This document shows positions 1 to 62,772 of a DNA stretch of 62,772 nt, piece after piece. The translations under genes and the position numbers were made by a program. The stretch covers positions 535 to 63,306 of the forward strand of contig DDSA01000080.1 of NCBI GenBank assembly GCA_002343715.1, in the 5' to 3' direction. Within the stretch, counting starts at the first letter, position 1, and the number at the start of each line of letters is the position of its first letter. The DNA is from Phycisphaerales bacterium UBA2402 (GTDB taxonomy: Bacteria > Planctomycetota > Phycisphaerae > Phycisphaerales > UBA1924). The notes beneath the pieces were generated by a model. That model worked only from the letters and a program-made list of their open reading frames with translations, did not search any database and was not told the origin of the DNA.

Positions 1-3
1 CCC

Positions 4-651
4 GTGAGACCGCACGCTCGATTCCGGCTTTTCTTCCTCACAACTGAATTGGCTTTCGTCACGAGCGTGCTCTCACTGGTCGGTTGTGCGGCGACACCGA
101 GTCGCAAAGAGTCCGTTGTCAGCGCCCTCGTACAGGTTCAGGTCCTCCAGTTCTCCGTCGATGACCCAACGGCGCCGATTCCAATGCACGTCATCCCAGG
201 CTGCGAAGACAGTCAGCGCACGGGTCTGCTGCCGCAAGAAAGTATCAGTAATCTGCGCAAGGCCGTTGAGTCGATGCCCGGATACCGCAGTATCGCTGAC
301 GCCACTCTGTTCGATGTTCCTCGCCTCGGTCAGACCGTGTTACTCCACGGCGACAGGCCGAACAAGTCTGGAGAACTGTTACCTGGACATAGCCTCGAAG
401 TCACTGTCTACGGCAACGATGTCCACCCCAGGCAACCGGTGCTGATGGAAGTGAAGTGGTGGAGTCCTGCGGAAGACCCGGGAAGCACTCAACTCGTCTC
501 GCTCCCCGGTGCGGTCTTTCTGCGGCCGGATGAAGCCATCGTGATGCGTTCACGGCCCGGTCCGCGGTGGTCCACCGCGATCGCCGTGATCACCGCACAG
601 AGTCTTGGCAACGACGGGCGGGTGTTTCAGGCCGAGGTGCCGCGGAGGTGA
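4..651 (+). CDS. putative lipoprotein of unknown function
   Basis: A 215-residue protein. The N-terminus has basic residues, then a hydrophobic stretch ending in a lipobox (LVGC, Cys 28), so it is probably exported and lipid-anchored. The rest is soluble, with no domain I recognise. A conserved-looking stretch near residues 125-150 (GHSLEVTVYGNDVHP) suggests a beta-rich fold. The ATG starts at base 4 and the true start could lie just upstream of the window. The downstream gene is on the opposite strand, so it looks monocistronic. The call rests on the signal sequence and codon composition only. Confidence 0.7.
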   Translation: MRPHARFRLFFLTTELAFVTSVLSLVGCAATPSRKESVVSALVQVQVLQFSVDDPTAPIPMHVIPGCEDSQRTGLLPQESISNLRKAVESMPGYRSIADATLFDVPRLGQTVLLHGDRPNKSGELLPGHSLEVTVYGNDVHPRQPVLMEVKWWSPAEDPGSTQLVSLPGAVFLRPDEAIVMRSRPGPRWSTAIAVITAQSLGNDGRVFQAEVPRR

Positions 652-659
652 GCGGTAGG

Positions 660-729
660 TGGCACCGAGGTGGACTCCACCCGTGCCCGTGCGATCGAGA
701 ACCACGGCTCGGCGTCGATCTCGGTGCCA
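660..729. repeat. REP-like long inverted repeat
   Basis: Perfect 10-base arms TGGCACCGAG (660-669) and CTCGGTGCCA (720-729) enclose 50 bases that contain two smaller palindromes: GTGG-ACT-CCAC near 670-680, and CCGTG paired with CACGG. A further TGGCACC occurs at 780-786, just before the transposase stump at 787. REP-associated transposases are typically flanked by palindromes of this kind, so I infer a relic of the same element. Confidence 0.5.
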
Positions 730-786
730 GTGCGACCCGTCGAGCGCCCTCCATCCCGCGCATCGTCCTGGAGGTAGACTGGCACC

Positions 787-905
787 ATGCCGCCGGCCCT
801 CGAACATTCACTCCGCACACGGCTCCGGCGGCACGAGGTTCCTGGCGGGGCGCGGTTCATCACCTTCTCGTGTCACCGGCGGCTGCCGTTGCTCGGGCAC
901 CCAGC
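787..905 (+). pseudogene. 5' fragment of a REP-associated tyrosine transposase (RAYT, Y1_Tnp)
   Basis: The frame from the ATG at 787 encodes about 40 residues that match the start of RAYT/IS200-like transposases: a basic lead, H-x-PGGARFITFSCHRR, then LPLL. Similarity stops near base 905. The HUH metal-binding motif and the catalytic Tyr helix are absent, and the frame then runs into the antisense of the next gene. It is a non-functional 5' stump. It overlaps the 3' end of the minus-strand gene at 873-1454, which appears to take its stop codon from this fragment. Confidence 0.6.
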
Positions 906-1454
906 GAGGCTGTCGCTCCCGGCCTGTATCTCTTCGCGAAGCGATCCCCGCCCAGTCTTCGGCGTCCAGCCGCACTCCGGACACGTACTCGTGTGAAGAT
1001 CTTTGATCGAGTATTCGCAGCGAGGGCAGGATCCGCTCGCCTGGGAACGCGCCGCTCGGGCGCGGCGCACCTGGTGACGGGCCAGCAGCGCGAAGGGAAC
1101 CGCCGCGTACCAGATCGGGACGCTGGCAGCGTACAGGAGCGACTTGAACGGCGGTGTGCCCCCATAGGTATCCCCGACGCGCGTGTAGCGAGGCAGGATG
1201 TGCCCAAGGTTGCCCGTGCCGGCCGCGTCGTAGAGCCAACCGTTGCTCGCAAGCCCCCCATCCCACACCGAAGAGAGAACGATCACCCGTCCCTGGTGAA
1301 TGCCGGCGTACATGGGCCAGTTCTGGGACGCAGGCCACGGCGCCCAGGCATTGTGTCCACGCAGGACAAACCACCCGGCGAGGGCCGCAAGGCTGAGCAT
1401 GACCGCGATGAACGCGGCGGATCTGCGGAGTGCGATCGTGCGCCTCAGGCTCAT
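873..1454 (-). CDS. membrane-anchored zinc-ribbon protein, 3' end disrupted
   Basis: A 193-residue protein. It has an N-terminal membrane segment (about residues 13-32), a second hydrophobic stretch near residues 105-125, then a rubredoxin-like zinc ribbon (CPRC at about 144, paired with CPEC at about 159). This layout, with a membrane domain followed by CPxC...CPECG, recurs in planctomycete proteins of unknown function. The last 10-15 residues are encoded on the antisense of the transposase fragment at 787-905, so the original C-terminus was probably replaced by the insertion. The ATG at 1454 is the only reasonable start. Function unknown. Confidence 0.65.
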   Translation of the reverse strand: MSLRRTIALRRSAAFIAVMLSLAALAGWFVLRGHNAWAPWPASQNWPMYAGIHQGRVIVLSSVWDGGLASNGWLYDAAGTGNLGHILPRYTRVGDTYGGTPPFKSLLYAASVPIWYAAVPFALLARHQVRRARAARSQASGSCPRCEYSIKDLHTSTCPECGWTPKTGRGSLREEIQAGSDSLAGCPSNGSRR

Positions 1455-1654
1455 GCGTCCCTCACAGTGATGGCACCAACGAGTAACCCATGCTGATCAA
1501 TGGATTGATCAGGGCCAGACCTTTCCCCCCGGCTTCCACGCCAAAGTCTACGAGAGTCTGGGCACCGGGAATCCGGGCACTTGTGCTCACCGCTGCCGAC
1601 GACCAGCGGGGAGGGCGGTCCGGATTGGGGGTGGGAGCGGCCTGACGTACCATC

Positions 1655-1945
1655 ATGAACGCCTCAGGTCGTTCAGTCTGCCAGACCGAAATGTCTATGC
1701 ACAATGACAACGTACTCACGGTGTGTTCGATCTGCGACGAGTCCAAGCCGCACGTTCGCCCGCGGCTGTGGTTCGAGAACTCGTGGTGGACATCGACTGG
1801 ACTGCGGTTCCCGATCAAACTCCAATGGGTTTGTTCCGATTGCCGGCGCACGGAAAGCCGTCGGTCCTTGATTTATGGAATAATCTTGCTGTGTGTAATC
1901 GTGGTCGCGGCTGTTGTCATCGCTTTGGGTTTCCAGTACATCTGA
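1655..1945 (+). CDS. small zinc-ribbon membrane protein
   Basis: A 96-residue protein. A CSIC motif and a CSDC motif about 40 residues apart can form one zinc ribbon. They are followed by a single strong membrane helix at the C-terminus (about 72-93), making a tail-anchored layout. An in-frame ATG at 1691 (Met 13) is an equally possible start, since all four Cys lie after it. No partner gene sits beside it on the same strand. Function unknown; the fold and topology can be read directly. Confidence 0.6.
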   Translation: MNASGRSVCQTEMSMHNDNVLTVCSICDESKPHVRPRLWFENSWWTSTGLRFPIKLQWVCSDCRRTESRRSLIYGIILLCVIVVAAVVIALGFQYI

Positions 1946-2502
1946 GTACACCGTGGTCGTGCGAGCATCCATCCGGAGATTGATGATCGCACGTTCGGCA
2001 TCATGCACTCGGAACGTTGGTTTCGTCGGAGTATCGGCGTGCGTAACCGCCGACTCTGCCGGAGATCCGCACCCTCGCACCCGGTCGTTGCGCCACTGAC
2101 AACTCCGTCGCCGCCGCGCTATCCCTCGACCTCTCGGAATGAACGGTCTGACAACAACGTATCGAGCGTGTCGAATGAGATGAGTGCGGACACGTTGGTG
2201 CCTCGGATTCCTCGTTATGATCAACGCGGAAGATACATATCTGGGTTCATGTGAATTGCTGAAAAACCCTGCAACGTACTGCGGCTGGCGGTTACATCAA
2301 GACGTCCCACATCACGCTGCCTGAGCATCGCCACCGCGCGTGCTGTTTCTATGTGATTGAATCGGCGTTCGTCACTCCACCCCACGTCCGCCTGGGGCTG
2401 TTGTATCGAGGACCGTCGCTGCGCTCCAAACAACGATGCGACAAGAGAGCATCGATGGACCTCGGGTCATCATGTGTGTACTTTGTAGAGTACGCTCATT
2501 CC
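1946..2502. other. non-coding or degenerate stretch
   Basis: I find no frame with convincing protein character between the zinc-ribbon protein and the LRR gene. Base composition is more mixed than in the flanking genes. The open frame of the LRR gene extends upstream to 2353, but residues before 2503 look like chance translation. No clear terminator or promoter was recognised. Confidence 0.4.
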
Positions 2503-3567
2503 ATGGACGCACCGACTCCTTCCAACGCGGTACTCGCAGGACTTCGCGATTCGCTCAATCGTCAGGGGAGACTGTACGGACATCGCGCGGTCAGCAACTT
2601 CGCCGCGATGAACGGCGTGATCTCGGCGTTGCGCGGCGAGGAAAGCGCAGACTTGACTCCTGCCGAGGTCCGGATCATCCTTGACACTCACTACTGGTTC
2701 TCGCAACTGACGGATGCGGATGCCGAAGTGATCGGCAACCTGACGGAGTTGCGATCGATCGGGTTGATGGCATCGCCGCTTGGCGCCACCGGGATGACTT
2801 CGCTCGCCGGGCTGCCGCGGCTGGCCAGACTGGATATCGGGAACGCCAAGTTGAAACGGACGGCCTATCCGTGCATTGCGGCGATGACCGGGCTGCGTTG
2901 GTTCGACATCGCGGGGGATGGGAAGTTCGGCGACACGGATGTTGATTGGCTCCTCGGACTTCGCCTGCTCGAAACGGTCAAGCTCGGCGGCACCGGTCTG
3001 ACCGATGCCGGCATCTCGAAACTCGCGGGTGTGCCGTCGATCACCGACATCTCATTTCCGTCGGGCGTCACCGACGCGGGCCTTGCTGACGTTGCCGGGC
3101 TGCCGCGATTGACCTCGGTGCGATTGACCTCGAAAGCAACCGATGAGGGTGTGCGGGCACTTGCGGCGGGTCGACGGCTCGAGGAAGTGTCGCTGGTGCT
3201 CGCCAAGATCACCGATGCGTCGCTGGCGGCTCTGTCGAGTTGCCCACGCCTTCGGGTGCTCAATGTGTCGCGTTGTTCGAAGGTCACCGATGAGGGTGTC
3301 CGATGGTTGGCTTCATGCACCGAACTGGAGGAACTCTTCCTCTCTGGAACAAAGGTAACGGGACGGGCACTCCCATTCCTGGCCGGGCTCCCGAAGCTCG
3401 GCACACTGCACCTTCAGCACCAGAAACTGACCGATCGAGACGTGCCAGCCTTGGCGGCACTCCGATCTCTCAAGCGAGTCATGGTCGGCCGGAACCAGTT
3501 CACGGGTGCCGGGCTCGCGGAACTCAAGCGGGCTTTGCCCGCGTGCGACGTCAATACGCTCGGATGA
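2503..3567 (+). CDS. leucine-rich repeat protein (RI-like repeats)
   Basis: A 354-residue protein. From about residue 75 to the C-terminus it is built of roughly 24-residue repeats of the form LTDAGL-x-x-LA-x-LP-x-L-x-x-L-x-L, at least ten copies. This is the planctomycete-type LRR seen in many paralogues. No signal peptide or membrane helix is visible, so it is probably cytoplasmic and a protein-binding scaffold. The frame is open back to 2353 with in-frame ATGs at 2353 and 2455. I prefer the ATG at 2503 (MDAPTPSN) because the upstream residues lack helical or repeat character, but the ribosome site is weak. Partner unknown. Confidence 0.75.
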   Translation: MDAPTPSNAVLAGLRDSLNRQGRLYGHRAVSNFAAMNGVISALRGEESADLTPAEVRIILDTHYWFSQLTDADAEVIGNLTELRSIGLMASPLGATGMTSLAGLPRLARLDIGNAKLKRTAYPCIAAMTGLRWFDIAGDGKFGDTDVDWLLGLRLLETVKLGGTGLTDAGISKLAGVPSITDISFPSGVTDAGLADVAGLPRLTSVRLTSKATDEGVRALAAGRRLEEVSLVLAKITDASLAALSSCPRLRVLNVSRCSKVTDEGVRWLASCTELEELFLSGTKVTGRALPFLAGLPKLGTLHLQHQKLTDRDVPALAALRSLKRVMVGRNQFTGAGLAELKRALPACDVNTLG

Positions 3568-4004
3568 ACTCGCATCAACGGCCCGCGCGGCCTTCCGAAC
3601 ACCGACAGGGAGTCAATCCGAGATCGTCGGGCTTGCGATTCGATGCGATCGAGGAGACCGAACGCCGCTCAACGGCCCTGAAGGTGCAGGAGCGCCCGCG
3701 GCATCACGGCCGCATACGAATCTCGTTGCCACGGTTCAACATCAGCGTGATCTGTCTTTGGGTGCCTGACAGTCACGGCGTCGTACCTTATTCCGATTTC
3801 TATTCGAAGAACACCAAGGCCGCGTGAGTCCGGGGTAGTCGTCTTGGCAAGTCGAGGATCGGCCGGACTCCTCGGGCCATTCGGGCAGGCCGCGAAGTCG
3901 GTACTCCGGCCCGCATCATCAGGTGCGCAGTACAACATCGGGCATACTCTGCGATCGGAGTGTTCCTGTGGCTTCGCGGAGGTCGCTAACAGCGAGACCG
4001 GCCC
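3568..4004. other. intergenic region, no gene seen
   Basis: About 440 bases with no supported reading frame. A GC-rich self-complementary stretch near 3582-3594 (GGCC-CGCGC-GGCC) follows the LRR gene stop and could act as a weak terminator, but no T-run follows it. Confidence 0.35.
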
Positions 4005-5252
4005 ATGCCAACAAAGCCCAAGCTCGATACAAACGTTCTCCCTTGCAAGTGGCAGAGGCTCGCGACCGGCTGGCGTCTGTGGATACGCGGGTGGCCGAGC
4101 ATCGCGGGGGAGGGTGAGACGGTTGATCAAGCTATCGCGGAACTGACAGAAGCGGTGATGCGCGAGGCGCCGGACCTTGACCGGGTCCTCCCGTTCGTGC
4201 CCGCCTTTGAACCCCCGTTGCCCTGCAGCGTGTTCGCCGAGCGGTTCCTCCGTCCTGCACTCGTCAAGATCAGCGGGGACGAGATCTTTGAGATGCACAC
4301 TCAACGTCCCACGCAATCTCAGCGTGAGAAAGCCGAAGCGTACATTCGCTCCTTGTACAGCGAAGGCCTCTGCGAGGCGTGCGGACACGGCCGAGGGCTG
4401 CGCACCGACGTGCCATTGCGGATCGACATCGCGCCATCGGGTGCTCGAGCGGGGTGGGTCCGGGCGCCATTCAAGCATCAGATTCGTATCTACTCTGAGA
4501 AGTCCCTGTCCCTGCTCTCCGAGGCGGAGCGAGCAGCCCTGACGCTGACGCACGTGGAAATGCCGTCCGGGTGTCGGCAGCGATTCTTCGAACTGCGCGG
4601 GCCAGCGCACGCGAGGCCTGTTGGTGTCCGTGCGTTGCAGTCGGAGGTCATCGAGTGCGCATCGTGCCGGTGGCGAAGAGTCAGCGTGATCGATCCGCGG
4701 TTGATGGAAGATGGTTTGAGCCTGACAACCTTCATCGCCGACGGGGTCCTACGGTCGTCGCCGCCTCCGGCCCTGGTCATCGGCGAGGATGCCGAGGTCA
4801 CGCTCTGTCTGCCACGGGCTCGGTGGGCCGAGCTGGAGGAGCACCGGGACGCGGCCGGGCTGATCGCACAACCCATTGGTGTCGTCGCCGAAGCCGACTG
4901 CGATCTGAATCCCAGGGTCAAGCCGTGGGGCGACTGGTGCAGCATCTGCAAGACGTGGCCTATGCCATTATCAGACGAGCGACTTCAGAAAGCTGCGTAC
5001 GAACTACCCGCACATAGTTGCCCTCGTTCGAACTTCGACTGGATCGAGGAAGCCGAGCGGGAAGGGAGGATCATCATCGTGGCGGCGACGTTGCCTGCTC
5101 GTGAGATCTTTGAGTTGGCGATGAAGCCGGACCGACCCTCGCGCACGGAGTTCATTGCGATGCGTTGCCCTTCGTGTTGGCGGCTCGGTTGGATCGTGCT
5201 CTCCCGTGGCTACGGGAAACTGCAACTACTCTGGCGGTACGGCTTGCATTGA
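4005..5252 (+). CDS. unknown protein with HicB-like N-terminus and four CxxC motifs
   Basis: A 415-residue protein. Residues 20-52 (GWRLWIRGWPSIAGEGET...AIAELTEAV) resemble the HicB/UPF0150 pattern, where a 'GEGETVDQAI' turn leads into a helix. The rest carries four CxxC pairs: C123/C126, C218/C221, C312/C315 and C388/C391. These could make two zinc ribbons, each with widely spaced halves. A short internal similarity, EIFE-(x)5-RP(T/S), occurs near residues 93 and 368, which hints at duplication. No signal peptide or membrane helix. No HicA-like toxin gene lies beside it. Function unknown. Confidence 0.65.
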   Translation: MPTKPKLDTNVLPCKWQRLATGWRLWIRGWPSIAGEGETVDQAIAELTEAVMREAPDLDRVLPFVPAFEPPLPCSVFAERFLRPALVKISGDEIFEMHTQRPTQSQREKAEAYIRSLYSEGLCEACGHGRGLRTDVPLRIDIAPSGARAGWVRAPFKHQIRIYSEKSLSLLSEAERAALTLTHVEMPSGCRQRFFELRGPAHARPVGVRALQSEVIECASCRWRRVSVIDPRLMEDGLSLTTFIADGVLRSSPPPALVIGEDAEVTLCLPRARWAELEEHRDAAGLIAQPIGVVAEADCDLNPRVKPWGDWCSICKTWPMPLSDERLQKAAYELPAHSCPRSNFDWIEEAEREGRIIIVAATLPAREIFELAMKPDRPSRTEFIAMRCPSCWRLGWIVLSRGYGKLQLLWRYGLH

Positions 5253-5387
5253 CCCCGGATACCGGGGGTTGATCTGCCGTGCGATCGACAATCGCTGTCG
5301 TGTCTCCGGGGCGGCGAAGAACACGTCGTAGTACCACCCCTTGCCATCTCTGTGCGCGGCCGCCGGGTCGCGTGACTTGGGGGGGCT
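5226..5387 (-). other. short open frame, possible gene remnant
   Basis: On the minus strand one frame is open between a TGA (5388-5390) and a TAG (5226-5228). It reads like ordinary protein (RDGKGWYYDVFFAAPETRQR) but has no start codon and overlaps the 3' end of the gene on the other strand. It could be the tail of a decayed gene or a chance frame. Nothing else is seen in 5268-5456. Confidence 0.2.
5253..5267 (+). terminator. stem-loop directly after the stop codon
   Basis: CCCCGG (5253-5258), loop ATA, CCGGGG (5262-5267) begins at the base after the TGA of the preceding gene. The stem is strong, but only GTTGATC follows, with no U-run. It may be an intrinsic-like pause or a 3'-end stabilising hairpin. 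Confidence 0.4.
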
Positions 5388-5456
5388 TCACTGATCTGGT
5401 CTTCCGTCCGAGTTGTTCTTTGGCAAGACGGGTTGCCGGGGGTTTATCGTGATTCG

Positions 5457-5927
5457 TCAGACGTTCTTGCCGAGGATCAACAGCACTCCCATCAAGGCCT
5501 GTGCGAGCGAGTACGCCGATTGGATACCCAGCAAGACGCAGATGGCCATCCATGATCTCAGGCGGTGGCGAAGCCAGATGTTGGGGATCACGCATCCCGC
5601 CAGCCACGCGAGCATCAACAGCAGGATGATTACCTCTTCTGATACGGACCCGAAGAGCGCGAGGATCATGATGGGAAACAAGGTGATGCCCCCGAAGAGC
5701 ATGAACGCTTCGGTTTCCTTGTCGAAGTACGGATGCATGAGCAGGATGCCCAGCAGCGGCCACGGTGCCATGATGATGAGCGATGCCAGGCACATCCCCA
5801 GGGTTCGCAAGGGGGTTCCGACCTTCGATGGACCGGGCCGACCGCTGAATGCGTGGAGTTCCGGATGGGTGGGCGGCGTGACAGTGGGGATGACCGGTTG
5901 TCGGCTTGCAGCATCTGGGGCAGTCAC
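5457..5927 (-). CDS. small multi-pass membrane protein
   Basis: A 156-residue protein. A 40-residue Pro-rich N-terminus is followed by four hydrophobic segments (about 42-62, 72-93, 96-113 and 125-152). The start is GTG at 5927 and overlaps the TGA of the upstream DKNYY-repeat gene by four bases (GTGA), so the two are translationally coupled. I recognise no family. The coupling suggests that it works with the exported repeat protein. Confidence 0.65.
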   Translation of the reverse strand: MTAPDAASRQPVIPTVTPPTHPELHAFSGRPGPSKVGTPLRTLGMCLASLIIMAPWPLLGILLMHPYFDKETEAFMLFGGITLFPIMILALFGSVSEEVIILLLMLAWLAGCVIPNIWLRHRLRSWMAICVLLGIQSAYSLAQALMGVLLILGKNV

Positions 5928-7168
5928 TTGTCACCACCTGGCTGGAGGGACTTGCCCTTCTCACCCGTCCTCGTGGCGGGCTTCCTGCCATCGAGTGCCA
6001 TCGCCTCACTGATCGCATCGGTCATTCTCCGCAGTTTCTCGACTTCATGCGAAGGCTGCGGCTTGCCCTCGAACGTCGGCTGCATCTCGACCTCCGGCTC
6101 TGTCAGTGTTCCGTTCTTCCAGATCGCCGCGACCGTCGCGGCGTGACGGACTGGGCCGACCGCCCCGCCGAACCATACGGGCTTGGTGACAATAAATCCG
6201 TCCGTTGTGGGCGTCAGCGTGTAGACCTCGATGTAGTACGGATCGAAGAGGTACAAACGCGCCGCGTCGCGGAACAGGGCAGAGTCCGCCGCGGCAAGAT
6301 CGGCCACCTTCGTGAACGTGGCAGCGTCGGCGCCCAGAATGGGAAAGGCGCGTGTGCTGACATACGCGCCTTTCTTGTCCGCAAAGACGTGATTGTGGAG
6401 GACGCGGAAACTTCCCGCATCGACGTTCGCCAACCGAATGTCACCGGACCAGACGTGCCGCGCATCGGCGGCGAACGGGATGTCGTTCCCGAATGTTCGG
6501 AACGTTTTGACGTCGGCGTCTTTGAGCCTCGTGCTGCTCCAGTAGACGTGCTTCGCGTCGGCGTAGAACGCCTGATTCAGGTGCCGGAAACTCCTCGGGT
6601 CGGCACCGGCAAGGCGTGTGTATTGGTAGTAGACGGAGCGCTTGTCCTTCCAGACAAACCCCGGATTGACGACCAGCGCTGTGGCCGGATCGGCGCCCTT
6701 GATCGGCACGTCCGTTCGCCACACGTGATTCGCGTCCTTTGCCAGATTGAAGTCCATGACCTCGAACGATGCTGGATCGGCGTCCGGGATCTCGACGATC
6801 CAGAAATGTGCGGCGCTAACCCACTTGTAGTAGATGTTGTTCTTGTCCTTTGCGTACTCCTCGCTCAAGACGACAAAACTCGCGGCGTCTACATCGTCTG
6901 CGAGCTGGAGCGGGCGCTCCATGATCCTCACGAAGTCCCTCAAGGTCGACTTTCCGGCCTGGTCGATCCGTTGCCCATTCAAAAAGATAAAGTTCCCTCG
7001 TCGCGCGTACCCGTGTCCGAGTGATTGTTCTTCCGCGTGCTCGGTTACGGAGGATGTCTCTTGGTACGTCGGTCCTGCTGTGATGTCGGTGTCCTGGAGT
7101 AAAGCGCGTTCGCCCCGGGCGAGGGCGATGTTGAGTAATACGACGCTCAGGATCGACAAAGTCGTCAT
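5924..7168 (-). CDS. exported DKNYY-repeat protein
   Basis: A 414-residue protein with an N-terminal signal-like hydrophobic segment (residues 1-18). It carries at least six copies of the DKNYY motif at about 30-37 residue spacing: DKNNIYY (108), DANHVW (145), DKRSVYY (175), DAKHVYW (204), DARHVW (235) and DKKGAYV (264). Each is preceded by an (A/D)-DPxSF-like segment. DKNYY proteins are widespread, mostly exported and of unknown function. The C-terminal 60 residues are charged and poorly ordered. It is the first gene of a two-gene unit with the membrane protein that overlaps its stop codon. Repeat recognition is firm; the role is unknown. Confidence 0.8.
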   Translation of the reverse strand: MTTLSILSVVLLNIALARGERALLQDTDITAGPTYQETSSVTEHAEEQSLGHGYARRGNFIFLNGQRIDQAGKSTLRDFVRIMERPLQLADDVDAASFVVLSEEYAKDKNNIYYKWVSAAHFWIVEIPDADPASFEVMDFNLAKDANHVWRTDVPIKGADPATALVVNPGFVWKDKRSVYYQYTRLAGADPRSFRHLNQAFYADAKHVYWSSTRLKDADVKTFRTFGNDIPFAADARHVWSGDIRLANVDAGSFRVLHNHVFADKKGAYVSTRAFPILGADAATFTKVADLAAADSALFRDAARLYLFDPYYIEVYTLTPTTDGFIVTKPVWFGGAVGPVRHAATVAAIWKNGTLTEPEVEMQPTFEGKPQPSHEVEKLRRMTDAISEAMALDGRKPATRTGEKGKSLQPGGDK

Positions 7169-7839
7169 GATGGGAACTCGGAATCCGCCTCAAATCGCGG
7201 GAATGCGCGGGTCGTCGCATGTATCGGCCTCGCGTTGATCGCGAACACGTTCGGGAGTTGCGTCATCTTCAGTTTTCGAGTTTGACTAGATTTTCTATCA
7301 AAGGTGTATTCGTAGTCTCGAACAGTCCCGATGCAGAGTGGCCTGACCCTTCATTCAAACTTCACAATCATGAGAAAGGAAGACTCGCATTAACGTGCGT
7401 AGGGCTGCTCCCCCTGATCAATGTTCTGTTGAATCTGCTGGACTTCGGGCGACATCTCGGCCCCGTCAGAAGGAGAAGAACTTGGATATGAACTTTCGGG
7501 ACCGATTCGGCTTGATCGTTCGCCCCGGCGCGGAGCTTGACAACTCGCGAACCCGAGAGGCACTGTGCACCCCCGCCGGACGGCATCTCCACGACGGAAG
7601 AGGTACTGGGCCGACTCTCTCGTGCGAAATGAAAAAGCGCCAAGTCGGACAAACAGGCGAGACGTTACGTACCAACTACACGCAGCACCCCGTCAACCGG
7701 AATGTCTACGGATGCGGGCGATCCGTGAGGGCGGGTTGTAGGAGCGGGCACGGCGGCGTGCGCTCAAGCCGGCCGGCGGCATGGAGGAGCACAGTGGATA
7801 TGGAGTGGCGGGGTGACATCCAATCGGCGTTTGCTAAAT
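7169..7839. other. intergenic region, about 670 bases
   Basis: This lies between the 3' end of the haemoglobin operon and the start of the DKNYY gene. Several short frames are open on both strands, but none has a ribosome site or recognisable protein. The stretch 7300-7400 is more AT-rich and may hold the DKNYY promoter. I see no RNA gene or repeat. Confidence 0.4.
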
Positions 7840-8283
7840 CTACACTGGCCCACTCTCTCGGAGCAGCACGGCACTCATCGAAGCAGCCATGCGTCGCGCC
7901 GGTGTGACAAACGCTTCTTGACCACCCGGCGGCACCACCCGTGCGACGGTCTGTTGCCAGAGTTCGATCCAACGGTTGAAGTGATCTTGCCGTAACCCGG
8001 GGATGCGCTGGTGGGCCTCGAGCGGACGGCCCGCGTATCGACCGGTACGCAGCACCACCGTCGACCAGAAGTCGTACATCTTCGGCAAGTGATGCGACCA
8101 GTCGCCGATGTGCGCGGCGAAGATCGGACCAAGCAAATCGTCCTGGTTCACCGAGTCATAGAACGTGTCGACAAGCCTGCGGATCACATTCTCATCGATC
8201 AAGAGACCGGAATCGGGGTTCCCTCTTGGCTCGGTAAGCGGAAGGGGTCTACCTGCGTCACGGTGTCGCTCGTTCGTCGGCAT
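7840..8283 (-). CDS. group III truncated haemoglobin
   Basis: A 147-residue protein from the ATG at 8283, preceded by a GAGAGAA ribosome site. The frame is open further upstream to 8382, but those residues look non-coding. Family landmarks of class III (P) truncated globins: Phe41-Tyr42 on helix B, LGPIF (51-55), the E-helix DFWSTVVLRTGRY (71-83), PLEAHQ, and the proximal His in DHFNRWIELW (His101). These bind haem and usually O2 or NO; the physiological role is unsettled but is often tied to NO or redox stress. It is the last gene of a unit that starts with the MarR-type regulator; 117 bases separate it from the thioredoxin-like gene. Confidence 0.88.
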   Translation of the reverse strand: MPTNERHRDAGRPLPLTEPRGNPDSGLLIDENVIRRLVDTFYDSVNQDDLLGPIFAAHIGDWSHHLPKMYDFWSTVVLRTGRYAGRPLEAHQRIPGLRQDHFNRWIELWQQTVARVVPPGGQEAFVTPARRMAASMSAVLLRESGPV

Positions 8284-8400
8284 GGTTCTCTCTTGATGTG
8301 AATGCTCGATGAACTGCCCGAACCACGAACCGAACCGGCGCTCCGCGGCGGCACAACTCGACGCCGCGGAGCGCCCTCGCATACACGCACGTGATTGTTA

Positions 8401-8640
8401 TCAGGCCTTCAACACGGCAAGGTCCGCCCCGTGATTGATATGGAATGCCTGGCCGTTGATCACCAGCGCCGGCACCGACTTGACCCCGGCCTTCTCTGCT
8501 TCACTGACACGGGCCTTGTTCTGACCGAGGTGGACGATTTCAACATCGAACTTCGTGCGGTCGAGACCTTCCGCGACCGTGCGTTCCGCGGTGATACAGA
8601 CGGGGCAGCCGGCGTGATAAAACGTGGCTTTCGTGCTCAT
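8401..8640 (-). CDS. small thioredoxin/glutaredoxin-like protein (CPVC)
   Basis: A 79-residue minimal thioredoxin fold. The redox motif is Cys12-Pro-Val-Cys15 after beta-1, the cis-Pro is Pro57 (SVPALVI), and there is no signal peptide, so it is a cytoplasmic disulfide reductase or thiol carrier. The length fits glutaredoxin-like or NrdH-like proteins. A clear AGGAG ribosome site lies 7 bases before the ATG. It sits 9 bases after the MarR-type gene and before the haemoglobin gene, which suggests that it services the regulator's cysteines or the haem protein. The partner reductase is not adjacent; trxB lies at 17.7 kb. Confidence 0.85.
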   Translation of the reverse strand: MSTKATFYHAGCPVCITAERTVAEGLDRTKFDVEIVHLGQNKARVSEAEKAGVKSVPALVINGQAFHINHGADLAVLKA

Positions 8641-8649
8641 GACGTTCTC

Positions 8650-9372
8650 CTACTTGTTGATGTGACTGATCCGACGGGATTTCGGTGGGCTCCGTCGTTG
8701 GCCCGGTCCCTGGTGGTCGAGCGGTTGACCGTTCACGAAGACGCCCCAGAGTCTGGGTCGAACATCATCCGCGGCGGGCTCCATCTCGGCGCAGTCCACG
8801 CGAAGGTCCGAGTCCGCGATCGGGGCATCGATCAGAAGACAGTGGTGCGGTTTCTTCGTGCCCGGGTACTCGTTGGGGCGGAAGTATCTGCATCCGACGC
8901 ACATCCGCGACATCGGGATCGAGCCACACTCCTGCATGGTGCGGATCATGCCGATCAGACCGCGCAGCAACGACGCTCGCTCGTGCTCGGGCAACGCCTC
9001 GACCGCTTGAATCATCGGTGATGGCCACTCACCTGACTTGACGGCCTCCCTCGCACCCTTGTGTGTCAGCGATAAAACGATGGCACGGGCGTCTTCCGCC
9101 GAACGCTTCTTGCTCACCAACCCCTTGCCGATCAGTGCCGAGAGTGCTTCGCTGGCCGTGCCGGGGCTGACCGCCAAGTGCGAGGCAACCTCGGCCAGGC
9201 CGAACGGCTTTGACGCCGATTTCAGCACAGAAAGAATCTGGGACTGCGTAGGGGTCAGACCCCGTTCTCCCGCGGCACGCCAGGACTCGTGCCGCATGAC
9301 CAGCGAGATCTTGGCGAAGCCGGCGAGAATTTTCTCGGTGGTGGTGGGTGGTGGAGGGGGAGCAATATTCAT
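8650..9372 (-). CDS. MarR-family regulator with C-terminal four-cysteine cluster
   Basis: A 240-residue protein. Residues 15-145 form a winged helix-turn-helix of the MarR type (GLTPTQSQILSVL, then HLAVSPGTASEALSALIGKGLV, then a wing with RAIVLSLT). After the dimerisation helix comes an added domain: Cys158-x2-Cys161, Cys178 (next to His176-His177) and Cys194, with a further Cys149. These residues could bind zinc or an iron-sulfur cluster, or could form redox-switch disulfides. The tail (200-240) is basic. It is the first gene of the operon with the CPVC protein and truncated haemoglobin. A perfect palindrome lies immediately upstream, overlapping its promoter, so autoregulation is likely. 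Family assignment is firm; the ligand or sensor chemistry is inferred. Confidence 0.85.
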   Translation of the reverse strand: MNIAPPPPPTTTEKILAGFAKISLVMRHESWRAAGERGLTPTQSQILSVLKSASKPFGLAEVASHLAVSPGTASEALSALIGKGLVSKKRSAEDARAIVLSLTHKGAREAVKSGEWPSPMIQAVEALPEHERASLLRGLIGMIRTMQECGSIPMSRMCVGCRYFRPNEYPGTKKPHHCLLIDAPIADSDLRVDCAEMEPAADDVRPRLWGVFVNGQPLDHQGPGQRRSPPKSRRISHINK

Positions 9373-9373
9373 C

Positions 9374-9410
9374 GGACTCCAAATAATATGGAGTCCAAAA
9401 TAAATGTCAA
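9374..9410 (-). promoter_or_regulatory. promoter with embedded perfect palindromic operator
   Basis: Reading on the minus strand: TTGACA (9405-9410), a 16-base spacer, then TATTAT (9383-9388). A perfect inverted repeat covers 9374-9396: GGACTCCA (9374-9381), AATAATA, TGGAGTCC (9389-9396). It includes the whole -10 element and reaches to within one base of the ATG at 9372. The location is ideal for repression by the MarR-type protein. The GGAG inside the arm also matches a ribosome site 5 bases before the ATG. Confidence 0.7.
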
Positions 9411-9735
9411 CCCTCTGGCATGAAACGATGTGGTCCCCTCAGCGGTCGGTGCGCACCGCGCAGAGCGTAGTTGAAGGCAGTCGTACCGAGCGCGTCGTTC
9501 GTCACGTCTGGCGGTGAATCTGATATCCTTAGAGGCCCGTGTTGTGCCGAAAGGCATCATCCTTGGCCGAGGGTCCAGGTGGTCCGGAGCACTCGACAGT
9601 TGCTGGAATGTCAGGCGCTCCCGATGTCCGGAACATGTGGAAGTGCTCGATTGATCCGCTGTTCGAGTCCCGGGTTTGGCCGCTTGCGTGTTGTTCGAGA
9701 ATGGAGGGCGGTTCAACGCCCTGCTAAACTCACTT
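9411..9735. other. intergenic region between divergent MarR operon and accA
   Basis: No gene seen. It contains a 12-base perfect palindrome CGGTGCGCACCG (9447-9458). The accA reading frame is open upstream to 9676, but that part lacks protein character. The accA promoter should lie here; no clear -35/-10 pair was recognised. Confidence 0.4.
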
Positions 9736-10758
9736 ATGGCCACGTATTACCAACTCGATTTCGAGAAACCCCTTGCCGACATCGAACGAGAGATCGATGG
9801 CTTTGAAGAACAACTCCGCGCGGAGCAATCATCGCCCGACTCGCCGGGAGTTCGGGAGATTGCTGCTCGTATCGAGGAATTGAGGGCCAAACACCAGTCG
9901 GAGCTCGCCCGCCTGTACGGCCAACTCACGGCGTGGCAGACGGTGCGGGTCGCTCGCCACCCCCTGAGACCCCAGACCAGGGATTACATCAACCTGATGT
10001 GCCGCGATTTTACTGAACTGCACGGCGATCGGCGCTTCGGCGATGACCCGGCGATCGTCACCGGCTTTGCCCGCATCGGCAAGTTGAAGGTCATGCTCAT
10101 CGGCCACCAGAAAGGACGCGAGACGAGCGAAAAACTCGCCTGCCACTTCGGTTGCGCCCACCCGGAGGGGTACCGCAAAGCCCTCGCCAAGATGCAACTG
10201 GCCGCCAAGTACCAGGTTCCCATCGTCACGCTCGTCGATACCCCGGGCGCCTATCCCGGGCTTGGTGCCGAGCAACGCGGCCAGGCCGAAGCCATCGCGG
10301 TGAACATGATGGAGATGAGCCGGCTGCGAACACCGATCGTCAGCATCGTGATCGGCGAGGGCGGCTCCGGCGGGGCGCTCGGAATCGCCGTCGCCGATCG
10401 CGTCGCCATGCTCAGCCATTCGTGGTACTCCGTCATCAGTCCGGAGGGCTGCGCGGCGATCCTGTGGAAAGAGGCCAACGAGCAGACCAACTCCGCCGCG
10501 GCCAAGGGCCTGAAACTCACCGCTACGGACAATCTCGAACTTGGCATCGTGGACGACGTGATCACCGAGCCGGTCGGCGGGGCGCACCGCGATCCTCGGA
10601 CAACAGCATCAAACCTGAGCGCCTGGATCGAATCGAGCCTGAGCGAACTCCGACGTGTGGACATCGACACCCTCCTTGCCCAGCGCTACCAGCGTTATCG
10701 TCGGATGGGGGTGTATCTCGAAGCGGCGGAGCAAGATGCCGCGGCGAGCGTGACATAA
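9736..10758 (+). CDS. accA: acetyl-CoA carboxylase carboxyltransferase subunit alpha
   Basis: A 340-residue protein. It transfers CO2 from carboxybiotin on AccB to acetyl-CoA, the first step of fatty acid synthesis, as part of an AccA2-AccD2 complex in the cytoplasm. It shows the standard AccA layout: an N-terminal helical hairpin (YQLDFEKPLADIEREI), then the crotonase-type core with RPQTRDYI, ELHGDRRFGDDPAIV, GHQKGRETSEK, TPGAYPGLGAEQRGQ and GEGGSGGALGIA. Length is slightly above the usual 315-325. The ATG at 9736 starts the conserved MATYYQLDF segment; an upstream in-frame Met at 9676 adds only non-conserved residues. No accD neighbour. Confidence 0.95.
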   Translation: MATYYQLDFEKPLADIEREIDGFEEQLRAEQSSPDSPGVREIAARIEELRAKHQSELARLYGQLTAWQTVRVARHPLRPQTRDYINLMCRDFTELHGDRRFGDDPAIVTGFARIGKLKVMLIGHQKGRETSEKLACHFGCAHPEGYRKALAKMQLAAKYQVPIVTLVDTPGAYPGLGAEQRGQAEAIAVNMMEMSRLRTPIVSIVIGEGGSGGALGIAVADRVAMLSHSWYSVISPEGCAAILWKEANEQTNSAAAKGLKLTATDNLELGIVDDVITEPVGGAHRDPRTTASNLSAWIESSLSELRRVDIDTLLAQRYQRYRRMGVYLEAAEQDAAASVT

Positions 10759-10842
10759 GGGCTAAAGCGATCCGGGTGGTATAATTCCAAGTCCGATGGA
10801 CCCCGACTCCGGATCCCAGTATGCTCCAAAGGAGAAGTGCCC

Positions 10843-11361
10843 GTGACCCAGGATGGTTTGGGAAAGTCGCTGCCGCTTGTCACTACTTCATTGGCTCCGA
10901 CCGAGGTTGTCCGTCGGCTGGACGCGTGCGCTCGACGAGGAAAACTCGCGGGATTCGAGCCGGGGGTGAACGGAGAACTCTTCTCCGTGGCGGCCTTTGG
11001 TGAACCGATCGACTATCGCCTGTGCGTGACGGCGAGGCAGAGTGAACCAGCCGCGTGTGAACTGCACTTCTCGCTGAGAGTTACAAGGAAACTGCCGATC
11101 ATCTTCTGGGTGATCGCCGCCCTGACCGTGTGGCCCGGTGTCTGGCTCACCGAATCCATGCTCAGCACGTACTGGAACTGGTACGCGAGCCTGCCGACCT
11201 GGATCACGTACGCCTGGTACCTGCCCCTCGCCGTGTTGCCATTGCCGTGGCTGTGGGCGCGGATGCTCCGCAAGTCCCGGGCCGCCGCGGATCTTCATGC
11301 CCGCGAGCAGATCACCCGGATTGCCTCGGAAACCGGCGGGGTCATGAAACACGGCGGGTGA
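10843..11361 (+). CDS. membrane protein of unknown function
   Basis: A 172-residue protein. The soluble N-terminal ~85 residues (about 15-80) contain a small alpha/beta-like segment. Two hydrophobic segments follow (about 88-108 and 118-144), ending in WLWARMLRKSR, then a cytoplasmic helix. I prefer GTG at 10843, which lies 8 bases after AGGAG; GTG at 10837 is in frame but too close to that site. It follows accA by 84 bases and overlaps the convergent glycosyltransferase gene by 20 bases. No family recognised. Confidence 0.65.
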   Translation: MTQDGLGKSLPLVTTSLAPTEVVRRLDACARRGKLAGFEPGVNGELFSVAAFGEPIDYRLCVTARQSEPAACELHFSLRVTRKLPIIFWVIAALTVWPGVWLTESMLSTYWNWYASLPTWITYAWYLPLAVLPLPWLWARMLRKSRAAADLHAREQITRIASETGGVMKHGG

Positions 11362-12109
11362 GTATCGGGCGAAGTTCTCGCCACAGCCGCAGCCGCAGGG
11401 TGAGCAACTGCCCCAACCCGCGGGCGCAGAACTTCAGCAGTTTCCACCGACGGATCGATACCACGCCTGTCTTCCGGGCACGGTGTGATACCTCAACCTC
11501 CGCGATCCGATGACCCTTCCAAACCGACACGATCGATACAAAGAGCGACGGCGCCAGGGTCTCGGGCGGAATAAAGGGCTTCATATCGAGCCAGTGATCG
11601 CGACGGATGATTTTGAATGGCACGTTCAGGTCTCGGATGCGCGTTCCAAAGAGAGTCCGCACACACACCCGCACCAGGCGCGTCAGGATCAGTCGGAATA
11701 CCGGATCCTCACGCCGGCACCGAACCGCGAAAGCGGCATCGCCCGTCCTGGCAGCAAGCCAGAGGTCCCCGAATCGTTCCAAGGGCATCTGCCGGTCACT
11801 GTCGATCAGCAACACCCACTCGCCCCTCGCCTCATCGAGACCTCTTCGAAGGGCCGGACCGTGCCCCGCGTTGGCCTGATGGATCACGCGCAGACGGGGT
11901 TCCGCCGCGGCGAGTGTGTCGAGGTTCTCACCTGTGCGGTCGCGGCTCCCGTCATTCACCACGATCAGCTCGCACGTGGCGACGATCGGAAAGACCTCCC
12001 GCACCACATCGGTCACGGCGTCGGTGATCGCGCCCTCTTCGTTGTACGCCGGGCAGATCACCGAGAGTTCAATCGTTGGGGTCGGTTCGACGCACGGGCG
12101 CTTCATCAT
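11342..12109 (-). CDS. family 2 glycosyltransferase (dolichol-phosphate mannose synthase-like)
   Basis: A 255-residue protein. GT-A fold landmarks: SVICPAYNEEGAI near residue 16, VVNDGSRDRT (about 50-59), HQANAGHGPALRRGL (about 77-91), and a metal-binding DSDRQM (103-108) in place of the common DADLQ. The lack of C-terminal membrane helices fits the soluble polyprenyl-phosphate sugar synthases. These load a sugar onto polyprenyl phosphate for a membrane acceptor transferase. Its ATG overlaps the TGA of the upstream membrane glycosyltransferase (ATGA), so the two probably make and use a lipid-linked sugar. Confidence 0.82.
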   Translation of the reverse strand: MMKRPCVEPTPTIELSVICPAYNEEGAITDAVTDVVREVFPIVATCELIVVNDGSRDRTGENLDTLAAAEPRLRVIHQANAGHGPALRRGLDEARGEWVLLIDSDRQMPLERFGDLWLAARTGDAAFAVRCRREDPVFRLILTRLVRVCVRTLFGTRIRDLNVPFKIIRRDHWLDMKPFIPPETLAPSLFVSIVSVWKGHRIAEVEVSHRARKTGVVSIRRWKLLKFCARGLGQLLTLRLRLWRELRPILTRRVS

Positions 12110-13725
12110 TGCCTGAGAGTGTGGATGGAAAAGACATATCCGTACGGCCAGGTATTCTGGCCGTGCGGCGGCGTGGGAACGACATCGTACTGTTCGGCGA
12201 GCAGCGCATTCACCAGGCCGGCGCGTCGGCGGAACTCATCGCGTGCTTCCCAGGGTGTGTTCTGCGCGTTCCCGAGTCGAACGATGAACTCGGGCGGGTC
12301 GGCGGCGAACTTCAGCAACCACCGATCGAACTCCTCGCGGGACACGGCATACACCGGCGTGTCGTACACCGTCCAGTCATACGGGCGGATGCCCGCACGA
12401 GCGGCGGCGGAGTAGAGCGGCGCCCGGTTGCCGCAGACCCACAGCCTCTTGACGCCTTGTCCCGCGTCGAGTTCGGTGAGCAGTTCCACGATGAAACCTG
12501 TCTGCATCCTCGCGTTGCTCGCAAAGTCGTTCCGAGTCGCGATGGGCCACACCAGCATCCATGACTGCCACGCGAGAAGTCCGCTCAACCCCCACCCGGC
12601 CGCGGCGGGCCACCATCGCCACGGGACACTGCCAATCCGGGCGACGGCGTACGCACCAACGAAGAACGCCGGGAGCACGAACTGAAAGACATAGAAGGAT
12701 TGGATCTTGCGAGTAGCCGCCGCCACGAGCACGGCAAGCAGCAAGTACAGGGCGGCGCAGAGGCATTCCATCCGTGAGGAGTTCGATGTCGGTTCACGGT
12801 TTCTCCAGCGAAACCCAAGCACCATCAACACCGCCGATGCAGCCGCGGCAAGCCGGAAGAGGTCGCACGCCGGGTTCTCCTGACGAAAGTACTCGCCGAT
12901 CGGGGTGATCGATCGGAAGTAGGTTCCGTAGCGAGAGTTGAACGCAAGCACCGCGAAGATAAAGTCGCCGATCGAAGAACCGGAAGCAATCACGAGCAGG
13001 AGCCATGCGAAAGCGGTCGCCGAGGCCGCTCCCAACGTCCAGACAACAGCACTCATCCAGGCCGGCCATCGGCGGTTCACGAGCCTGGCACCGATTCCGA
13101 CCGAAGCGATCAACGCGAGCATGCCGCCCCCGATGATGCTTGTGGGTCTCCAGAATGGCGCGGATGCGAGAAGCACGCCAGCAACGACCGCCGCGATGCG
13201 CATGCGCCGATCCGTTCGGCGGAGAGCCAGTCCCAGCGCAACCAGCCCCGCAGCTTCAAGCGTCAGCGCGGCAACAGCCGCGATGCCATTCTGCGCCGCA
13301 TCAAGGCGAGCATCGAGGGAGATCGCCGCCGCGGCGGCGACAAGACCGCTGACTCCGAGGATTCTCCAGGGCTGCAGATCTCGGGCCACGATTAGAATCG
13401 CGACAAGGATGCCCGCAATGGATGCCGCGTATATCAGGAGAGTGCCGATCTTTAGACCGAGAAACTCTGCCCCATCATGTCCCAGTCCGTGCCAGGGAAG
13501 GAGAGCGAGATACACCGCTGGTGGTTTGTGATCCCAGTAGTTGCCCAGCAGGGACAGGCGGCCGCTCTCACACCAACGGCGCGATACTTCCCAGTAGACT
13601 CCCAGATCAGTACCTATGAAGACTCGAAAATAGGGCCAATAACAGAGCGCAACCAGCCCAACGACCGAACATACCGCGGCACAGAGGGCGAGTGTCGTCC
13701 CGAACGCATGGCGAGTCAGGGTCAT
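12106..13725 (-). CDS. ArnT/PMT-like membrane glycosyltransferase
   Basis: A 539-residue integral membrane protein with about 10-12 hydrophobic segments across residues 10-430 and a soluble C-terminal domain (about 440-539). The first periplasmic loop has GTDLGVYWEVSRRW and the WDHKPPAVYLAL motif (Asp-x-Lys-Pro-Pro), typical of GT39/GT83-type enzymes that use polyprenyl-phosphate sugars. The donor may be made by the coupled GT2 enzyme downstream (four-base overlap). The acceptor is unknown: lipid A, protein or an envelope glycan are all possible. Confidence 0.78.
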   Translation of the reverse strand: MTLTRHAFGTTLALCAAVCSVVGLVALCYWPYFRVFIGTDLGVYWEVSRRWCESGRLSLLGNYWDHKPPAVYLALLPWHGLGHDGAEFLGLKIGTLLIYAASIAGILVAILIVARDLQPWRILGVSGLVAAAAAISLDARLDAAQNGIAAVAALTLEAAGLVALGLALRRTDRRMRIAAVVAGVLLASAPFWRPTSIIGGGMLALIASVGIGARLVNRRWPAWMSAVVWTLGAASATAFAWLLLVIASGSSIGDFIFAVLAFNSRYGTYFRSITPIGEYFRQENPACDLFRLAAAASAVLMVLGFRWRNREPTSNSSRMECLCAALYLLLAVLVAAATRKIQSFYVFQFVLPAFFVGAYAVARIGSVPWRWWPAAAGWGLSGLLAWQSWMLVWPIATRNDFASNARMQTGFIVELLTELDAGQGVKRLWVCGNRAPLYSAAARAGIRPYDWTVYDTPVYAVSREEFDRWLLKFAADPPEFIVRLGNAQNTPWEARDEFRRRAGLVNALLAEQYDVVPTPPHGQNTWPYGYVFSIHTLRQ

Positions 13726-13759
13726 GGGTCTTCAATGCGTACCCGAAGAACGATCCAAC

Positions 13760-14554
13760 TCAGTCTTTCAGTTGTTTGAGTTCATCTCGAAGAATTGCAG
13801 CGAGTTCGTAGTTTTCCGCTTCGACCGCCTCGGCAAGTCTTTTCTTGAGTTCGGCTTTCTGCGAGAGAGGGAGTTTGGGGACCAGTTGTTCCCGAATCTG
13901 TCGAAGCATCTCGGCCTCCGGTGACTGCTCGTAGGCCTGGGGGCGTCCGGCTTCGGAGTAAATGTGCTTGAGAAGATCGAGGCCTTCATCCAAAACCAAG
14001 AGTGCCGCTTTCGGCTCGTTGTCGGCGAGTGCCATGCTGGCGAGCGCGCGGCCTTTCATCATGACGACGTAAGGGCGATATTGTTCGAGTATTGTTTGGT
14101 CTTCTTCAGTTGCCGCGTGCTCTCTGCAAAAATCGATGACCCGCAGGTTACGCGCTGCATCACGGGCGGCACGCTCAAAATCCTCGCAAGCGAGTAAAGC
14201 CAGAGATCGTTGGTTGTATTGAGCCATCTCCTCACGGAGTTGACGGCATTCTTCGGGCGATAGAGAGAACTCTCCGGCATCTTCGATGGAAGGAGCGTCC
14301 GGATCGGATTGCTCGCGTTTATCCTGCCGACCGCCACGAACTTCCTCCAACCTCTGTTCAAAGTGGTCGAGAAGGCTGGCTAGATCAAATGGTCTTTGAC
14401 CATCCGGACGCCCATCAAGAAGCATCTGGATCAACCCGAGATCCAAGCGAACCTGGATGCGAGGTTCACCATCCTGCCCTTCGATCACACGGGCGAGAAC
14501 TTGTCCCGATTGAAAGGGCCATTCTGACAGTAACTTAGAAATATCGTAAATCAT
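13760..14554 (-). CDS. UVR-motif (UvrB/UvrC) protein
   Basis: A 264-residue protein. The C-terminus carries a UvrB/UvrC interaction motif (about residues 232-263: KKRLAEAVEAENYELAAILRDEL), a helical hairpin also found in McsA-like proteins. Residues 1-50 form an N-terminal domain (MIYDISKLLSEWPF) common to a planctomycete group, and the middle is helical and TPR-like. Nuclease and helicase domains are absent, so it is not UvrB or UvrC itself. It may be an adaptor that uses the UVR hairpin to bind a partner. It is divergent from the sigma factor gene across a 469-base spacer. Confidence 0.72.
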   Translation of the reverse strand: MIYDISKLLSEWPFQSGQVLARVIEGQDGEPRIQVRLDLGLIQMLLDGRPDGQRPFDLASLLDHFEQRLEEVRGGRQDKREQSDPDAPSIEDAGEFSLSPEECRQLREEMAQYNQRSLALLACEDFERAARDAARNLRVIDFCREHAATEEDQTILEQYRPYVVMMKGRALASMALADNEPKAALLVLDEGLDLLKHIYSEAGRPQAYEQSPEAEMLRQIREQLVPKLPLSQKAELKKRLAEAVEAENYELAAILRDELKQLKD

Positions 14555-15023
14555 GCTCCAAGATTCCCGGACCTTACAGGCCGAGCTGTTTGCCGGCTGA
14601 GAATCAGGTTACGCCATTGGGGAGATGACTGCCGGAGTTTGGGGCGTGGAAACCCTGTCGAATAGTCGGGATGGAGTAATGGAGGGGGAGCAGGGCAGAC
14701 AATTTTGACAATTTTCAACAAAATTGGAAGATTTCCCTTGCGGATTCAAAAACGTGTGGCAGGTTGTATGCTGGAAGGATTGCGCACCGTCGTATCAAGG
14801 TGCGAAATCCGCAAGTCGATGAAACCCCGAGAGGGGAAGAGACGGATACTTGGACGCTACTCGGGCCATCATGGCCCAGTGTGTTCCCAGCATCGAGACG
14901 AGATGGGAAGCCCGATCGAGGACCGGTGGCACTGCTTGAAGCCGGGTTCGGGTGAGGAGTGGGTAGCACGGCGGTTCTCGCCGGGAAAGTGGGTTTTCAG
15001 TGAGTCAGGCCCGCGTAGGAACG
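14555..15023. promoter_or_regulatory. divergent promoter region with AT-rich palindrome
   Basis: The region is shared by the UVR-motif gene (minus) and the sigma factor gene (plus). A perfect 8-base inverted repeat CAATTTTG (14700-14707) / CAAAATTG (14719-14726), 11 bases apart, stands out as an AT island in GC-rich DNA and overlaps TTGACA (14705-14710). A -24/-12-like TGGCAGG-N4-ATGCT occurs at 14757-14772. No coding frame is supported. Either site could control the sigma factor gene through a long leader. Confidence 0.4.
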
Positions 15024-15950
15024 ATGACAAAGGCTCATTCCGCAAGCCGAACCGCGTACAACGACCTTCAGGTCTACATGCGCGAAATCAACGGTTCAGC
15101 CCTTCTGACTCCCGAAGAGGAGAAGGAACTGGGTTGGGCCATCATCAACGACAACTGTCCCCACGCACGGGAAAGGATGATCAGAGCGAACTTGCGACTT
15201 GTTGTTGCTATCGCCAAGAAATACACAAACCGCGGCCTGGCCCTCGCAGACCTGATTGAAGAAGGCAATATCGGGCTGATGCGGGCGGTCGAGGGTTTTG
15301 ACCCTGCCCAGGGTGCCCGTTTTAGCACCTATGCCTCTTGGTGGATCAAGCAAGCAATCAAGCGGGCATTGCTCAATGCGGGCCAACCCGTCCATATCCC
15401 TGCCTATATGGTCGAGTTGGTTGCGAAATGGCGCATCGCATACAGGCGATTTGAATCAGAAAACGGACGTGCCCCGACGATGCCCGAGCTCGCCATCGCC
15501 ATGGATCTTCCGCTCAAGAAAGTGCGGATGATCCGTCGGGCCATCAAGGCCATTCAAGGCCCGGTGGCGACAGCATCACGCGAAGGGACTGCGGATGTCG
15601 CCAGTTTGAGCGACATCATCGCTGATCCCCGCACCGGAACCCCCGAAGAGCGGATGCTCCGCACGGAAGAGACAACCCTGCTCCTGCAACTGCTCAAGAC
15701 GATCGATGACCGGGAGGCCCGAGTTCTCCGGCTGAGGTTCGGGCTGGACGGTGCCGAGCCGCTCTCGCTCAAGCAGATCTCCGATGACATGCAGTTGAGT
15801 CGTGAGCGTGTCAGGCAGATCGCCGATGAGGCGCTGACCAAACTCCACGAGCGACTCCGAAAGGCGCGCACGGGCGAGACGGGGCCGATGGAGTCCGATG
15901 CGGACGAAACCGCGGAAACCGATGACGCTTGCGCTTCCAGCCGCGCTTGA
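15024..15950 (+). CDS. RNA polymerase sigma-70 factor, primary-like, without region 1.1
   Basis: A 308-residue protein. Region 1.2 is at about residues 10-45 ([12 protein letters not shown]...[11 protein letters not shown]). Region 2 (about 55-125) is complete, with [31 protein letters not shown] and [14 protein letters not shown]. Region 3 spans about 125-205. Region 4.2 has [25 protein letters not shown]. The lack of region 1.1 and the short length place it among group 2/RpoD-like factors rather than the housekeeping RpoD. It directs RNA polymerase to promoters. GTG at 15000 is an alternative start in frame; ATG at 15024 has AGGA just upstream. The acidic C-terminal tail after region 4 is unusual. 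Confidence 0.88.
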
Positions 15951-16103
15951 TAGAAGAGTTCATTGTCTCACGGCAACACTCGGACGCCGCGGGACCGCGT
16001 CGGTCTGCCTGCCGACCGCTTGTACTTGGGTTTGGCGTCGCGGCGGTGACAGAACACAATCAAATATCGCACGCGAACCGGGTTGCGGTTGCTACCATCG
16101 GCC

Positions 16104-17678
16104 ATGATGCACACGACCCGCCGCATGGCGGCACTTCTGGCTATCGCCGCCGCACCATTTGTTCACTCTTTAGTTACGTCGCCCGCACTCGCGGACGATT
16201 TCACGGATCGTCTGAACAGAGTCAACGCCGAGATTACATCCAGCCGACGCAGCGATCAGATACTGCTGCCCGTGATTGCAAAGATGACGCCCCCGCCGAA
16301 GAGCGTTTCAACACTCCAGTCGGCGATTTTGCTCCCTCCGGATAGGGCGGGGTGGACGGAGGCCCAAGCATGGGCCACGGCACCGACGCAGTCGGCTTTC
16401 ATCGAGGCTTTAGCGCGGGTGACGCAGGAAAAAGACTGGAAGAAAGCGTATGGCTTCGGGCAACCATACGGGATCGAGGGTGTGGAGCCTGCCCTTGTCC
16501 AGGCCGGTTTGTATACTGATCTCGGCGATCCACCGACGCTGGCGGGTGCGAGATTTCTGTACATCGATGGGCTGGACCGCGCGGCCATCCTGGTGCAGGT
16601 AGAAGCATCTCGACTGACGGCGGAGGGTCGTGTATCCGATGCCGTCGATCTGCTCACAAACTGGATCTTCTTTGCGAGGCAGATGTGCGACCGCCAGTTC
16701 TTTGCGGAAGCGGAATGGGGTCTGCGGCACATGACGGTGGGGTTGGAACGGATACGAGACGTCGTCTACGTTGATTCACGGACAACAAAGAAACTCGACA
16801 CGGCCCGACTTCGCGGGCAGATCGATCGGCTGAAGGACCAGGGTGAGTATCTTGACCTTGGCCGCATGAAGTTTCCCGGAGGCAATCGAGCGGCGGCGGA
16901 GCAGTTGATCGCAAGACTCTACAAGGCCGATGGATCGCCCGATGCACAGCAGTTCGCCGCGACCATGTCGAGGCTGGGGAGCACAAGGCACCCGCTGCGT
17001 CTTTTCTCCGAATCCGGCCGTTGGCGGCAGTTGGCGGGCGCCCAGGCTCGGGGCGATGAAGCCCGCTCAGAGGCGACAGCGGTCTTCAGCGACTGGGAGT
17101 CTCGCTGGAATATCCCGGATCGATTCGATCGGCACCTGAGCGTGGCGACCGCGTACAGCAGGACAGACACCGCACGGCTCGCGGCGCTCACCGCCGCGAC
17201 GCCCGACATGTCGCGGCTGATGGACTTTCGTGACCTGGCCCGAGTCGAGAATGCGGGGACGCGGAGCGCGCTGGGAGTAGTGGGGTTCGCCGCGACGAGC
17301 AAGAACTTTCCGCCAAGCCTGACACCGATCCGGCCCGCCTGGGTGATGGAAGTGCCGGATGATATCTACAACAACACTCAGCGCGATCGGGGTGGCAAAC
17401 CCCCTCTCAGCTACTTTGTTCCGGTGCGTGACACGGCCGACATCAACGGTGCCGGCGTGCCCTACGAGATCGAGGTGTTCGTGGTCGGCTCGAACTTCAA
17501 GGTCGCGCTCAAGGACGATGTGTTCGTACTCTATTCCTTCGGCTCGGATCTGGCCAAAGGGAACGCCCGTCGCGTGCAGAACGTGCCCGAGCGCGTGGAG
17601 GGCGCCGACTACCTGATGTGGCCCCCGGTGATTTCTCTGTTCCGCCAGCACAAACTGGACGCGGGGGACTTCAAGTAA
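16104..17678 (+). CDS. exported protein of unknown function
   Basis: A 524-residue protein. An N-terminal signal peptide (RRMAALLAIAAAPFVHSLVTSPALA, cleavage after ALA) is followed by DDFTDRLNRVNAEI. The rest is mostly helical with no domain I recognise. The two in-frame ATGs at 16104 and 16107 give the same export signal; an earlier start at 16083 would bury it. It is followed after 26 bases by trxB on the same strand. The periplasm or outer surface is the likely location. Confidence 0.7.
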   Translation: MMHTTRRMAALLAIAAAPFVHSLVTSPALADDFTDRLNRVNAEITSSRRSDQILLPVIAKMTPPPKSVSTLQSAILLPPDRAGWTEAQAWATAPTQSAFIEALARVTQEKDWKKAYGFGQPYGIEGVEPALVQAGLYTDLGDPPTLAGARFLYIDGLDRAAILVQVEASRLTAEGRVSDAVDLLTNWIFFARQMCDRQFFAEAEWGLRHMTVGLERIRDVVYVDSRTTKKLDTARLRGQIDRLKDQGEYLDLGRMKFPGGNRAAAEQLIARLYKADGSPDAQQFAATMSRLGSTRHPLRLFSESGRWRQLAGAQARGDEARSEATAVFSDWESRWNIPDRFDRHLSVATAYSRTDTARLAALTAATPDMSRLMDFRDLARVENAGTRSALGVVGFAATSKNFPPSLTPIRPAWVMEVPDDIYNNTQRDRGGKPPLSYFVPVRDTADINGAGVPYEIEVFVVGSNFKVALKDDVFVLYSFGSDLAKGNARRVQNVPERVEGADYLMWPPVISLFRQHKLDAGDFK

Positions 17679-17704
17679 CGCAACGCTCGCGCGAGACACA
17701 CACC

Positions 17705-18673
17705 ATGCCCGCCCACAAAGTCGTCATCATCGGTTCCGGCCCCGCGGGCTGGACCGCGGCCATCTACGCGGCCCGCGCCCAGCTCAACCCCGTGCTCTAC
17801 TGCGGCGTCCCAAAGCAGGACCCGGGGCCGGTTCTTCCGGGGGGGCAGCTCATGCTCACCACCGAAGTCGAGAACTACCCCGGCTTCGAGCACGGGGTCA
17901 TGGGACCGGAAATGATGGACAAGTTCCGCAAGCAGGCGGAACGCTTCGGGACACGAGTGATCGAGGAGGATGTAAACCGCCTTGATTTCGCAAAGCGTCC
18001 GTTCGAACTCCATACCGACGGCGGGACGGTGCAAGCGCACTCGGTCATCATCGCCACGGGCGCGGTGGCAAACTGGCTCGGCCTGCCCAACGAGATGCGG
18101 CTGGCGACCTCGGGCGGGGGTGTCTCGGCGTGCGCGGTCTGTGATGGGGCCCTTCCCGCCTTCAGGAATCAGCCTTTGGCGGTTGTGGGAGGGGGTGACA
18201 CGGCGATGGAGGAGGCGACCTACCTCACCAAGTTCGCCAGCACGGTCTACCTTATCCATCGCCGAGACACCCTGCGGGCCAGCAAGATCATGCAGGAGAG
18301 GTTCCTGTCCCGGCCTAACGCCAAGGTGCTCTTCAACCGCGAGGTGGATGATGTGCTGGGGGGGGAGAAGTGCGAGGGCGTGGTTCTGCGCGACGTGGTG
18401 ACGGGCGCGAAGGAAACCCTGGCCGTCAAGGGTCTGTTTATCGCAATCGGCCACACGCCCGCGACGAAGTTCCTTGAAGGCAGCGGCATCGAACTGACCC
18501 CCAAGGGGTACATCGCGCTCAAGACACGCTCCTCGCACACCAACATCGAGGGTGTCTTCGCCGCGGGCGACGTAGCCGATGAGCACTATCGGCAGGCCGT
18601 GACCGCCGCCGGGATGGGGTGCCAGGCCGCGCTCGACGCCGAGCGATGGCTCGCGGCGAAGAACGTTCACTGA
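17705..18673 (+). CDS. trxB: thioredoxin-disulfide reductase
   Basis: A 322-residue FAD/NADPH enzyme that reduces thioredoxin in the cytoplasm. It has the FAD site VVIIGSGPAGWTAAIYAAR at the N-terminus, the redox pair Cys-Ala-Val-Cys (CAVCDGA, about residue 143), the NADPH site VVGGGDTAMEEA, and the terminal FAD motif GVFAAGDVAD followed by QAVTAAGMGC. Length matches the family. The ATG at 17705 begins the Rossmann strand; the frame extends upstream but only into the previous gene. It is followed by surE after 40 bases. It could support the CPVC protein at 8.4 kb, though the genes are not linked. Confidence 0.95.
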   Translation: MPAHKVVIIGSGPAGWTAAIYAARAQLNPVLYCGVPKQDPGPVLPGGQLMLTTEVENYPGFEHGVMGPEMMDKFRKQAERFGTRVIEEDVNRLDFAKRPFELHTDGGTVQAHSVIIATGAVANWLGLPNEMRLATSGGGVSACAVCDGALPAFRNQPLAVVGGGDTAMEEATYLTKFASTVYLIHRRDTLRASKIMQERFLSRPNAKVLFNREVDDVLGGEKCEGVVLRDVVTGAKETLAVKGLFIAIGHTPATKFLEGSGIELTPKGYIALKTRSSHTNIEGVFAAGDVADEHYRQAVTAAGMGCQAALDAERWLAAKNVH

Positions 18674-18713
18674 CGCACCGCATCGCAGGCGCAACAACCT
18701 ACCCTCTCCGCCC

Positions 18714-19577
18714 ATGCGCATCCTACTGACCAACGACGACGGCATCCGCGCCCCCGGCATCGTGGCGATGTACAACGCCCTCACGGACACGGAAGACAGG
18801 TTCGGCGGTCCGATCCTCGATCACACGCCAAACGCCGTAAGCCGCTCACCGCGGAGCGTGGTGCTGCCGATCGCACCGCTGACGGTGCAATCGGCTACAA
18901 GCCATGGTGTGACGTTCCACACGCCTCTCATGGTGAAGGATGAAGTCATCACCGATCACATGCGGGGCATCGCGGTGGATGGTCGCCCGGCGGACTGCGT
19001 GAAACTCGCCATCGCCAACCTCTGGCCCGACCGCTTCGGCGCCGGGGACAGGCCGGAACTGCTTATTTCCGGGATGAACGCCGGAGCCAACTGCGGGATC
19101 AACGTGATCTATTCCGGCACGGTCGCCGCGGCGATCGAGGGTGCATTTCTCGGCGTGCCCAGCATCGCGGTGAGCATGACGCTGGGAAAAGGAACGCCAC
19201 GCTTTGATGTCGGTGCGGCGTGGGCGAGGAAGGCGATCGACCAACTCCTGCGTGCCGGCCCCCTGTTGCCGCACGAGTGCGTGTCCATCAATATCCCGGT
19301 GATCGAGGATCCATCGCTCACGCCCGACTCTCCACCGCCGCCGATGCGGGTCTGCCCGATGAACATCCACGGCCTGGTGGACAAGTATGAACGGCGCACC
19401 AGCCCCAACGGCTCGGTCTACTACTGGGCCGCGGGGTACGGGCTGGACTTTCACACCACCGACCGGGGCAGCGACGTCGAGCACCTTTTGGCCGGACACA
19501 TCACCGTGACCCCCTTGAGGTACGACCTGACCCGTCACGAGACCCTGGCCGCGTGGGACAGGCGGGTCGGTACGTGA
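18714..19577 (+). CDS. surE: 5'/3'-nucleotidase SurE
   Basis: A 287-residue metal-dependent phosphatase that dephosphorylates nucleoside 5'- and 3'-monophosphates and short polyphosphate. It has the metal-binding Asp pair TNDDGI at residues 6-11, HTPNAVSRSPRSVV, the D-GRPADCVKLAI motif, and SGMNAGANCGINVIYSGTVAAAIEG (Asn metal ligand and active-site loop). It is somewhat longer than the usual 250, with the extra length in the C-terminal part. It lies between trxB and the pseudopilin-like gene on the same strand, so the group may be one transcript. Confidence 0.93.
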   Translation: MRILLTNDDGIRAPGIVAMYNALTDTEDRFGGPILDHTPNAVSRSPRSVVLPIAPLTVQSATSHGVTFHTPLMVKDEVITDHMRGIAVDGRPADCVKLAIANLWPDRFGAGDRPELLISGMNAGANCGINVIYSGTVAAAIEGAFLGVPSIAVSMTLGKGTPRFDVGAAWARKAIDQLLRAGPLLPHECVSINIPVIEDPSLTPDSPPPPMRVCPMNIHGLVDKYERRTSPNGSVYYWAAGYGLDFHTTDRGSDVEHLLAGHITVTPLRYDLTRHETLAAWDRRVGT

Positions 19578-19605
19578 GCCGAGGTGAGTCGCCGTAGAAT
19601 CGGGG

Positions 19606-20037
19606 ATGAAGACCAGCCCGCGATGTTGCTGCACGTTCGCCACTTCCGTCCGTCGCGGAAACGGGGCGTTGATTCTGGCCGTGCTCATCGTGCTGGCGAT
19701 CGTTCTGTTTCTTTTGTTCGGAAACATGGGTGGCACGTCCTACATGGGGCAGGTGAAGCAGACTCGCGACCAAGGCCGAGAAACGGCACGTCAAATGCAG
19801 ACCGGACAGATGTCGCTGCTCATCGCGATGTACCGACAGACCAACCGTAAACTCCCCGCCACCCCCGCCGATCTCGAATCGCCCGGGGCGTTCAACGATC
19901 CGTGGGGAAAGGAGATGACGTTTTCTTTTGTCGAGTCTCCGCCGCAACCTACAACGGTGAAATATCAATCCGCCGGACCGGATGGTGAGTTCAAGACCGC
20001 CGACGATGTGGAGTACACCGATAAACTGCCGTACTAA
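19606..20037 (+). CDS. pseudopilin GspG-like protein
   Basis: A 143-residue protein with one N-terminal membrane helix (about 21-40). A C-terminal domain follows with the type II secretion major pseudopilin pattern: LPATPADL, then FNDPWGKEMTFSF, then YQSAGPDGEFKTADDVEY. The usual prepilin peptidase site (G-F-T-L-I-E) is replaced by RRGNGALILAVLIV, so processing as a true pilin is doubtful. The DPWG...SAGPDG...ADD motif is common in planctomycete proteins that are not linked to a secretion operon, as here. Confidence 0.7.
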   Translation: MKTSPRCCCTFATSVRRGNGALILAVLIVLAIVLFLLFGNMGGTSYMGQVKQTRDQGRETARQMQTGQMSLLIAMYRQTNRKLPATPADLESPGAFNDPWGKEMTFSFVESPPQPTTVKYQSAGPDGEFKTADDVEYTDKLPY

Positions 20038-20115
20038 ATTGTTCGCGGCACGACACTCACGAAGGCGATCGGACACAGGTTTCTTGGGTTGTGTTGATCG
20101 AGTGCTGCGCAGCGC

Positions 20116-21513
20116 CTATCCGATCTCGAACGTTTGGTTCAACTCCGGCAAAGCCACGGAGAGATCCCAACGCTGTTTGATCTTTTCGGCAAGGGCTTTG
20201 CGCTGCGGGTTCTCTCCATGCGTGAGATACACGCTCGGAGACCCGGCGGCCATCGGCTCCATCCAGCGGATCAGTTCACTCTGACCCGCGTGCGCCGAAA
20301 AGCCGCCCAGGGTGTGTATCGTGGCGCGTACGGGGACCATGTCCCGGAAGATGCGAACCTGCTTATCGCCTCTGATAAGAGCGTGCCCCAGGGATCCCGT
20401 CGCGGCGTATCCGACCATGACCACTGCAACGCCGCGTCTCCAGACATGATGGCGAAGGTGATGGACGATACGACCGCCGTCGCACATGCCGCCGCCCGCG
20501 ATGATGATGCAGGGCTCATGCCGATCGTTGAGTTCGCGTGACTCCTCCGGCGACTCGATGAACCGCAGACCGGGTACGTCCTCCACGCCCGCGCGACGCT
20601 CGAGGTCGGCCGCGGCTTCGGCGTCGAACAGGTCGGCGTGCTGCGAATACAGCTTCGTCGCCTTGATCGCCATTGGGCTGTCCAGATAGATGGGGAATCG
20701 GGGCAGCGTGCCCTCGCGGATCAGGCCCGAAAGGGCGTGGAGAATCAGTTGCGTGCGGCCGATGGAAAAGGCGGGGATGAGGATCTTCTCCTTCTGCCAG
20801 ATCGCCCTGTGGATGATCTCACGGAACTCCTTCAACGTCGCTTCGGCGGGGCGATGGTCCCGATCGCCATAGGTGGATTCAAGAAAGACGATGTCGGCCC
20901 GCCTCGGCGGATCGGGGTCACGGAGGATCGGGGTTCCCCATCTTCCGATGTCGGCGGAAAAGACGACCGTGCGGCTCGTGCCGCGGTCTTCGATCACCAT
21001 TTCGACACTCGCGGATCCGAGGATGTGGCCGGCCTCGAACAGACGGATGGAGATCCCATCGGCAATCTCTCGCTGTTCTCCATATCCGAGAGTGCGTACA
21101 CACGGGCCGATGGCGATGAGATCTTCCACCGCGTAAAGAGGAGTAACCGGAGGTCTGCCCTCTCGCTCCCGGTACTTATTCTCTCTCGCCGCATCGTTCT
21201 CCTGGATGCGAGCCGAGTCCTCCAGCACGAGCCGGGCGAAATCCACTGTCGCCGGCGTGGCGTGAATCGGGGCGCGGTAGCCTCGCTTGCCGAGCAGTCC
21301 GAAACGTCCGCAATGATCCAGATGCGCATGGGTGAGAACGGCGGCATCAACTCGAACCGGATCCACCGGCCCGAGGTCGGAGTTGCGGGCCTCGGCCGAG
21401 CCGCGACCCTGAAACATGCCGCAGTCTACGAGCACCCGTGCACGTGTCGTCTCCACCAGGTAGCACGAACCGGTCACCTCGCCCCCAGCCGCGCCACAGA
21501 CTGTAATTCGCAT
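20116..21513 (-). CDS. metallo-beta-lactamase/beta-CASP RNA-processing exonuclease
   Basis: A 465-residue hydrolase. Metal ligands sit in THAHLDHCG (about 61-69), the SADIG motif, the beta-CASP signatures in FLESTYGDRDH, PAFSIGRTQ and YLDSPMAI, and a C-terminal GFSAHAGQSEL. This architecture matches the archaeal/bacterial CPSF73-like group, which cuts or trims RNA; some members act in 3'-end formation. No signal peptide, so it is cytoplasmic. It is convergent with the pseudopilin-like gene. Substrate unknown. Confidence 0.88.
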   Translation of the reverse strand: MRITVCGAAGGEVTGSCYLVETTRARVLVDCGMFQGRGSAEARNSDLGPVDPVRVDAAVLTHAHLDHCGRFGLLGKRGYRAPIHATPATVDFARLVLEDSARIQENDAARENKYREREGRPPVTPLYAVEDLIAIGPCVRTLGYGEQREIADGISIRLFEAGHILGSASVEMVIEDRGTSRTVVFSADIGRWGTPILRDPDPPRRADIVFLESTYGDRDHRPAEATLKEFREIIHRAIWQKEKILIPAFSIGRTQLILHALSGLIREGTLPRFPIYLDSPMAIKATKLYSQHADLFDAEAAADLERRAGVEDVPGLRFIESPEESRELNDRHEPCIIIAGGGMCDGGRIVHHLRHHVWRRGVAVVMVGYAATGSLGHALIRGDKQVRIFRDMVPVRATIHTLGGFSAHAGQSELIRWMEPMAAGSPSVYLTHGENPQRKALAEKIKQRWDLSVALPELNQTFEIG

Positions 21514-21638
21514 AGGTATCTTGCCTGACCCGTTGCCGATGCGCGGCGACGATCACCGCGGCATCGGCACGATAGGATGGGAGACGTTGACAGGGCAGAT
21601 CATTCTGCCCAGGTTCTTGCAGCGACGCCCGCCTCGCC

Positions 21639-23960
21639 TCAGCATCCCGATTCCCAGAAAGTAAAGAAAGTCTCCACGTCAGCGCCTTCGGTCGCCCCAT
21701 CCCCATTGATATCGGCTTCGCCCGCTTCCCAATCGGCGTAGAAAGACTCGACGTCGGCGCCGTCTATACCGCCATCACCGTTCCAGTCTGAGGGGCAGCG
21801 TCCGCACGCGGGGTATGAGCCGATCAGAGTTGCATCGATCGTGCCGGGTACCAGAAGTTCTGCCAACCCCAGCCCGCCGAGCGCTACATCGGGCAAGCCC
21901 GCGGAGTTCGGCTGATACCCGGGGTCAACCTGGGAGCGGCGGTAGAGGATCGAGGCTCCGCCGCGGAAAGTCTGTCTTGCCCCGGCGCGATACGCGTGAT
22001 ACGCCGCCACCGCAAAGGCGCCGGGGTTTGGTGTCGCGCCCGGATCGGCACAGAACGCGAGTAAGGATGGAAAGGTCGTCACATCACCGGGGTGATCGCT
22101 GATCGAATCCGCGTGATAGCCGCCCCAATCGCCCCTGGTTGTTCCAGCGGAAAAGACCGTGTGCAATCGCGGGCTGTTGTCATCATTCCACGCGCAGTTC
22201 GAGAGAGCGAGGTTGCTGAGATTCGTTCGCCAACCCGGGTCGTGCCGATACTCACCGATCAGCAGAAGCGGGTACAGCGTGACAAACGAGGGGAGGAACG
22301 CACCTCCGTTGCTCGTGACACCTCGTCCAACGACAAAGGTCGCCAGGGGCCATGCGGAACGGTCGAGCCACCGATCGGCTGCTTGGATGCCTGTCCCCAC
22401 TCCGTACGCCCCTGCTTGCTCCGCGAACAGGACGCCCTCATGCCACCCACCCGATGCCGAGGCCAGGTCCGGCCCACCGCTCGCAAGAGCCTTGAGGTAC
22501 ATTCGGCTCGTGCCGGGTTGAAAGAACGCGTCCCAGTTGGTGGTGCCGCAGATGATCGTTTCCGCGGCGGCTCGGATTTCAGGATCGCCGGGAAAATAAG
22601 CCCTTGCTCTCGCGGCGGCGAGAATGATCTTCATCGTGCTCATGGTGCTGAACTCAGCATCCCAGCCCGGCTTGGCCCCGCCAGTCGCGGGGTCGATCCA
22701 ATGCCTGAAGATTCCATCAACTGTGCGCGCCGGCCCAGGCCCCGGAGCTCGCCCGGCATACCGCGTCAGTATGCGCTTCACAAGGGGTAATGCTTCAGCA
22801 TCACCGTGCACGCGATGATTCGCGAGGAGCAGCAGAATGGTCCATGCCGCGGCATCAGGTGTTGCCGGGTGGAAGCGGTTCCAGCCGAGTTGAACATCAC
22901 CGTCGATGACCCAGCCCGGCGGTTCGCCGTCGGGACTGATCAGGCTTTTCCCGAATCGAACAACCTGCGCGAACTCGTCCGCCGCCCATCCATGGAAAGA
23001 CAATCTTGTATCGGAAGCGTCCGCGATCGTGAGGGCAAGCCCGGATGAGAGCGTCGCGAGGAGCCTGCCGTCGGGTGTCGCGCAGAGACCTCGCACGGCC
23101 TGGTCCGCGGTCCAGTATATCGTGGGCGAGAATGACTGCAGCCCACGGGCCATGGCAGGGGTGAGAAAGGAGACTCGCGGTGCCGCCGAATCCCCTCCGG
23201 TGGTGTGCGCGATATAGAGGCCCGCCTGGCCCGCCCCGCCGTAGTGGTCGCCCCAGGTGATCGCACCGATGCCCTCGGGCACAGTTCCGAGCGGGTTGAA
23301 GGACAAGGACGCCCCTCCAATTGAGGCCCGGCTGAGTTGCGTCTCGTTGCCCGCCAGGAGCATCCCGGCTTCGCGATCCACGGCGAGCGCGATGGGTGAG
23401 GACGCGGCACCAAAGGCAGCGTTGGTGATGAGCGTGCCGACGGGGTCATTCCTTCCCGCGAGATACACACGCACGACTGCGCCGTACCCGATGTACAGCC
23501 GCCCCTTGTGATGGACCATGCGTGGCAGTGCGTTCGTGCCGATCCCGCCGAGCTCGATGCGCTGGAAGACGCGGAGTTCGCCGGTAAGGGTGTCTAATCG
23601 CACCACGGCGTCCGATGGCTGGCCGTCCGGTGCAGAGATCGAATCGGCGACGGCGAGAAAGAGGAGCCGTCCGGAATCACTGAAGGCCGCCGCGATCGGT
23701 CCATCGGCATCGGTGTTGAAGTTCATCCACGGGAGCAGAGCCAAGAGTTCTGCGCGTGTGACGGTGCGGATCAGTTCCTGATTGTGTGAACGCAGTTCCA
23801 CCGTGTCCGCACGCGAATCGACAACGGCGTACCAACCGTTGAGGGCGGCGGCAGCGCAGGAAGGCAGAGAACCCTCGCCGGGCCAGGGTGTCACCATCGG
23901 CTGAGCCCACACCAGCCCGCAGGCTGCAATCCCGGTCACGATCGTTGACAGTCTCATCAT
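21639..23960 (-). CDS. secreted protein with glucoamylase-like domain and dockerin-like C-terminus
   Basis: A 773-residue protein. It has a signal peptide (MRLSTIVTGIAACGLVWAQ), then a beta-propeller-like region of about 350 residues (repeated AVDREAGMLL-type strands). A helical toroid-like domain follows (about 365-640) with FRHWIDPATGGAKPGWDAEFSTMST, as in glucoamylase/GH144-type folds. The last 50 residues hold two EF-hand-like loops (DWNGDGGIDGADV and DINGDGATEGADV), the dockerin-like tail typical of Phycisphaerae secreted proteins. The true start is ATG 23960 or 23957, since the upstream residues lack a signal. It is divergent from glgB with only about 44 bases between starts, so regulation may be shared. 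Enzymatic activity is inferred. Confidence 0.75.
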   Translation of the reverse strand: MMRLSTIVTGIAACGLVWAQPMVTPWPGEGSLPSCAAAALNGWYAVVDSRADTVELRSHNQELIRTVTRAELLALLPWMNFNTDADGPIAAAFSDSGRLLFLAVADSISAPDGQPSDAVVRLDTLTGELRVFQRIELGGIGTNALPRMVHHKGRLYIGYGAVVRVYLAGRNDPVGTLITNAAFGAASSPIALAVDREAGMLLAGNETQLSRASIGGASLSFNPLGTVPEGIGAITWGDHYGGAGQAGLYIAHTTGGDSAAPRVSFLTPAMARGLQSFSPTIYWTADQAVRGLCATPDGRLLATLSSGLALTIADASDTRLSFHGWAADEFAQVVRFGKSLISPDGEPPGWVIDGDVQLGWNRFHPATPDAAAWTILLLLANHRVHGDAEALPLVKRILTRYAGRAPGPGPARTVDGIFRHWIDPATGGAKPGWDAEFSTMSTMKIILAAARARAYFPGDPEIRAAAETIICGTTNWDAFFQPGTSRMYLKALASGGPDLASASGGWHEGVLFAEQAGAYGVGTGIQAADRWLDRSAWPLATFVVGRGVTSNGGAFLPSFVTLYPLLLIGEYRHDPGWRTNLSNLALSNCAWNDDNSPRLHTVFSAGTTRGDWGGYHADSISDHPGDVTTFPSLLAFCADPGATPNPGAFAVAAYHAYRAGARQTFRGGASILYRRSQVDPGYQPNSAGLPDVALGGLGLAELLVPGTIDATLIGSYPACGRCPSDWNGDGGIDGADVESFYADWEAGEADINGDGATEGADVETFFTFWESGC

Positions 23961-24004
23961 TGGCGCTGCTCCGAACCCCCGGGCACGGCCCGTACAGTCT
24001 GAAC

Positions 24005-26038
24005 GTGACCACACCGACACTGACCCAAGATGGTACGGGCCTCATCGTGCACGACCCGTGGCTGGAGCCGTACGCGGACAGTCTTCGAGCACGTTATCGG
24101 CGATTCGTGGAATCACGGAGTCGGATTGAAGCCGTGGCCGGCTCGCTCGGGACATTCGCGCGTGGGCATGACTATTTGGGATTCACACGCGGGATGAAAG
24201 ATGGTGAGCCGGGCGTGTGGTATCGGGAGTGGGCCCCCGGGGCCAAGGGCCTGTTTCTCACCGGTGACTTCAACGACTGGAACCGCTTCTCGCACATGCT
24301 GAACCGGGATGATGCCGGCGTCTGGAGCATCTTTCTGCCCGATCGGCAGTACAACAGGACACTGCGGCACGAGTCGAGAGTCAAGGTCTTCGTGATGACC
24401 CCGCGGGGTGACTCCGATCGCATTCCCGCTTATGCGCGCCGGGTCGTGTTCGATGAGAAAGGGCAGCACGCCGCCGCGGTGCTGTGGTTCCCGCCTCCGT
24501 TTCGATGGGCGCACACCGCACCACCTCCGCCGCGATCCCCGAGGATCTACGAGGCCCATGTGGGAATGGCCCCTGAAGAAGGGCGGATCGGGACCTTCCG
24601 CGAGTTCGAGCGGAACGTGCTTCCCCGGATCGCGCGCGGCGGGTACAACACGGTGCAACTGATGGCGGTGCAGGAACACCCGTACTACGGGAGTTTCGGG
24701 TACCACGTCAGCAACTTCTTCGCTGTTTCCTCACGCTTTGGAACGCCCGACGATTTCAAACGGCTGGTGGACGCGGCGCACGGGCTGGGCCTGCGCGTTG
24801 TGATGGACCTGGTGCATAGTCACAGCGTCAAGAACACGGTCGAGGGGCTGAACGGATTCGACGGGACGGACCACCAGTACTTCCACGCGGGCGGCCGTGG
24901 GGAGCACCCCGCGTGGGATTCACTTCTCTTTGACTACGGCAAGCTCGAGGTTCAACGATTCCTGCTGAGCAACGTTCGGTATTGGCTGGAGGAGTACAAC
25001 CTCGACGGCTTCCGTTTCGACGGCGTCACGAGCATGCTGTACCTTCATCACGGCTTGGGGCACGGGTTTCATTCGTACGATGATTATCTGAGGCACGGGA
25101 TCGATGATGACGCCGTTGCCTACCTGCAACTCGCGGCGGAAACGGCCCATGCCGTGAAGCCCGCGGCGACGCTCATCGCCGAAGATGTTTCGGGAATGGT
25201 GGGGTTGTGTCGACCCGTGGCCGAGGGCGGACTTGGGTTTGACTATCGACTGGCGATGGGCCTTCCGGACTACTGGGTCCGTCAAATGAAGGAGGTGAGG
25301 GACGAGGATCGGCGCATGGGCGAGATGTTCGGCACGCTCTGCAACCGGCGGCATATGGAAGCGCATATCGCCTACTGCGAGAGCCACGACCAGTCGCTGG
25401 TGGGTGACAAGACCATCGCCTTCTGGCTCATGGATAAAGAAATGTACACCAGCATGTCCGTGTCCACGCCGAGCCTGATCGTGGACCGGGGGATCGCGCT
25501 CCACAAGATGATCCGATTGGTCACGTTCGCGCTGGGTGGAGAAGGCTGGCTGAACTTCATGGGGAACGAGTTCGGACACCCGGAGTGGGTGGACTTTCCC
25601 CGGGAGGGAAACAACTGGTCGTACCACTACTGCCGAAGGCAGTGGTCACTCTCGGAGCGCGATGACCTGAGATACAAGGGCTTGCTCGAGTTTGATCGGG
25701 CGATGAACACGCTCGACATCAGCCATGCGTTGCTTGCGGCCTCCCAGGCGGAGAAAGTCCTGGAACACGAGGACTCGCAGTTGCTGGCCTTCCGCCGCGG
25801 CGGCCTGACCTTTGTGTTCAACTGGCACCCCGCGCGTTCTCAGGAAGGCCTGCGGGTGCCTGTCACCGCGCCCGTCGATCACACCCTCTGCTTGAACACG
25901 GATGATTCGGTCTTTGGCGGTTTCGGGCACGTCATGCCGGGGCAGAATTACCCCGTGGCGAAGGACGATGGCGGGAGTTACGTGCGGATTTATCTGCCCG
26001 CACGGTCGGCGCAGGTTCTCATGACACGCGGGTCGTAG
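24005..26038 (+). CDS. glgB: 1,4-alpha-glucan branching enzyme, eukaryote-type (GH13_8-like)
   Basis: A 677-residue enzyme that makes alpha-1,6 branches in glycogen. An N-terminal CBM48 (EWAPGAKGLFLTGDFNDWNR) is followed by the GH13 barrel: VMDLVHSHS, DGFRFDGVTSML (nucleophile Asp), AEDVSGM (acid/base Glu) and CESHDQSL (transition-state Asp). Many segments are those of animal/fungal GBE1 rather than bacterial GlgB: DPWLEPYADSLRARY, YGSFGYHVSNFFA, LNFMGNEFGHPEW, and GNNWSYHYCRRQW. The start is GTG at 24005, giving MTTPTLTQDG; the upstream open frame to 23888 overlaps the divergent gene. No glgA, glgC or glgP adjacent. Confidence 0.93.
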   Translation: MTTPTLTQDGTGLIVHDPWLEPYADSLRARYRRFVESRSRIEAVAGSLGTFARGHDYLGFTRGMKDGEPGVWYREWAPGAKGLFLTGDFNDWNRFSHMLNRDDAGVWSIFLPDRQYNRTLRHESRVKVFVMTPRGDSDRIPAYARRVVFDEKGQHAAAVLWFPPPFRWAHTAPPPPRSPRIYEAHVGMAPEEGRIGTFREFERNVLPRIARGGYNTVQLMAVQEHPYYGSFGYHVSNFFAVSSRFGTPDDFKRLVDAAHGLGLRVVMDLVHSHSVKNTVEGLNGFDGTDHQYFHAGGRGEHPAWDSLLFDYGKLEVQRFLLSNVRYWLEEYNLDGFRFDGVTSMLYLHHGLGHGFHSYDDYLRHGIDDDAVAYLQLAAETAHAVKPAATLIAEDVSGMVGLCRPVAEGGLGFDYRLAMGLPDYWVRQMKEVRDEDRRMGEMFGTLCNRRHMEAHIAYCESHDQSLVGDKTIAFWLMDKEMYTSMSVSTPSLIVDRGIALHKMIRLVTFALGGEGWLNFMGNEFGHPEWVDFPREGNNWSYHYCRRQWSLSERDDLRYKGLLEFDRAMNTLDISHALLAASQAEKVLEHEDSQLLAFRRGGLTFVFNWHPARSQEGLRVPVTAPVDHTLCLNTDDSVFGGFGHVMPGQNYPVAKDDGGSYVRIYLPARSAQVLMTRGS

Positions 26039-26156
26039 CGCCGTCGTGTACTTCCATGGTGAGAAGTGAGCACCGATTACGAACTGCACGTTCCTTTTCG
26101 ACGTGAACATCCTTGGACGACGAACGTGCGGCAAACCAGGCGGGATGGAGCAACAC

Positions 26157-26852
26157 ATGACGATGACTCCGCAGCGTTGGGATGAAATCAATCGTTATCT
26201 TCACGATGTCTTCGGGCGTGTGAACGGCGAGGGAGGGGATCCGCAACTCGCCGACATCACGGTAAGGGCACGCGCTCGCGGCCTTCCTACTCCAACCGTT
26301 TCCGCCGATGTGGGCCGATTGCTGCTCGTGCTGTCGCTGACCGCGACGCGCGGCCCCGATGCCGCGGGCCGGATCATCGAGGTCGGAACGCTCTTCGGAC
26401 ACTCGGGAATCTGGCTTGCTCGGGGGCTGCCCGATGGGGGCACGTTGCACACCATCGAGATCGAGGACCTTCATGCGGACTTTGCCGCCGAGGAGTTCGC
26501 GGCGGCCGGGGTTGCGTCGAAAGTCCGGCAGGAACGCGGCCCGGCGCTCGAAGTGCTTCAGCGCCTGGCACGCACGCTCGGACCGACTTCAGTGGACATG
26601 GTCTTTCTCGACGCGGTAAAGACCGAATACACCGCATACCTCGAACTCTGCAGGCCACTCCTCCGGCCGGGAGGGTTTCTGATCGCGGACAACGCGCTCA
26701 TGGCGGATTGGTGGATCGACGATCCGCCCGGCAGTCATCCCGGGCGCGACGCAATGGACGCGTTCAACAGGCGTATCGCCGCGGACCCGGAGTTTGATGC
26801 CGCGTGCGTTCCCGCACGCGCGGGTGTGACTATCGCCCGCAAGCGGACGTGA
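26157..26852 (+). CDS. O-methyltransferase (caffeoyl-CoA type, family 3)
   Basis: A 231-residue SAM-dependent methyltransferase. Motif I IIEVGTLFGHSGIWLARGL (about 80-98), the acidic strand end HTIEIE, and VDMVFLDAVKTEYTAYLEL with RPGGFLIADNALM match the AdoMet family-3/CCoAOMT-like group, which usually needs a divalent metal and methylates catechol-type substrates. GGAG lies 6 bases before the ATG at 26157, which decides the start over upstream in-frame Mets. It follows glgB after 118 bases. Substrate unknown. Confidence 0.85.
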   Translation: MTMTPQRWDEINRYLHDVFGRVNGEGGDPQLADITVRARARGLPTPTVSADVGRLLLVLSLTATRGPDAAGRIIEVGTLFGHSGIWLARGLPDGGTLHTIEIEDLHADFAAEEFAAAGVASKVRQERGPALEVLQRLARTLGPTSVDMVFLDAVKTEYTAYLELCRPLLRPGGFLIADNALMADWWIDDPPGSHPGRDAMDAFNRRIAADPEFDAACVPARAGVTIARKRT

Positions 26853-26991
26853 CATCCGGGCAGCCCCTCAAAAAATCAAATCGTGGTGGCCCCCCTGAAC
26901 CCCGGACGGGCAATGGGAACAATACCTTTCAACTCGTCGAGCCGTTCAACGAGCACTTCGTTGTCTTCAACTCCGGTTCTACCGTGAGTTC

Positions 26992-27807
26992 ATGAATCTT
27001 GCCATCATCGGATTGGGGAACATGGGTTTAGGGATCCTCCGGGGCGCGCTTCGCGCGGGATTGCTTCGAGCCACGGATGTGGCCGTGGCGGAGCCTGATG
27101 AAGCAAAGCGCCGCGTAGCCGCGGAGTTAGGCACGGCGGTGATGGAACGCGGTCCCGAAGTCGCTGCGTGGTTGAAAGAGAGGGGCCTGGGGCAGTTGCT
27201 GCTGGCGGTGAAGCCCCAGATGCTGGATGCGGCTGTAGCGGGGTTGGGGGAAGGGCTGCCTCGCGGCACCGTGGCGATTTCGATCTTGGCGGGCACGCCG
27301 ATCAAGCGGGTTCAAGCGGCGCTCGGCGGCGGTGTGCCGGTTGTGCGAGCCATGCCCAATTTGCCCGCGGCGATCGGGCAGGGGGCGACGGCGCTCTGCC
27401 GCGGCCCGGGGGCGACTGAGAAGGATGCCGATTTTGCTCGTGAGTTGTTCCGGGCGATCGGGCCGTTGGTGGTTGATCTCGAAGAAGGATTGATAGATGC
27501 ATTTACAGCCATCGCCGGCTCTGGCCCGGCCTACTTCTTCTACCTCGCGGAAGCGATGGAGAACGCCGCGGCGGCTCAGGGGCTGACAGGCGATCGGTGC
27601 GGTGCGATCGTGCGTCAAACGCTCTTGGGGGCTGCGATGATGTACGCCGGGAGTGAGTCGGCACCCGCCGCGATGCGTGCTGCCGTCACCAGCAAAGGAG
27701 GCACAACGGCCGCGGCGGTGGGGGTGCTGGATCAGGCCGTCGTCATGGCCACGTTGGAGCGGGCGATGCTGGCGGCGCGTGATCGAGGGCGGGACTTGGG
27801 TTCGTGA
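26992..27807 (+). CDS. proC: pyrroline-5-carboxylate reductase
   Basis: A 271-residue NAD(P)H enzyme that makes L-proline from pyrroline-5-carboxylate. It has the N-terminal Rossmann motif [36 protein letters not shown], and the signature [15 protein letters not shown] with the final [14 protein letters not shown]. Length matches the family. A short hairpin CAACGA-GCACT-TCGTTG (26948-26964) lies in the leader. Downstream genes are on the opposite strand. Confidence 0.94.
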
Positions 27808-27838
27808 AAGGGTGCGGGCAGAGCACGCCTGGGGCATT

Positions 27839-28450
27839 TCACTGTGGCGGACCTTTGGTGAGCAGTTCGTAGACTTCGAGCGCGACGCCGCGCAGGTCGG
27901 GGCGGTTTTGCAGACGAGAAATGGCTTCGGCCTGCCTCCCCGACTTGGCGAGGAGCAGCGCAACCAGGCCATCGTGATCGGAATAGCGGTTCCAGTAGGC
28001 ATCGTTCTGCCAACGCTGCGGCCCGGCGAGGGCGAGTGTCATGGCCTCGGCGATGCGTCCGTTGGCGTGGGCTTCCTCGGCTGCGCGGAAGGCAACGCGG
28101 CCCACGCTGATCCAGAAAATCTCCATCTCGCCCTGGTGGGGCAGTTGAGGGTCCAGAATCGCCGCCGCATCCAAAACCGCGCCGGCGAGGGCCGTAGCGT
28201 CCACGCTCTTGACCGCGCCGGAGGAGACAGCATCGAGGTGCCGGTTGGCGGCATCCAGGGCATCGCCGAGTTGGAGTTCCTTCTTTTTGAAGGCGGCGAC
28301 AATTTCAAGGGCCGCGGGGCCGCGGCCGCCGGCCGGAGCGGTGATGATGGCGGCGATTTCAGCCATGCGCTGCTCGGGAGGCTTGCACGCCACGAGCGTG
28401 AGCAGAAGGGCCGCGCCGAGCACGTAGCGAAGGAATGGGGGAAGCAACAT
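27839..28450 (-). CDS. putative lipoprotein of unknown function
   Basis: A 203-residue protein with a signal peptide ending in a lipobox (LTLVAC, Cys 22), then KPPEQ. The remainder is helical, with repeated AA-rich hairpins consistent with TPR-like units (residues 120-195), but no clear repeat consensus. It lies between proC and xer, antisense to both, and its 3' end is 31 bases from the proC stop. Function unknown. Confidence 0.68.
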
Positions 28451-28534
28451 CTCTGGATGGTACCGGGCAGGAGGCGGGTGGTTTCATTGAAGTTTGCCGC
28501 AGTGCGGGGCGGCGTGCCGATACCTACGCACGAT

Positions 28535-29491
28535 ATGGTCCGCACGCGATCCAATACGGAGAATGTTCCTACATTGCCGCCGGCGCTTGCAGCGCTCGGG
28601 CCGCAGTTCCGTGGCTTTCTGCGGGTGGAGTGCGGCCTGAGCGAGAATACGCTGGATGCGTACGGACGGGATGTACGGTACCTGCTGGAGTCGCTGGCGG
28701 GGCTTGGGGCGAAAAGCCTGGGTGCGACGACACGAGTGAGCGTTGAGAAGCATGTGCAGAGTCTTCGCTCAGCGCGAGGACTCTCGGCGGAGTCGGTGGT
28801 GCGGCATCTTGCTTCCGTGCGGGTGTTTTTCCGCTGGGCTGTTGCAACAGGGCGCACGGTCGAAGACCCGACGCTGGTCTTGGATCGTCCGCACCGCTGG
28901 AGGCGCTTGCCCGATGTTCTTTCGCCACAGTCGATGCAGAAGTTGGTTTCGACACCGCTCGAGCAGGATCTGTACGCGGGTGATGAGCGACTGCGACTCA
29001 GAGATGCGGCGCTCCTTGAACTGATGTACGCCAGTGGTTTGAGGGCATCCGAAGTATGCTCCCTTGATATGGCTGACGTGGTGGAGACGGTGGGGGTGCT
29101 CCGGGTGAGCGGCAAAGGGGGGAAACAACGCCTTGTGCCCATGGGGGCGCCCGCGAAAGAAACGTTGGGGCAGTACCTGAGCGTGGCCAGACCTGCTCTC
29201 GCGGGATCGCGGGCGGTGAAGGCATTGCTGTTGTCAGTCCGGGGGCGTGCGTTGACACGGATCGCGGTGTGGCAAATTGTGCGGCGCAACGCTCGGGGCG
29301 CTGGGCTGAATCATGTTCACCCCCACATGCTGCGTCACAGTTTCGCCACCCACCTGCTCATGGGCGGGGCGGATTTGCGAGTGGTCCAGGAACTGCTCGG
29401 CCACGCCGACATCGCAACAACGCAAATCTACACGCACGTCGATTCAACGCGGGCCAAGGCGGTTCACCGGAAGCATCATCCGAGGGCCTGA
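28535..29491 (+). CDS. tyrosine recombinase XerC/XerD
   Basis: A 318-residue recombinase. The N-terminal SAM-like core-binding domain (about 20-105) begins [23 protein letters not shown]. The catalytic domain has Arg in [14 protein letters not shown], Lys in [21 protein letters not shown] (His-x-x-Arg), [10 protein letters not shown] (His) and the nucleophile Tyr in IYTHV. Length and spacing fit chromosomal XerC/XerD, which resolves dimers at dif. The ATG at 28535 starts just before the core domain; the much longer open frame upstream runs antisense to the lipoprotein gene and is spurious. No transposon or integron context. XerC and XerD cannot be told apart here. Confidence 0.9.
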
Positions 29492-29557
29492 TTCATGAAG
29501 AAATGAATAGGCGCATCGTTGAACGCCGATCTCCACGGCAGGTTCGTCCGTTTCTGT

Positions 29558-30037
29558 TCAGGCCGCCTGGTTCGATCCATCCGTTGCGGCTGCTGCAAGC
29601 AAGTACGACACCGCCTCCGACGCGATGCGCCGGGGTGAATCGAGCAGCGTGGCCATTTCGAGCGGCGTCAGGCCGTGTTCGCGCGAAAAGTCGATGAAGA
29701 GGCCGAGCGCCAGTCTGGCACGCGTATCCCGCAGAGCGGGCACGATTTGCTGCGTGGCGAACATTTCATTCTCTCGCCGGGCGAGGTGGCGCACATAATC
29801 GCGATGTGGAACATCGCGTTGCGAAAGCCATTCGATGATCGGGTTGCGGGAGGGGAGCCGGCGGCGCTCGCTCTTCACCCAACCAGCGAGTTCTATTTCC
29901 GGATCGGGGAGGGCGTCGATCGGCGGTTTCGCCTCGATCAAGCGAGAAGGAGGCTCGTACCTGAAGGGAAACGGGCCTGCTCCCTCTCCGTGTGCAGGAT
30001 CAAACTCGAAATCGGATTCGCGCGTTAACCGCAGCAT
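29558..30037 (-). CDS. conserved-looking cytoplasmic protein of unknown function
   Basis: A 159-residue protein from the ATG at 30037, with AGGTGG 6 bases upstream; ATG 30043 is an alternative. The N-terminal half is acidic/Pro-rich. The C-terminal half contains ERRRLPSRNPIIEWLSQRDVPHRDYVRHLARREN and a helical segment. A helix-turn-helix-like unit (EHGLTPLEMATLLDSP) lies near the end. No signal peptide or membrane helix. It is convergent with xer and divergent from gap across the 30.0-30.7 kb spacer. Confidence 0.55.
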   Translation of the reverse strand: MLRLTRESDFEFDPAHGEGAGPFPFRYEPPSRLIEAKPPIDALPDPEIELAGWVKSERRRLPSRNPIIEWLSQRDVPHRDYVRHLARRENEMFATQQIVPALRDTRARLALGLFIDFSREHGLTPLEMATLLDSPRRIASEAVSYLLAAAATDGSNQAA

Positions 30038-30749
30038 GGGCATCCACCTTCCCGGGTGCTCGTGGCTGTGCGAACGCACCGCCCCGAGCGCGGCCACCTT
30101 ACTGGGCGATGGAGTACGGTGCGGATTCGAATCATCGGCCCACCACGGCCGAGACGTTCCGACGCCACCACCCGTCAACAACACCAAGAGTCTGTCGGAC
30201 CCGTCGTAATCCGACAGACCGGAGAGAGATGAGACACGCCGGTGCCGGGGATGTCACCCCGTACGGTAGAGTTCGACAAGGAGCCGAACATGCTCACACC
30301 AGATTTCCAAAGGCCTGTCGTCCGCGGTTACGCGGCCGACAGACCGGAGAGAGAGAGAGACTTCCCAAGACAATCGGCGAGATTCCTTTCACGCCATACT
30401 TTCGGGCCGTCAATGGCCGCACCTTGATTTCAGAGTCCATCCTGCGGAGCCGACCGTCCACTGGCCGGGGTTGAGCAACCTCTCATGCAGATAGACCACA
30501 TCGGTGTGTGGAATGGCTCTAGGGAGAAGCACCCAAAGATAGAATCGAACGAAAACCATTGCGAACGAATGACGCAAAACACTGAAAATCATGGGTAATC
30601 GTGAGAGATGGCAACCCGGTGCGCTCCGTTTACATGCTCCCTAACAGGGCACAACCTGTGGAGTGATTTCCTCGCGTTGCGCCTATCATGAGCCTCGTTT
30701 GGGAATGGAGCACAATCAACGCGCTCACGCGAGCGCTGGGAGTTTGAGC
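30038..30749. other. long leader/intergenic region before gap, with possible small ORFs
   Basis: Besides the tandem hairpins, two small frames have a ribosome-site match: 30229-30474 (81 residues, after GGAG in hairpin A's tail) and 30290-30427 (45 residues, after AAGGAG). Neither has recognisable homology to me and both cross hairpin B. From 30480 to 30620 the DNA is AT-richer and has the inverted repeat TTGCG (30559-30563) / CGCAA (30573-30577), a plausible promoter or operator zone for gap. Confidence 0.35.
30190..30354 (+). repeat. tandem hairpins with identical 3' segment (possible structured RNA)
   Basis: Hairpin A: GTCTGTCGGA (30190-30199), a 10-base loop, TCCGACAGAC (30210-30219), perfect. 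Hairpin B (30312-30345): CTGTCG / CGACAG and CCGCG / CGCGG around a GTTA loop with one T-C mismatch. Both run into the same 19 bases (30211-30229 and 30336-30354), which contain GGAGAGAGA. Between them a third hairpin, GTTCG (30280-30284) / CGAAC, carries AAGGAG in its loop. The match to known riboswitch classes is poor. The strand is chosen because gap lies downstream. Confidence 0.5.
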
Positions 30750-31790
30750 ATGGCGGTTCGCATCGGTATCAATGGGTTCGGTCGCATCGGTCGGTTGGTG
30801 TATCGCATCGGTGCCGAGAACGGCATTGAGGTGGTGGCACTCAATGACCTGGTGCCCGCGGACAACTTGGCTTATCTCCTGAAGTTCGACACGATGCATG
30901 GTCGTTTCCGGTTGAACGGACAGCCTGCATCCATCTCCGCCACGGAGAACTCGTTCACGGTGAACGGCAAAGTGACGAAGACGATGGCCGAGAAAGATCC
31001 GGCGAAACTCCCGTGGAAGGAACTCGGGGTTGACTACGTGCTTGAATCAACCGGCCTCTTCACCGAGTTTGAGAAAGCAAGCCTGCACATCTCCGGCGGT
31101 GGAGCGAAGCGTGTGATCATCTCAGCGCCGACCAAGAGCGATACGGCGCAGGTGCCCACGCTCTGCCTGGGTGTGAATCACGAGAAGTACGATCCCGCGA
31201 AGCACACCGTCATCAGCAACGCCAGTTGCACGACCAACTGCCTCGCGCCCATCGCCAAGGTCATCCACGATACCTTTGGTTTGGAGGAAGGCCTGATGAC
31301 GACCATCCACGCCGTCACCGCCACCCAGCCCACCCAGGACGGGCCGAGCAAGAAGGATTGGCGGGGCGGGCGTAACGCCTATCAGAACATCATCCCCTCC
31401 AGCACCGGCGCTGCGAAGGCGGTCGCGCTGTGCATCCCTGAACTCAAGGGGAAACTCACGGGCATGTCGTTCCGCATTCCCACGGCCGATGTGTCCGCCG
31501 TTGATCTGACTTTCAAGACGGCCCGGGACACCGGTCTGGCCGAGATCAACGCGGCGATGAAGCAGGCCAGCGAAGGAACGATGAAGGGCGTGCTGGCGTA
31601 CACCGATGAGGAAGTGGTATCGAGCGACTTCATCGGCGACCGGCACAGCAGCATCTACGATGCCAAGGCCGGCATCGAACTCAACAAGCGGTTCTTCAAG
31701 GTCGTGAGTTGGTACGACAACGAGGCAGGCTACGCGACGCGATGCGTAGACATGATCAGGATGATGGCCATGAAGGACGGCATCAAGTAA
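30750..31790 (+). CDS. gap: glyceraldehyde-3-phosphate dehydrogenase, type I
   Basis: A 346-residue glycolytic enzyme that oxidises glyceraldehyde-3-phosphate to 1,3-bisphosphoglycerate with NAD. It has the N-terminal [15 protein letters not shown], Asp after VVALND (favours NAD over NADP), and the active-site [12 protein letters not shown] with Cys160, then the substrate-loop [23 protein letters not shown] (split as [11 protein letters not shown] and DWRGGR) and [11 protein letters not shown]. The ATG at 30750 begins the Rossmann strand. It is convergent with the GH31 gene; the stops are only 7 bases apart. Confidence 0.96.
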
Positions 31791-31797
31791 GAGTGAA

Positions 31798-33825
31798 TCA
31801 GACCAGCCGGGCCGTGATGCTCCACGGCGGGGCGTTCAGAGACCCTTCAACCGCCGCCGTTTCCACGGCGGCGGTTTCATTCTGTCGAGTGACGCGGTAG
31901 CGGGTCAGTGTGTACTCCCCGCGCTCATAGCCGAACCCGTCTCCGGCATCCTCGTACACCTCACCCAGGGCCGAGCCATGGTCGAGTGCGGCGACCAGGA
32001 GCAGTTCGCGCGGAGCGGGCTGACCCGTCCACTCCCGAACCGGCCCGACAGGCACCGCCGAGCCGGGCCTCAGATAGAGCCGTGGCAAGTCCGGGTCGGT
32101 TTCGTCGACGACATCGAAGGGGCGCCATGGCAGCGGCGGTGGCCCGCCGCGGATATCGGGGTGAACCTCGCACTGCACCAGCACATCCGGACCGAGGAGG
32201 AAAGCAGTGTCGATCGTGCGCAGCCGTGGATTCGCCGGGTCGGCGGTGAAAACAGGTCTGACCACAGGTTCGCCTGTGAGGTGGGCGTGCCGGAAGAGGG
32301 TGTACAAGTAAGGGAGAAGCCGATACCGCCGCGTGAGTGCAAGGCGGCACGTTCGCTCGCAATCATCACCAAAGACCCACGGCTCGTGAGGCCTGGTAGT
32401 TTTTTCCGAGTGGGCCCGAGCAAAGGGAAGAAGTGCACCGATCCCCATCCAGCGGGCGAAGAGCGCCGCATCAGCATCTCCGATGAAACCGCCGATATCG
32501 GGACCCGCGAAGGGCTGTCCCGAGAGTCCCAGGTTGAGCGCCATGGGGATGGACCACCGCAGGTGGTTCCAGTCGCTCCGGTTATCCCCCGTCCAAGTCG
32601 CGGCGAACCGGTGCCCGCCGAGGAAGTTTGAGCGCGTCAACAGGAATGGCCGTCGATCAGGGCGGGCCGCAGCGATTCCTTCGCGTGACGCCCGCACCAT
32701 CATCATCCCGTAGATATTGTGGTACATGGCGTGGTCGCCCGGGCCGCCGAGCTCCGGGTCGGCCCGGTGCTGATTCGAGACCGGCATCGTTTTTTCGACG
32801 CCACCGAAAACGGCCGGTTCGTTCATGTCGTTCCAGACGCCGTCCATGCCTGCACGCAGGAAAGGTTCGTACAAACCCGCCCACCAGCGCCGCGTTTCGT
32901 TCCTCGTGAAATCGGGGAAGGCGCACTCGCCCGGCCAGACGTTTCCCCGGTATTCCGCGCCCGAAGCCGTCGTGACAAAGTGTCCTCCGTCGCGACCCTC
33001 GGCGTAGACGCGGTCGAGCGGATCGACCTTTACGCCCGGATCAATCATGTAGATCGTGCGGAATCCGGATGCCGCGAGTTCGGCGTTGAGTCCTGCCGGG
33101 TCGGGAAACTTGTTCGCGTCGAACGTAAAGACGCGGAAGCCATTCATGTAGTCGATGTCGAGCCAGATGACATCGCAAGGCATGTTGCGCGAACGGAACT
33201 CCGCCGCGATGCGCCGCACTTCCCCCTCCGGTTCGTAACTCCAACGGCACTGGTGATATCCAAGGGACCACAAGGGTGGCATGGGCATCCGCCCCGTGAG
33301 ATCGGAGAGCGCACGCACCACACCCATGGGGTCGGGCCGTTCGATCACCGTGACCGCCGGGGAGGGACCGAAGACCCGCACGAGGATGCGTCGGTCCAGA
33401 TTGATCTGGGCACGATAGGTTGTTTCGATCAGAACGCCGAACGCGGAGCCATCCGGTCGCACCGCCAGAATGAAGGGATGAGATTGGTACAAATTCCGGC
33501 TTTTCGCGTTGTAATCGAAGTGGTCATTGTTCCAGAGAAGGGTCGATTCGCCGTTGCGCAGCAGCGGGCCGACCTGCTCGCCGGTTCCGTACAACGAGAC
33601 GCCCGGCCCGGTTTCGATCTGCACCCATGATTCCTTGCCCCGTCGCGAGAAGGCGGGTCGCACCCGCCAACCCGAGGGCACGGGGCCTTGCGCGGTGGGC
33701 TGTGCTTCGTACGCGGGGAACGGCGGCGTCGGCGCCATCACCGCCGCGGGATCGCGGAATCTTGCAATGCTCGGGCCGATCAAGACAGGCCCGCGGTCGT
33801 ATCGGCGGTGGAGCGGTGTGTTCAT
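31798..33825 (-). CDS. glycoside hydrolase family 31 alpha-glucosidase
   Basis: A 675-residue enzyme. An N-terminal beta-domain (VSLYGTGEQVGPLLRNG, then LWNNDHFDYN) leads into the GH31 barrel: LGYHQCRWSYEPEGEVR, DVIWLDIDYMNGFRVFT, the nucleophile Asp in GVWNDMNEP, and the acid/base Asp in WTGDNRSDW. C-terminal beta-domains follow. No signal peptide, so it is probably cytoplasmic, hydrolysing or transferring alpha-glucosyl residues from maltodextrin-like substrates. This fits the branching enzyme in the same window. It is on the same strand as argG, 48 bases downstream of it, and convergent with gap. Confidence 0.92.
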   Translation of the reverse strand: MNTPLHRRYDRGPVLIGPSIARFRDPAAVMAPTPPFPAYEAQPTAQGPVPSGWRVRPAFSRRGKESWVQIETGPGVSLYGTGEQVGPLLRNGESTLLWNNDHFDYNAKSRNLYQSHPFILAVRPDGSAFGVLIETTYRAQINLDRRILVRVFGPSPAVTVIERPDPMGVVRALSDLTGRMPMPPLWSLGYHQCRWSYEPEGEVRRIAAEFRSRNMPCDVIWLDIDYMNGFRVFTFDANKFPDPAGLNAELAASGFRTIYMIDPGVKVDPLDRVYAEGRDGGHFVTTASGAEYRGNVWPGECAFPDFTRNETRRWWAGLYEPFLRAGMDGVWNDMNEPAVFGGVEKTMPVSNQHRADPELGGPGDHAMYHNIYGMMMVRASREGIAAARPDRRPFLLTRSNFLGGHRFAATWTGDNRSDWNHLRWSIPMALNLGLSGQPFAGPDIGGFIGDADAALFARWMGIGALLPFARAHSEKTTRPHEPWVFGDDCERTCRLALTRRYRLLPYLYTLFRHAHLTGEPVVRPVFTADPANPRLRTIDTAFLLGPDVLVQCEVHPDIRGGPPPLPWRPFDVVDETDPDLPRLYLRPGSAVPVGPVREWTGQPAPRELLLVAALDHGSALGEVYEDAGDGFGYERGEYTLTRYRVTRQNETAAVETAAVEGSLNAPPWSITARLV
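31849..31876. terminator. strong hairpin inside the GH31 3' coding end, likely gap terminator
   Basis: AACCGCCGCCGT (31849-31860), loop TTCC, ACGGCGGCGGTT (31865-31876): a perfect 12-base stem about 60 bases after the gap stop. It is followed on the plus strand by TCATTCTG. It lies within the last 27 codons of the convergent GH31 gene and encodes a repeated ETAAV. A bidirectional stop signal for both genes is possible, though on the minus strand it precedes the stop codon. Confidence 0.5.
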
Positions 33826-33872
33826 GGGTCGCGTGATCGCATCCTCGGGTGTTGCGATCGTTCGGTGTCGCG

Positions 33873-35087
33873 TCAGCGGGCCTGCCCGCGTTCCTTCAGG
33901 GCACGGATGCGCTCCGCGAGACTGAGGAGTTTGATGAACCCGCCCGCATCCTTCTGGCTGTAGATCTCCTCACCCTCGAAACTGACCATTTTTTCCGAGT
34001 AAAGTGAGTGCGGGCTGCGGCGCTGCACCGCGGTCGCCGTGCCTTTGAAGAGACGAACAACGATCTCACCGTCCAAACGGTCGGCCATCTTGTCGGCACA
34101 GGCCCAGAGACATTCTCGCAGCGGGGTGAACCATCGCCCGTCGTAGACCAGTTCCGCGAAGGTGAGACCAAGATGCTCGCGGTAATGACGAGTCTCGCGG
34201 TCGAACACCAGTTCTTCCACGGCGCGGAGAGCCTCGACGATGACCGTCCCCCCGGGGGTTTCGTACAGGCCGCGGGACTTCATACCCACGCGGCGATTCT
34301 CAACCAGGTCGACCCGACCGACGCCGTGCGGCCCGGCGATGCTGTTGAGGCGGTGGACGAGGTCCGGCCCGTTCAACATGTGCCCGTTGACGGCGACGGG
34401 GCGGCCCCTCTTGAATGTGACGGTGACGTCCTCGGGCTTATCCGGAGCGGAGGCGGGATTCGCGGTCAACATCCACACATCCTCCGGCGGCGCGTTCCAC
34501 GGATCCTCGATCGCTCCGCCCTCGTGGCTGATGTGCCAGAGGTTGCGGTCGCGCGAGTAGATCTTGGTGGCGCTGGCCGTGGTTGGGATATCGCGCTTGG
34601 CCAGGTAGTCCAGCATGGCCATCCGCCCGGACAGGTTCCACGCGTCGTGCCGCCACGGGGCGATGACTTCCATCTCGGGTGCAAGTGCGGCGTAGGCGCT
34701 CTCGAATCGGACCTGATCGTTTCCCTTGCCTGTGCATCCGTGGGAGAGGGCTGTGCATCCTGTCTTCTTCGCGATCTGCACCTGCCCTTTCGCCAGCACG
34801 GGACGAGCGATCGCCGTGCCCAGCAGGTACCGTCCCTCATAGACCGCCCCTGTAATCATGGTGGGGAAGACGAACTCCTCGATGAACTCGTTCTTGAGAT
34901 CGACCACGTGGCACTCCGACGCACCTGAGTTGAGCGCTTTCTTCTCCACGCCGTTGAGTTCGTCGGCTCCCTGCCCGACATCGCCCACCACGCAGACGAC
35001 CTCGCAGTCCATATTCTCACGCAGCCACGGGACGATGCAGGACGTATCGAGGCCACCGGAGTACGCGAGTGCAACTTTCTTTTTCAT
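33873..35087 (-). CDS. argG: argininosuccinate synthase
   Basis: A 404-residue ATP-dependent enzyme that joins citrulline and aspartate, the seventh arginine step. It has the PP-loop [14 protein letters not shown] at the N-terminus, [29 protein letters not shown], and [14 protein letters not shown]. Length and ATG at 35087 fit the family; the frame is open upstream to 35198 without conserved residues. It lies 163 bases after argF on the same strand. argH is not in the window. Confidence 0.96.
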
Positions 35088-35250
35088 GGCGGATCTGAAG
35101 GAGGAACTGGCATCGGATCTTGAACAACGGAGCGGGCCGAACGTCACGGATACGCCCGGCTGTGCGCGACGGGTCTGAATTGTGCGCTTCCGCCGCACGA
35201 ATTCAAGGTAGTCGAGGAGAAATTCACGGGGTCATCGGCCCGCACGCTAC

Positions 35251-36195
35251 CTACCCGGCCTTGCCGAAAAGGTGGAGCAGCAGCGCGTTCTGGGTGTGCA
35301 TGCGGTTTTCCGCCTGGTCGTACACGATCGAGTTGGGCGAATCAATGACACCGTCGGTCACTTCGACGCCGCGATGAGCAGGCAGGCAGTGCATGAACAG
35401 GCTCCCGCCCTTGATACCGATGCCGGCCCGGGCCATCAGATCCTCCGTGACGGCGTAGCCGCCGAAGGCCCCGCGACGTCCGACCGAGTCTGTCTGCCCC
35501 ATCGAGACCCATACGTCCGTGTAGACCACATGATGCCCCTCGATCGACGACGGATCGTGGCTGAACGTGAGCACCGAACCGGATACTCGTGCCGCCGTCT
35601 CGCACTCGTCGCACACGTCGCCCGCGGGATCATGGCCGGGGGGGGTGACCACTGTGATGTCCACTCCCAGCTTGGTCGCGGCGTGCATGAGAGAATGACA
35701 GACATTGTTGCCGTCGCCGATGTACGCCAACCGCTTGCCCGCGAGTCCCCCGGGCCTCTCCCAGATCGTGAACAGGTCCGCCAGCGCCTGGCACGGGTGG
35801 AACCGATCCGAGAGCGCGTTGATTACCGGGACATTCGCCGCAGCGGCGAGTTCATCCACCACCGTCTGGGAGTACACCCGGGCGATGATGCACTGCACCC
35901 AGCGCTCCAGATTCTTCCCGTAGTCCTTGACGCTTTCACGCTCACCGAGCCGCTGAGCGCTGTGATCCATGTAGATCGCCCTACCGCCCAGCATCCCGAT
36001 GCCGGTCTCGAACGTGATCCGCGTTCGCAGCGACGCCTTCTCAAAGAGAAGTATCGCGGTGACACCATCGAGCGCCTTGCGGAACCGCTTGCGATTTTTC
36101 TTGATCGCCGCGGCGGTCTTGAAGAGCGCCAGCATCGTTTCGGCGTTCATCCACGAAAGCGTCAGGAGATCGCCTCCGGCCAGCGGCTGTGCCAT
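35251..36195 (-). CDS. argF: ornithine carbamoyltransferase
   Basis: A 314-residue enzyme that makes citrulline from ornithine and carbamoyl phosphate. The carbamoyl-phosphate site FEKASLRTRITFE (Ser-x-Arg-Thr-Arg), FHPCQALAD (His-Pro-x-Gln) and HCLPAHRGVEV (catalytic Cys) are intact. The SLRTR form and the DVWVSMGQ segment fit ornithine rather than acetylornithine or aspartate transcarbamylase. The ATG is at 36195; upstream in-frame codons to 36345 are not conserved. It sits between argB and argG. Confidence 0.94.
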   Translation of the reverse strand: MAQPLAGGDLLTLSWMNAETMLALFKTAAAIKKNRKRFRKALDGVTAILLFEKASLRTRITFETGIGMLGGRAIYMDHSAQRLGERESVKDYGKNLERWVQCIIARVYSQTVVDELAAAANVPVINALSDRFHPCQALADLFTIWERPGGLAGKRLAYIGDGNNVCHSLMHAATKLGVDITVVTPPGHDPAGDVCDECETAARVSGSVLTFSHDPSSIEGHHVVYTDVWVSMGQTDSVGRRGAFGGYAVTEDLMARAGIGIKGGSLFMHCLPAHRGVEVTDGVIDSPNSIVYDQAENRMHTQNALLLHLFGKAG

Positions 36196-36328
36196 TGATG
36201 TCGAGAACGTGCGGGAGCGTGCTGGGGAACGGGAAGTCTTGCGGGCGCGGGTTGGCATTTGTGGATGGGGCCGGGGTAGGAGGGGGTGCGAGTTCTCGCA
36301 GCGCACGCGAATCGCGACACGCCGCGGT

Positions 36329-37177
36329 TCACCGGGTCGTAACAATACGCGTTCCGGCCTCCCCGCCCCGAACGTAGCGCTCGAATGCAGCGGGGTCGTT
36401 GCCGCTCAGGATAACGACCGGCGCGCCCAGGTCGCGTGCGGCCTGGGCAGCGGCGCGGGCTTTGGGGATCATGCCGCCCCGGATTGTTTCGTCGTCGATC
36501 AGTGCCTCGATCTCCTCCGGCGTAACGCGGGGGATCAAAGCACCTGACTTGCTCAGAACTCCGGGCACATCGGTCAGGAGAACAAGGGATGAGGCCCTGA
36601 TCGCAGTCGCGACGCCCGCCGCGGCGTCATCGGCGTTCACATTCAGAAACGTACCTCTCGAATCGATCCCGATCGATGACACAACGGGAAGGTACTTTTC
36701 TCGCAGCAGCACCCGCAGCAGTTCCCCACCGGGGCCCGGGAGTACATCCCCGACCGAACCGGGGTCGAACTGAAAGCGGGTGGTCTTGGCTGTCGGAACA
36801 GCCCCGCCAGGTCCACCATCGCCCAGGCACACCCCGACCGCCCGTCCTCCCACGGCGTTGATCGCGGCCACAAGTCCTTTATTCACAGATCCCGCAAGGA
36901 TCGATACAATCTCATTCATCTGCTCGGGCGGCGTGATTCGAATGCCCTCACGGCGCTGAGTCGTGAGGTTCAGACGCGCGAGGTGCCGGTCAACGGCCTT
37001 TCCACCGCCGTGGAGGAGAACGACCCCCGCGGGATGCTTCTGAGCGAGTTCCACCACGGCACGCCACAGATCGGGAGTCGAGGATTGTTCTTCGAGCGTG
37101 GTTCCACCGATCTTGAAGACCAGCGGCCCGTCATCTTCGTTCGTGGAGTTCATGCGATGCGTGGAGAGGGTTGTCAT
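36329..37177 (-). CDS. argB: acetylglutamate kinase
   Basis: A 282-residue amino acid kinase that phosphorylates N-acetylglutamate. It has LVFKIGGTTLE, the nucleotide/substrate loop VVLLHGGGKAVDRHL, NVNADDAAAGVA (substrate-binding Asn and Asp), LLTDVPGVL, and the C-terminal GGMIPKARAA. The ATG at 37177 overlaps the TGA of argC (TGATG), so translation is coupled; Met 9 (37153) is an alternative start. Feedback inhibition by arginine is usual when an N-terminal helix is present; only a short one is seen here. Confidence 0.93.
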   Translation of the reverse strand: MTTLSTHRMNSTNEDDGPLVFKIGGTTLEEQSSTPDLWRAVVELAQKHPAGVVLLHGGGKAVDRHLARLNLTTQRREGIRITPPEQMNEIVSILAGSVNKGLVAAINAVGGRAVGVCLGDGGPGGAVPTAKTTRFQFDPGSVGDVLPGPGGELLRVLLREKYLPVVSSIGIDSRGTFLNVNADDAAAGVATAIRASSLVLLTDVPGVLSKSGALIPRVTPEEIEALIDDETIRGGMIPKARAAAQAARDLGAPVVILSGNDPAAFERYVRGGEAGTRIVTTR

Positions 37178-38229
37178 CAGTTCGTTGGGAGCGATGCGAG
37201 TCCGCTGGTTTCGGAAAAATCAAAGCAGAGATTCATGCACTGCACGGCCTGCCCCGCCGCGCCTTTTGTGAGGTTGTCGATCGCGCTCGCGATGATAAGG
37301 TGGCCGGAGTTTTCATCCACGGCCCAGCCCAGATCGCAGAAGTTGGTGTGACGCACGTCCGCCACGGCCGGCCAGGTGCCCGGGCGACAAAGCCGAACAA
37401 ACGGTTCGCGGTTGTACGCTTGGTGAAGAGTGTGTGAGACCCTGTCGCCCGTCCAACCCTCCGCAAGATCCACGTGGATCGTGGATAGGATTCCACGTTC
37501 GTACGCCCCCAGGTGCGGTGTGAAGATGACCGGAGCGCCGCAATAAGCGCTGATTTCAGGCGTATGTCGATGAGAAAAGACTCCGTAAGGCTGCAAACTC
37601 ACCTCACAGAAAAGCGAAGATTCCTTCAATGCTCTTCCGGCACCGCTCACCCCGCTGGTTGAATCGATGATCGGTCGGCGCGGCACGCCGGCGTCCAGCC
37701 GCAGCGCGCCCGCCGAAATGATCGGCGACAGGGGCAGGATCGAGGATGTGGGGTAGCAACCCGGCACCGCGATGAGCATGGCGGTGCGGATGCGATGTCG
37801 ATTCAACTCCGGCAGCCCGTACACCGCGGTCTCCAGCAGCCCCGGCTGCGTATGCGTGAATCCGTAATGAGTTGGATAGACCGCCGCATCGCGGAATCGG
37901 AATGCCGCGGACAGGTCAAGGACCCGCAACCCTGTTTCCAGCAGTTCTGGCGCGAGCTCCATGCTGGCCTCGTGCGGAGTGGCGAGAAACACCGCATCGG
38001 GGCGTAACGCGGCGATTTCCTTCGGATCCGCGGCGTGCAGAGGAAGGTCGATGCGGTTGCGAAAACGCGGAAAAACGTCCGCCAACGTACGGAAGGTTCC
38101 TCCCGAGCCGCCGCGTCGGGCCGAACCGAACAATCCGACGATCTCCACCCGAGGGTGGCCGAGCAGGATGGAGACAAGTTCCGCGCCGCTATAACCGGCG
38201 GCACCGACAATTACGATTCGCTTCGTCAC
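37177..38229 (-). CDS. argC: N-acetyl-gamma-glutamyl-phosphate reductase
   Basis: A 350-residue NADPH-dependent enzyme, third arginine step. It has the N-terminal IVIVGAAGYSGAELVSILLGHP, the catalytic Cys in PGCYPTSSILPL, DSTSGVSGAGRALK, HRHTPEIS and FTPHLGAYERGIL. It is the first gene of the arginine run argC-argB-argF-argG, all minus strand. argJ/argA and argD are absent from the run. The 242 bases upstream are shared with the divergent Hpt gene and should hold the operon promoter. Confidence 0.95.
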   Translation of the reverse strand: MTKRIVIVGAAGYSGAELVSILLGHPRVEIVGLFGSARRGGSGGTFRTLADVFPRFRNRIDLPLHAADPKEIAALRPDAVFLATPHEASMELAPELLETGLRVLDLSAAFRFRDAAVYPTHYGFTHTQPGLLETAVYGLPELNRHRIRTAMLIAVPGCYPTSSILPLSPIISAGALRLDAGVPRRPIIDSTSGVSGAGRALKESSLFCEVSLQPYGVFSHRHTPEISAYCGAPVIFTPHLGAYERGILSTIHVDLAEGWTGDRVSHTLHQAYNREPFVRLCRPGTWPAVADVRHTNFCDLGWAVDENSGHLIIASAIDNLTKGAAGQAVQCMNLCFDFSETSGLASLPTN

Positions 38230-38472
38230 GGCCAGAGTGTAGTTATCAAGATTTTGGGCCGCGTTGGGTGTGGGAGAGGCGAACGGAAGACATCTCGTTT
38301 ACATCGGTAACACCATTGTGTTCATGCGGTGTTTCTGGAAACGCATACACAGCCAATAACACCCGATAAGACATGAGTAAGTCAACCTAATGCGCTTCAT
38401 CTCGTCGAGTGATTGAAGCAACGTGAGATTCGTGACTCATCCTGCGCCGATGCACTATGCGTGGAGACACCC

Positions 38473-38829
38473 ATGAACAACGCCAAGCGCCCGTCCGCCA
38501 CCACGCCGATTGTCAGCAAGTACGCCGACGACCCCGAGATGTCAGAACTCGTGGGGCTCTTTGTCAGCGAACTGCCTCAACGCACAGACGCACTGCTCGA
38601 CGCATTCAGAACTCAGCAGTGGGAGATCGTGCAACGAATTTCGCACCAACTGAAAGGTGCTTCCGCAGGGTATGGATTTCCCACGATCGGGGCGGCCGCG
38701 GGGAAAGTCGAGGATGTCGTTCGATCCGGGCCTATCGCCGAATCCGGGGTGGTGCAGCGCCTCGACGAGAGTGTCAGAGAACTCGTGGCGCTCTGTCAGA
38801 GGGCCAAAGGCTCACACAGCCCCGGGTAA
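38473..38829 (+). CDS. histidine phosphotransfer (Hpt) domain protein
   Basis: A 118-residue single-domain protein. The Hpt four-helix bundle spans about residues 20-112, with the phospho-acceptor His58 in the ISHQLKGASAGYG motif. Such proteins pass a phosphoryl group between a hybrid histidine kinase and a response regulator. The next gene, a response regulator with a GGDEF output, is the obvious target; the kinase is not in the window. The ATG at 38473 is preferred over an upstream in-frame Met at 38413. Confidence 0.86.
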   Translation: MNNAKRPSATTPIVSKYADDPEMSELVGLFVSELPQRTDALLDAFRTQQWEIVQRISHQLKGASAGYGFPTIGAAAGKVEDVVRSGPIAESGVVQRLDESVRELVALCQRAKGSHSPG

Positions 38830-38916
38830 TTCGCCGATGCTTTCCGCGTGGAATCGCGGCGAGCCGATCAACCTGTCGCAGGCGAAGGGCCCTCGGCCCA
38901 GGGTGGGGGGGCGTCG

Positions 38917-39885
38917 ATGATTGCTGCAGCGCCGGGATTGTGGCCGTCCGATGCCCGTCCACGCGTCCTGATCGTGGATGACTCGGCGGATGTTCATCGT
39001 CTGTTGTGCGCACGCTTGAAGAGCGAGGGGTTGGATTTCGTCAGTGCCCTTTCCGGGGAAGAGGGTCTTCGTCTCGCCGCTGATCCCGCCGTTCTGCCCT
39101 CGCTCATTCTGCTCGACATGGACATGCCGGGCCTGCACGGGTTGAACGTCCTGCAGGCGCTGAAAGCCAACCCCGCCACGCTGGAAGTCCCGGTCATCGT
39201 CGTTTCCGGTAATCAGATGGCCCAGGATAAGGTGCGGGCATTCGACCTCGGAGCGGTCGACTACATCACCAAGCCCTTTGAAATGACCGAACTTCGTGTG
39301 CGTGTGCGGCAGGCGCTTCGGATGCGGCAACTCATCCAGATGCTCGCCCAGCGTGCGCAGATCGACGGCCTCACGGGCCTCTGGAACCGTTCGTTCTTCA
39401 ACCAGCGCTGGAGCGAGGAATACGCCCGCGCCGCCCGTTACGGTCACCCCCTTTCCGTGGCGATGACGGATGTGGACCATTTCAAGTCCATCAACGACAC
39501 GTACGGACACGCCGCGGGGGACGTAGTGCTGCAGGGAGTGGCGAAGGTACTTCTTCGAGAATGCCGTCAGCACGACCTGGTGTGCCGTTACGGCGGCGAG
39601 GAGTTTGTGATCGTGATGCCCGAGACTTCGGCACTCGATGCGGCGAGCGTCTGCGAGCGCATCCGGGCCGCCCTCGAGCGGGAGCGTTGGCCTCGCCACC
39701 CGGATCGGATTGTCACGCTTTCGATCGGCATTGCGGGCTCGTGCGGAGGGGTTACGCTCAGCCCCGATCAATGGGTTGAAGTCGCGGATGGCAACCTGTA
39801 CGGCGCCAAAAGGGCCGGACGAAACCGGCTGATCTGGTCCGATGTGACGGCGCAGGGGGTGTTCCCGTCGGTACGCGCGGCGTAG
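38917..39885 (+). CDS. response regulator/diguanylate cyclase (REC-GGDEF)
   Basis: A 322-residue protein. The receiver domain (residues 14-130) has Asp21-Asp22, phospho-acceptor Asp67 (LLDMDMPGL), Ser97 and Lys119. The GGDEF domain (about 145-310) has GLTGLWNR, DVDHFKSINDTYGH, an intact GGEEF active site (226-230) and the inhibitory I-site RQHD (217-220) five residues before it. It should therefore make cyclic di-GMP when phosphorylated, with product inhibition. The ATG at 38917 is chosen; GTG at 38848 is in frame. It follows the Hpt gene closely, so the two are likely co-transcribed. Confidence 0.9.
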   Translation: MIAAAPGLWPSDARPRVLIVDDSADVHRLLCARLKSEGLDFVSALSGEEGLRLAADPAVLPSLILLDMDMPGLHGLNVLQALKANPATLEVPVIVVSGNQMAQDKVRAFDLGAVDYITKPFEMTELRVRVRQALRMRQLIQMLAQRAQIDGLTGLWNRSFFNQRWSEEYARAARYGHPLSVAMTDVDHFKSINDTYGHAAGDVVLQGVAKVLLRECRQHDLVCRYGGEEFVIVMPETSALDAASVCERIRAALERERWPRHPDRIVTLSIGIAGSCGGVTLSPDQWVEVADGNLYGAKRAGRNRLIWSDVTAQGVFPSVRAA

Positions 39886-39924
39886 GTCTGCATCATCACG
39901 AGTGGCCGTGCGCGTTGCTCGGAT

Positions 39925-40557
39925 TCAGAACGGAAAAATCACCCCGGTATACAGCATCGCCTGATCGAGCGCGGGGTTCTCGTCATCCCCATAGATACGC
40001 GCATTCGAGAAATGCTGCCACCGCACCCCGAGCAGCAAGCGCACGCCCGACCCCGAGATCTCGTGTGTGAAGCCCACGCCCGCTCTGGGCGAAAAGTTGA
40101 AACTTGTTCCCCCCTCTGGCACATCGTCCGATGCTCCCATGATGCCGATCCCGGCTTCTGCAAAGACCGTCCACTTCTCGTGGTTCAGGAAATGCCAGCG
40201 GAAGTTCAGAACCGGATTGATCGCGCCGGCATCATCGCCGGGCTGGGAAAAGTACCATCCGCCCAGTTCACCCTGTATCTCCACGTCATCGATGATGAAG
40301 TACCCGAATGCCCCGAAGAGGTTGACGCTCTCGATATCGTCAATGTCCGAGGCAAACCCGCCCCCGATGATCCACCAGCGAGAACCTTCGGCTCCAAAAC
40401 GTGCCACAGACGTGGAGGCGGTGGGCGGTTCTGATGCTGGTGCTTCATCCGGTTGGAGCGATACCGCGGCCGGGTGCAGGGCCAGCAAACCCGCGTCGAA
40501 TGAAAGGGCAGTACCAGAGAAAACAATGATGCAGACGGCGATCGAGAGAGTTCTCAT
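39925..40557 (-). CDS. PagL-like outer-membrane lipid A deacylase
   Basis: A 210-residue protein. A signal peptide (about 1-20) is followed by a beta-barrel with alternating hydrophobic strands, ending in Phe (GVIFPF), typical of outer-membrane proteins. The GVRWQHFSNARIYG segment (His182, Ser184, Asn185) is the HxSN motif of acyloxyacyl hydrolase/PagL, which removes the 3-O acyl chain from lipid A. The catalytic Glu is not at the usual 12 residues past Ser; Glu193 (9 past) might serve. Without that the protein could be a barrel without activity. It is divergent from pdhA. Confidence 0.75.
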   Translation of the reverse strand: MRTLSIAVCIIVFSGTALSFDAGLLALHPAAVSLQPDEAPASEPPTASTSVARFGAEGSRWWIIGGGFASDIDDIESVNLFGAFGYFIIDDVEIQGELGGWYFSQPGDDAGAINPVLNFRWHFLNHEKWTVFAEAGIGIMGASDDVPEGGTSFNFSPRAGVGFTHEISGSGVRLLLGVRWQHFSNARIYGDDENPALDQAMLYTGVIFPF

Positions 40558-40766
40558 CGGCGGAGCCTACGCCGCGCGGCGAGACTTCGCAAGTACTTAT
40601 GCACGATGCGTGGTTTCGTCGTACCTCACCGTCGATCCAGACAGTGAGAGACACCGGTACGGTTTACGTGTGACCCGAACGGAACCCTCGGACAGAATCA
40701 CTCCTACAATCACCCCATTCGGCGAAGCGGAAGGGCCGCGAACGCCGCACGACGGAACGAACCCGC

Positions 40767-41966
40767 ATGTCCACACTGACCGCCTCCAACCGATCCGGCA
40801 CTCCCGGCCACGACAGCAACCCGCAACACAACGGATCCTCGCGATCCGGCTCATCGAAGCGACCCGCGGATCTTCTTCCCGATGCAACACTTGTCAAGTG
40901 GCTCCGGGATATGTACCTGATCCGGGAGTTCGAGAATCGCACCGCCCAGGCGTATCAGCAGGCCAAAATCGGCGGATTTTGCCATCTCTACATCGGCCAG
41001 GAAGCCCTTGCGGTCGGCACGATCGCGGCACTCGAGCCCGATGACCCGATCGTGACCGCGTACCGGGACCATGGCCATGCGCTCGCGAGGGGCATGTCCG
41101 CTGAGGCCTGCATGGCCGAAATGTTCGGCAAGGAGGGCGGATGCGCCAAGGGCAAAGGCGGCAGCATGCACATGTTCGATCGGCCACACTGGCTCTTCGG
41201 TGGTCACGGCATAGTGGGAGCCCAAACCCCCCTGGGCACAGGTCTGGCATTTGCCGCCAAGTATGAACTCGAAGTGCTCGGAGAGGCTCTTGACGGCGGA
41301 CCCGCGAAGAAGAAGGTCGCCCTTGCCTATCTCGGGGACGGCGCTCTCAACCAGGGTGCGTTGCACGAGGCCATGAACCTCGCCGGGTTGTACTCCATCC
41401 CCGTGATCTATATTGTCGAGAACAACGGCTATTCCATGGGAACCGCCATCGAACGCGGCACCACCATGGCCCATGACCTGCGGAAGAAAGCGGTGGCGTA
41501 CGGCATCCGTGGCGAGATCATCGATGGTCTTGATATTCAGGATCTTTACAGCGAGTTCAAGCCGCTCGTGGATTGGTGCCGCGAGGAGCAGGCGCCGGCC
41601 TTTGTCGACCTCAAGACCTACCGCTACCTGGGCCACTCGATGAGTGATCCCCAGAAGTACCGCACCAAGGAGGAAGTCGAACAGTACAAGGCGAAGGATT
41701 CGATCGATCGGCTTGCCTCGCAGTTGATGGACGCGCAGAGCGACCGTGCCAAAGCGAACGGAGGCCGGCCTGTCTTGTCCGAGCAATCATTCATGGAGAT
41801 TCAGGCTGAGGTCAGAGCCGCGGTAGCCCGCGGTCTTGAGTTCGCCGAGAACAGCCCCGCGCCGGACCCGTCCAAGGAACTGTACAGCGATGTCTTCCTC
41901 AACCCGATGAAGAACCTGTCGCCGTTGGGCGAGTATGTCCACGGGGCGAAGAATCCGCTGCTCTGA
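40767..41966 (+). CDS. pdhA: pyruvate dehydrogenase E1 component, alpha subunit
   Basis: A 399-residue ThDP enzyme subunit that decarboxylates pyruvate. A 30-residue Ser/Asn-rich extension precedes the core. The thiamine-diphosphate motif runs GDGALNQGALHEAMN ... ENN. Other landmarks: YRDHGHALARG, GKGGSMHMFD, GGHGIVGAQTPLGTGLAFA, and YRYLGHSMSDPQKYR (phosphorylation loop of the E1-alpha family). The beta subunit gene (pdhB) does not follow; the next gene is convergent and overlaps the 3' end by 68 bases. A related 2-oxoacid E1 (branched-chain or acetoin) cannot be fully excluded. Confidence 0.88.
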   Translation: MSTLTASNRSGTPGHDSNPQHNGSSRSGSSKRPADLLPDATLVKWLRDMYLIREFENRTAQAYQQAKIGGFCHLYIGQEALAVGTIAALEPDDPIVTAYRDHGHALARGMSAEACMAEMFGKEGGCAKGKGGSMHMFDRPHWLFGGHGIVGAQTPLGTGLAFAAKYELEVLGEALDGGPAKKKVALAYLGDGALNQGALHEAMNLAGLYSIPVIYIVENNGYSMGTAIERGTTMAHDLRKKAVAYGIRGEIIDGLDIQDLYSEFKPLVDWCREEQAPAFVDLKTYRYLGHSMSDPQKYRTKEEVEQYKAKDSIDRLASQLMDAQSDRAKANGGRPVLSEQSFMEIQAEVRAAVARGLEFAENSPAPDPSKELYSDVFLNPMKNLSPLGEYVHGAKNPLL

Positions 41967-43335
41967 GCACTCCCAGCGACGCTGCCTTTGAGCCGTGGCC
42001 GTGGTGGCGCAGGGCCACGAGCGTCTGGTCATCATCCCTCGTAGCACTCATGCGGTGCGCGTACAGGGCTTTGTGGACAGTTTCCACCACGCAGTCGGGC
42101 TGGCCAGTGCAATCCATAAGGGCCGCGTCCAGCCTGGCGGTCCCGAACATCTCCATCTCAGGGCTGAAAGCCTCGGTAATGCCGTCGGTGTACAGAATGA
42201 CGGTGTCCATCGGTCCCAGCAGGATCGATTCACTCACGTACTCCGCCTCCGCGAGGATGCCGAGAGGGACCCCCGCGCATCCGCCATCGACGGCCGCCAC
42301 AAATCCATCCAAACCACGCTTGAGTCGGGGCGGATTGTGACCGCAGTTGCAGTACGTGAACTCGCCCGTCACAGGGTCGTGGACGGCGAAGAAAGCGGTC
42401 ACAAACATGCCTTCCAGGTTCGCCGCGACCAGGCGACGATTGGCAAAGCGCATGACCGCGGCGGGGTCCGGCCCCGTCGCCTCGTGGTCGTAACAGTGGA
42501 GAATGGCGTGCAGCATTGCCATCACGGTCGCGGCGCCCGCGCCGTGTCCGGATACGTCGGCGATCAGGACGCCCCAGCGCCCGCCCGGGAGTGCAAAGAA
42601 GTCGTAGTAATCGCCGCCCGCCTCATCACTGGTCAGGTAACTCGTGGCGATCTCGAGTTCAGGGATCTCGGGCGGTCGGGCCGGGAGGAGGGACTGCTGC
42701 ACTCGCGCGATGCTGTCGAACTGCTCGCGGAGCGCCGAGTTGAGGCGGCGCACTTCCTGCAGGGAATCAGCGTGCCGATTCGAGGCCCCGAGAAGATTGG
42801 CCACCATCAGGGCCTGGCTCACATCACGAGGCTGGATCGCCCCCTCCGGAGCGCGGCTGAAGGCGAACGTCCACTCGGCCACGGTGTCCCCGCGCAGGAT
42901 CGGAAGCGCCATGCAGGATGTTGACCCCTCGGCGACAGCACGCACCTGTTCGTCGTCGATGTCGTCCCAGCCGAACACCAGTTTGGGCTGCATATCCGCG
43001 ATGAGACGGCCCAGGAACACGCCTCTACGCAAAGGGAGTCGTGCGAGGGCTTCGGGCGTGTCGTCCCGCGTGTGTGGCACGCGCCCGTTCACCGAATCGA
43101 TGACGCGTACCGCGTACATCACTCGGTACGCACCCGGATCATCCGGGACGGGCTTGAGTCCTGCGAAAGCACTGATCGGCCGAACCCGGCCGTACTGACC
43201 CATGAACTCCGAAAGAACATCACGCGAGGAAGTGCCGCCGGTCATGCTCTTGAGCATGTGCAGTAGCGGTTGGATCGATGGCTCGCCCGACAAGTCCAGG
43301 TATCGCACGCCTAGAGCGTACGAGCGGGCTGTCAT
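41899..43335 (-). CDS. GAF-PP2C (RsbU/SpoIIE-type) serine phosphatase
   Basis: A 478-residue protein. A GAF-like sensor region (about 20-200) and a short coiled linker (about 210-240, LQEVRRLNSALREQFDSIARVQQSLLP) lead to a PP2C/SpoIIE domain: SDEAGGDYYDFF, LIADVSGHGAGAA, LYTDGITEAF and TRDDDQTLVAL, so all metal-binding Asp residues are present. Such enzymes dephosphorylate anti-sigma-antagonist proteins. I chose ATG 43335; a GTG at 43482 would add 49 residues without a ribosome site. The C-terminal 23 codons overlap pdhA antisense. Confidence 0.82.
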   Translation of the reverse strand: MTARSYALGVRYLDLSGEPSIQPLLHMLKSMTGGTSSRDVLSEFMGQYGRVRPISAFAGLKPVPDDPGAYRVMYAVRVIDSVNGRVPHTRDDTPEALARLPLRRGVFLGRLIADMQPKLVFGWDDIDDEQVRAVAEGSTSCMALPILRGDTVAEWTFAFSRAPEGAIQPRDVSQALMVANLLGASNRHADSLQEVRRLNSALREQFDSIARVQQSLLPARPPEIPELEIATSYLTSDEAGGDYYDFFALPGGRWGVLIADVSGHGAGAATVMAMLHAILHCYDHEATGPDPAAVMRFANRRLVAANLEGMFVTAFFAVHDPVTGEFTYCNCGHNPPRLKRGLDGFVAAVDGGCAGVPLGILAEAEYVSESILLGPMDTVILYTDGITEAFSPEMEMFGTARLDAALMDCTGQPDCVVETVHKALYAHRMSATRDDDQTLVALRHHGHGSKAASLGVLRAADSSPRGHTRPTATGSSSG

Positions 43336-43550
43336 TCCGGCGGGGGACGCCGTGAATCGACCGTCGACGATCGTCAAGCCCCCGTCCGGCACAGCCGCAT
43401 ACAGCGAACCGGGTGCCGATTTCTCCCCTCTCACGCCTGAAAACACCCGAGTGATGGTGTCTGATGTGTGCCACCCCGACACAAGACTGACGGTACAATC
43501 GAGGCTGCAAGACCCACAGCCGCGAACGAACTCTGTGCGAGGATGATCCT

Positions 43551-45122
43551 TTGGCGCTATTCAGTTGGAAAAAGCAGGATGACAAGCAACCCTCGCCCCC
43601 GTCGGGCTCCGCGCCCGCGTCGTCCGGGAGCGACGCCGCCCCGGGTGTACCGTCGGAGAACGGTCAACCTTCGTTCTCCCCCGAGAAGGCATCGAAGTTT
43701 TTTCAGCACGCGAGGACCGTGGACGAGGCCACGAACTATGAGTACGCGGCCCAACTCTGGCTGAGCGGTATTCGATGGGACCCAAACAGCATGGAGGGGC
43801 TGGTCGGTTTCTTTCAGACCATCGCCCGTTTCAACGAGACGCCTTCCGGCAAGAAGGGCGTGAGCAAGGATGTGGTCAAGACCGTCAGCGGGAAGGGTGA
43901 TGTGGATCGCTACGCGCTGGCGCTCCTGGAGTGGGGTCAGCGACCTACCGAATCGGTGTTGGCGGTACGGGCCGCCGAGGCCGCGGCCCGACTCGGCATC
44001 AAGGCCCCGACCCGCTGGATTACGGAGCGTGCCTTCGGCATCGCCGTCAAGGACAAAAAACCCAGGAAGGATTTGTTTCTCAAGTGTTCGGAATGCTTCG
44101 GCAAAGCCGATGCCTTTGAGTTGGCGCTCGGTGCCGCGGAACACGCCCTCAAGATGGACCCCACCGATGGCGAACTCGCGGCCCGTATCCGGAATCTCGC
44201 CGCCCAGGCCACGATGTCGAAGGGCGGCTTCGAGAATACAGGTAAGGAGGGTGGTTTCCGGTCCAACATCCGCGATGCCGCGAAACAAAGGCAACTGGAA
44301 GATGCCGACCGAATCGTGAAAACCGAGGACACGCTCGACCGCCTGATCAGCGCGGCGGAGGAGGAGATGGTCCGGCGCCCCGGCGACCTGCCCACAACCG
44401 AGCGATACGGAAAGCACCTCCTGGAACGGGGCCGACCCGCCGATGAGGAGAAGGTCCACGCGCTGTACATGGCGACATTCGAGTCCACCAAGCAGTTCCG
44501 CTTCCGCGAGATGGCCGGCGACATCCGGATCCGTCAGTCGCGGCGCAAGGTAACGGAACTCAGAGATATGCTCGCGAAAAGCCCTGACAGCGAGATGATC
44601 CAACGGATGGTTGCACAGGCCGAGCAGGAGCACAACCAACTGGAGGCAGACGAGTTCAAACTCCGCTGCGAAAACTACCCCACCGATCTGACCAGAAAGT
44701 TCGAGTTGGGCAAACGGTATTTCGCGCTGGGGCAGTACCACGAGGCCATCGAGCAGTTCCAGGAGGCCCAGCACGAGCCCCGCAACCGAGCCGCGGCGAT
44801 GGGGCTTCTGGGACAATCCTTCCAGCGCATCAACTGGAACGAGGAAGCCGTGGACACATTCCGCCATGCCCTCGACATCAAGGACCTGCTCCCCGACACC
44901 TTGATGGAACTTCGCTACCACCTGATGACCGCCCTGCAGGCCAAGGCCGAGGCCGAGGCCGATGTCGCCGCCGCGGAAGAGGCGGATCGTCTCGCCTCCG
45001 CGATCGCGCGTCAGCAGATGTCATACCGCGACATCCGCACCCGGCGTGATGCCATCAAGGCACTCCTCCTCAAACTCCGCGGCCGCGGTGACACCCCGCC
45101 TTCCGCGGGAGGGGCGGTGTGA
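43551..45122 (+). CDS. TPR-containing protein
   Basis: A 523-residue protein starting at TTG (43551), with GAGG 8 bases upstream. A charged N-terminus (ALFSWKKQDDKQ) and a Pro/Ser-rich linker precede helical TPR-like hairpins through residues 45-480, clearest near 395-440 (KRYFALGQYHEAIEQFQEAQ...GLLGQSFQRINWNEEAVDTFRHAL). No signal peptide or membrane helix. Its TGA overlaps the GTG of kdsB (GTGA), so the two are coupled, but the protein has no obvious link to Kdo metabolism. It may be a scaffold. Confidence 0.78.
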   Translation: MALFSWKKQDDKQPSPPSGSAPASSGSDAAPGVPSENGQPSFSPEKASKFFQHARTVDEATNYEYAAQLWLSGIRWDPNSMEGLVGFFQTIARFNETPSGKKGVSKDVVKTVSGKGDVDRYALALLEWGQRPTESVLAVRAAEAAARLGIKAPTRWITERAFGIAVKDKKPRKDLFLKCSECFGKADAFELALGAAEHALKMDPTDGELAARIRNLAAQATMSKGGFENTGKEGGFRSNIRDAAKQRQLEDADRIVKTEDTLDRLISAAEEEMVRRPGDLPTTERYGKHLLERGRPADEEKVHALYMATFESTKQFRFREMAGDIRIRQSRRKVTELRDMLAKSPDSEMIQRMVAQAEQEHNQLEADEFKLRCENYPTDLTRKFELGKRYFALGQYHEAIEQFQEAQHEPRNRAAAMGLLGQSFQRINWNEEAVDTFRHALDIKDLLPDTLMELRYHLMTALQAKAEAEADVAAAEEADRLASAIARQQMSYRDIRTRRDAIKALLLKLRGRGDTPPSAGGAV

Positions 45123-45898
45123 TCACCCCGGTTGTCGGCATCATCCCCGCCCGGCTTGGTTCAACCCGCTTCCCCGGCAAAGTGCTGGCGTCCAAGACCG
45201 GCAAACCCCTGATCCAGCACGTCTGGGAGTCGGCCCGTGGTGCATGGTCGGTTTCCCGATTGGTGGTAGCGTGCGACGATCAGAAAGTCGCCCGCGTGGT
45301 CACAGACTTCGGCGGCGAAGCAATATTGACCTCGCCAAGCCACGAGAACGGCTCCAGCCGACTCGCCGAGGCTGCGCGACTTCTGCGTATCCCGGGTCAT
45401 GCCTTGATCGTCAACATTCAGGGTGATGAACCCGAGATCGACCCGATCCTCATCGATTCAGTGGTGGCCCTCGCCAAAGAAAGCGGAGCGGAGGTCACCA
45501 CCCTTGCCTCTCCGTTTCACGAGAACGAGAACCCGGCCGATCCCAACACGGTCAAAGTGGTGCTCGCCGCCGGCGGGCGCGCGATGTATTTCTCCCGAGC
45601 GTTGATCCCTTTTGCACGCGAGGCGGGCGTGAGCGGGGCGGCCCCTTTGCGGCACATCGGACTGTACGTCTACCGTGCCGATTTTCTACAAACATACGTG
45701 AGCCTGCAACCCGGATCGTGTGAGCGCACAGAAATGCTCGAACAACTCCGAGTGCTGGAGCACGGTTACAGCATCGCCGTCGCCGTGCATCACTGCCGGG
45801 GTCAAGGCATCGATACGCCCGAGCAGTACGAAGCATTTGTCACGCGCTTTCAGGGCATTGTGCACAAGGCCGCAAAGTCTCGCCAGAAAGTCGGGTAG
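45119..45898 (+). CDS. kdsB: 3-deoxy-manno-octulosonate (Kdo) cytidylyltransferase
   Basis: A 259-residue enzyme that activates Kdo as CMP-Kdo for LPS inner-core synthesis. It has IIPARLGSTRFPGKVLA at the N-terminus, CDDQKVA, NIQGDEPEI (metal-binding Asp), MYFSRALIPF and HIGLYVYRADFL. Length and GTG start at 45119 fit; the start overlaps the TPR gene by four bases. It indicates a Kdo-bearing LPS. It converges on aroA and their 3' ends overlap by 49 bases. Confidence 0.95.
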   Translation: MITPVVGIIPARLGSTRFPGKVLASKTGKPLIQHVWESARGAWSVSRLVVACDDQKVARVVTDFGGEAILTSPSHENGSSRLAEAARLLRIPGHALIVNIQGDEPEIDPILIDSVVALAKESGAEVTTLASPFHENENPADPNTVKVVLAAGGRAMYFSRALIPFAREAGVSGAAPLRHIGLYVYRADFLQTYVSLQPGSCERTEMLEQLRVLEHGYSIAVAVHHCRGQGIDTPEQYEAFVTRFQGIVHKAAKSRQKVG

Positions 45899-47262
45899 GT
45901 CTTGGCGACACACCCGGGATCCTTGATAAATACATTGGGCCTTCGCAGCCCGATGAGCGCCATGGACATCGCCATTCGATGGTCGCGGTAGGTCTCGAAC
46001 TCCACCCGGGGTACGTTCGACGATACATCGACGCCCCCCGGCGGTGGAGTGATCGTGAGGGCGTTGGGATCGCCCGACGACGGCGCTGCCTTGACGCCGA
46101 TACGGGTGAGTTCGGCGATGAGGGCATCGATCCGATCCGTTTCCTTGTCTCGCAGCGTGGAAAGCCCCCGCAGGATGGACGGCCCCGTGGCGAAGCACGC
46201 CGCCGCGGCCAGAGTCATGGCGGCATCCGGCATATCGCTCATGTCGGCGAGAATCGGGGCCAATGTCCGAGGACCATGCACCTCGATGCCGCCATCCCGT
46301 ACGCGACGCTCCAGGACTCTCGCACCCATCAGGGCCAACTGGCGGGGAAAAAGGGCATCACCCTGGAGGCATTCAACATCCAGGCGGGGGGTACAACAGA
46401 CCGCGCCCGAAATCATCGCCGCGGCGGCCCAGAAGTAGGTCGCTCCGCTCGCGTCGGGCTCAACGTCGTAGGAGAATCCTCGCAGCGTGCCCGGTGAAAC
46501 GCGGAGGATCCTTCCATCACCCGAGGTTCTGACCGTTGCGCCGAGCGAGGCCAACAGGCCGATGGTCATGGATACATATGAAGCGCTGGTCGCGTGTCCG
46601 GACAGGGTCATGGTAAGACCGTGCGGAAGGAATGGCGCGGTCAGCAGCAACGCCGAGAGAAACTGGCTTGATCGTGTCGGTCCAGAGGTCAACGTGCGAG
46701 CCGGATCCGCCGTGGGGGTGATGGTCAGCGGCGGGCATCCGGGCACTCCGCCGTACTCCACATCCGCCCCCATAGCGGTGAGAAGTTCGCCGAGCTCACC
46801 GATCGGCCGCTCCCGCATTCGCGCGTTGCCGTCGATGGTGATGCGGCCCGGAGAGAGAAGCGCGGCACCGGAAAGGAATCGCACCGCGGTTCCTGCATTC
46901 TCAAGATGCAGCACCACGCCACCCGCCGGGATACGCCATCGGCCTGCGACACCACGAACACGCACTTCATGACCCGAGACCGAAACCCCGGCACCCAGTT
47001 GCTGAATGGCGCGGAGCATCTGTTGAGCATCATCCGCTTCGGTCAGTGCGCCCCGCAGCACCGACTCGCCGTCCGCGAGTGCCGCGAGCAACAGGGCGCG
47101 GTTCGTCAGGCTCTTCGAACCCGGCGGCGTCACTCGAACATCGAAACCTCGCCCGCTTGTCATCGGGATGGGCAGCGGGTCGGGCAGTTGTTCCAACGGA
47201 AGCCGCATGACTTCCGCTGCGTTCGGCGTCGGATCTCGCGTTGCATCATCCGCGCTCATCAC
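45850..47262 (-). CDS. aroA: 3-phosphoshikimate 1-carboxyvinyltransferase (EPSP synthase)
   Basis: A 470-residue shikimate pathway enzyme. It has PPGSKSLTNRALLLAALADG (shikimate-3-phosphate site), ENAGTAVRFL, DGNARMRERPIGEL, TRSSQFLSALLL, DKETDRI and RDHRMAMSMAL. It is about 30-40 residues longer than usual at the N-terminus (MMSADDATRDPTPN...), so a later start is possible. Its ATG overlaps the TGA of the upstream groES-like gene (ATGA). Its C-terminal codons lie antisense to kdsB. Confidence 0.94.
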   Translation of the reverse strand: MMSADDATRDPTPNAAEVMRLPLEQLPDPLPIPMTSGRGFDVRVTPPGSKSLTNRALLLAALADGESVLRGALTEADDAQQMLRAIQQLGAGVSVSGHEVRVRGVAGRWRIPAGGVVLHLENAGTAVRFLSGAALLSPGRITIDGNARMRERPIGELGELLTAMGADVEYGGVPGCPPLTITPTADPARTLTSGPTRSSQFLSALLLTAPFLPHGLTMTLSGHATSASYVSMTIGLLASLGATVRTSGDGRILRVSPGTLRGFSYDVEPDASGATYFWAAAAMISGAVCCTPRLDVECLQGDALFPRQLALMGARVLERRVRDGGIEVHGPRTLAPILADMSDMPDAAMTLAAAACFATGPSILRGLSTLRDKETDRIDALIAELTRIGVKAAPSSGDPNALTITPPPGGVDVSSNVPRVEFETYRDHRMAMSMALIGLRRPNVFIKDPGCVAKTYPTFWRDFAALCTMP

Positions 47263-47606
47263 GCGTTCTCGGAGGTTCCGCGCCTGAACACGGCGACCAC
47301 ATCTTCGATGGGGACGACGAAGAGCCGGTTGTCTCCCTCGAGATCAACCGGGATCGCGTTCTTGGGATTGAAGAGAACACGGTCGTACCTCGCGATCGGG
47401 TAATCCGTGTCCTTTTCCACCTGCGCCGAAACCGCCACAACCCTCCCCGTCAAGGTCGGGATCTCGATCTTGTCGGGGAGGTGGATGCCCGCTTTGGTCT
47501 GCTTCTTATCGTCGTCCTTGCGGATCAGCACGCGCTTGCCGATCGGTTCGACTACTTCAAGCGGCTTGGTGCTTCTGGCTCCACGGCTGGAATCGGACGT
47601 GCTCAT
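47259..47606 (-). CDS. GroES-like co-chaperonin
   Basis: A 115-residue protein. The N-terminal ~20 residues are a Ser/Arg-rich extension, then the GroES fold: VVEPIGKRVLIRKDD, KAGIHLPDK (mobile-loop region), TGRVVAVSAQ, YDRVLFNPKN and VVPIEDVVAVF. The mobile loop lacks the usual GGI(I/V)L but keeps KAGIHLP. No groEL follows; instead aroA overlaps its stop. It may be a divergent paralogue. The ATG at 47606 is preferred; an ATG at 47615 adds three residues. Confidence 0.78.
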   Translation of the reverse strand: MSTSDSSRGARSTKPLEVVEPIGKRVLIRKDDDKKQTKAGIHLPDKIEIPTLTGRVVAVSAQVEKDTDYPIARYDRVLFNPKNAIPVDLEGDNRLFVVPIEDVVAVFRRGTSENA

Positions 47607-47699
47607 GCGCGGCAAGGATACGCCGTAAAGTCACGCAGATACCATGCGGACAGCCGTGGGTACTGTTCCCATGCACCGTATATTCCACGAGGATCACGC

Positions 47700-48227
47700 G
47701 TGAATCTTCTCCCCGACATCCGCGCATTCATCAAAGACGTGCCCGACTTTCCCAAGCCCGGCATCGTGTTCAAGGATTTCACGCCGTTGCTCGCCGATGC
47801 GCGTGGTCTGGCCCTTGCCGTGGAGTTGATGGCCAATCCGTTTCGCGGCGTACAAGTCGATACGGTCATCGGGGCCGAGTCACGAGGGTTTATTTTCGGA
47901 ATCGCCATCGCCCAGGCGTTATCCGCCGGCTTCGTTCCGGTGCGCAAAGCGGGGAAACTGCCGCGGAAGGTGCGCGGAATCACGTACGACCTGGAATACG
48001 GCACCGACCGTCTCGAGATGCACGCCGACGCCATCGCATCGGGCACGCGTGTCCTGGTGGTCGATGACCTTCTCGCCACCGGCGGCACGCTCGACGCCTG
48101 CGCCAGGCTCGTGCACGAAGGCGGGGCCGTGATCGCGGGCCTGAGTGTGCTAATTGAGCTCGAAGCGCTCGGCGGGGCGAAGCGGCTGGAGAAGTACGGG
48201 AAGGTTCATTCCGTCATCCGCTGCTGA
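47700..48227 (+). CDS. apt: adenine phosphoribosyltransferase
   Basis: A 175-residue purine salvage enzyme that makes AMP from adenine and PRPP. It has IRAFIKDVPDFPKPGIVFKDFTPLL at the N-terminus, GAESRGFIFGIAIA, VRKAGKLP, and the PRPP motif VLVVDDLLATGGTL. The start is GTG at 47700, with GAGG 7 bases upstream; the open frame extends back to 47241 but that part is antisense to groES. Divergent from groES. Confidence 0.93.
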   Translation: MNLLPDIRAFIKDVPDFPKPGIVFKDFTPLLADARGLALAVELMANPFRGVQVDTVIGAESRGFIFGIAIAQALSAGFVPVRKAGKLPRKVRGITYDLEYGTDRLEMHADAIASGTRVLVVDDLLATGGTLDACARLVHEGGAVIAGLSVLIELEALGGAKRLEKYGKVHSVIRC

Positions 48228-48257
48228 GTCTGGTTTTGACCCGCATACGCTCACGCG

Positions 48258-49631
48258 ATGACCCTCAACACGCTCGATCGGACTCACGACCCTTCACTTC
48301 GATCCTGGCTGGAGTCGGCCAACGACCCATCGTCGGCCTTTCCCATCCAGAACCTGCCGTACTGCACGATCGTGCGGCCTCATCATCAGCGGGGCACGGT
48401 GGCGGTCGCGATCGGGGACTGTGTCATCGACCTGAGCTTGCTGTTTCAGGCGAGACTCTTGGATGGCATCGCTGGTATCGACGAGCTCGGCAAAGGGGCG
48501 ATTGATGGTGTAGCGTGGAACCTCAATGCTCTTCTCGAACTGCCCCGGACTGCCCGCGTCGGGCTGCGTCATCGCCTGTGCGAGCTGCTGCGGGAGGACA
48601 ATCACGGTCTCCGCGACAACCCTCGCCTGCTCGAGGTGGCGATGCGGCCGATCAAGGATACGGAGTTCGGGGTACCCGTTGAAGTCGGCGATTACACCGA
48701 TTTCTACGCGAGTATTCACCACGCGAGCACTGTGGGGGCGATGTTCCGCCCGGAGAACCCGCTGCTGCCGAACTACAAGCACGTTCCGATCGGCTATCAC
48801 GGTCGATCGTCATCGATCGTCGTGAGCGGTAAAGACATTCATCGTCCGGTCGGCCAGCAGTCCCCTCCCGAAGCCGATCCCGCGGCGGGCCCGACTTATG
48901 GGCCGTGCAAGATGCTCGATTACGAGTTGGAGGTCGGATGTTTCATCGCCGGTACAAATAATCTTGGTGAGCCAACATTGATCGAAAACGCATGGGAACG
49001 CATCGGGGGGTTGTGCCTTCTCAACGACTGGTCGGCCCGTGACATCCAGAAATGGGAGTACCAACCCTTAGGCCCATTTCTGGCCAAGAACTTCGCCTCG
49101 ACAGTTTCACCGTTTGTCATCACCCCCGAAGCCCTTGCCCCGTTCCGCATCCCCGCCTCGGCCCGCCCGTCGGGCGACCCCAGACCCTTGAACTATCTCC
49201 TTGACAAGGACGATCAGGCTTCGGGCGGCTTCGATATCACCCTCGAAGTTCTGCTTCAAACCAAGCAGATGCGAGCCAACGGCGAGGCCCCGATGCCGGT
49301 GTGCAAGACGCGGGCTTTTCGTGACATGTACTGGACCTTCGCCCAGATGATCGCGCATCATACCAGCGGCGGCTGCAACCTTCGTCCCGGAGATCTTCTT
49401 GGCAGCGGCACGGTCAGCGGTCCCGGCCCGTCCGAGCGAGGCTGTCTGCTCGAGGCCACCTGGGACGGCCCGGGCAAGCCCCGCAAACCCATCCAACTCC
49501 CATCGGGTGAAACCCGAACCTTTCTGGCCGATCACGATACCGTGCTCCTGCGGGCGTTCTGCGAGAAACCGGGATTCCGCAGGATCGGGTTCGGTGATTG
49601 CAGCGGCACCATTCTCCCCGTTCGGGGCTGA
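48258..49631 (+). CDS. fahA: fumarylacetoacetase
   Basis: A 457-residue hydrolase that cleaves fumarylacetoacetate to fumarate and acetoacetate at the end of tyrosine degradation. It has DYTDFYASIHHAS (metal and substrate residues), GYHGRSSSIVVSG, DYELEVGCFIAG, NDWSARDIQKWEYQPLGPF and the C-terminal GDLLGSGTVSGP. Length is close to the animal enzyme. It starts 30 bases after apt and shares its strand. hmgA and maiA are not in the window. Confidence 0.93.
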   Translation: MTLNTLDRTHDPSLRSWLESANDPSSAFPIQNLPYCTIVRPHHQRGTVAVAIGDCVIDLSLLFQARLLDGIAGIDELGKGAIDGVAWNLNALLELPRTARVGLRHRLCELLREDNHGLRDNPRLLEVAMRPIKDTEFGVPVEVGDYTDFYASIHHASTVGAMFRPENPLLPNYKHVPIGYHGRSSSIVVSGKDIHRPVGQQSPPEADPAAGPTYGPCKMLDYELEVGCFIAGTNNLGEPTLIENAWERIGGLCLLNDWSARDIQKWEYQPLGPFLAKNFASTVSPFVITPEALAPFRIPASARPSGDPRPLNYLLDKDDQASGGFDITLEVLLQTKQMRANGEAPMPVCKTRAFRDMYWTFAQMIAHHTSGGCNLRPGDLLGSGTVSGPGPSERGCLLEATWDGPGKPRKPIQLPSGETRTFLADHDTVLLRAFCEKPGFRRIGFGDCSGTILPVRG

Positions 49632-49662
49632 TCGGAGCGAGGATCGCCACTATCATGAACCC

Positions 49663-50967
49663 ATGAAGACCGTGGAACTCGGGCTCGCGGCGATAGGGCT
49701 GGGCGTGCTGTCGGCGTGCGGATCATCGTCATCCTCCGCGAAGCGTGGTGCGATGCTCTCGCCCGCCGACTTTGTTTCGCCGGTGGGGGCCGCTCAGGCC
49801 GTGGCGGTCCCTCCCGAGGTGTTGTTGCGTCCGGTTTCCGCGAGCGATCGACGCGGGCCTTTGGACGCGGCGGACGGGATTCTCGATGTCACAGCGGCGG
49901 CCGGATCACCCGTGATCGATTCGCCCAGACCATCGACATCGGTGGCTACATCAGGCGCTTCTCCGCGTGTAGACGAGTGGATGCTGGTTGATGCGAAAGT
50001 GGGGGATGTCAACGGCCGCCCCGTGTACGCCAATGCCTTTCTCGCGAACAAGGCCGACCGGCTGCGAGCCGAGGCGAAGTTGATGCGCTACCCGGAGTGG
50101 AAGGTGTCGGCGATGAAGAGCATCACCGAGGACCTCAACCAACTGGTCGAGAAGGAACTGCTCCGGGCCGAGGCGCTCGCCTCGCTGACTCCCGAGCAAA
50201 AACAGGGTTTTATCGCCTGGATGCAGGGGCTCCAGGAGAGGGTGAAGAGCCAGAATCTCGGCAGCCGCGAGATGGCCAACCAGCGCATGCTCGAAACGGA
50301 AGGCAAGGGTCTCGATGAGTACATGAAAGATCGGCAACTCAACGAACTCGCGGCGTTTCAACTCGCGGAACGCATCGAGAAACGCGTCAGTGTCTCCAAA
50401 CGCGATGTGCAGGTTGAGTACCAGCGGATGTTCGATTACTTCAACCCTCCGCCCAAAGCATCCTATCGCATTATCCAGGTGCCCAACTCAGCCCCCGCCG
50501 ATGCCGATGAGGTGGTCAGATTGCTCGCTTCCGGTACGCCGTTCGCCGACATCGCGGCCATGCCGCTCAACCGCTACAAGCCCGATTCCGGCGGGCTGGA
50601 GGTGCGTGAGTACAAGGGTGATCGTGCCTCGGCCACCCTGTTCGCCAATGAGTCGCTCAACAGGGCGGCGCAGACCATGGCCGTGGGCAGCATCGCCGGA
50701 CCGATCGAACTCTCCGCAAGTCGGGCGTGGATCAGCCTCGAAGGGATCGAAGCGCTCAGCATGTCCCTCTACGATGCACAACTCCCGATCGAGCGGATGA
50801 TCCAGCAGCGCCGCACCAAAGCGGGCAAGGACAAATACATCGCGGAACTCAAGGCCCGCGCCAGCATGACTTCGGTGGAGGACATGGCCGCGACACTCTT
50901 CGCCATCGCCGAGGCAAGGTACTACCCGGATCGCAACTATCAGCCGCCCGCGCGTCCACGTCGGTAG
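49663..50967 (+). CDS. SurA/parvulin-like peptidylprolyl isomerase lipoprotein
   Basis: A 434-residue protein. A lipobox (GVLSAC, Cys 19) follows a short signal sequence. After a Ser/Pro-rich linker come a SurA-type N-terminal chaperone helical domain (about 130-265; NGRPVYANAFLANKA ... QLVEKELLRAEA) and a C-terminal parvulin-like domain (about 270-365; PPPKASYRIIQV, SGGLEVREYKG, VGSIAGPIEL). It probably assists folding of outer-membrane or secreted proteins in the periplasm, anchored to a membrane. The yraN gene follows after 15 bases. Confidence 0.8.
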   Translation: MKTVELGLAAIGLGVLSACGSSSSSAKRGAMLSPADFVSPVGAAQAVAVPPEVLLRPVSASDRRGPLDAADGILDVTAAAGSPVIDSPRPSTSVATSGASPRVDEWMLVDAKVGDVNGRPVYANAFLANKADRLRAEAKLMRYPEWKVSAMKSITEDLNQLVEKELLRAEALASLTPEQKQGFIAWMQGLQERVKSQNLGSREMANQRMLETEGKGLDEYMKDRQLNELAAFQLAERIEKRVSVSKRDVQVEYQRMFDYFNPPPKASYRIIQVPNSAPADADEVVRLLASGTPFADIAAMPLNRYKPDSGGLEVREYKGDRASATLFANESLNRAAQTMAVGSIAGPIELSASRAWISLEGIEALSMSLYDAQLPIERMIQQRRTKAGKDKYIAELKARASMTSVEDMAATLFAIAEARYYPDRNYQPPARPRR

Positions 50968-50982
50968 CGGGAGGAGGATTCT

Positions 50983-51423
50983 GTGCCATCATGGCGGATT
51001 CTCATCGCACGGTTGTTGGGTTGGACGACTGTCACGCAGAGCGCAACGCGCGAACTGGGTAAGCGCGGTGAGGACGCCGCGGCGAAGCGACTGCGATCAC
51101 GCGGCTACCGCATCATCGAGCGCAACGCGGTGGTGCCCATGGGTGAGGCCGATATCGTGGCCGAAGCCCCGGACGGCCGAACCGTCGTGATCGTGGAGGT
51201 GAAGAGCCGACGCCGTTCGCCCGGTCAACCCCTGCGCAGCGCCGTCACGCCGCCCGAGGCGTCCATTACCCGGCGTAAACGGGCCAAACTCACGAGTATC
51301 GCCCGCCACCTCGCGCGGGCCAACGGATGGATAGATCGCCCCGTCCGGATCGATGTGGTCGCCGTGGAGTTTGCCGACGAAATCCAGGAACCAGAAATCC
51401 GGCACCACGAAGGCGTGATATAG
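50983..51423 (+). CDS. yraN: YraN (UPF0102) nuclease-fold protein
   Basis: A 146-residue protein starting at GTG 50983, with GGAGG just upstream. The family core begins RELGKRGEDAAAKRLRSRGYRIIERN, then GEADIVAEAPDGRTVVIVEVKSRR: the GE-x-DI...VEVK pattern of the restriction-endonuclease-like fold, with acidic metal ligands. C-terminal IRIDVVAVEF-like strand. The role is uncertain in most bacteria; DNA uptake or Holliday junction processing has been proposed. The ~25-residue N-terminal extension is unusual. It is convergent with the next gene. Confidence 0.85.
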   Translation: MPSWRILIARLLGWTTVTQSATRELGKRGEDAAAKRLRSRGYRIIERNAVVPMGEADIVAEAPDGRTVVIVEVKSRRRSPGQPLRSAVTPPEASITRRKRAKLTSIARHLARANGWIDRPVRIDVVAVEFADEIQEPEIRHHEGVI

Positions 51424-51432
51424 GGCCCAGGC

Positions 51433-52893
51433 TCAAGGCGCAACCGCCGGCTCGCGGTAAGTCACCCGCCGCGGATCGGGGATCGGCGGGAGATCGAGGC
51501 TGATGCGGAGTGCATTCTGCTCTTCGACAGCCTGTGTCCACGATGGAGCCGTCACCAGGTACGGCACACCATCAGTTCGAACAACACGGACAGGGCTGTT
51601 CTCCGCGGCATCTTCGGGCGCTTCGACCAGCACCCAGAAGTCCGCTGCATCCGCGCCACCGGGGTTGAACCCGTGGTAGGTAAACACCATATCGCCGACC
51701 CGGTGAGCGATCACCCGCGGGGGGAGCAAGGCCGCGGCGTGCTTCCCGACGGCGCGTAGTTGTGATGTATCCATGAGGGCGATCGTTTCGATGGTCAGTT
51801 CAGCGGTGAGTTGTGAGTTCGAACTGCCGGGTGCGAAAAAGTGTGCCGGCAGTACGTTCTGCTCGGCGAGCAGCAGCAGCCCGTGCTCCGGCCAGTCTGC
51901 GGGAGTGCGTGGCTGTGAAGCCGCCAGTGCTCCAGCCAGCGTACCGAGGTTGGTGGATACCGTCGAGTTTGTCGCGCCGCCGGCCACCACGGCACGAGCC
52001 CGTGCCAACCGCGCAGATCGTGAGGATGAGACGGTGAGGAAGATAAGCCCGGCCGATGCGGTGATCAACAGCAGCGGAGGAACTGCAACCGCCGTCACAC
52101 TCCGCCAGGCCCGCAGCGAGTGAACGCGGTGGAGCATGATGCCCGCGGTGATGACCCACCAGATGATGACGATGGGTGCGAGAAAAAAGACGCAGGGAAT
52201 GCCCAGCAGCACGTTGGTCCCCGCGCTGTACCCGATGGCGTGGAAGGTCCGAGCGATCGGCTGCTTTGTACCGCCGGTGACGTGAAGGACCAGGTGCGAC
52301 AGCGCACCCCAGAGCAGCACAACCACCAAAGGCAGCAGGATGAGCAGTGCGCCAGCGCCCGCAACCGTGAACGCGATGCGAACCCCGGTCGAAGCCCCGC
52401 GCAGCATCGGCAGGAACATCCCCGGCAGAAAAAACACGCACAGGCTCGTGGTCAGGAAGACCATGTTGGTGATGACGGCGTACCAGATCGCCTCCGACGC
52501 TGAACGGTTCTCCGGCACCAGTTCAATCAGCCGGCCCGGATCGGCCATCGCACGCCCCATGGTGGCGAACCAGGCCTTGAGACGGCCGGTCTTGGCGCGG
52601 ACCAGCCAGGGCATTTCGTCGGCCTTGGTCTGACTCTCCTTCACGCCTTCGGTGGGAAGCAGGATCATCGAGTCCATGTCGCACGATGCGCCGCAACGAA
52701 CGCACGCGAACGCCAACGGCACAAGGTGCCCCTTGCCGCCCGTTCCGTAATACGGCTGCCTGCACTGAAGGCAGCAGAAGCGCACGGCGTTGAGGGCGAA
52801 CTCGAAATCGCTGGGTTTGAAAGGAGCACCGCACTCGGGGCACTGGCGGGTGGCCAGATTCCAGAGCGGATACTCGCAGGTCTTGCAGTTCAT
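51433..52893 (-). CDS. double zinc-ribbon integral membrane protein (YIP1-like)
   Basis: A 486-residue protein. The N-terminus has two zinc ribbons: CKTC/CPEC (residues 3-6 and 18-21), and CCLQC with CVRC (about 39-71). A membrane domain of about five helices (about 145-330) resembles YIP1/DUF domains, and a soluble C-terminal domain follows (about 350-486). GGAG lies 6 bases before ATG 52893; an upstream open frame to 53001 is not conserved. It is followed on the same strand by no partner, and preceded by a small four-helix membrane protein. Function unknown. Confidence 0.75.
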   Translation of the reverse strand: MNCKTCEYPLWNLATRQCPECGAPFKPSDFEFALNAVRFCCLQCRQPYYGTGGKGHLVPLAFACVRCGASCDMDSMILLPTEGVKESQTKADEMPWLVRAKTGRLKAWFATMGRAMADPGRLIELVPENRSASEAIWYAVITNMVFLTTSLCVFFLPGMFLPMLRGASTGVRIAFTVAGAGALLILLPLVVVLLWGALSHLVLHVTGGTKQPIARTFHAIGYSAGTNVLLGIPCVFFLAPIVIIWWVITAGIMLHRVHSLRAWRSVTAVAVPPLLLITASAGLIFLTVSSSRSARLARARAVVAGGATNSTVSTNLGTLAGALAASQPRTPADWPEHGLLLLAEQNVLPAHFFAPGSSNSQLTAELTIETIALMDTSQLRAVGKHAAALLPPRVIAHRVGDMVFTYHGFNPGGADAADFWVLVEAPEDAAENSPVRVVRTDGVPYLVTAPSWTQAVEEQNALRISLDLPPIPDPRRVTYREPAVAP

Positions 52894-52921
52894 GAATCGC
52901 TCCGTCCGTGTCCCGTGTCGA

Positions 52922-53533
52922 TCATCGCTTCCACCCCGCGACATACTCCCGAACACCCCGGAGCCGGAACCAGATGAGCGTGAAGATCGGCAGCGCCGCA
53001 AGCCAGGCGAGCGTGAAGAAGACGGACACCACCATCGTAAGTGAAAAGATGGCGTTCATCGCGCCCGGCGGCGGCCCTCGGCCCGTGTTCTGCGCGGAGA
53101 TCTGAGCCATTGTCATTTCCATCTGGGCTTGCTGTGCCGTCCCTGACAGCCAGGCCGTGCCGATCGCGGTTACTATCTTCAGAACGGCCCAGACCATGAG
53201 GAGCGGCACAGCCCGCCGGCGCTTGAGAATCACGAAAATGCCGGCGACAAAAACCAACAGGCCGCAGACCATGGCCATCGCTTGTGAAACAGTTGTTTCA
53301 AGAGCGTATTTCTCGAAGGTGGCAAGCGAGCCTTGCGTCCCCGGAAAGTTGCGCATCAGCGTCATGCTCCAGCGCGTCGTGATCAGTTGTGTGATGCTCA
53401 TCAGAAACGCGAGCGCCCCCAGCGCAATGTACACGATACCCAGCGGGATCGTCCAGGCCGGCGGACGGCGATGCACCTGAATGACACCCGGCTCGGTCGG
53501 GGGGGCGGTGGGGATGGGCATGGGGGTGTCCAT
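52922..53533 (-). CDS. four-helix membrane protein of unknown function
   Basis: A 203-residue protein. A Pro-rich N-terminus (about 1-27) precedes hydrophobic segments at about 28-50, 78-100, 108-128 and 160-185. ATG 53533 is chosen because upstream codons lie in the riboswitch region and lack hydrophobicity. It is 28 bases upstream of the zinc-ribbon membrane gene on the same strand, so the two are probably co-transcribed. Divergent from thiC. Confidence 0.65.
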   Translation of the reverse strand: MDTPMPIPTAPPTEPGVIQVHRRPPAWTIPLGIVYIALGALAFLMSITQLITTRWSMTLMRNFPGTQGSLATFEKYALETTVSQAMAMVCGLLVFVAGIFVILKRRRAVPLLMVWAVLKIVTAIGTAWLSGTAQQAQMEMTMAQISAQNTGRGPPPGAMNAIFSLTMVVSVFFTLAWLAALPIFTLIWFRLRGVREYVAGWKR

Positions 53534-53640
53534 GAGTGTCACGGTAGTCGAACCATCATTGGGCGGACGGCCCGGTGGATTGCAGGGGGGGTGGGTGCTT
53601 CGATGGGCCTCCTGGTCAACTCGGCCTAAACTCGGGTTGT

Positions 53641-53730
53641 TCGCTCGGGGCGCGGAGGGCCATCGTCGGGCCTTTCGCTGAGATGCACCCGTTGAACCTG
53701 ATCCGGTTCGCACCGGCGGAGGGAAGCGAA
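53641..53730 (+). promoter_or_regulatory. TPP riboswitch (THI element)
   Basis: The thi-box blocks are present: CTGAGA (53679-53684), GAACCTGATC (53695-53704), and GGAGGGAAGC (53718-53727), closed by the P1 stem TTCGCT (53641-53646) / AGCGAA (53725-53730). The element binds thiamine pyrophosphate in the mRNA leader of thiC. The expression platform includes GGCCCG (53735-53740) / CGGGCC (53751-53756). The ribosome site AAAGGAG is at 53792-53798. Control of translation or transcription is not resolved. Confidence 0.95.
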
Positions 53731-53805
53731 GCGCGGCCCGCGGATCCCAACGGGCCGGCCGCATCGCCCCTTTTCGGTATGGTCCGGATCGAAAGGAGTT
53801 CTGCG

Positions 53806-55866
53806 ATGCCAGTTCAACCAGCACCTACAAGGTTTGCCGTTCCGCTTCCCGGCCGCGGCGCTCTCAACCCGGGGAGTGATCCAAGTGTGACGACGCCAGG
53901 TTCATTCGCGCTCGCGCACGATGTCGGAGGGCCATTGATGTTTGCCAGCCCGGATACTCCCGGTATGCCGCCGCCGAGCGTTCAGACCGCGTGGGATTTT
54001 CTTCCCGAGGGTTGGGCATGCGAGGCCCTTTCCCCCCATGATCCCGCGGCCGATCTCGGCCCCGGCGTCCGGTGGATGGGACGCGTGGACAGTGCGAATC
54101 CGCACGTGCCCGGGGCCGAGGTCGCCCCGTCAAACGATGGGCCCAAAGGCACGGCCGCTTGCTCATGCTGCAAGAATGAAACGCACAAGCGAGTGCGTTT
54201 TTTCACCGCTCGCGGCGAGTTCCGTCGTGTGACCTACCCGCGCGACTTTCGGCCTCTGACCCAACTGGAGTTCGCTCGGCTGGGCATCATCACGCCGCAG
54301 ATGCGCCGCGTGGCGGAGCGAGAGTCGCACTTCGAGGTGCTCTATCCAGGCCATGCCGCCGAGGCCGTGCGGGATGAAGTTGCCGCAGGCCGACTGGTCA
54401 TCCCGGCAAACATTCACCACCTGACCCACCGGCTCGACCCCATGGCCATCGGACGTTCGACCCGCACGAAGATCAACGCGAACATGGGTGCCAGCCCGGT
54501 CTCGTCCGGTACCGCAGAGGAGATCGAAAAACTCGAGTGGGCCGTCCGTTGGGGGGCCGACACGGTCATGGATCTTTCGACCGGCGGCGATATCGACGCG
54601 TGCAGAGCGGCCTTCTGCGAGCACAGCACCGTGCCCATCGGCACCGTGCCGATCTACTCGATGATTCTTGGAAAGAAGATCGAAAACCTCGACTGGCCCA
54701 CCATCGAGGCGAGCCTGCACCATCAGGCCCGCCAGGGGGTGGATTATTTCACCATCCACGCGGGCGTCCGGCGAGCCCACCTCAAGCACGTCAAGAATCG
54801 TCTCATCGGAATCGTCAGCCGCGGCGGCAGCCTGCTCGCCAAGTGGATGCTGGTGCATGAACAGGAGAACATCATGTACGACCGCTGGGAGGACATCTGC
54901 GGCATCCTCCGCCGGTACGACGTGACGTTCTCGATCGGTGACGGACTCCGCCCCGGCGGCTTGGCCGACGCGACCGATGCCGCGCAACTGGCCGAGCTGG
55001 AGACGCTCGGTGAACTCACGGAGCGAGCGTGGCGCATGGGAGTTCAGGTGATGATCGAAGGGCCGGGGCATGTGCCATTCGACCAGATCGAGTACAACGC
55101 GAAGGTGCAGCGGGCCTTGTGTCACGGGGCGCCCTTCTACGTGCTCGGCCCGCTGGTCACGGACATGTTCCCCGGATACGACCACATCACCAGTTGCATC
55201 GGGGCCACCGCCATGGCCTATCACGGCGCCGCGATGCTCTGTTATGTCACCCCCAAGGAGCATCTGGGACTTCCCAAGAAAGACGATGTCAAGCAGGGGT
55301 GCATCGCCTACAAAATCGCGGCCCACGCGGCGGATGTGGCCCTTGGCATTCCCGGCACGCGCGACCGAGACGATGAACTCACCAAGGCCAGGGCGGCGCT
55401 CAACTGGGAGAAGCACTTCGAGTTGTCCTTTGATCCCGATACCGCCCGTGCCTTTCACGATGAGGACCTCGACGTGGACACGGACTTCTGCGCGATGTGC
55501 GGGCACGACTGGTGCAGCGTGCGGATCAGCAAGGAGATCCAGGAGTTCGCCAGCGGAAAAGCGGACGGTTTCGAGCGGATCGGGATCAACGGCAAAGCCG
55601 GTGCGCCGTTGAAAAGCCCGGCTCTTTCACCCGAGCAGCAGGAGATTCTCGCGAAACGTGGGGTGCTTTCCCCGGAGGAGATTCACAAACTGGCGAGCAA
55701 GACAAAGAAGGCGCTGGACGTCCAGAAGGGTGAAAAAGCAGGCTGTCACAGCGATTACACGGACCCGGAAACAGCACAACGCCGGCAGGCCGAGAGTCTG
55801 GGTGTGATGGTTCAGTTGGACGTGCGGCCAGCGCTGGGGATCTCAAAGCAGGACAAGATGGTGTGA
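53806..55866 (+). CDS. thiC: phosphomethylpyrimidine synthase ThiC
   Basis: A 686-residue radical SAM enzyme that converts aminoimidazole ribotide to HMP-phosphate for thiamine. It has [84 protein letters not shown], and the C-terminal 4Fe-4S site Cys562-x2-Cys565-x4-Cys570 (CAMCGHDWC). The N-terminal 130 residues carry an atypical insert with CSCC; the last ~100 residues beyond the cluster form a charged extension seen in few ThiCs. ATG 53806 follows the riboswitch and AAAGGAG. Confidence 0.95.
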
Positions 55867-55914
55867 TCATCGCGTGTTCCGTGCGAGGACAATGAGGACA
55901 TACTCTCATGGTGT

Positions 55915-58872
55915 ATGTGGCTTCCCCTCGTCGTAGCGGTCTTCGCCTTGCAGCCGATCACGCCTCCTCCCCCGTCACCGATGCCAGGGTTGGAGTACAC
56001 CGTCCCCTTTTTTCCCAACGCGACCTACAACGCCGCGGTCAGAACGGCGGATGACATTCTGGGCTTTCCCGTTGGCAGCCGTCCCGCCAAGCACGCGCAG
56101 ATCGAGGCTTGTCTGAAAGCATGGGAGGGCCACCCACGCGCCGAGCTTGTTGAGTACGCGACGAGTTACGAAGGTCGAAGGCTGTATTACCTTGTCGTTT
56201 CCTCCGAGGAGAATATCAAGAGGCTCGATGAACTGAAAAGGCAGTTCGCCCGGCTGGCCGATCCTCGGAGCGTCTCCGCAGAAGAAGGAGCGGCGCTGGC
56301 CCGGCGTCTGCCTGCGGTGGCGTGGATGGCCTATGTGATCCACGGTGACGAACTTTCAGGATCGGATGCCTCGCTTGCGCTGGCCCATCACCTGATCGCC
56401 GGGCAGGATGCCGCTGTTACGGATCTGCTGAATCGGCTGATCATCGTCATCGATCCGCTGATGAACCCCGATGGCCGGGATCGCTATCTCGCGCAACTCA
56501 CTCACGACCGCACCGTCCAGCCCAGCACCGATGATCAATCCGTTCTGCACTCTCGACCGTGGCCTTCGGGCCGCACCAATCACTACCTCTTCGATCTGAA
56601 CCGTGATTGGATTCTCGGGGTTCACCCCGAGAGCAGAGGCCGCATCAGAGCGATCGGAGAGTGGCACCCGCACCTGTTCATGGAAAGCCATGAGATGGGG
56701 AGCCAGGATAGTTTTCTGTTCAGCCCGCCCCGCGAGCCGGTCAATCCCAATCTCGCTCCCACGATGAAGAAATGGTGGGAGGTGTTCGCGAAGGACATGG
56801 CCGCTGCCTTCGATGCCCACCAATGGAGGTACTACCACGGCGAGTGGAACGAGGAATGGTACCCCGGGTACTCCAGCGCATGGGCGGGATATCGAGGGGC
56901 GATCGACATTCTGTACGAGCAGGCCAGCATCGCCATCGACGCGGTGCGAAAGGGCAGCGGTGTTCTGGAGACCTACCGGGAGAGCGTTCATCATCAACTC
57001 GAAGCCTCCATGGCCAACCTGAGAACGCTGGCCGAGCATCGAGAAGAGGTGCTCAAGGACTACCTGGAGCAGCGTCGTTTCGCCGTCTCGGCGGAATCGC
57101 CGTTTGCCAACCGAACCTTCGCGGTGGTGCCGAACGAGAACGTCACCAGGGTCGCCGGATTCGTCGATCTGATGCGACTCCAGGGTTTCGAGGTCTATGC
57201 CGCGGCGGATGAGTTCACGGCCTCGGGCAAGGATCAACTCGGTCGAGAAGTGAAAGACCGCCGATTCCCAACTGGCACGATCCTCATCCCAAACCGCCAG
57301 CCGGAGGGGCGTCTGTTGGCGGCCATGCTGGAGTTCGACACCCGTATGACGCCCGAGTTTCTGACCCAAGAGTACCGCGAGCTCGTGCGATTCGGTCGCT
57401 CGAAGTTGTACGATATCACAGGATGGAGCCTGACCATGCTCCATGCGCTCGACGGGTACGAACTCAGCATCACCCTCCCCGCGGGCTCAATCCCCTACGA
57501 ACAACCGGGGCTTGCGCCTCCGATCTCCCATTCCAGCGCCGAGAAACCCACCGCGTTCATCATCGACGCCGCGGACGATCTTTCCCCCGCGGCCGCGGGG
57601 AGACTGATGGAACGCGGCATCCGCTGCCGGGCCTCGGACAAGTCCTTCACATGGGATGCTCGAACCTTCACACGCGGCAGTATCGTCGTCCAGATGGCGG
57701 ACAACCGCCTCTTCGTCGGCGATGTCGCCACCATCGTGAGCACCGTAAGCGCCGAGCTGGGGCTGAGCGCTGTGCCCATTACCTCCGGTCTGGGACCGGG
57801 CGATGAGCCGGATATCGGGGGCGAACATTTTCTGCTCCTCGAACAGCCTCGCATCGCACTCCTGACACGAGATCCTTACGATGTCTATTCCTTCGGAGAG
57901 TTGTGGCATCACCTCGATCACACCCTCGGTCTTCGGGCTTCGTACATCGACAACGCGGAACTCGGTCGTCTGGACTGGCGACGCTACAACGTGGTGATCG
58001 TGCCGAACGGGGCGGGCCAGTCCCTGCGTCCGTACCTCGATGCGCTGCGAACCTGGGTGATGGCAGGAGGAACGATCATCGCCGTGGGCGACAGCGCGGC
58101 CTTTTTCGCAGGCGCCGCGCTCTCATTCACCGCCGCGAGACTCATGCCCGAGATCCTCACCAAACTCGACGATCACGCGCTCGCGATCGTGCGGGAGTGG
58201 GAGGGGCGCACCGGTGTACCCTCCCCTGAAAACGTGTGGTCCTACACCCTCTCGCCTGTCACGTCATTTCCGTGGAAGCCTATCAAAGCAGATGCCCTCC
58301 CGAGTGATGAGGAAGCTAAACGTCGTGACGCATGGCGCACGCTCTTCATGCCCACCGGAGCTGTACTCGCCGGGCGCACGGATGATCGGCACTGGATCAC
58401 ATCAGGGTGCGATGAGTATGTGCCCATCATCATGCGCCAGGCCCCGGTTCTAATGGCGGCAGGGTCGGTCCAGGCACCGGTGCGATTCGGTGTCTATTCA
58501 CAGATTGCCTCGGAGCAACGAGCGACGGTGTCAGACGTGAAGCCGACCGGGGCCGAGGCCGAAACGGAGAAGCCAGACGGCAAGAAACCGGACGCTGCGC
58601 CCCCCGCCACCGCCCACTGGGCTCCCATCCCCGAAGGACAGGAAGTGAGGTTGAGGATGGCCGGGTTGCTCTGGCCTCACGCCGCGGACCGTATTGCCAA
58701 CGCCGCGTATGCCACGTGTGAGAGCATCGGCGCGGGGCAGGTCATTCTCTTCGCCGATTCGCCGACCTTCCGCGGCAGCGCGAAGGGCACCATGCGTCTC
58801 TTGTCGAATGCGGCGGTGCTCGGTCCGGGCATGGGGACGCATCAACCTGTCAAGGTTCGTCGCGAGGAGTGA
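55915..58872 (+). CDS. M14-family zinc carboxypeptidase, secreted
   Basis: A 985-residue protein. The N-terminus is a signal-like stretch (WLPLVVAVFALQ). The M14 catalytic domain (about 55-350) has zinc ligands His143 and Glu146 (HGDELSGSD) and His259 (ESHEMGSQD), DLNRDW, and a candidate catalytic Glu in LYEQAS. The C-terminal ~550 residues comprise beta-sandwich/Rossmann-like segments common in large bacterial M14 peptidases. It probably degrades peptides outside the cytoplasm. ATG 55915 is the only good start. It overlaps the convergent membrane gene by 23 bases. Confidence 0.85.
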   Translation: MWLPLVVAVFALQPITPPPPSPMPGLEYTVPFFPNATYNAAVRTADDILGFPVGSRPAKHAQIEACLKAWEGHPRAELVEYATSYEGRRLYYLVVSSEENIKRLDELKRQFARLADPRSVSAEEGAALARRLPAVAWMAYVIHGDELSGSDASLALAHHLIAGQDAAVTDLLNRLIIVIDPLMNPDGRDRYLAQLTHDRTVQPSTDDQSVLHSRPWPSGRTNHYLFDLNRDWILGVHPESRGRIRAIGEWHPHLFMESHEMGSQDSFLFSPPREPVNPNLAPTMKKWWEVFAKDMAAAFDAHQWRYYHGEWNEEWYPGYSSAWAGYRGAIDILYEQASIAIDAVRKGSGVLETYRESVHHQLEASMANLRTLAEHREEVLKDYLEQRRFAVSAESPFANRTFAVVPNENVTRVAGFVDLMRLQGFEVYAAADEFTASGKDQLGREVKDRRFPTGTILIPNRQPEGRLLAAMLEFDTRMTPEFLTQEYRELVRFGRSKLYDITGWSLTMLHALDGYELSITLPAGSIPYEQPGLAPPISHSSAEKPTAFIIDAADDLSPAAAGRLMERGIRCRASDKSFTWDARTFTRGSIVVQMADNRLFVGDVATIVSTVSAELGLSAVPITSGLGPGDEPDIGGEHFLLLEQPRIALLTRDPYDVYSFGELWHHLDHTLGLRASYIDNAELGRLDWRRYNVVIVPNGAGQSLRPYLDALRTWVMAGGTIIAVGDSAAFFAGAALSFTAARLMPEILTKLDDHALAIVREWEGRTGVPSPENVWSYTLSPVTSFPWKPIKADALPSDEEAKRRDAWRTLFMPTGAVLAGRTDDRHWITSGCDEYVPIIMRQAPVLMAAGSVQAPVRFGVYSQIASEQRATVSDVKPTGAEAETEKPDGKKPDAAPPATAHWAPIPEGQEVRLRMAGLLWPHAADRIANAAYATCESIGAGQVILFADSPTFRGSAKGTMRLLSNAAVLGPGMGTHQPVKVRREE

Positions 58873-59758
58873 GCGACACCACTCGGCCCGCCACCGCCAC
58901 CCCGCACGCAAGGCCGACGGGGATCGCCGCGACAACTTCCCCGGCCCGGTTCAGCACATCGGCGCTGAGCGCAAGCGAGCCGGAAAGTGATTCAGCGCTG
59001 ACGACCCAGGCAGGAAGTGCGGGCGCGGCCCATCGGATCGCCCACTCCCTCACGCCCAGGCCGTTGCCCACGAACGGCACGAGCATGGCCAACTGGCTGA
59101 TCGCGGCCATCGCCGCGGCTTCTGACAGGCTCAATGGTCGTCCGACAAGGGCGAAGACCGCCGCGTAACGAGTCATCCAAACAAGGATGTCGCCGTATCT
59201 CGCCGAGAATGCAAGCAACAGCCGACGCGGTAATCCCGCGCAGCAGGTGGCGGCCAGCAGGCCGCCGATCGCTGGAAGAACGATCGTCCACGGTGCCCAA
59301 CGGAACCACACAGCGATGCCCAACGCGGTGCCCGCCGCAAGGAGTCCGAGCGCCACCGCAACCAGCATCGCCCCGAGCGATCCGCGGATGGAAATGTCAT
59401 TGACCGCTTTGTGATACGCCAGCCGACCGAAGAACCCGGGTCTCGCGGGGAGGTAGTTGGCGAGCCAGGCCGCACCGATGAGTCGGACCATCTCGCCGAA
59501 CCCTACCGCCCGATGCGCATCGGCGGGGCGAGGCATCAGGGCCCAGAACATGACGGATGTGAGAAGCCAGTTGACGCACGGAAGCAGGACCGAGGCGGCG
59601 ACGAAGAACCACTTGCCGCGTCCCGCCGCGATCCACGCTTCACGGATTGTCTCTCGTTCTTTCCATACGGTCAGGCACGCCGCCCCCAGCAGCACGACTC
59701 CGACAAGAAAGGCGACCGATCGCGCCGAGCGCTTCCAGCGGTCGCCGCCGACGCTCAC
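58850..59758 (-). CDS. lysylphosphatidylglycerol synthase/UPF0104-like membrane protein
   Basis: A 302-residue protein with about seven to eight membrane helices. It has YLPARPGFFGRLAYHK in the middle and VPFVGNGLGVREWAIRW near 225-245, as in the UPF0104/AglD/LPG synthase TM family (the G-x-G-x-REW motif). Such proteins are linked to lipid or glycan translocation or flippase activity; the catalytic domain of MprF is absent. It overlaps the upstream TPR gene by four bases (coupled) and the M14 gene by 23 bases (convergent). Confidence 0.75.
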   Translation of the reverse strand: MSVGGDRWKRSARSVAFLVGVVLLGAACLTVWKERETIREAWIAAGRGKWFFVAASVLLPCVNWLLTSVMFWALMPRPADAHRAVGFGEMVRLIGAAWLANYLPARPGFFGRLAYHKAVNDISIRGSLGAMLVAVALGLLAAGTALGIAVWFRWAPWTIVLPAIGGLLAATCCAGLPRRLLLAFSARYGDILVWMTRYAAVFALVGRPLSLSEAAAMAAISQLAMLVPFVGNGLGVREWAIRWAAPALPAWVVSAESLSGSLALSADVLNRAGEVVAAIPVGLACGVAVAGRVVSLTPRDEP

Positions 59759-62340
59759 GGTATTGCCCCCGGAGTTGCCTGCGCGGACATCAGCGGGTCG
59801 GGCCCGGTTTGTGAGTACAACGCACCGCCTCGACGAAGCCTCGTCAACTGGATTGCAGCCGCTCTGGATAGCCGTTCATCGCCTGATTCCATGGCAACGG
59901 TCAGTATCGGGCTGTCGGTCGAGCCGGCGCGGGCGAAGATTGACACGAGCAGCACGCGCTGGTCCTTGTCCGCGAGTATGGCTTCATCCAGCACGCTCAG
60001 TTCGGGTGCGGTTGCGGAAGGGGGCAAAGAGCCCGCCGCGAGGACCCGGCCGGACGAGGTCCAACGAGGGAAGTTCTCGGCGATTGCATCCGCAACTCGC
60101 CGCCGCCCATCGTTGTGCGAGGGGGAAACATCCGTGATCGGCTTGGTGAATAACGCCCGAGCCGCCACAAGGACAGCCGGGAGTGTGGCGTCGTTCGCCG
60201 CCGCGATTCGTTCAACGAGTGAATCGGCGGGGAGGTACGATTCCAGGAGTGCGTCTCGCCCCTGCGGCCTGGGCTGAAGTTCATAGCACCCTACGCCGGG
60301 TACTTTTGCACTGCGGCTTGTTTCAAATCCCTGCAGAACTCTCCAACTTAGCCGCGAAGGTGAAGCCGATGCGTTCTGGGCCGCGTAGCCCACCAGACCA
60401 AGTTCTGGAGTGACCGCCGCCTGGAGGGTCTCCCCAGGCAGGAGGCGCAAACGGCGGGCCAGATCGATAACTTCGGATTCCGAGGTCGTGGGGCGGTCCA
60501 ACGCACCGAGTTCCAGTTTGGGAGCGAAGAGGAACCTCGTGTTGATCGGTTTGTCCGATCCAACGCCCAGCGGGATCGTGCTGGTGTTTCTCATCGTGAG
60601 AGTGACAGTTCCGCGTTCCAACGGCGAAAGACGTGACTTGCCAGTGTCGGCGGTCACGCTTTGAAACGACCGCGGATGACGCGGCATCTGGTCGATCCAT
60701 GCCGGGATTCCGGCCCCGTACGCCGCGGCGTTGACCGCCTGCTGTGTCCGTTCGTCACCGGGTGCACGAGCCGCTCCGCGCGTGAGCGAAGCACGCTCCA
60801 GGCCGATGGCTCCGAGCGCCGAGAGCGGGTTGATCGCGCTCGCCGCCACAAAAGCCTTCTCCGCCCCTGCCTTGTCGCCCTTCATGTTGAGCGCAAACCC
60901 GCGTGCCAGGGATGTCCACTGACCGCCATCGCCCGCGCGATCACAGGCCAGCAACGCGGCCTCGGCATCGCCGGCGCGAACGGCCAGCCATGCCTCGATG
61001 GCGCACCGTGCCGGGTCCTGCTGGCTCAACCCTCCGATCGCCTTCTCCAGATCGGCCTGCACCGAAGCTGTATTGAAGTTGGTGAGGAGTTTCCAAAGAC
61101 TGAGTTCCTGCCTGAGTTCGCGTGAAGCCTGGAACGCATCCTCTTCCGTCATGCCTGCCGGGCGGGAGTTGGGAGTCTCAAGAATTTCCATGAGACCGCG
61201 GCTCGTCGCTTCGAGGTCAGCCAGCGAGTTGGCCATCATGGTTTCATCGCCCGCCGACCACGCCGCCGCGGCCCGAAGGATCTCCTGATCGGTCGACTGC
61301 AGGCGAATTTCCTCGGGTTTGGGCGTGGAAGAGAGTCGTTCCGCCGCGGCCTGCGATGGGTCACGCATGAGTTCGAGCCGCTCCTTGGCCTTTCCTCGCC
61401 GCATTTCTTCGAGCAGTCCGGTCATGAAATCCGCTGGTTTGCGAGGCCCTTCCACGAGCCAGTCAAGTACCAGTGTCTGCAAGAACGCATCGGCGGTGAG
61501 TTGTGAACCGGCGATTTCGAGGATCGACTGGCCGTTTCGCTGGAAACGCCTCGCCTGCGTGAAGGCACCCTGACCGGCCAGTTCCGCGGCCAGCCTGAGG
61601 TGAAGATTCGGGTCCAGCGGGTCGGAGTAGAGTAAGTTGGCCAGCAACTCCAGGCGGCCCGTTGGATTGTTCACCCGCTCGCAGTAGATGTTGTAGGCGA
61701 GCAGGGCAGCATCCTTGTTGGTCGGGTCGAGGCGTGCGGCCTGTTTCAGGCGTTCGATGAATCCCTTGTCGTCGGCGGCCTCGCGGCACAACAGCGCCGC
61801 GTCGAGTGCAAGGCGGCTGCGAACAGAAGGGTCGAGCGATTCACCTTTCTTTCCTAAGAAGTCGTCGTAGCGTGCCAGGCGCTCCTCGGCGGTTTGAAAG
61901 GCGCTGAGTCTCGCGGAGATCAGCCGGAGGAGCGCCACCGTGTCTTTGGGATCCAGCCGAACGATCCGGCGTGTGGCATCGAGGACCGCGGCCTGGTCGC
62001 CGGCACCCCAGCCGGCCTCCACCTGGCGATGGGCGATCTCCAAATCATCGGGCGCCTGCTCGGCCGCCAGGCCGAGGAGCAGGGACGAGGCCGCATAGTC
62101 CGATGCATCGGGTTGCTTGATGAGACGCAGGTCGAGCATCGCCAGCCGCGTCAGCGCATCGGCGGTTGAGCGGCGCAGGGCGATCGCCGCCGGTGATTCA
62201 CTGGAAGTCGCCGAGGCGACGTCCTGAGTTGGGGGCGTCGTCTGTGCCGCCTGTCCCGGTGCCAATCCCGCGGTCAACGCCAGATGAAGTGCGAAGAGAC
62301 CGATGATCCGCCGATCCGTCCGCGCTCGTGCAAAGTGCAT
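59755..62340 (-). CDS. large secreted TPR-type protein
   Basis: An 861-residue protein. A signal peptide (RRIIGLFALHLALTAGLAPGQA, cleavage after AQA or nearby) is followed by TPR-like helical hairpins (about 60-260, again 400-530) and a C-terminal beta-rich part (about 540-700), with RGTVTLTMRNTSTIPLGV suggesting an Ig-like domain. ATG 62340 is preferred over 62352. It is coupled to the downstream membrane protein (four-base overlap). The role could be envelope scaffold; no partner identified. Confidence 0.75.
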   Translation of the reverse strand: MHFARARTDRRIIGLFALHLALTAGLAPGQAAQTTPPTQDVASATSSESPAAIALRRSTADALTRLAMLDLRLIKQPDASDYAASSLLLGLAAEQAPDDLEIAHRQVEAGWGAGDQAAVLDATRRIVRLDPKDTVALLRLISARLSAFQTAEERLARYDDFLGKKGESLDPSVRSRLALDAALLCREAADDKGFIERLKQAARLDPTNKDAALLAYNIYCERVNNPTGRLELLANLLYSDPLDPNLHLRLAAELAGQGAFTQARRFQRNGQSILEIAGSQLTADAFLQTLVLDWLVEGPRKPADFMTGLLEEMRRGKAKERLELMRDPSQAAAERLSSTPKPEEIRLQSTDQEILRAAAAWSAGDETMMANSLADLEATSRGLMEILETPNSRPAGMTEEDAFQASRELRQELSLWKLLTNFNTASVQADLEKAIGGLSQQDPARCAIEAWLAVRAGDAEAALLACDRAGDGGQWTSLARGFALNMKGDKAGAEKAFVAASAINPLSALGAIGLERASLTRGAARAPGDERTQQAVNAAAYGAGIPAWIDQMPRHPRSFQSVTADTGKSRLSPLERGTVTLTMRNTSTIPLGVGSDKPINTRFLFAPKLELGALDRPTTSESEVIDLARRLRLLPGETLQAAVTPELGLVGYAAQNASASPSRLSWRVLQGFETSRSAKVPGVGCYELQPRPQGRDALLESYLPADSLVERIAAANDATLPAVLVAARALFTKPITDVSPSHNDGRRRVADAIAENFPRWTSSGRVLAAGSLPPSATAPELSVLDEAILADKDQRVLLVSIFARAGSTDSPILTVAMESGDERLSRAAAIQLTRLRRGGALYSQTGPDPLMSAQATPGAIP

Positions 62341-62508
62341 CACTCCGTCCACTCCTGATTGGGGTTCACCCGGACCTCAGCGTAGTGGTACGCCGCCGGA
62401 ACGGGGGGTGTTCGCCCGGGTACGGCCATAGGATCGTCTGATCCGGCCCGCGAGCGTGAAATGCCGCATCGAAACCCTTGACAGGCCCTTCGAAGAGCAC
62501 GCCGCCGA

Positions 62509-62772
62509 TCAGCCCATCGCCATGCTGATGAGGAACTCGGCGTTGGTCTTGACCTTCTTGAGGCGTGCCTTCAGAAGTTCCATGGCTTCGACTACGTTCA
62601 TGTCGCTGAGGACCTTTCGCAGGCGGTAGACGAGTTCGAGTTCTTTGGGGTCCAGCAGCAGTTCCTCGCGTCGCGTGCCGGAAGCCGCCACGTCGATGGC
62701 CGGCCAGATGCGCTTCTCCACGAGTTTACGGTCCAGGTGCAGTTCGCTGTTGCCCGTGCCCTTGAACTCTTC
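62509..62772 (-). CDS. rho: transcription termination factor Rho, 3' end (partial)
   Basis: Only the C-terminal 87 codons lie in the window; the gene runs off the right edge on the minus strand. The residues match the end of Rho's ATPase ring: [35 protein letters not shown], then [11 protein letters not shown] and the terminal [13 protein letters not shown]. It is a hexameric RNA helicase that ends transcription. The 168 bases between its stop and the TPR gene start (62341-62508) contain no gene; no T-run terminator is seen there. Confidence 0.93.

Follow-up and report, generated by a model that had tools for sequence, protein, structure and literature searches.

Three genes on the minus strand, running from position 9372 down to 7840 of the window (the whole 62,772-nucleotide stretch analysed here, from contig DDSA01000080.1 of Phycisphaerales bacterium UBA2402), code for a MarR-type regulator with four C-terminal cysteines (MarR-Cys4), a CPVC thioredoxin-like protein and a group III truncated haemoglobin (TrHbIII; Table 1). 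A sequence-only reading of this DNA had grouped them in one unit, and all three genes lie as it had placed them, with identities that agree with the Pfam and PDB comparisons. The marR and CPVC genes are separated by 9 nt and the CPVC and globin genes by 117 nt, taking the globin to start at ATG 8283; judging from the N-termini of globin relatives, this is most likely the start, rather than the upstream in-frame ATG 8382. No terminator-like hairpins were found in the 7700-9760 region. The next recognised gene downstream of the globin gene starts at 7168 and codes for a DKNYY-family protein (5927-7168, minus strand) that is not a member of the operon, and an accA homologue lies on the opposite strand from about position 9676.

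Table 1. Genes and predicted control elements at the marR-CPVC-globin locus (window positions)
Feature	Position	Strand	Remarks
Predicted MarR-type winged-helix repressor with C-terminal Cys4 domain, 240 aa	8650..9372	minus	
Cys4 domain, residues 150-203	8764..8925	minus	C158-x2-C161-x16-C178-x15-C194; invariant F164, H176, L190
CPVC thioredoxin/glutaredoxin-like protein, 79 aa	8401..8640	minus	PF13192 above cut-off; PDB 2k8s, E 1.2e-31
Group III truncated haemoglobin, 147 aa	7840..8283	minus	PF01152 above cut-off; 2ig3, E 1.2e-14
Predicted operator copy 1, centre 9393	9382..9404	minus	Over promoter spacer and -10; matrix score 24.9
Predicted operator copy 2, centre 9377	9366..9388	minus	From -10 to start codon; GGAGTCC core on minus strand
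Sigma-70-like promoter TTGACA-N16-TATTAT	9383..9410	minus	11 of 12 consensus bases; implied leader of a few nt only

The regulator scores above the curated Pfam cut-offs for PF12802 and PF01047, which places it in the MarR family, and the Rrf2 Pfam profile was absent among its matches at E <= 0.1. Against the MarR subfamilies of NCBIfam (FabT, AdcR, OhrR, HpaR and others) the best score is 31.6 bits (FabT), with a cut-off of 200, and by these profiles the protein is a MarR member outside every named subfamily in that collection. A search of 5.8 billion proteins returned 114 relatives; in the resulting alignment of 115 rows, query included, 114 rows retain C161, C178 and C194 and 113 retain C158, the exceptions being a truncated protein without the domain (P0113) and one with Trp at the first Cys (P0097). 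The cluster is exactly as the sequence-only reading had described it, and the four cysteines are present in 79 of the best 80 of the 204 loci found in a scan of contigs, the ORF of the remaining locus (L040) being cut by the contig end inside MarR. One of the two search words of that scan includes the first two cysteines, so that the set of 80 is biased towards Cys4 members. Among 80 ORFs (79 from these loci, plus the window) the spacing C-x2-C-x16-C-x15-C occurs in 79, with x17 in one, and a diverged relative, L136, has all four Cys and a middle loop of x13. Besides the cysteines, the Phe, His and Leu residues listed in Table 1 are invariant in 62 aligned rows; Cys149, a fifth cysteine of the window regulator, is not conserved. 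This conservation supports the Cys cluster as a fixed feature of a distinct MarR subtype.

The full-length AF2 model of the regulator, built with no cofactor, has a mean pLDDT of 92.4, Cys4 domain included, and in Foldseek it matched MarR domains over residues 6-151. The nearest PDB sequences, which include the OhrR and ZitR/AdcR types (E 1.6e-4 to 8.6e-4), align with the N-terminal part only; OhrR, AdcR and ZitR share the MarR DNA-binding fold, but their PDB chains of about 145 residues lack the C-terminal Cys4 domain of about 50 residues. The sequence of this domain gave chance-level matches only against Pfam and PDB sequences, and the domain modelled alone, a weaker model (pLDDT 74), gave no Foldseek match at E <= 0.001 and one at E 9.5. 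Comparisons with Pfam, PDB, Foldseek and hhalign found no relation to a known Fe-S family. HiPIP proteins have a similar cysteine spacing, but an origin of the domain from them was rejected, as a two-sequence HiPIP alignment gave an hhalign probability of 3.9, a value exceeded by 2 of 60 column shuffles that left the Cys in place; a single HiPIP sequence gave a weak match to the Cys4 region (probability 20.4). HIPIP matches number 0 in this genome and occur in one of six other genomes.

The globin scores 24.1 bits with Bac_globin (cut-off 21), and its sole PDB match at E <= 0.001 is the group III truncated haemoglobin 2ig3, with which the haem-pocket Tyr, His, His and Trp align at what we take to be positions B10, E7, F8 and G8. 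By these matches the protein is a TrHbIII, the only Bac_globin found in this genome (assembly 87% complete), in which no protoglobin was found. The CPVC protein reaches 32 bits with Thioredoxin_3 (cut-off 24.8) and, at E <= 0.001, matches 2k8s alone among solved structures; it is, by sequence, a Thioredoxin_3 or 2k8s-type thioredoxin and a predicted reductase. The CPVC motif is found in 117 of 120 homologues among the matches listed, and CPVC genes neighbouring the regulator (best 80 of 204 loci, plus the window) have CPVC at the active site in 37 of 38 cases and CAVC in one.

The sequence-only reading had seen a palindrome at 9374-9396. The segment does fall in a conserved predicted operator, but rather than a single palindrome it consists of two adjacent operator copies with centres 16 bp apart. 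The motif shared upstream of relatives is ATAnTTAGGASTCCTAAnTAT, and most relatives have a single copy (64 sites in 61 loci). Both copies in the window overlap the TTGACA-N16-TATTAT promoter, which ends next to the start codon; two promoter-like sites were found in the region, against a mean of 0.6 in shuffles. No exact TWNGGASTCCNWA site other than copy 1 occurs in the 4.29-Mb genome, where the reversed-pattern control gave 4 sites, and copy 2 has one mismatch to TTYGGASTCCRWA. As the exact core occurs once and sites with one mismatch (12/10) are not above the control (10/13), the three-gene unit looks like a one-operon regulon in this genome. Exact sites occur in 15 of 19 other genomes, 49 in total against 64 for the control, and we therefore claim no distal regulon.

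Conservation of the operator was assessed in 79 upstream regions, those of the window and of 78 of the best 80 of 204 loci, L040 and L036 (start not located) being left out. The exact 13-mer core is present in 45 of the 79, compared with 2 sites elsewhere in 809,678 bp; these latter two are located between the MarR and CPVC genes of L073 and L080. With an operator matrix, 73 of the 79 regions score at least 10, and there are 4 hits elsewhere in the same 809,678 bp. The six regions below 10 (L028, L045, L051, L065, L070 and L078) include both Nitrospira TrHbI loci. Because the matrix had been built from 61 of the loci it was scored on, it was cross-validated: trained outside Planctomycetota, it recovered 32 of 34 planctomycetal regions, with 2 hits elsewhere in 361,471 bp, and trained on planctomycetal sites it recovered 41 of the 45 others at threshold 8, 37 at 10 and 35 at 12, with 1 hit elsewhere in 448,207 bp. 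Of the 73 sites, 45 have a TTG[AC]NN-N15-19-TANNNT pair in the interval from -45 to +40 (a count made without a shuffled control), and the median distance from operator to nearest in-frame start is 18 nt. Regulation by MarR-Cys4 through this predicted operator is well supported by its conservation, and the location of the sites inside the core promoter, adjoining the start codon, is that of a repressor and points to autorepression.

Neither of the findings that would have spoken against a functional unit, homologues without the Cys cluster or regulators never seen with globin and CPVC genes, was obtained; instead, the linkage recurs. In the best 80 of 204 loci, a globin of one of three classes lies beside MarR in 34 and a CPVC gene in 37. 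The globins are protoglobin in 20 loci (among them the fusion L056, and L029, where the protoglobin ORF call begins in another frame), TrHbIII in 12 and TrHbI in 3 (divergent in L036), the protoglobin and TrHbI profiles having been grown with MarR and CPVC ORFs excluded. Since 18 of the 20 protoglobin loci in this set have no CPVC gene and 23 of the 37 CPVC loci no globin, the two kinds of protein seem to be targets that stand in for or complement each other; the window locus has both CPVC and TrHbIII. An obligatory role of the CPVC protein in resetting the regulator, an idea put forward in the sequence-only reading, is not supported. Further recurring neighbours are MOSC, redoxin, glutamine-amidotransferase-like (GATase) and cupredoxin proteins and a secreted protein without Pfam match; redoxin occurs beside the regulator in 9 loci and CMD in 2. 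The MOSC, redoxin, CMD, u1 and cupredoxin profiles were checked against Pfam with one member each, and the GATase family was named by eye and from the Nostoc annotation. Of 80 loci in which a MarR ORF is present (the window and members of the best 80 of 204), 76 have at least one of ten neighbour families, by position rules that miss the protoglobins of L056 and L029; the exceptions are L032, L039, L045 and L051. Among the neighbours that were classified, no recurrence of catabolic or efflux genes was noticed.

By record labels, members of the subtype occur in about 12 phyla; some MAG labels look wrong, for example 'Leptolyngbya sp. PLA1', nested in Planctomycetota. In a tree of 79 regulators, the window groups with planctomycetal MarR-CPVC-TrHbIII units in a clade of 11 rows (support 100/97), protoglobin labels lie mostly outside Planctomycetota and no alphaproteobacterial row has a globin label; the deep branches are weak. 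The regulator is carried, at E <= 1e-40, by 16 of 250 Acidobacteriota genomes (the class of G009 and L064), and the 16 loci comprise 11 with protoglobin, 3 with CPVC, 1 with MOSC and 1 with nothing recognised, a weak TrHbI-profile hit in L117 that overlaps the MarR gene itself being taken as an artefact. The operator is present in 15 of these 16 loci, and 15 show all four cysteines, the cluster of L134 being unreadable; three of the genomes also contribute to the best 80 of 204 loci and others may be of the same species. In Planctomycetota the distribution is patchy at the strict threshold used, with 7 of 294 genomes carrying the regulator, the window's included, and none of six other genomes of the window's family. 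The six non-window planctomycetal loci have protoglobin (2, of which L113 looks like the genome of L035), GATase and CPVC (1), u1 (1) or nothing recognised (2), and the operator is present in four and absent in two. As a control, 30 of 58 MarR_2 matches were fetched from seven genomes with a known protoglobin-linked member. All 7 Cys4-MarR loci have protoglobin and operator, whereas the 23 non-Cys4 MarR loci lack, at E <= 1e-10, every one of the ten neighbour families and never score above 3.3 for the operator; since the genomes were picked for carrying the protoglobin link, the control speaks to specificity, not frequency. The regulator system is real, conserved and more general than the window alone reveals.

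In some members the linkage extends to a single polypeptide. P0090 is a 304-aa protein with MarR-Cys4 followed by a CPVC thioredoxin, a natural fusion of two of the operon genes, and MarR-Cys4 and protoglobin share one frame in L056 (5974-7284, 436 aa) and L121 (a 450-aa frame). The latter two frames could represent a fused sensor-effector; L056 and L121 may belong to one species, and a lost stop codon is also possible.

Four fixed cysteines, a site conserved across distant bacteria and frequent globin or redox neighbours suggest that the regulator probably senses reactive nitrogen or oxygen species and induces their removal. More specifically, we tentatively favour an autorepressor whose Cys4 site loses DNA binding upon exposure to NO or related species, freeing expression of the globin and of thiol-redox detoxification. 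A MarR-Cys4 dimer bound to the two operators would cover the -35/-10 spacer, the -10 element and the start of its own promoter, blocking the joint transcription of marR and the CPVC and globin genes. The Cys4 site, most likely with an iron-sulfur cluster, would meet NO, peroxynitrite or other products and be nitrosylated or damaged, so that the dimer is released from the DNA and the operon is expressed. TrHbIII would then oxidise or trap NO, or isomerise peroxynitrite, and the CPVC protein would reduce thiols or nitrosothiols. The targets of this repressor and operator in other phyla would be protoglobin, TrHbI, Tpx, redoxin or MOSC proteins instead. With the same reserve that attaches to this Fe-S/NO explanation as a whole, the operon may be a small self-regulated defence unit.

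The closest precedent is ArnR of Corynebacterium glutamicum, which combines a MarR/ArsR-like winged helix with a C-terminal cysteine sensory domain and represses the globin gene hmp until nitrosylation of its C-terminal [4Fe-4S] cluster by NO ends promoter binding (PMC12343034). A winged-helix repressor with a C-terminal Fe-S site is, on this precedent, feasible for a globin gene. However, ArnR has three conserved Cys (179, 193 and 223), and the window regulator, with four at C-x2-C-x16-C-x15-C, does not show three at the ArnR spacing; moreover, ArnR is described there as almost confined to Actinobacteria, repressing nar and hmp (PMC12343034). NsrR is also reported to be a globin-gene repressor with a C-terminal Cys cluster, the likeness holding only if the Fe-S/NO reading is right; it belongs to the Rrf2 family, a fold family different from that of the window's MarR. 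By analogy, the window regulator may work like ArnR or NsrR. In Campylobacter jejuni, the TrHbIII gene ctb is controlled under nitrosative stress by NssR, described as an activator of the CRP/FNR family, in contrast to the predicted MarR repressor here.

The TrHbIII of C. jejuni is reported to react rapidly with NO (PMC4106858), protoglobin to isomerise peroxynitrite as well as reduce nitrite (PMC4020757), and the peroxiredoxins of Helicobacter pullorum to react with peroxynitrite (PMC5577044). Reactive nitrogen would thus be a signal class that covers both the globin and the thiol-redox partners. In H. pullorum, the reaction of the truncated haemoglobin with NO is far slower than that of the single-domain haemoglobin (PMC5577044), so the principal scavenger of NO may be a protein other than a truncated haemoglobin. 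As a rival signal peroxide stress has to be taken seriously, and the peroxidase-like neighbours (redoxin, Tpx and CMD) found at many loci suit peroxide or thiol stress equally well, which counts against the NO reading. The four cysteines could bind Zn as a Zn(Cys)4 site or form disulfides; their oxidation by peroxides, hypochlorite or disulfide stress would release Zn and open the repressor, with globin, CPVC protein, Tpx and redoxins serving general oxidant defence. We consider this explanation rather unlikely as a whole. It draws on the frequency of CPVC, redoxin and CMD genes (37, 9 and 2 of the best 80 of 204 loci) and on Tpx in Nostoc, on the alphaproteobacterial rows of the tree that lack a globin label, and on the invariant His beside the third Cys, an H-x-C arrangement common in Zn sites; yet by itself it does not explain the recurrence of three globin classes, and a two-Cys thiol switch would need less than the strict four Cys.

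It is improbable that the Cys4 domain is a structural Zn knot, with a small organic or haem-derived ligand in the classical MarR dimer-interface pocket as the signal. Many MarR proteins do respond to small ligands, as is established for the family, and the full-length AF2 model is confident over the Cys4 domain without any cofactor, but the families that were sought and do recur beside the regulator consist of haem and thiol-redox proteins. O2 is a ligand of both TrHbIII and protoglobin and Fe-S regulators can be O2 sensors, so that the regulator might instead follow O2 or redox state and tune the globin level to the O2 supply, not to toxic nitrogen species. This last possibility seems very unlikely, as the peroxidase-like neighbours do not fit it and ArnR is reported to lack a direct O2 response. 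The preferred reading, in which the Cys4 site responds to NO or related species, carries no tie to denitrification of the Cu nitrite reductase type: this enzyme scores above cut-off in 2 of 20 regulator-carrying genomes and not in this one, and a link through it was rejected. This rarity counts against the preferred reading, as do the CPVC loci without a globin, the regions and planctomycetal loci in which the operator scores low or is absent, and the failure of the comparisons above to relate the Cys4 domain to a known Fe-S family.

To our knowledge, many bacteria have single-domain globins of disputed function and no recognised NO-responsive repressor for them. We found no published description of the Cys4-MarR subtype or of its operator in the literature searched, and by a term search MarR is absent from the main texts of two NO-regulation papers (PMC1274295, PMC4601167). 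Possibly, though we hold this somewhat more loosely than the mechanism itself, the regulator represents a class of reactive-nitrogen sensor not described before: a MarR protein with its own small Cys4 domain, probably Fe-S and with no detected relation to catalogued families, acting through one operator over about a dozen phyla, with the globin exchanged (TrHbI, TrHbIII, protoglobin) and fused to a globin or thioredoxin in some lineages. If so, a regulator and operator that travel with protoglobin, TrHbI and TrHbIII would link these globins to one common signal, testable by a simple reporter. The motif and gene set also offer a means of locating units for nitrosative or redox stress, both in Planctomycetota and Acidobacteriota and in further phyla that have been little studied.

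Named plasmids carry the regulator in varied company. On p057_A of Nostoc sp. C057 (L110) it is flanked on one side by tpx, MOSC and a thioredoxin gene and on the opposite side by genes for a globin, a glutamine amidotransferase and a diiron oxygenase; operator sites lie at L110:3937 and L110:3275. It is followed by a CPVC-family protein and a redoxin on pISP2 of Sphingomonas sp. MM-1 and by u1-like and CMD proteins in a plasmid region of Rhizobium sp. SL42; a plasmid region of Paraburkholderia terrae has no u1-like, CMD or comparable neighbour at the regulator. The secreted-looking neighbour, of about 245 aa, is found in 9 loci (L061:6627-7358, also L062, L072, L037 and others); the one member scanned had no Pfam match, and in L115 the gene has its own operator copy. 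A cupredoxin-like gene is divergent from the regulator in L042 (the member checked with Pfam), L043, L052 and L058. The protoglobins L021:6706-7407 and L024:6711-7370 have, by eye, lipoprotein-signal-like N-termini; both belong to planctomycetal units with CPVC, and L024 also has TrHbIII. Finally, a ScdA/RIC-type hemerythrin gene beside the regulator in L016 and a 4Fe-4S dicluster subunit gene nearby in L018 hint at nitrogen-oxide metabolism.
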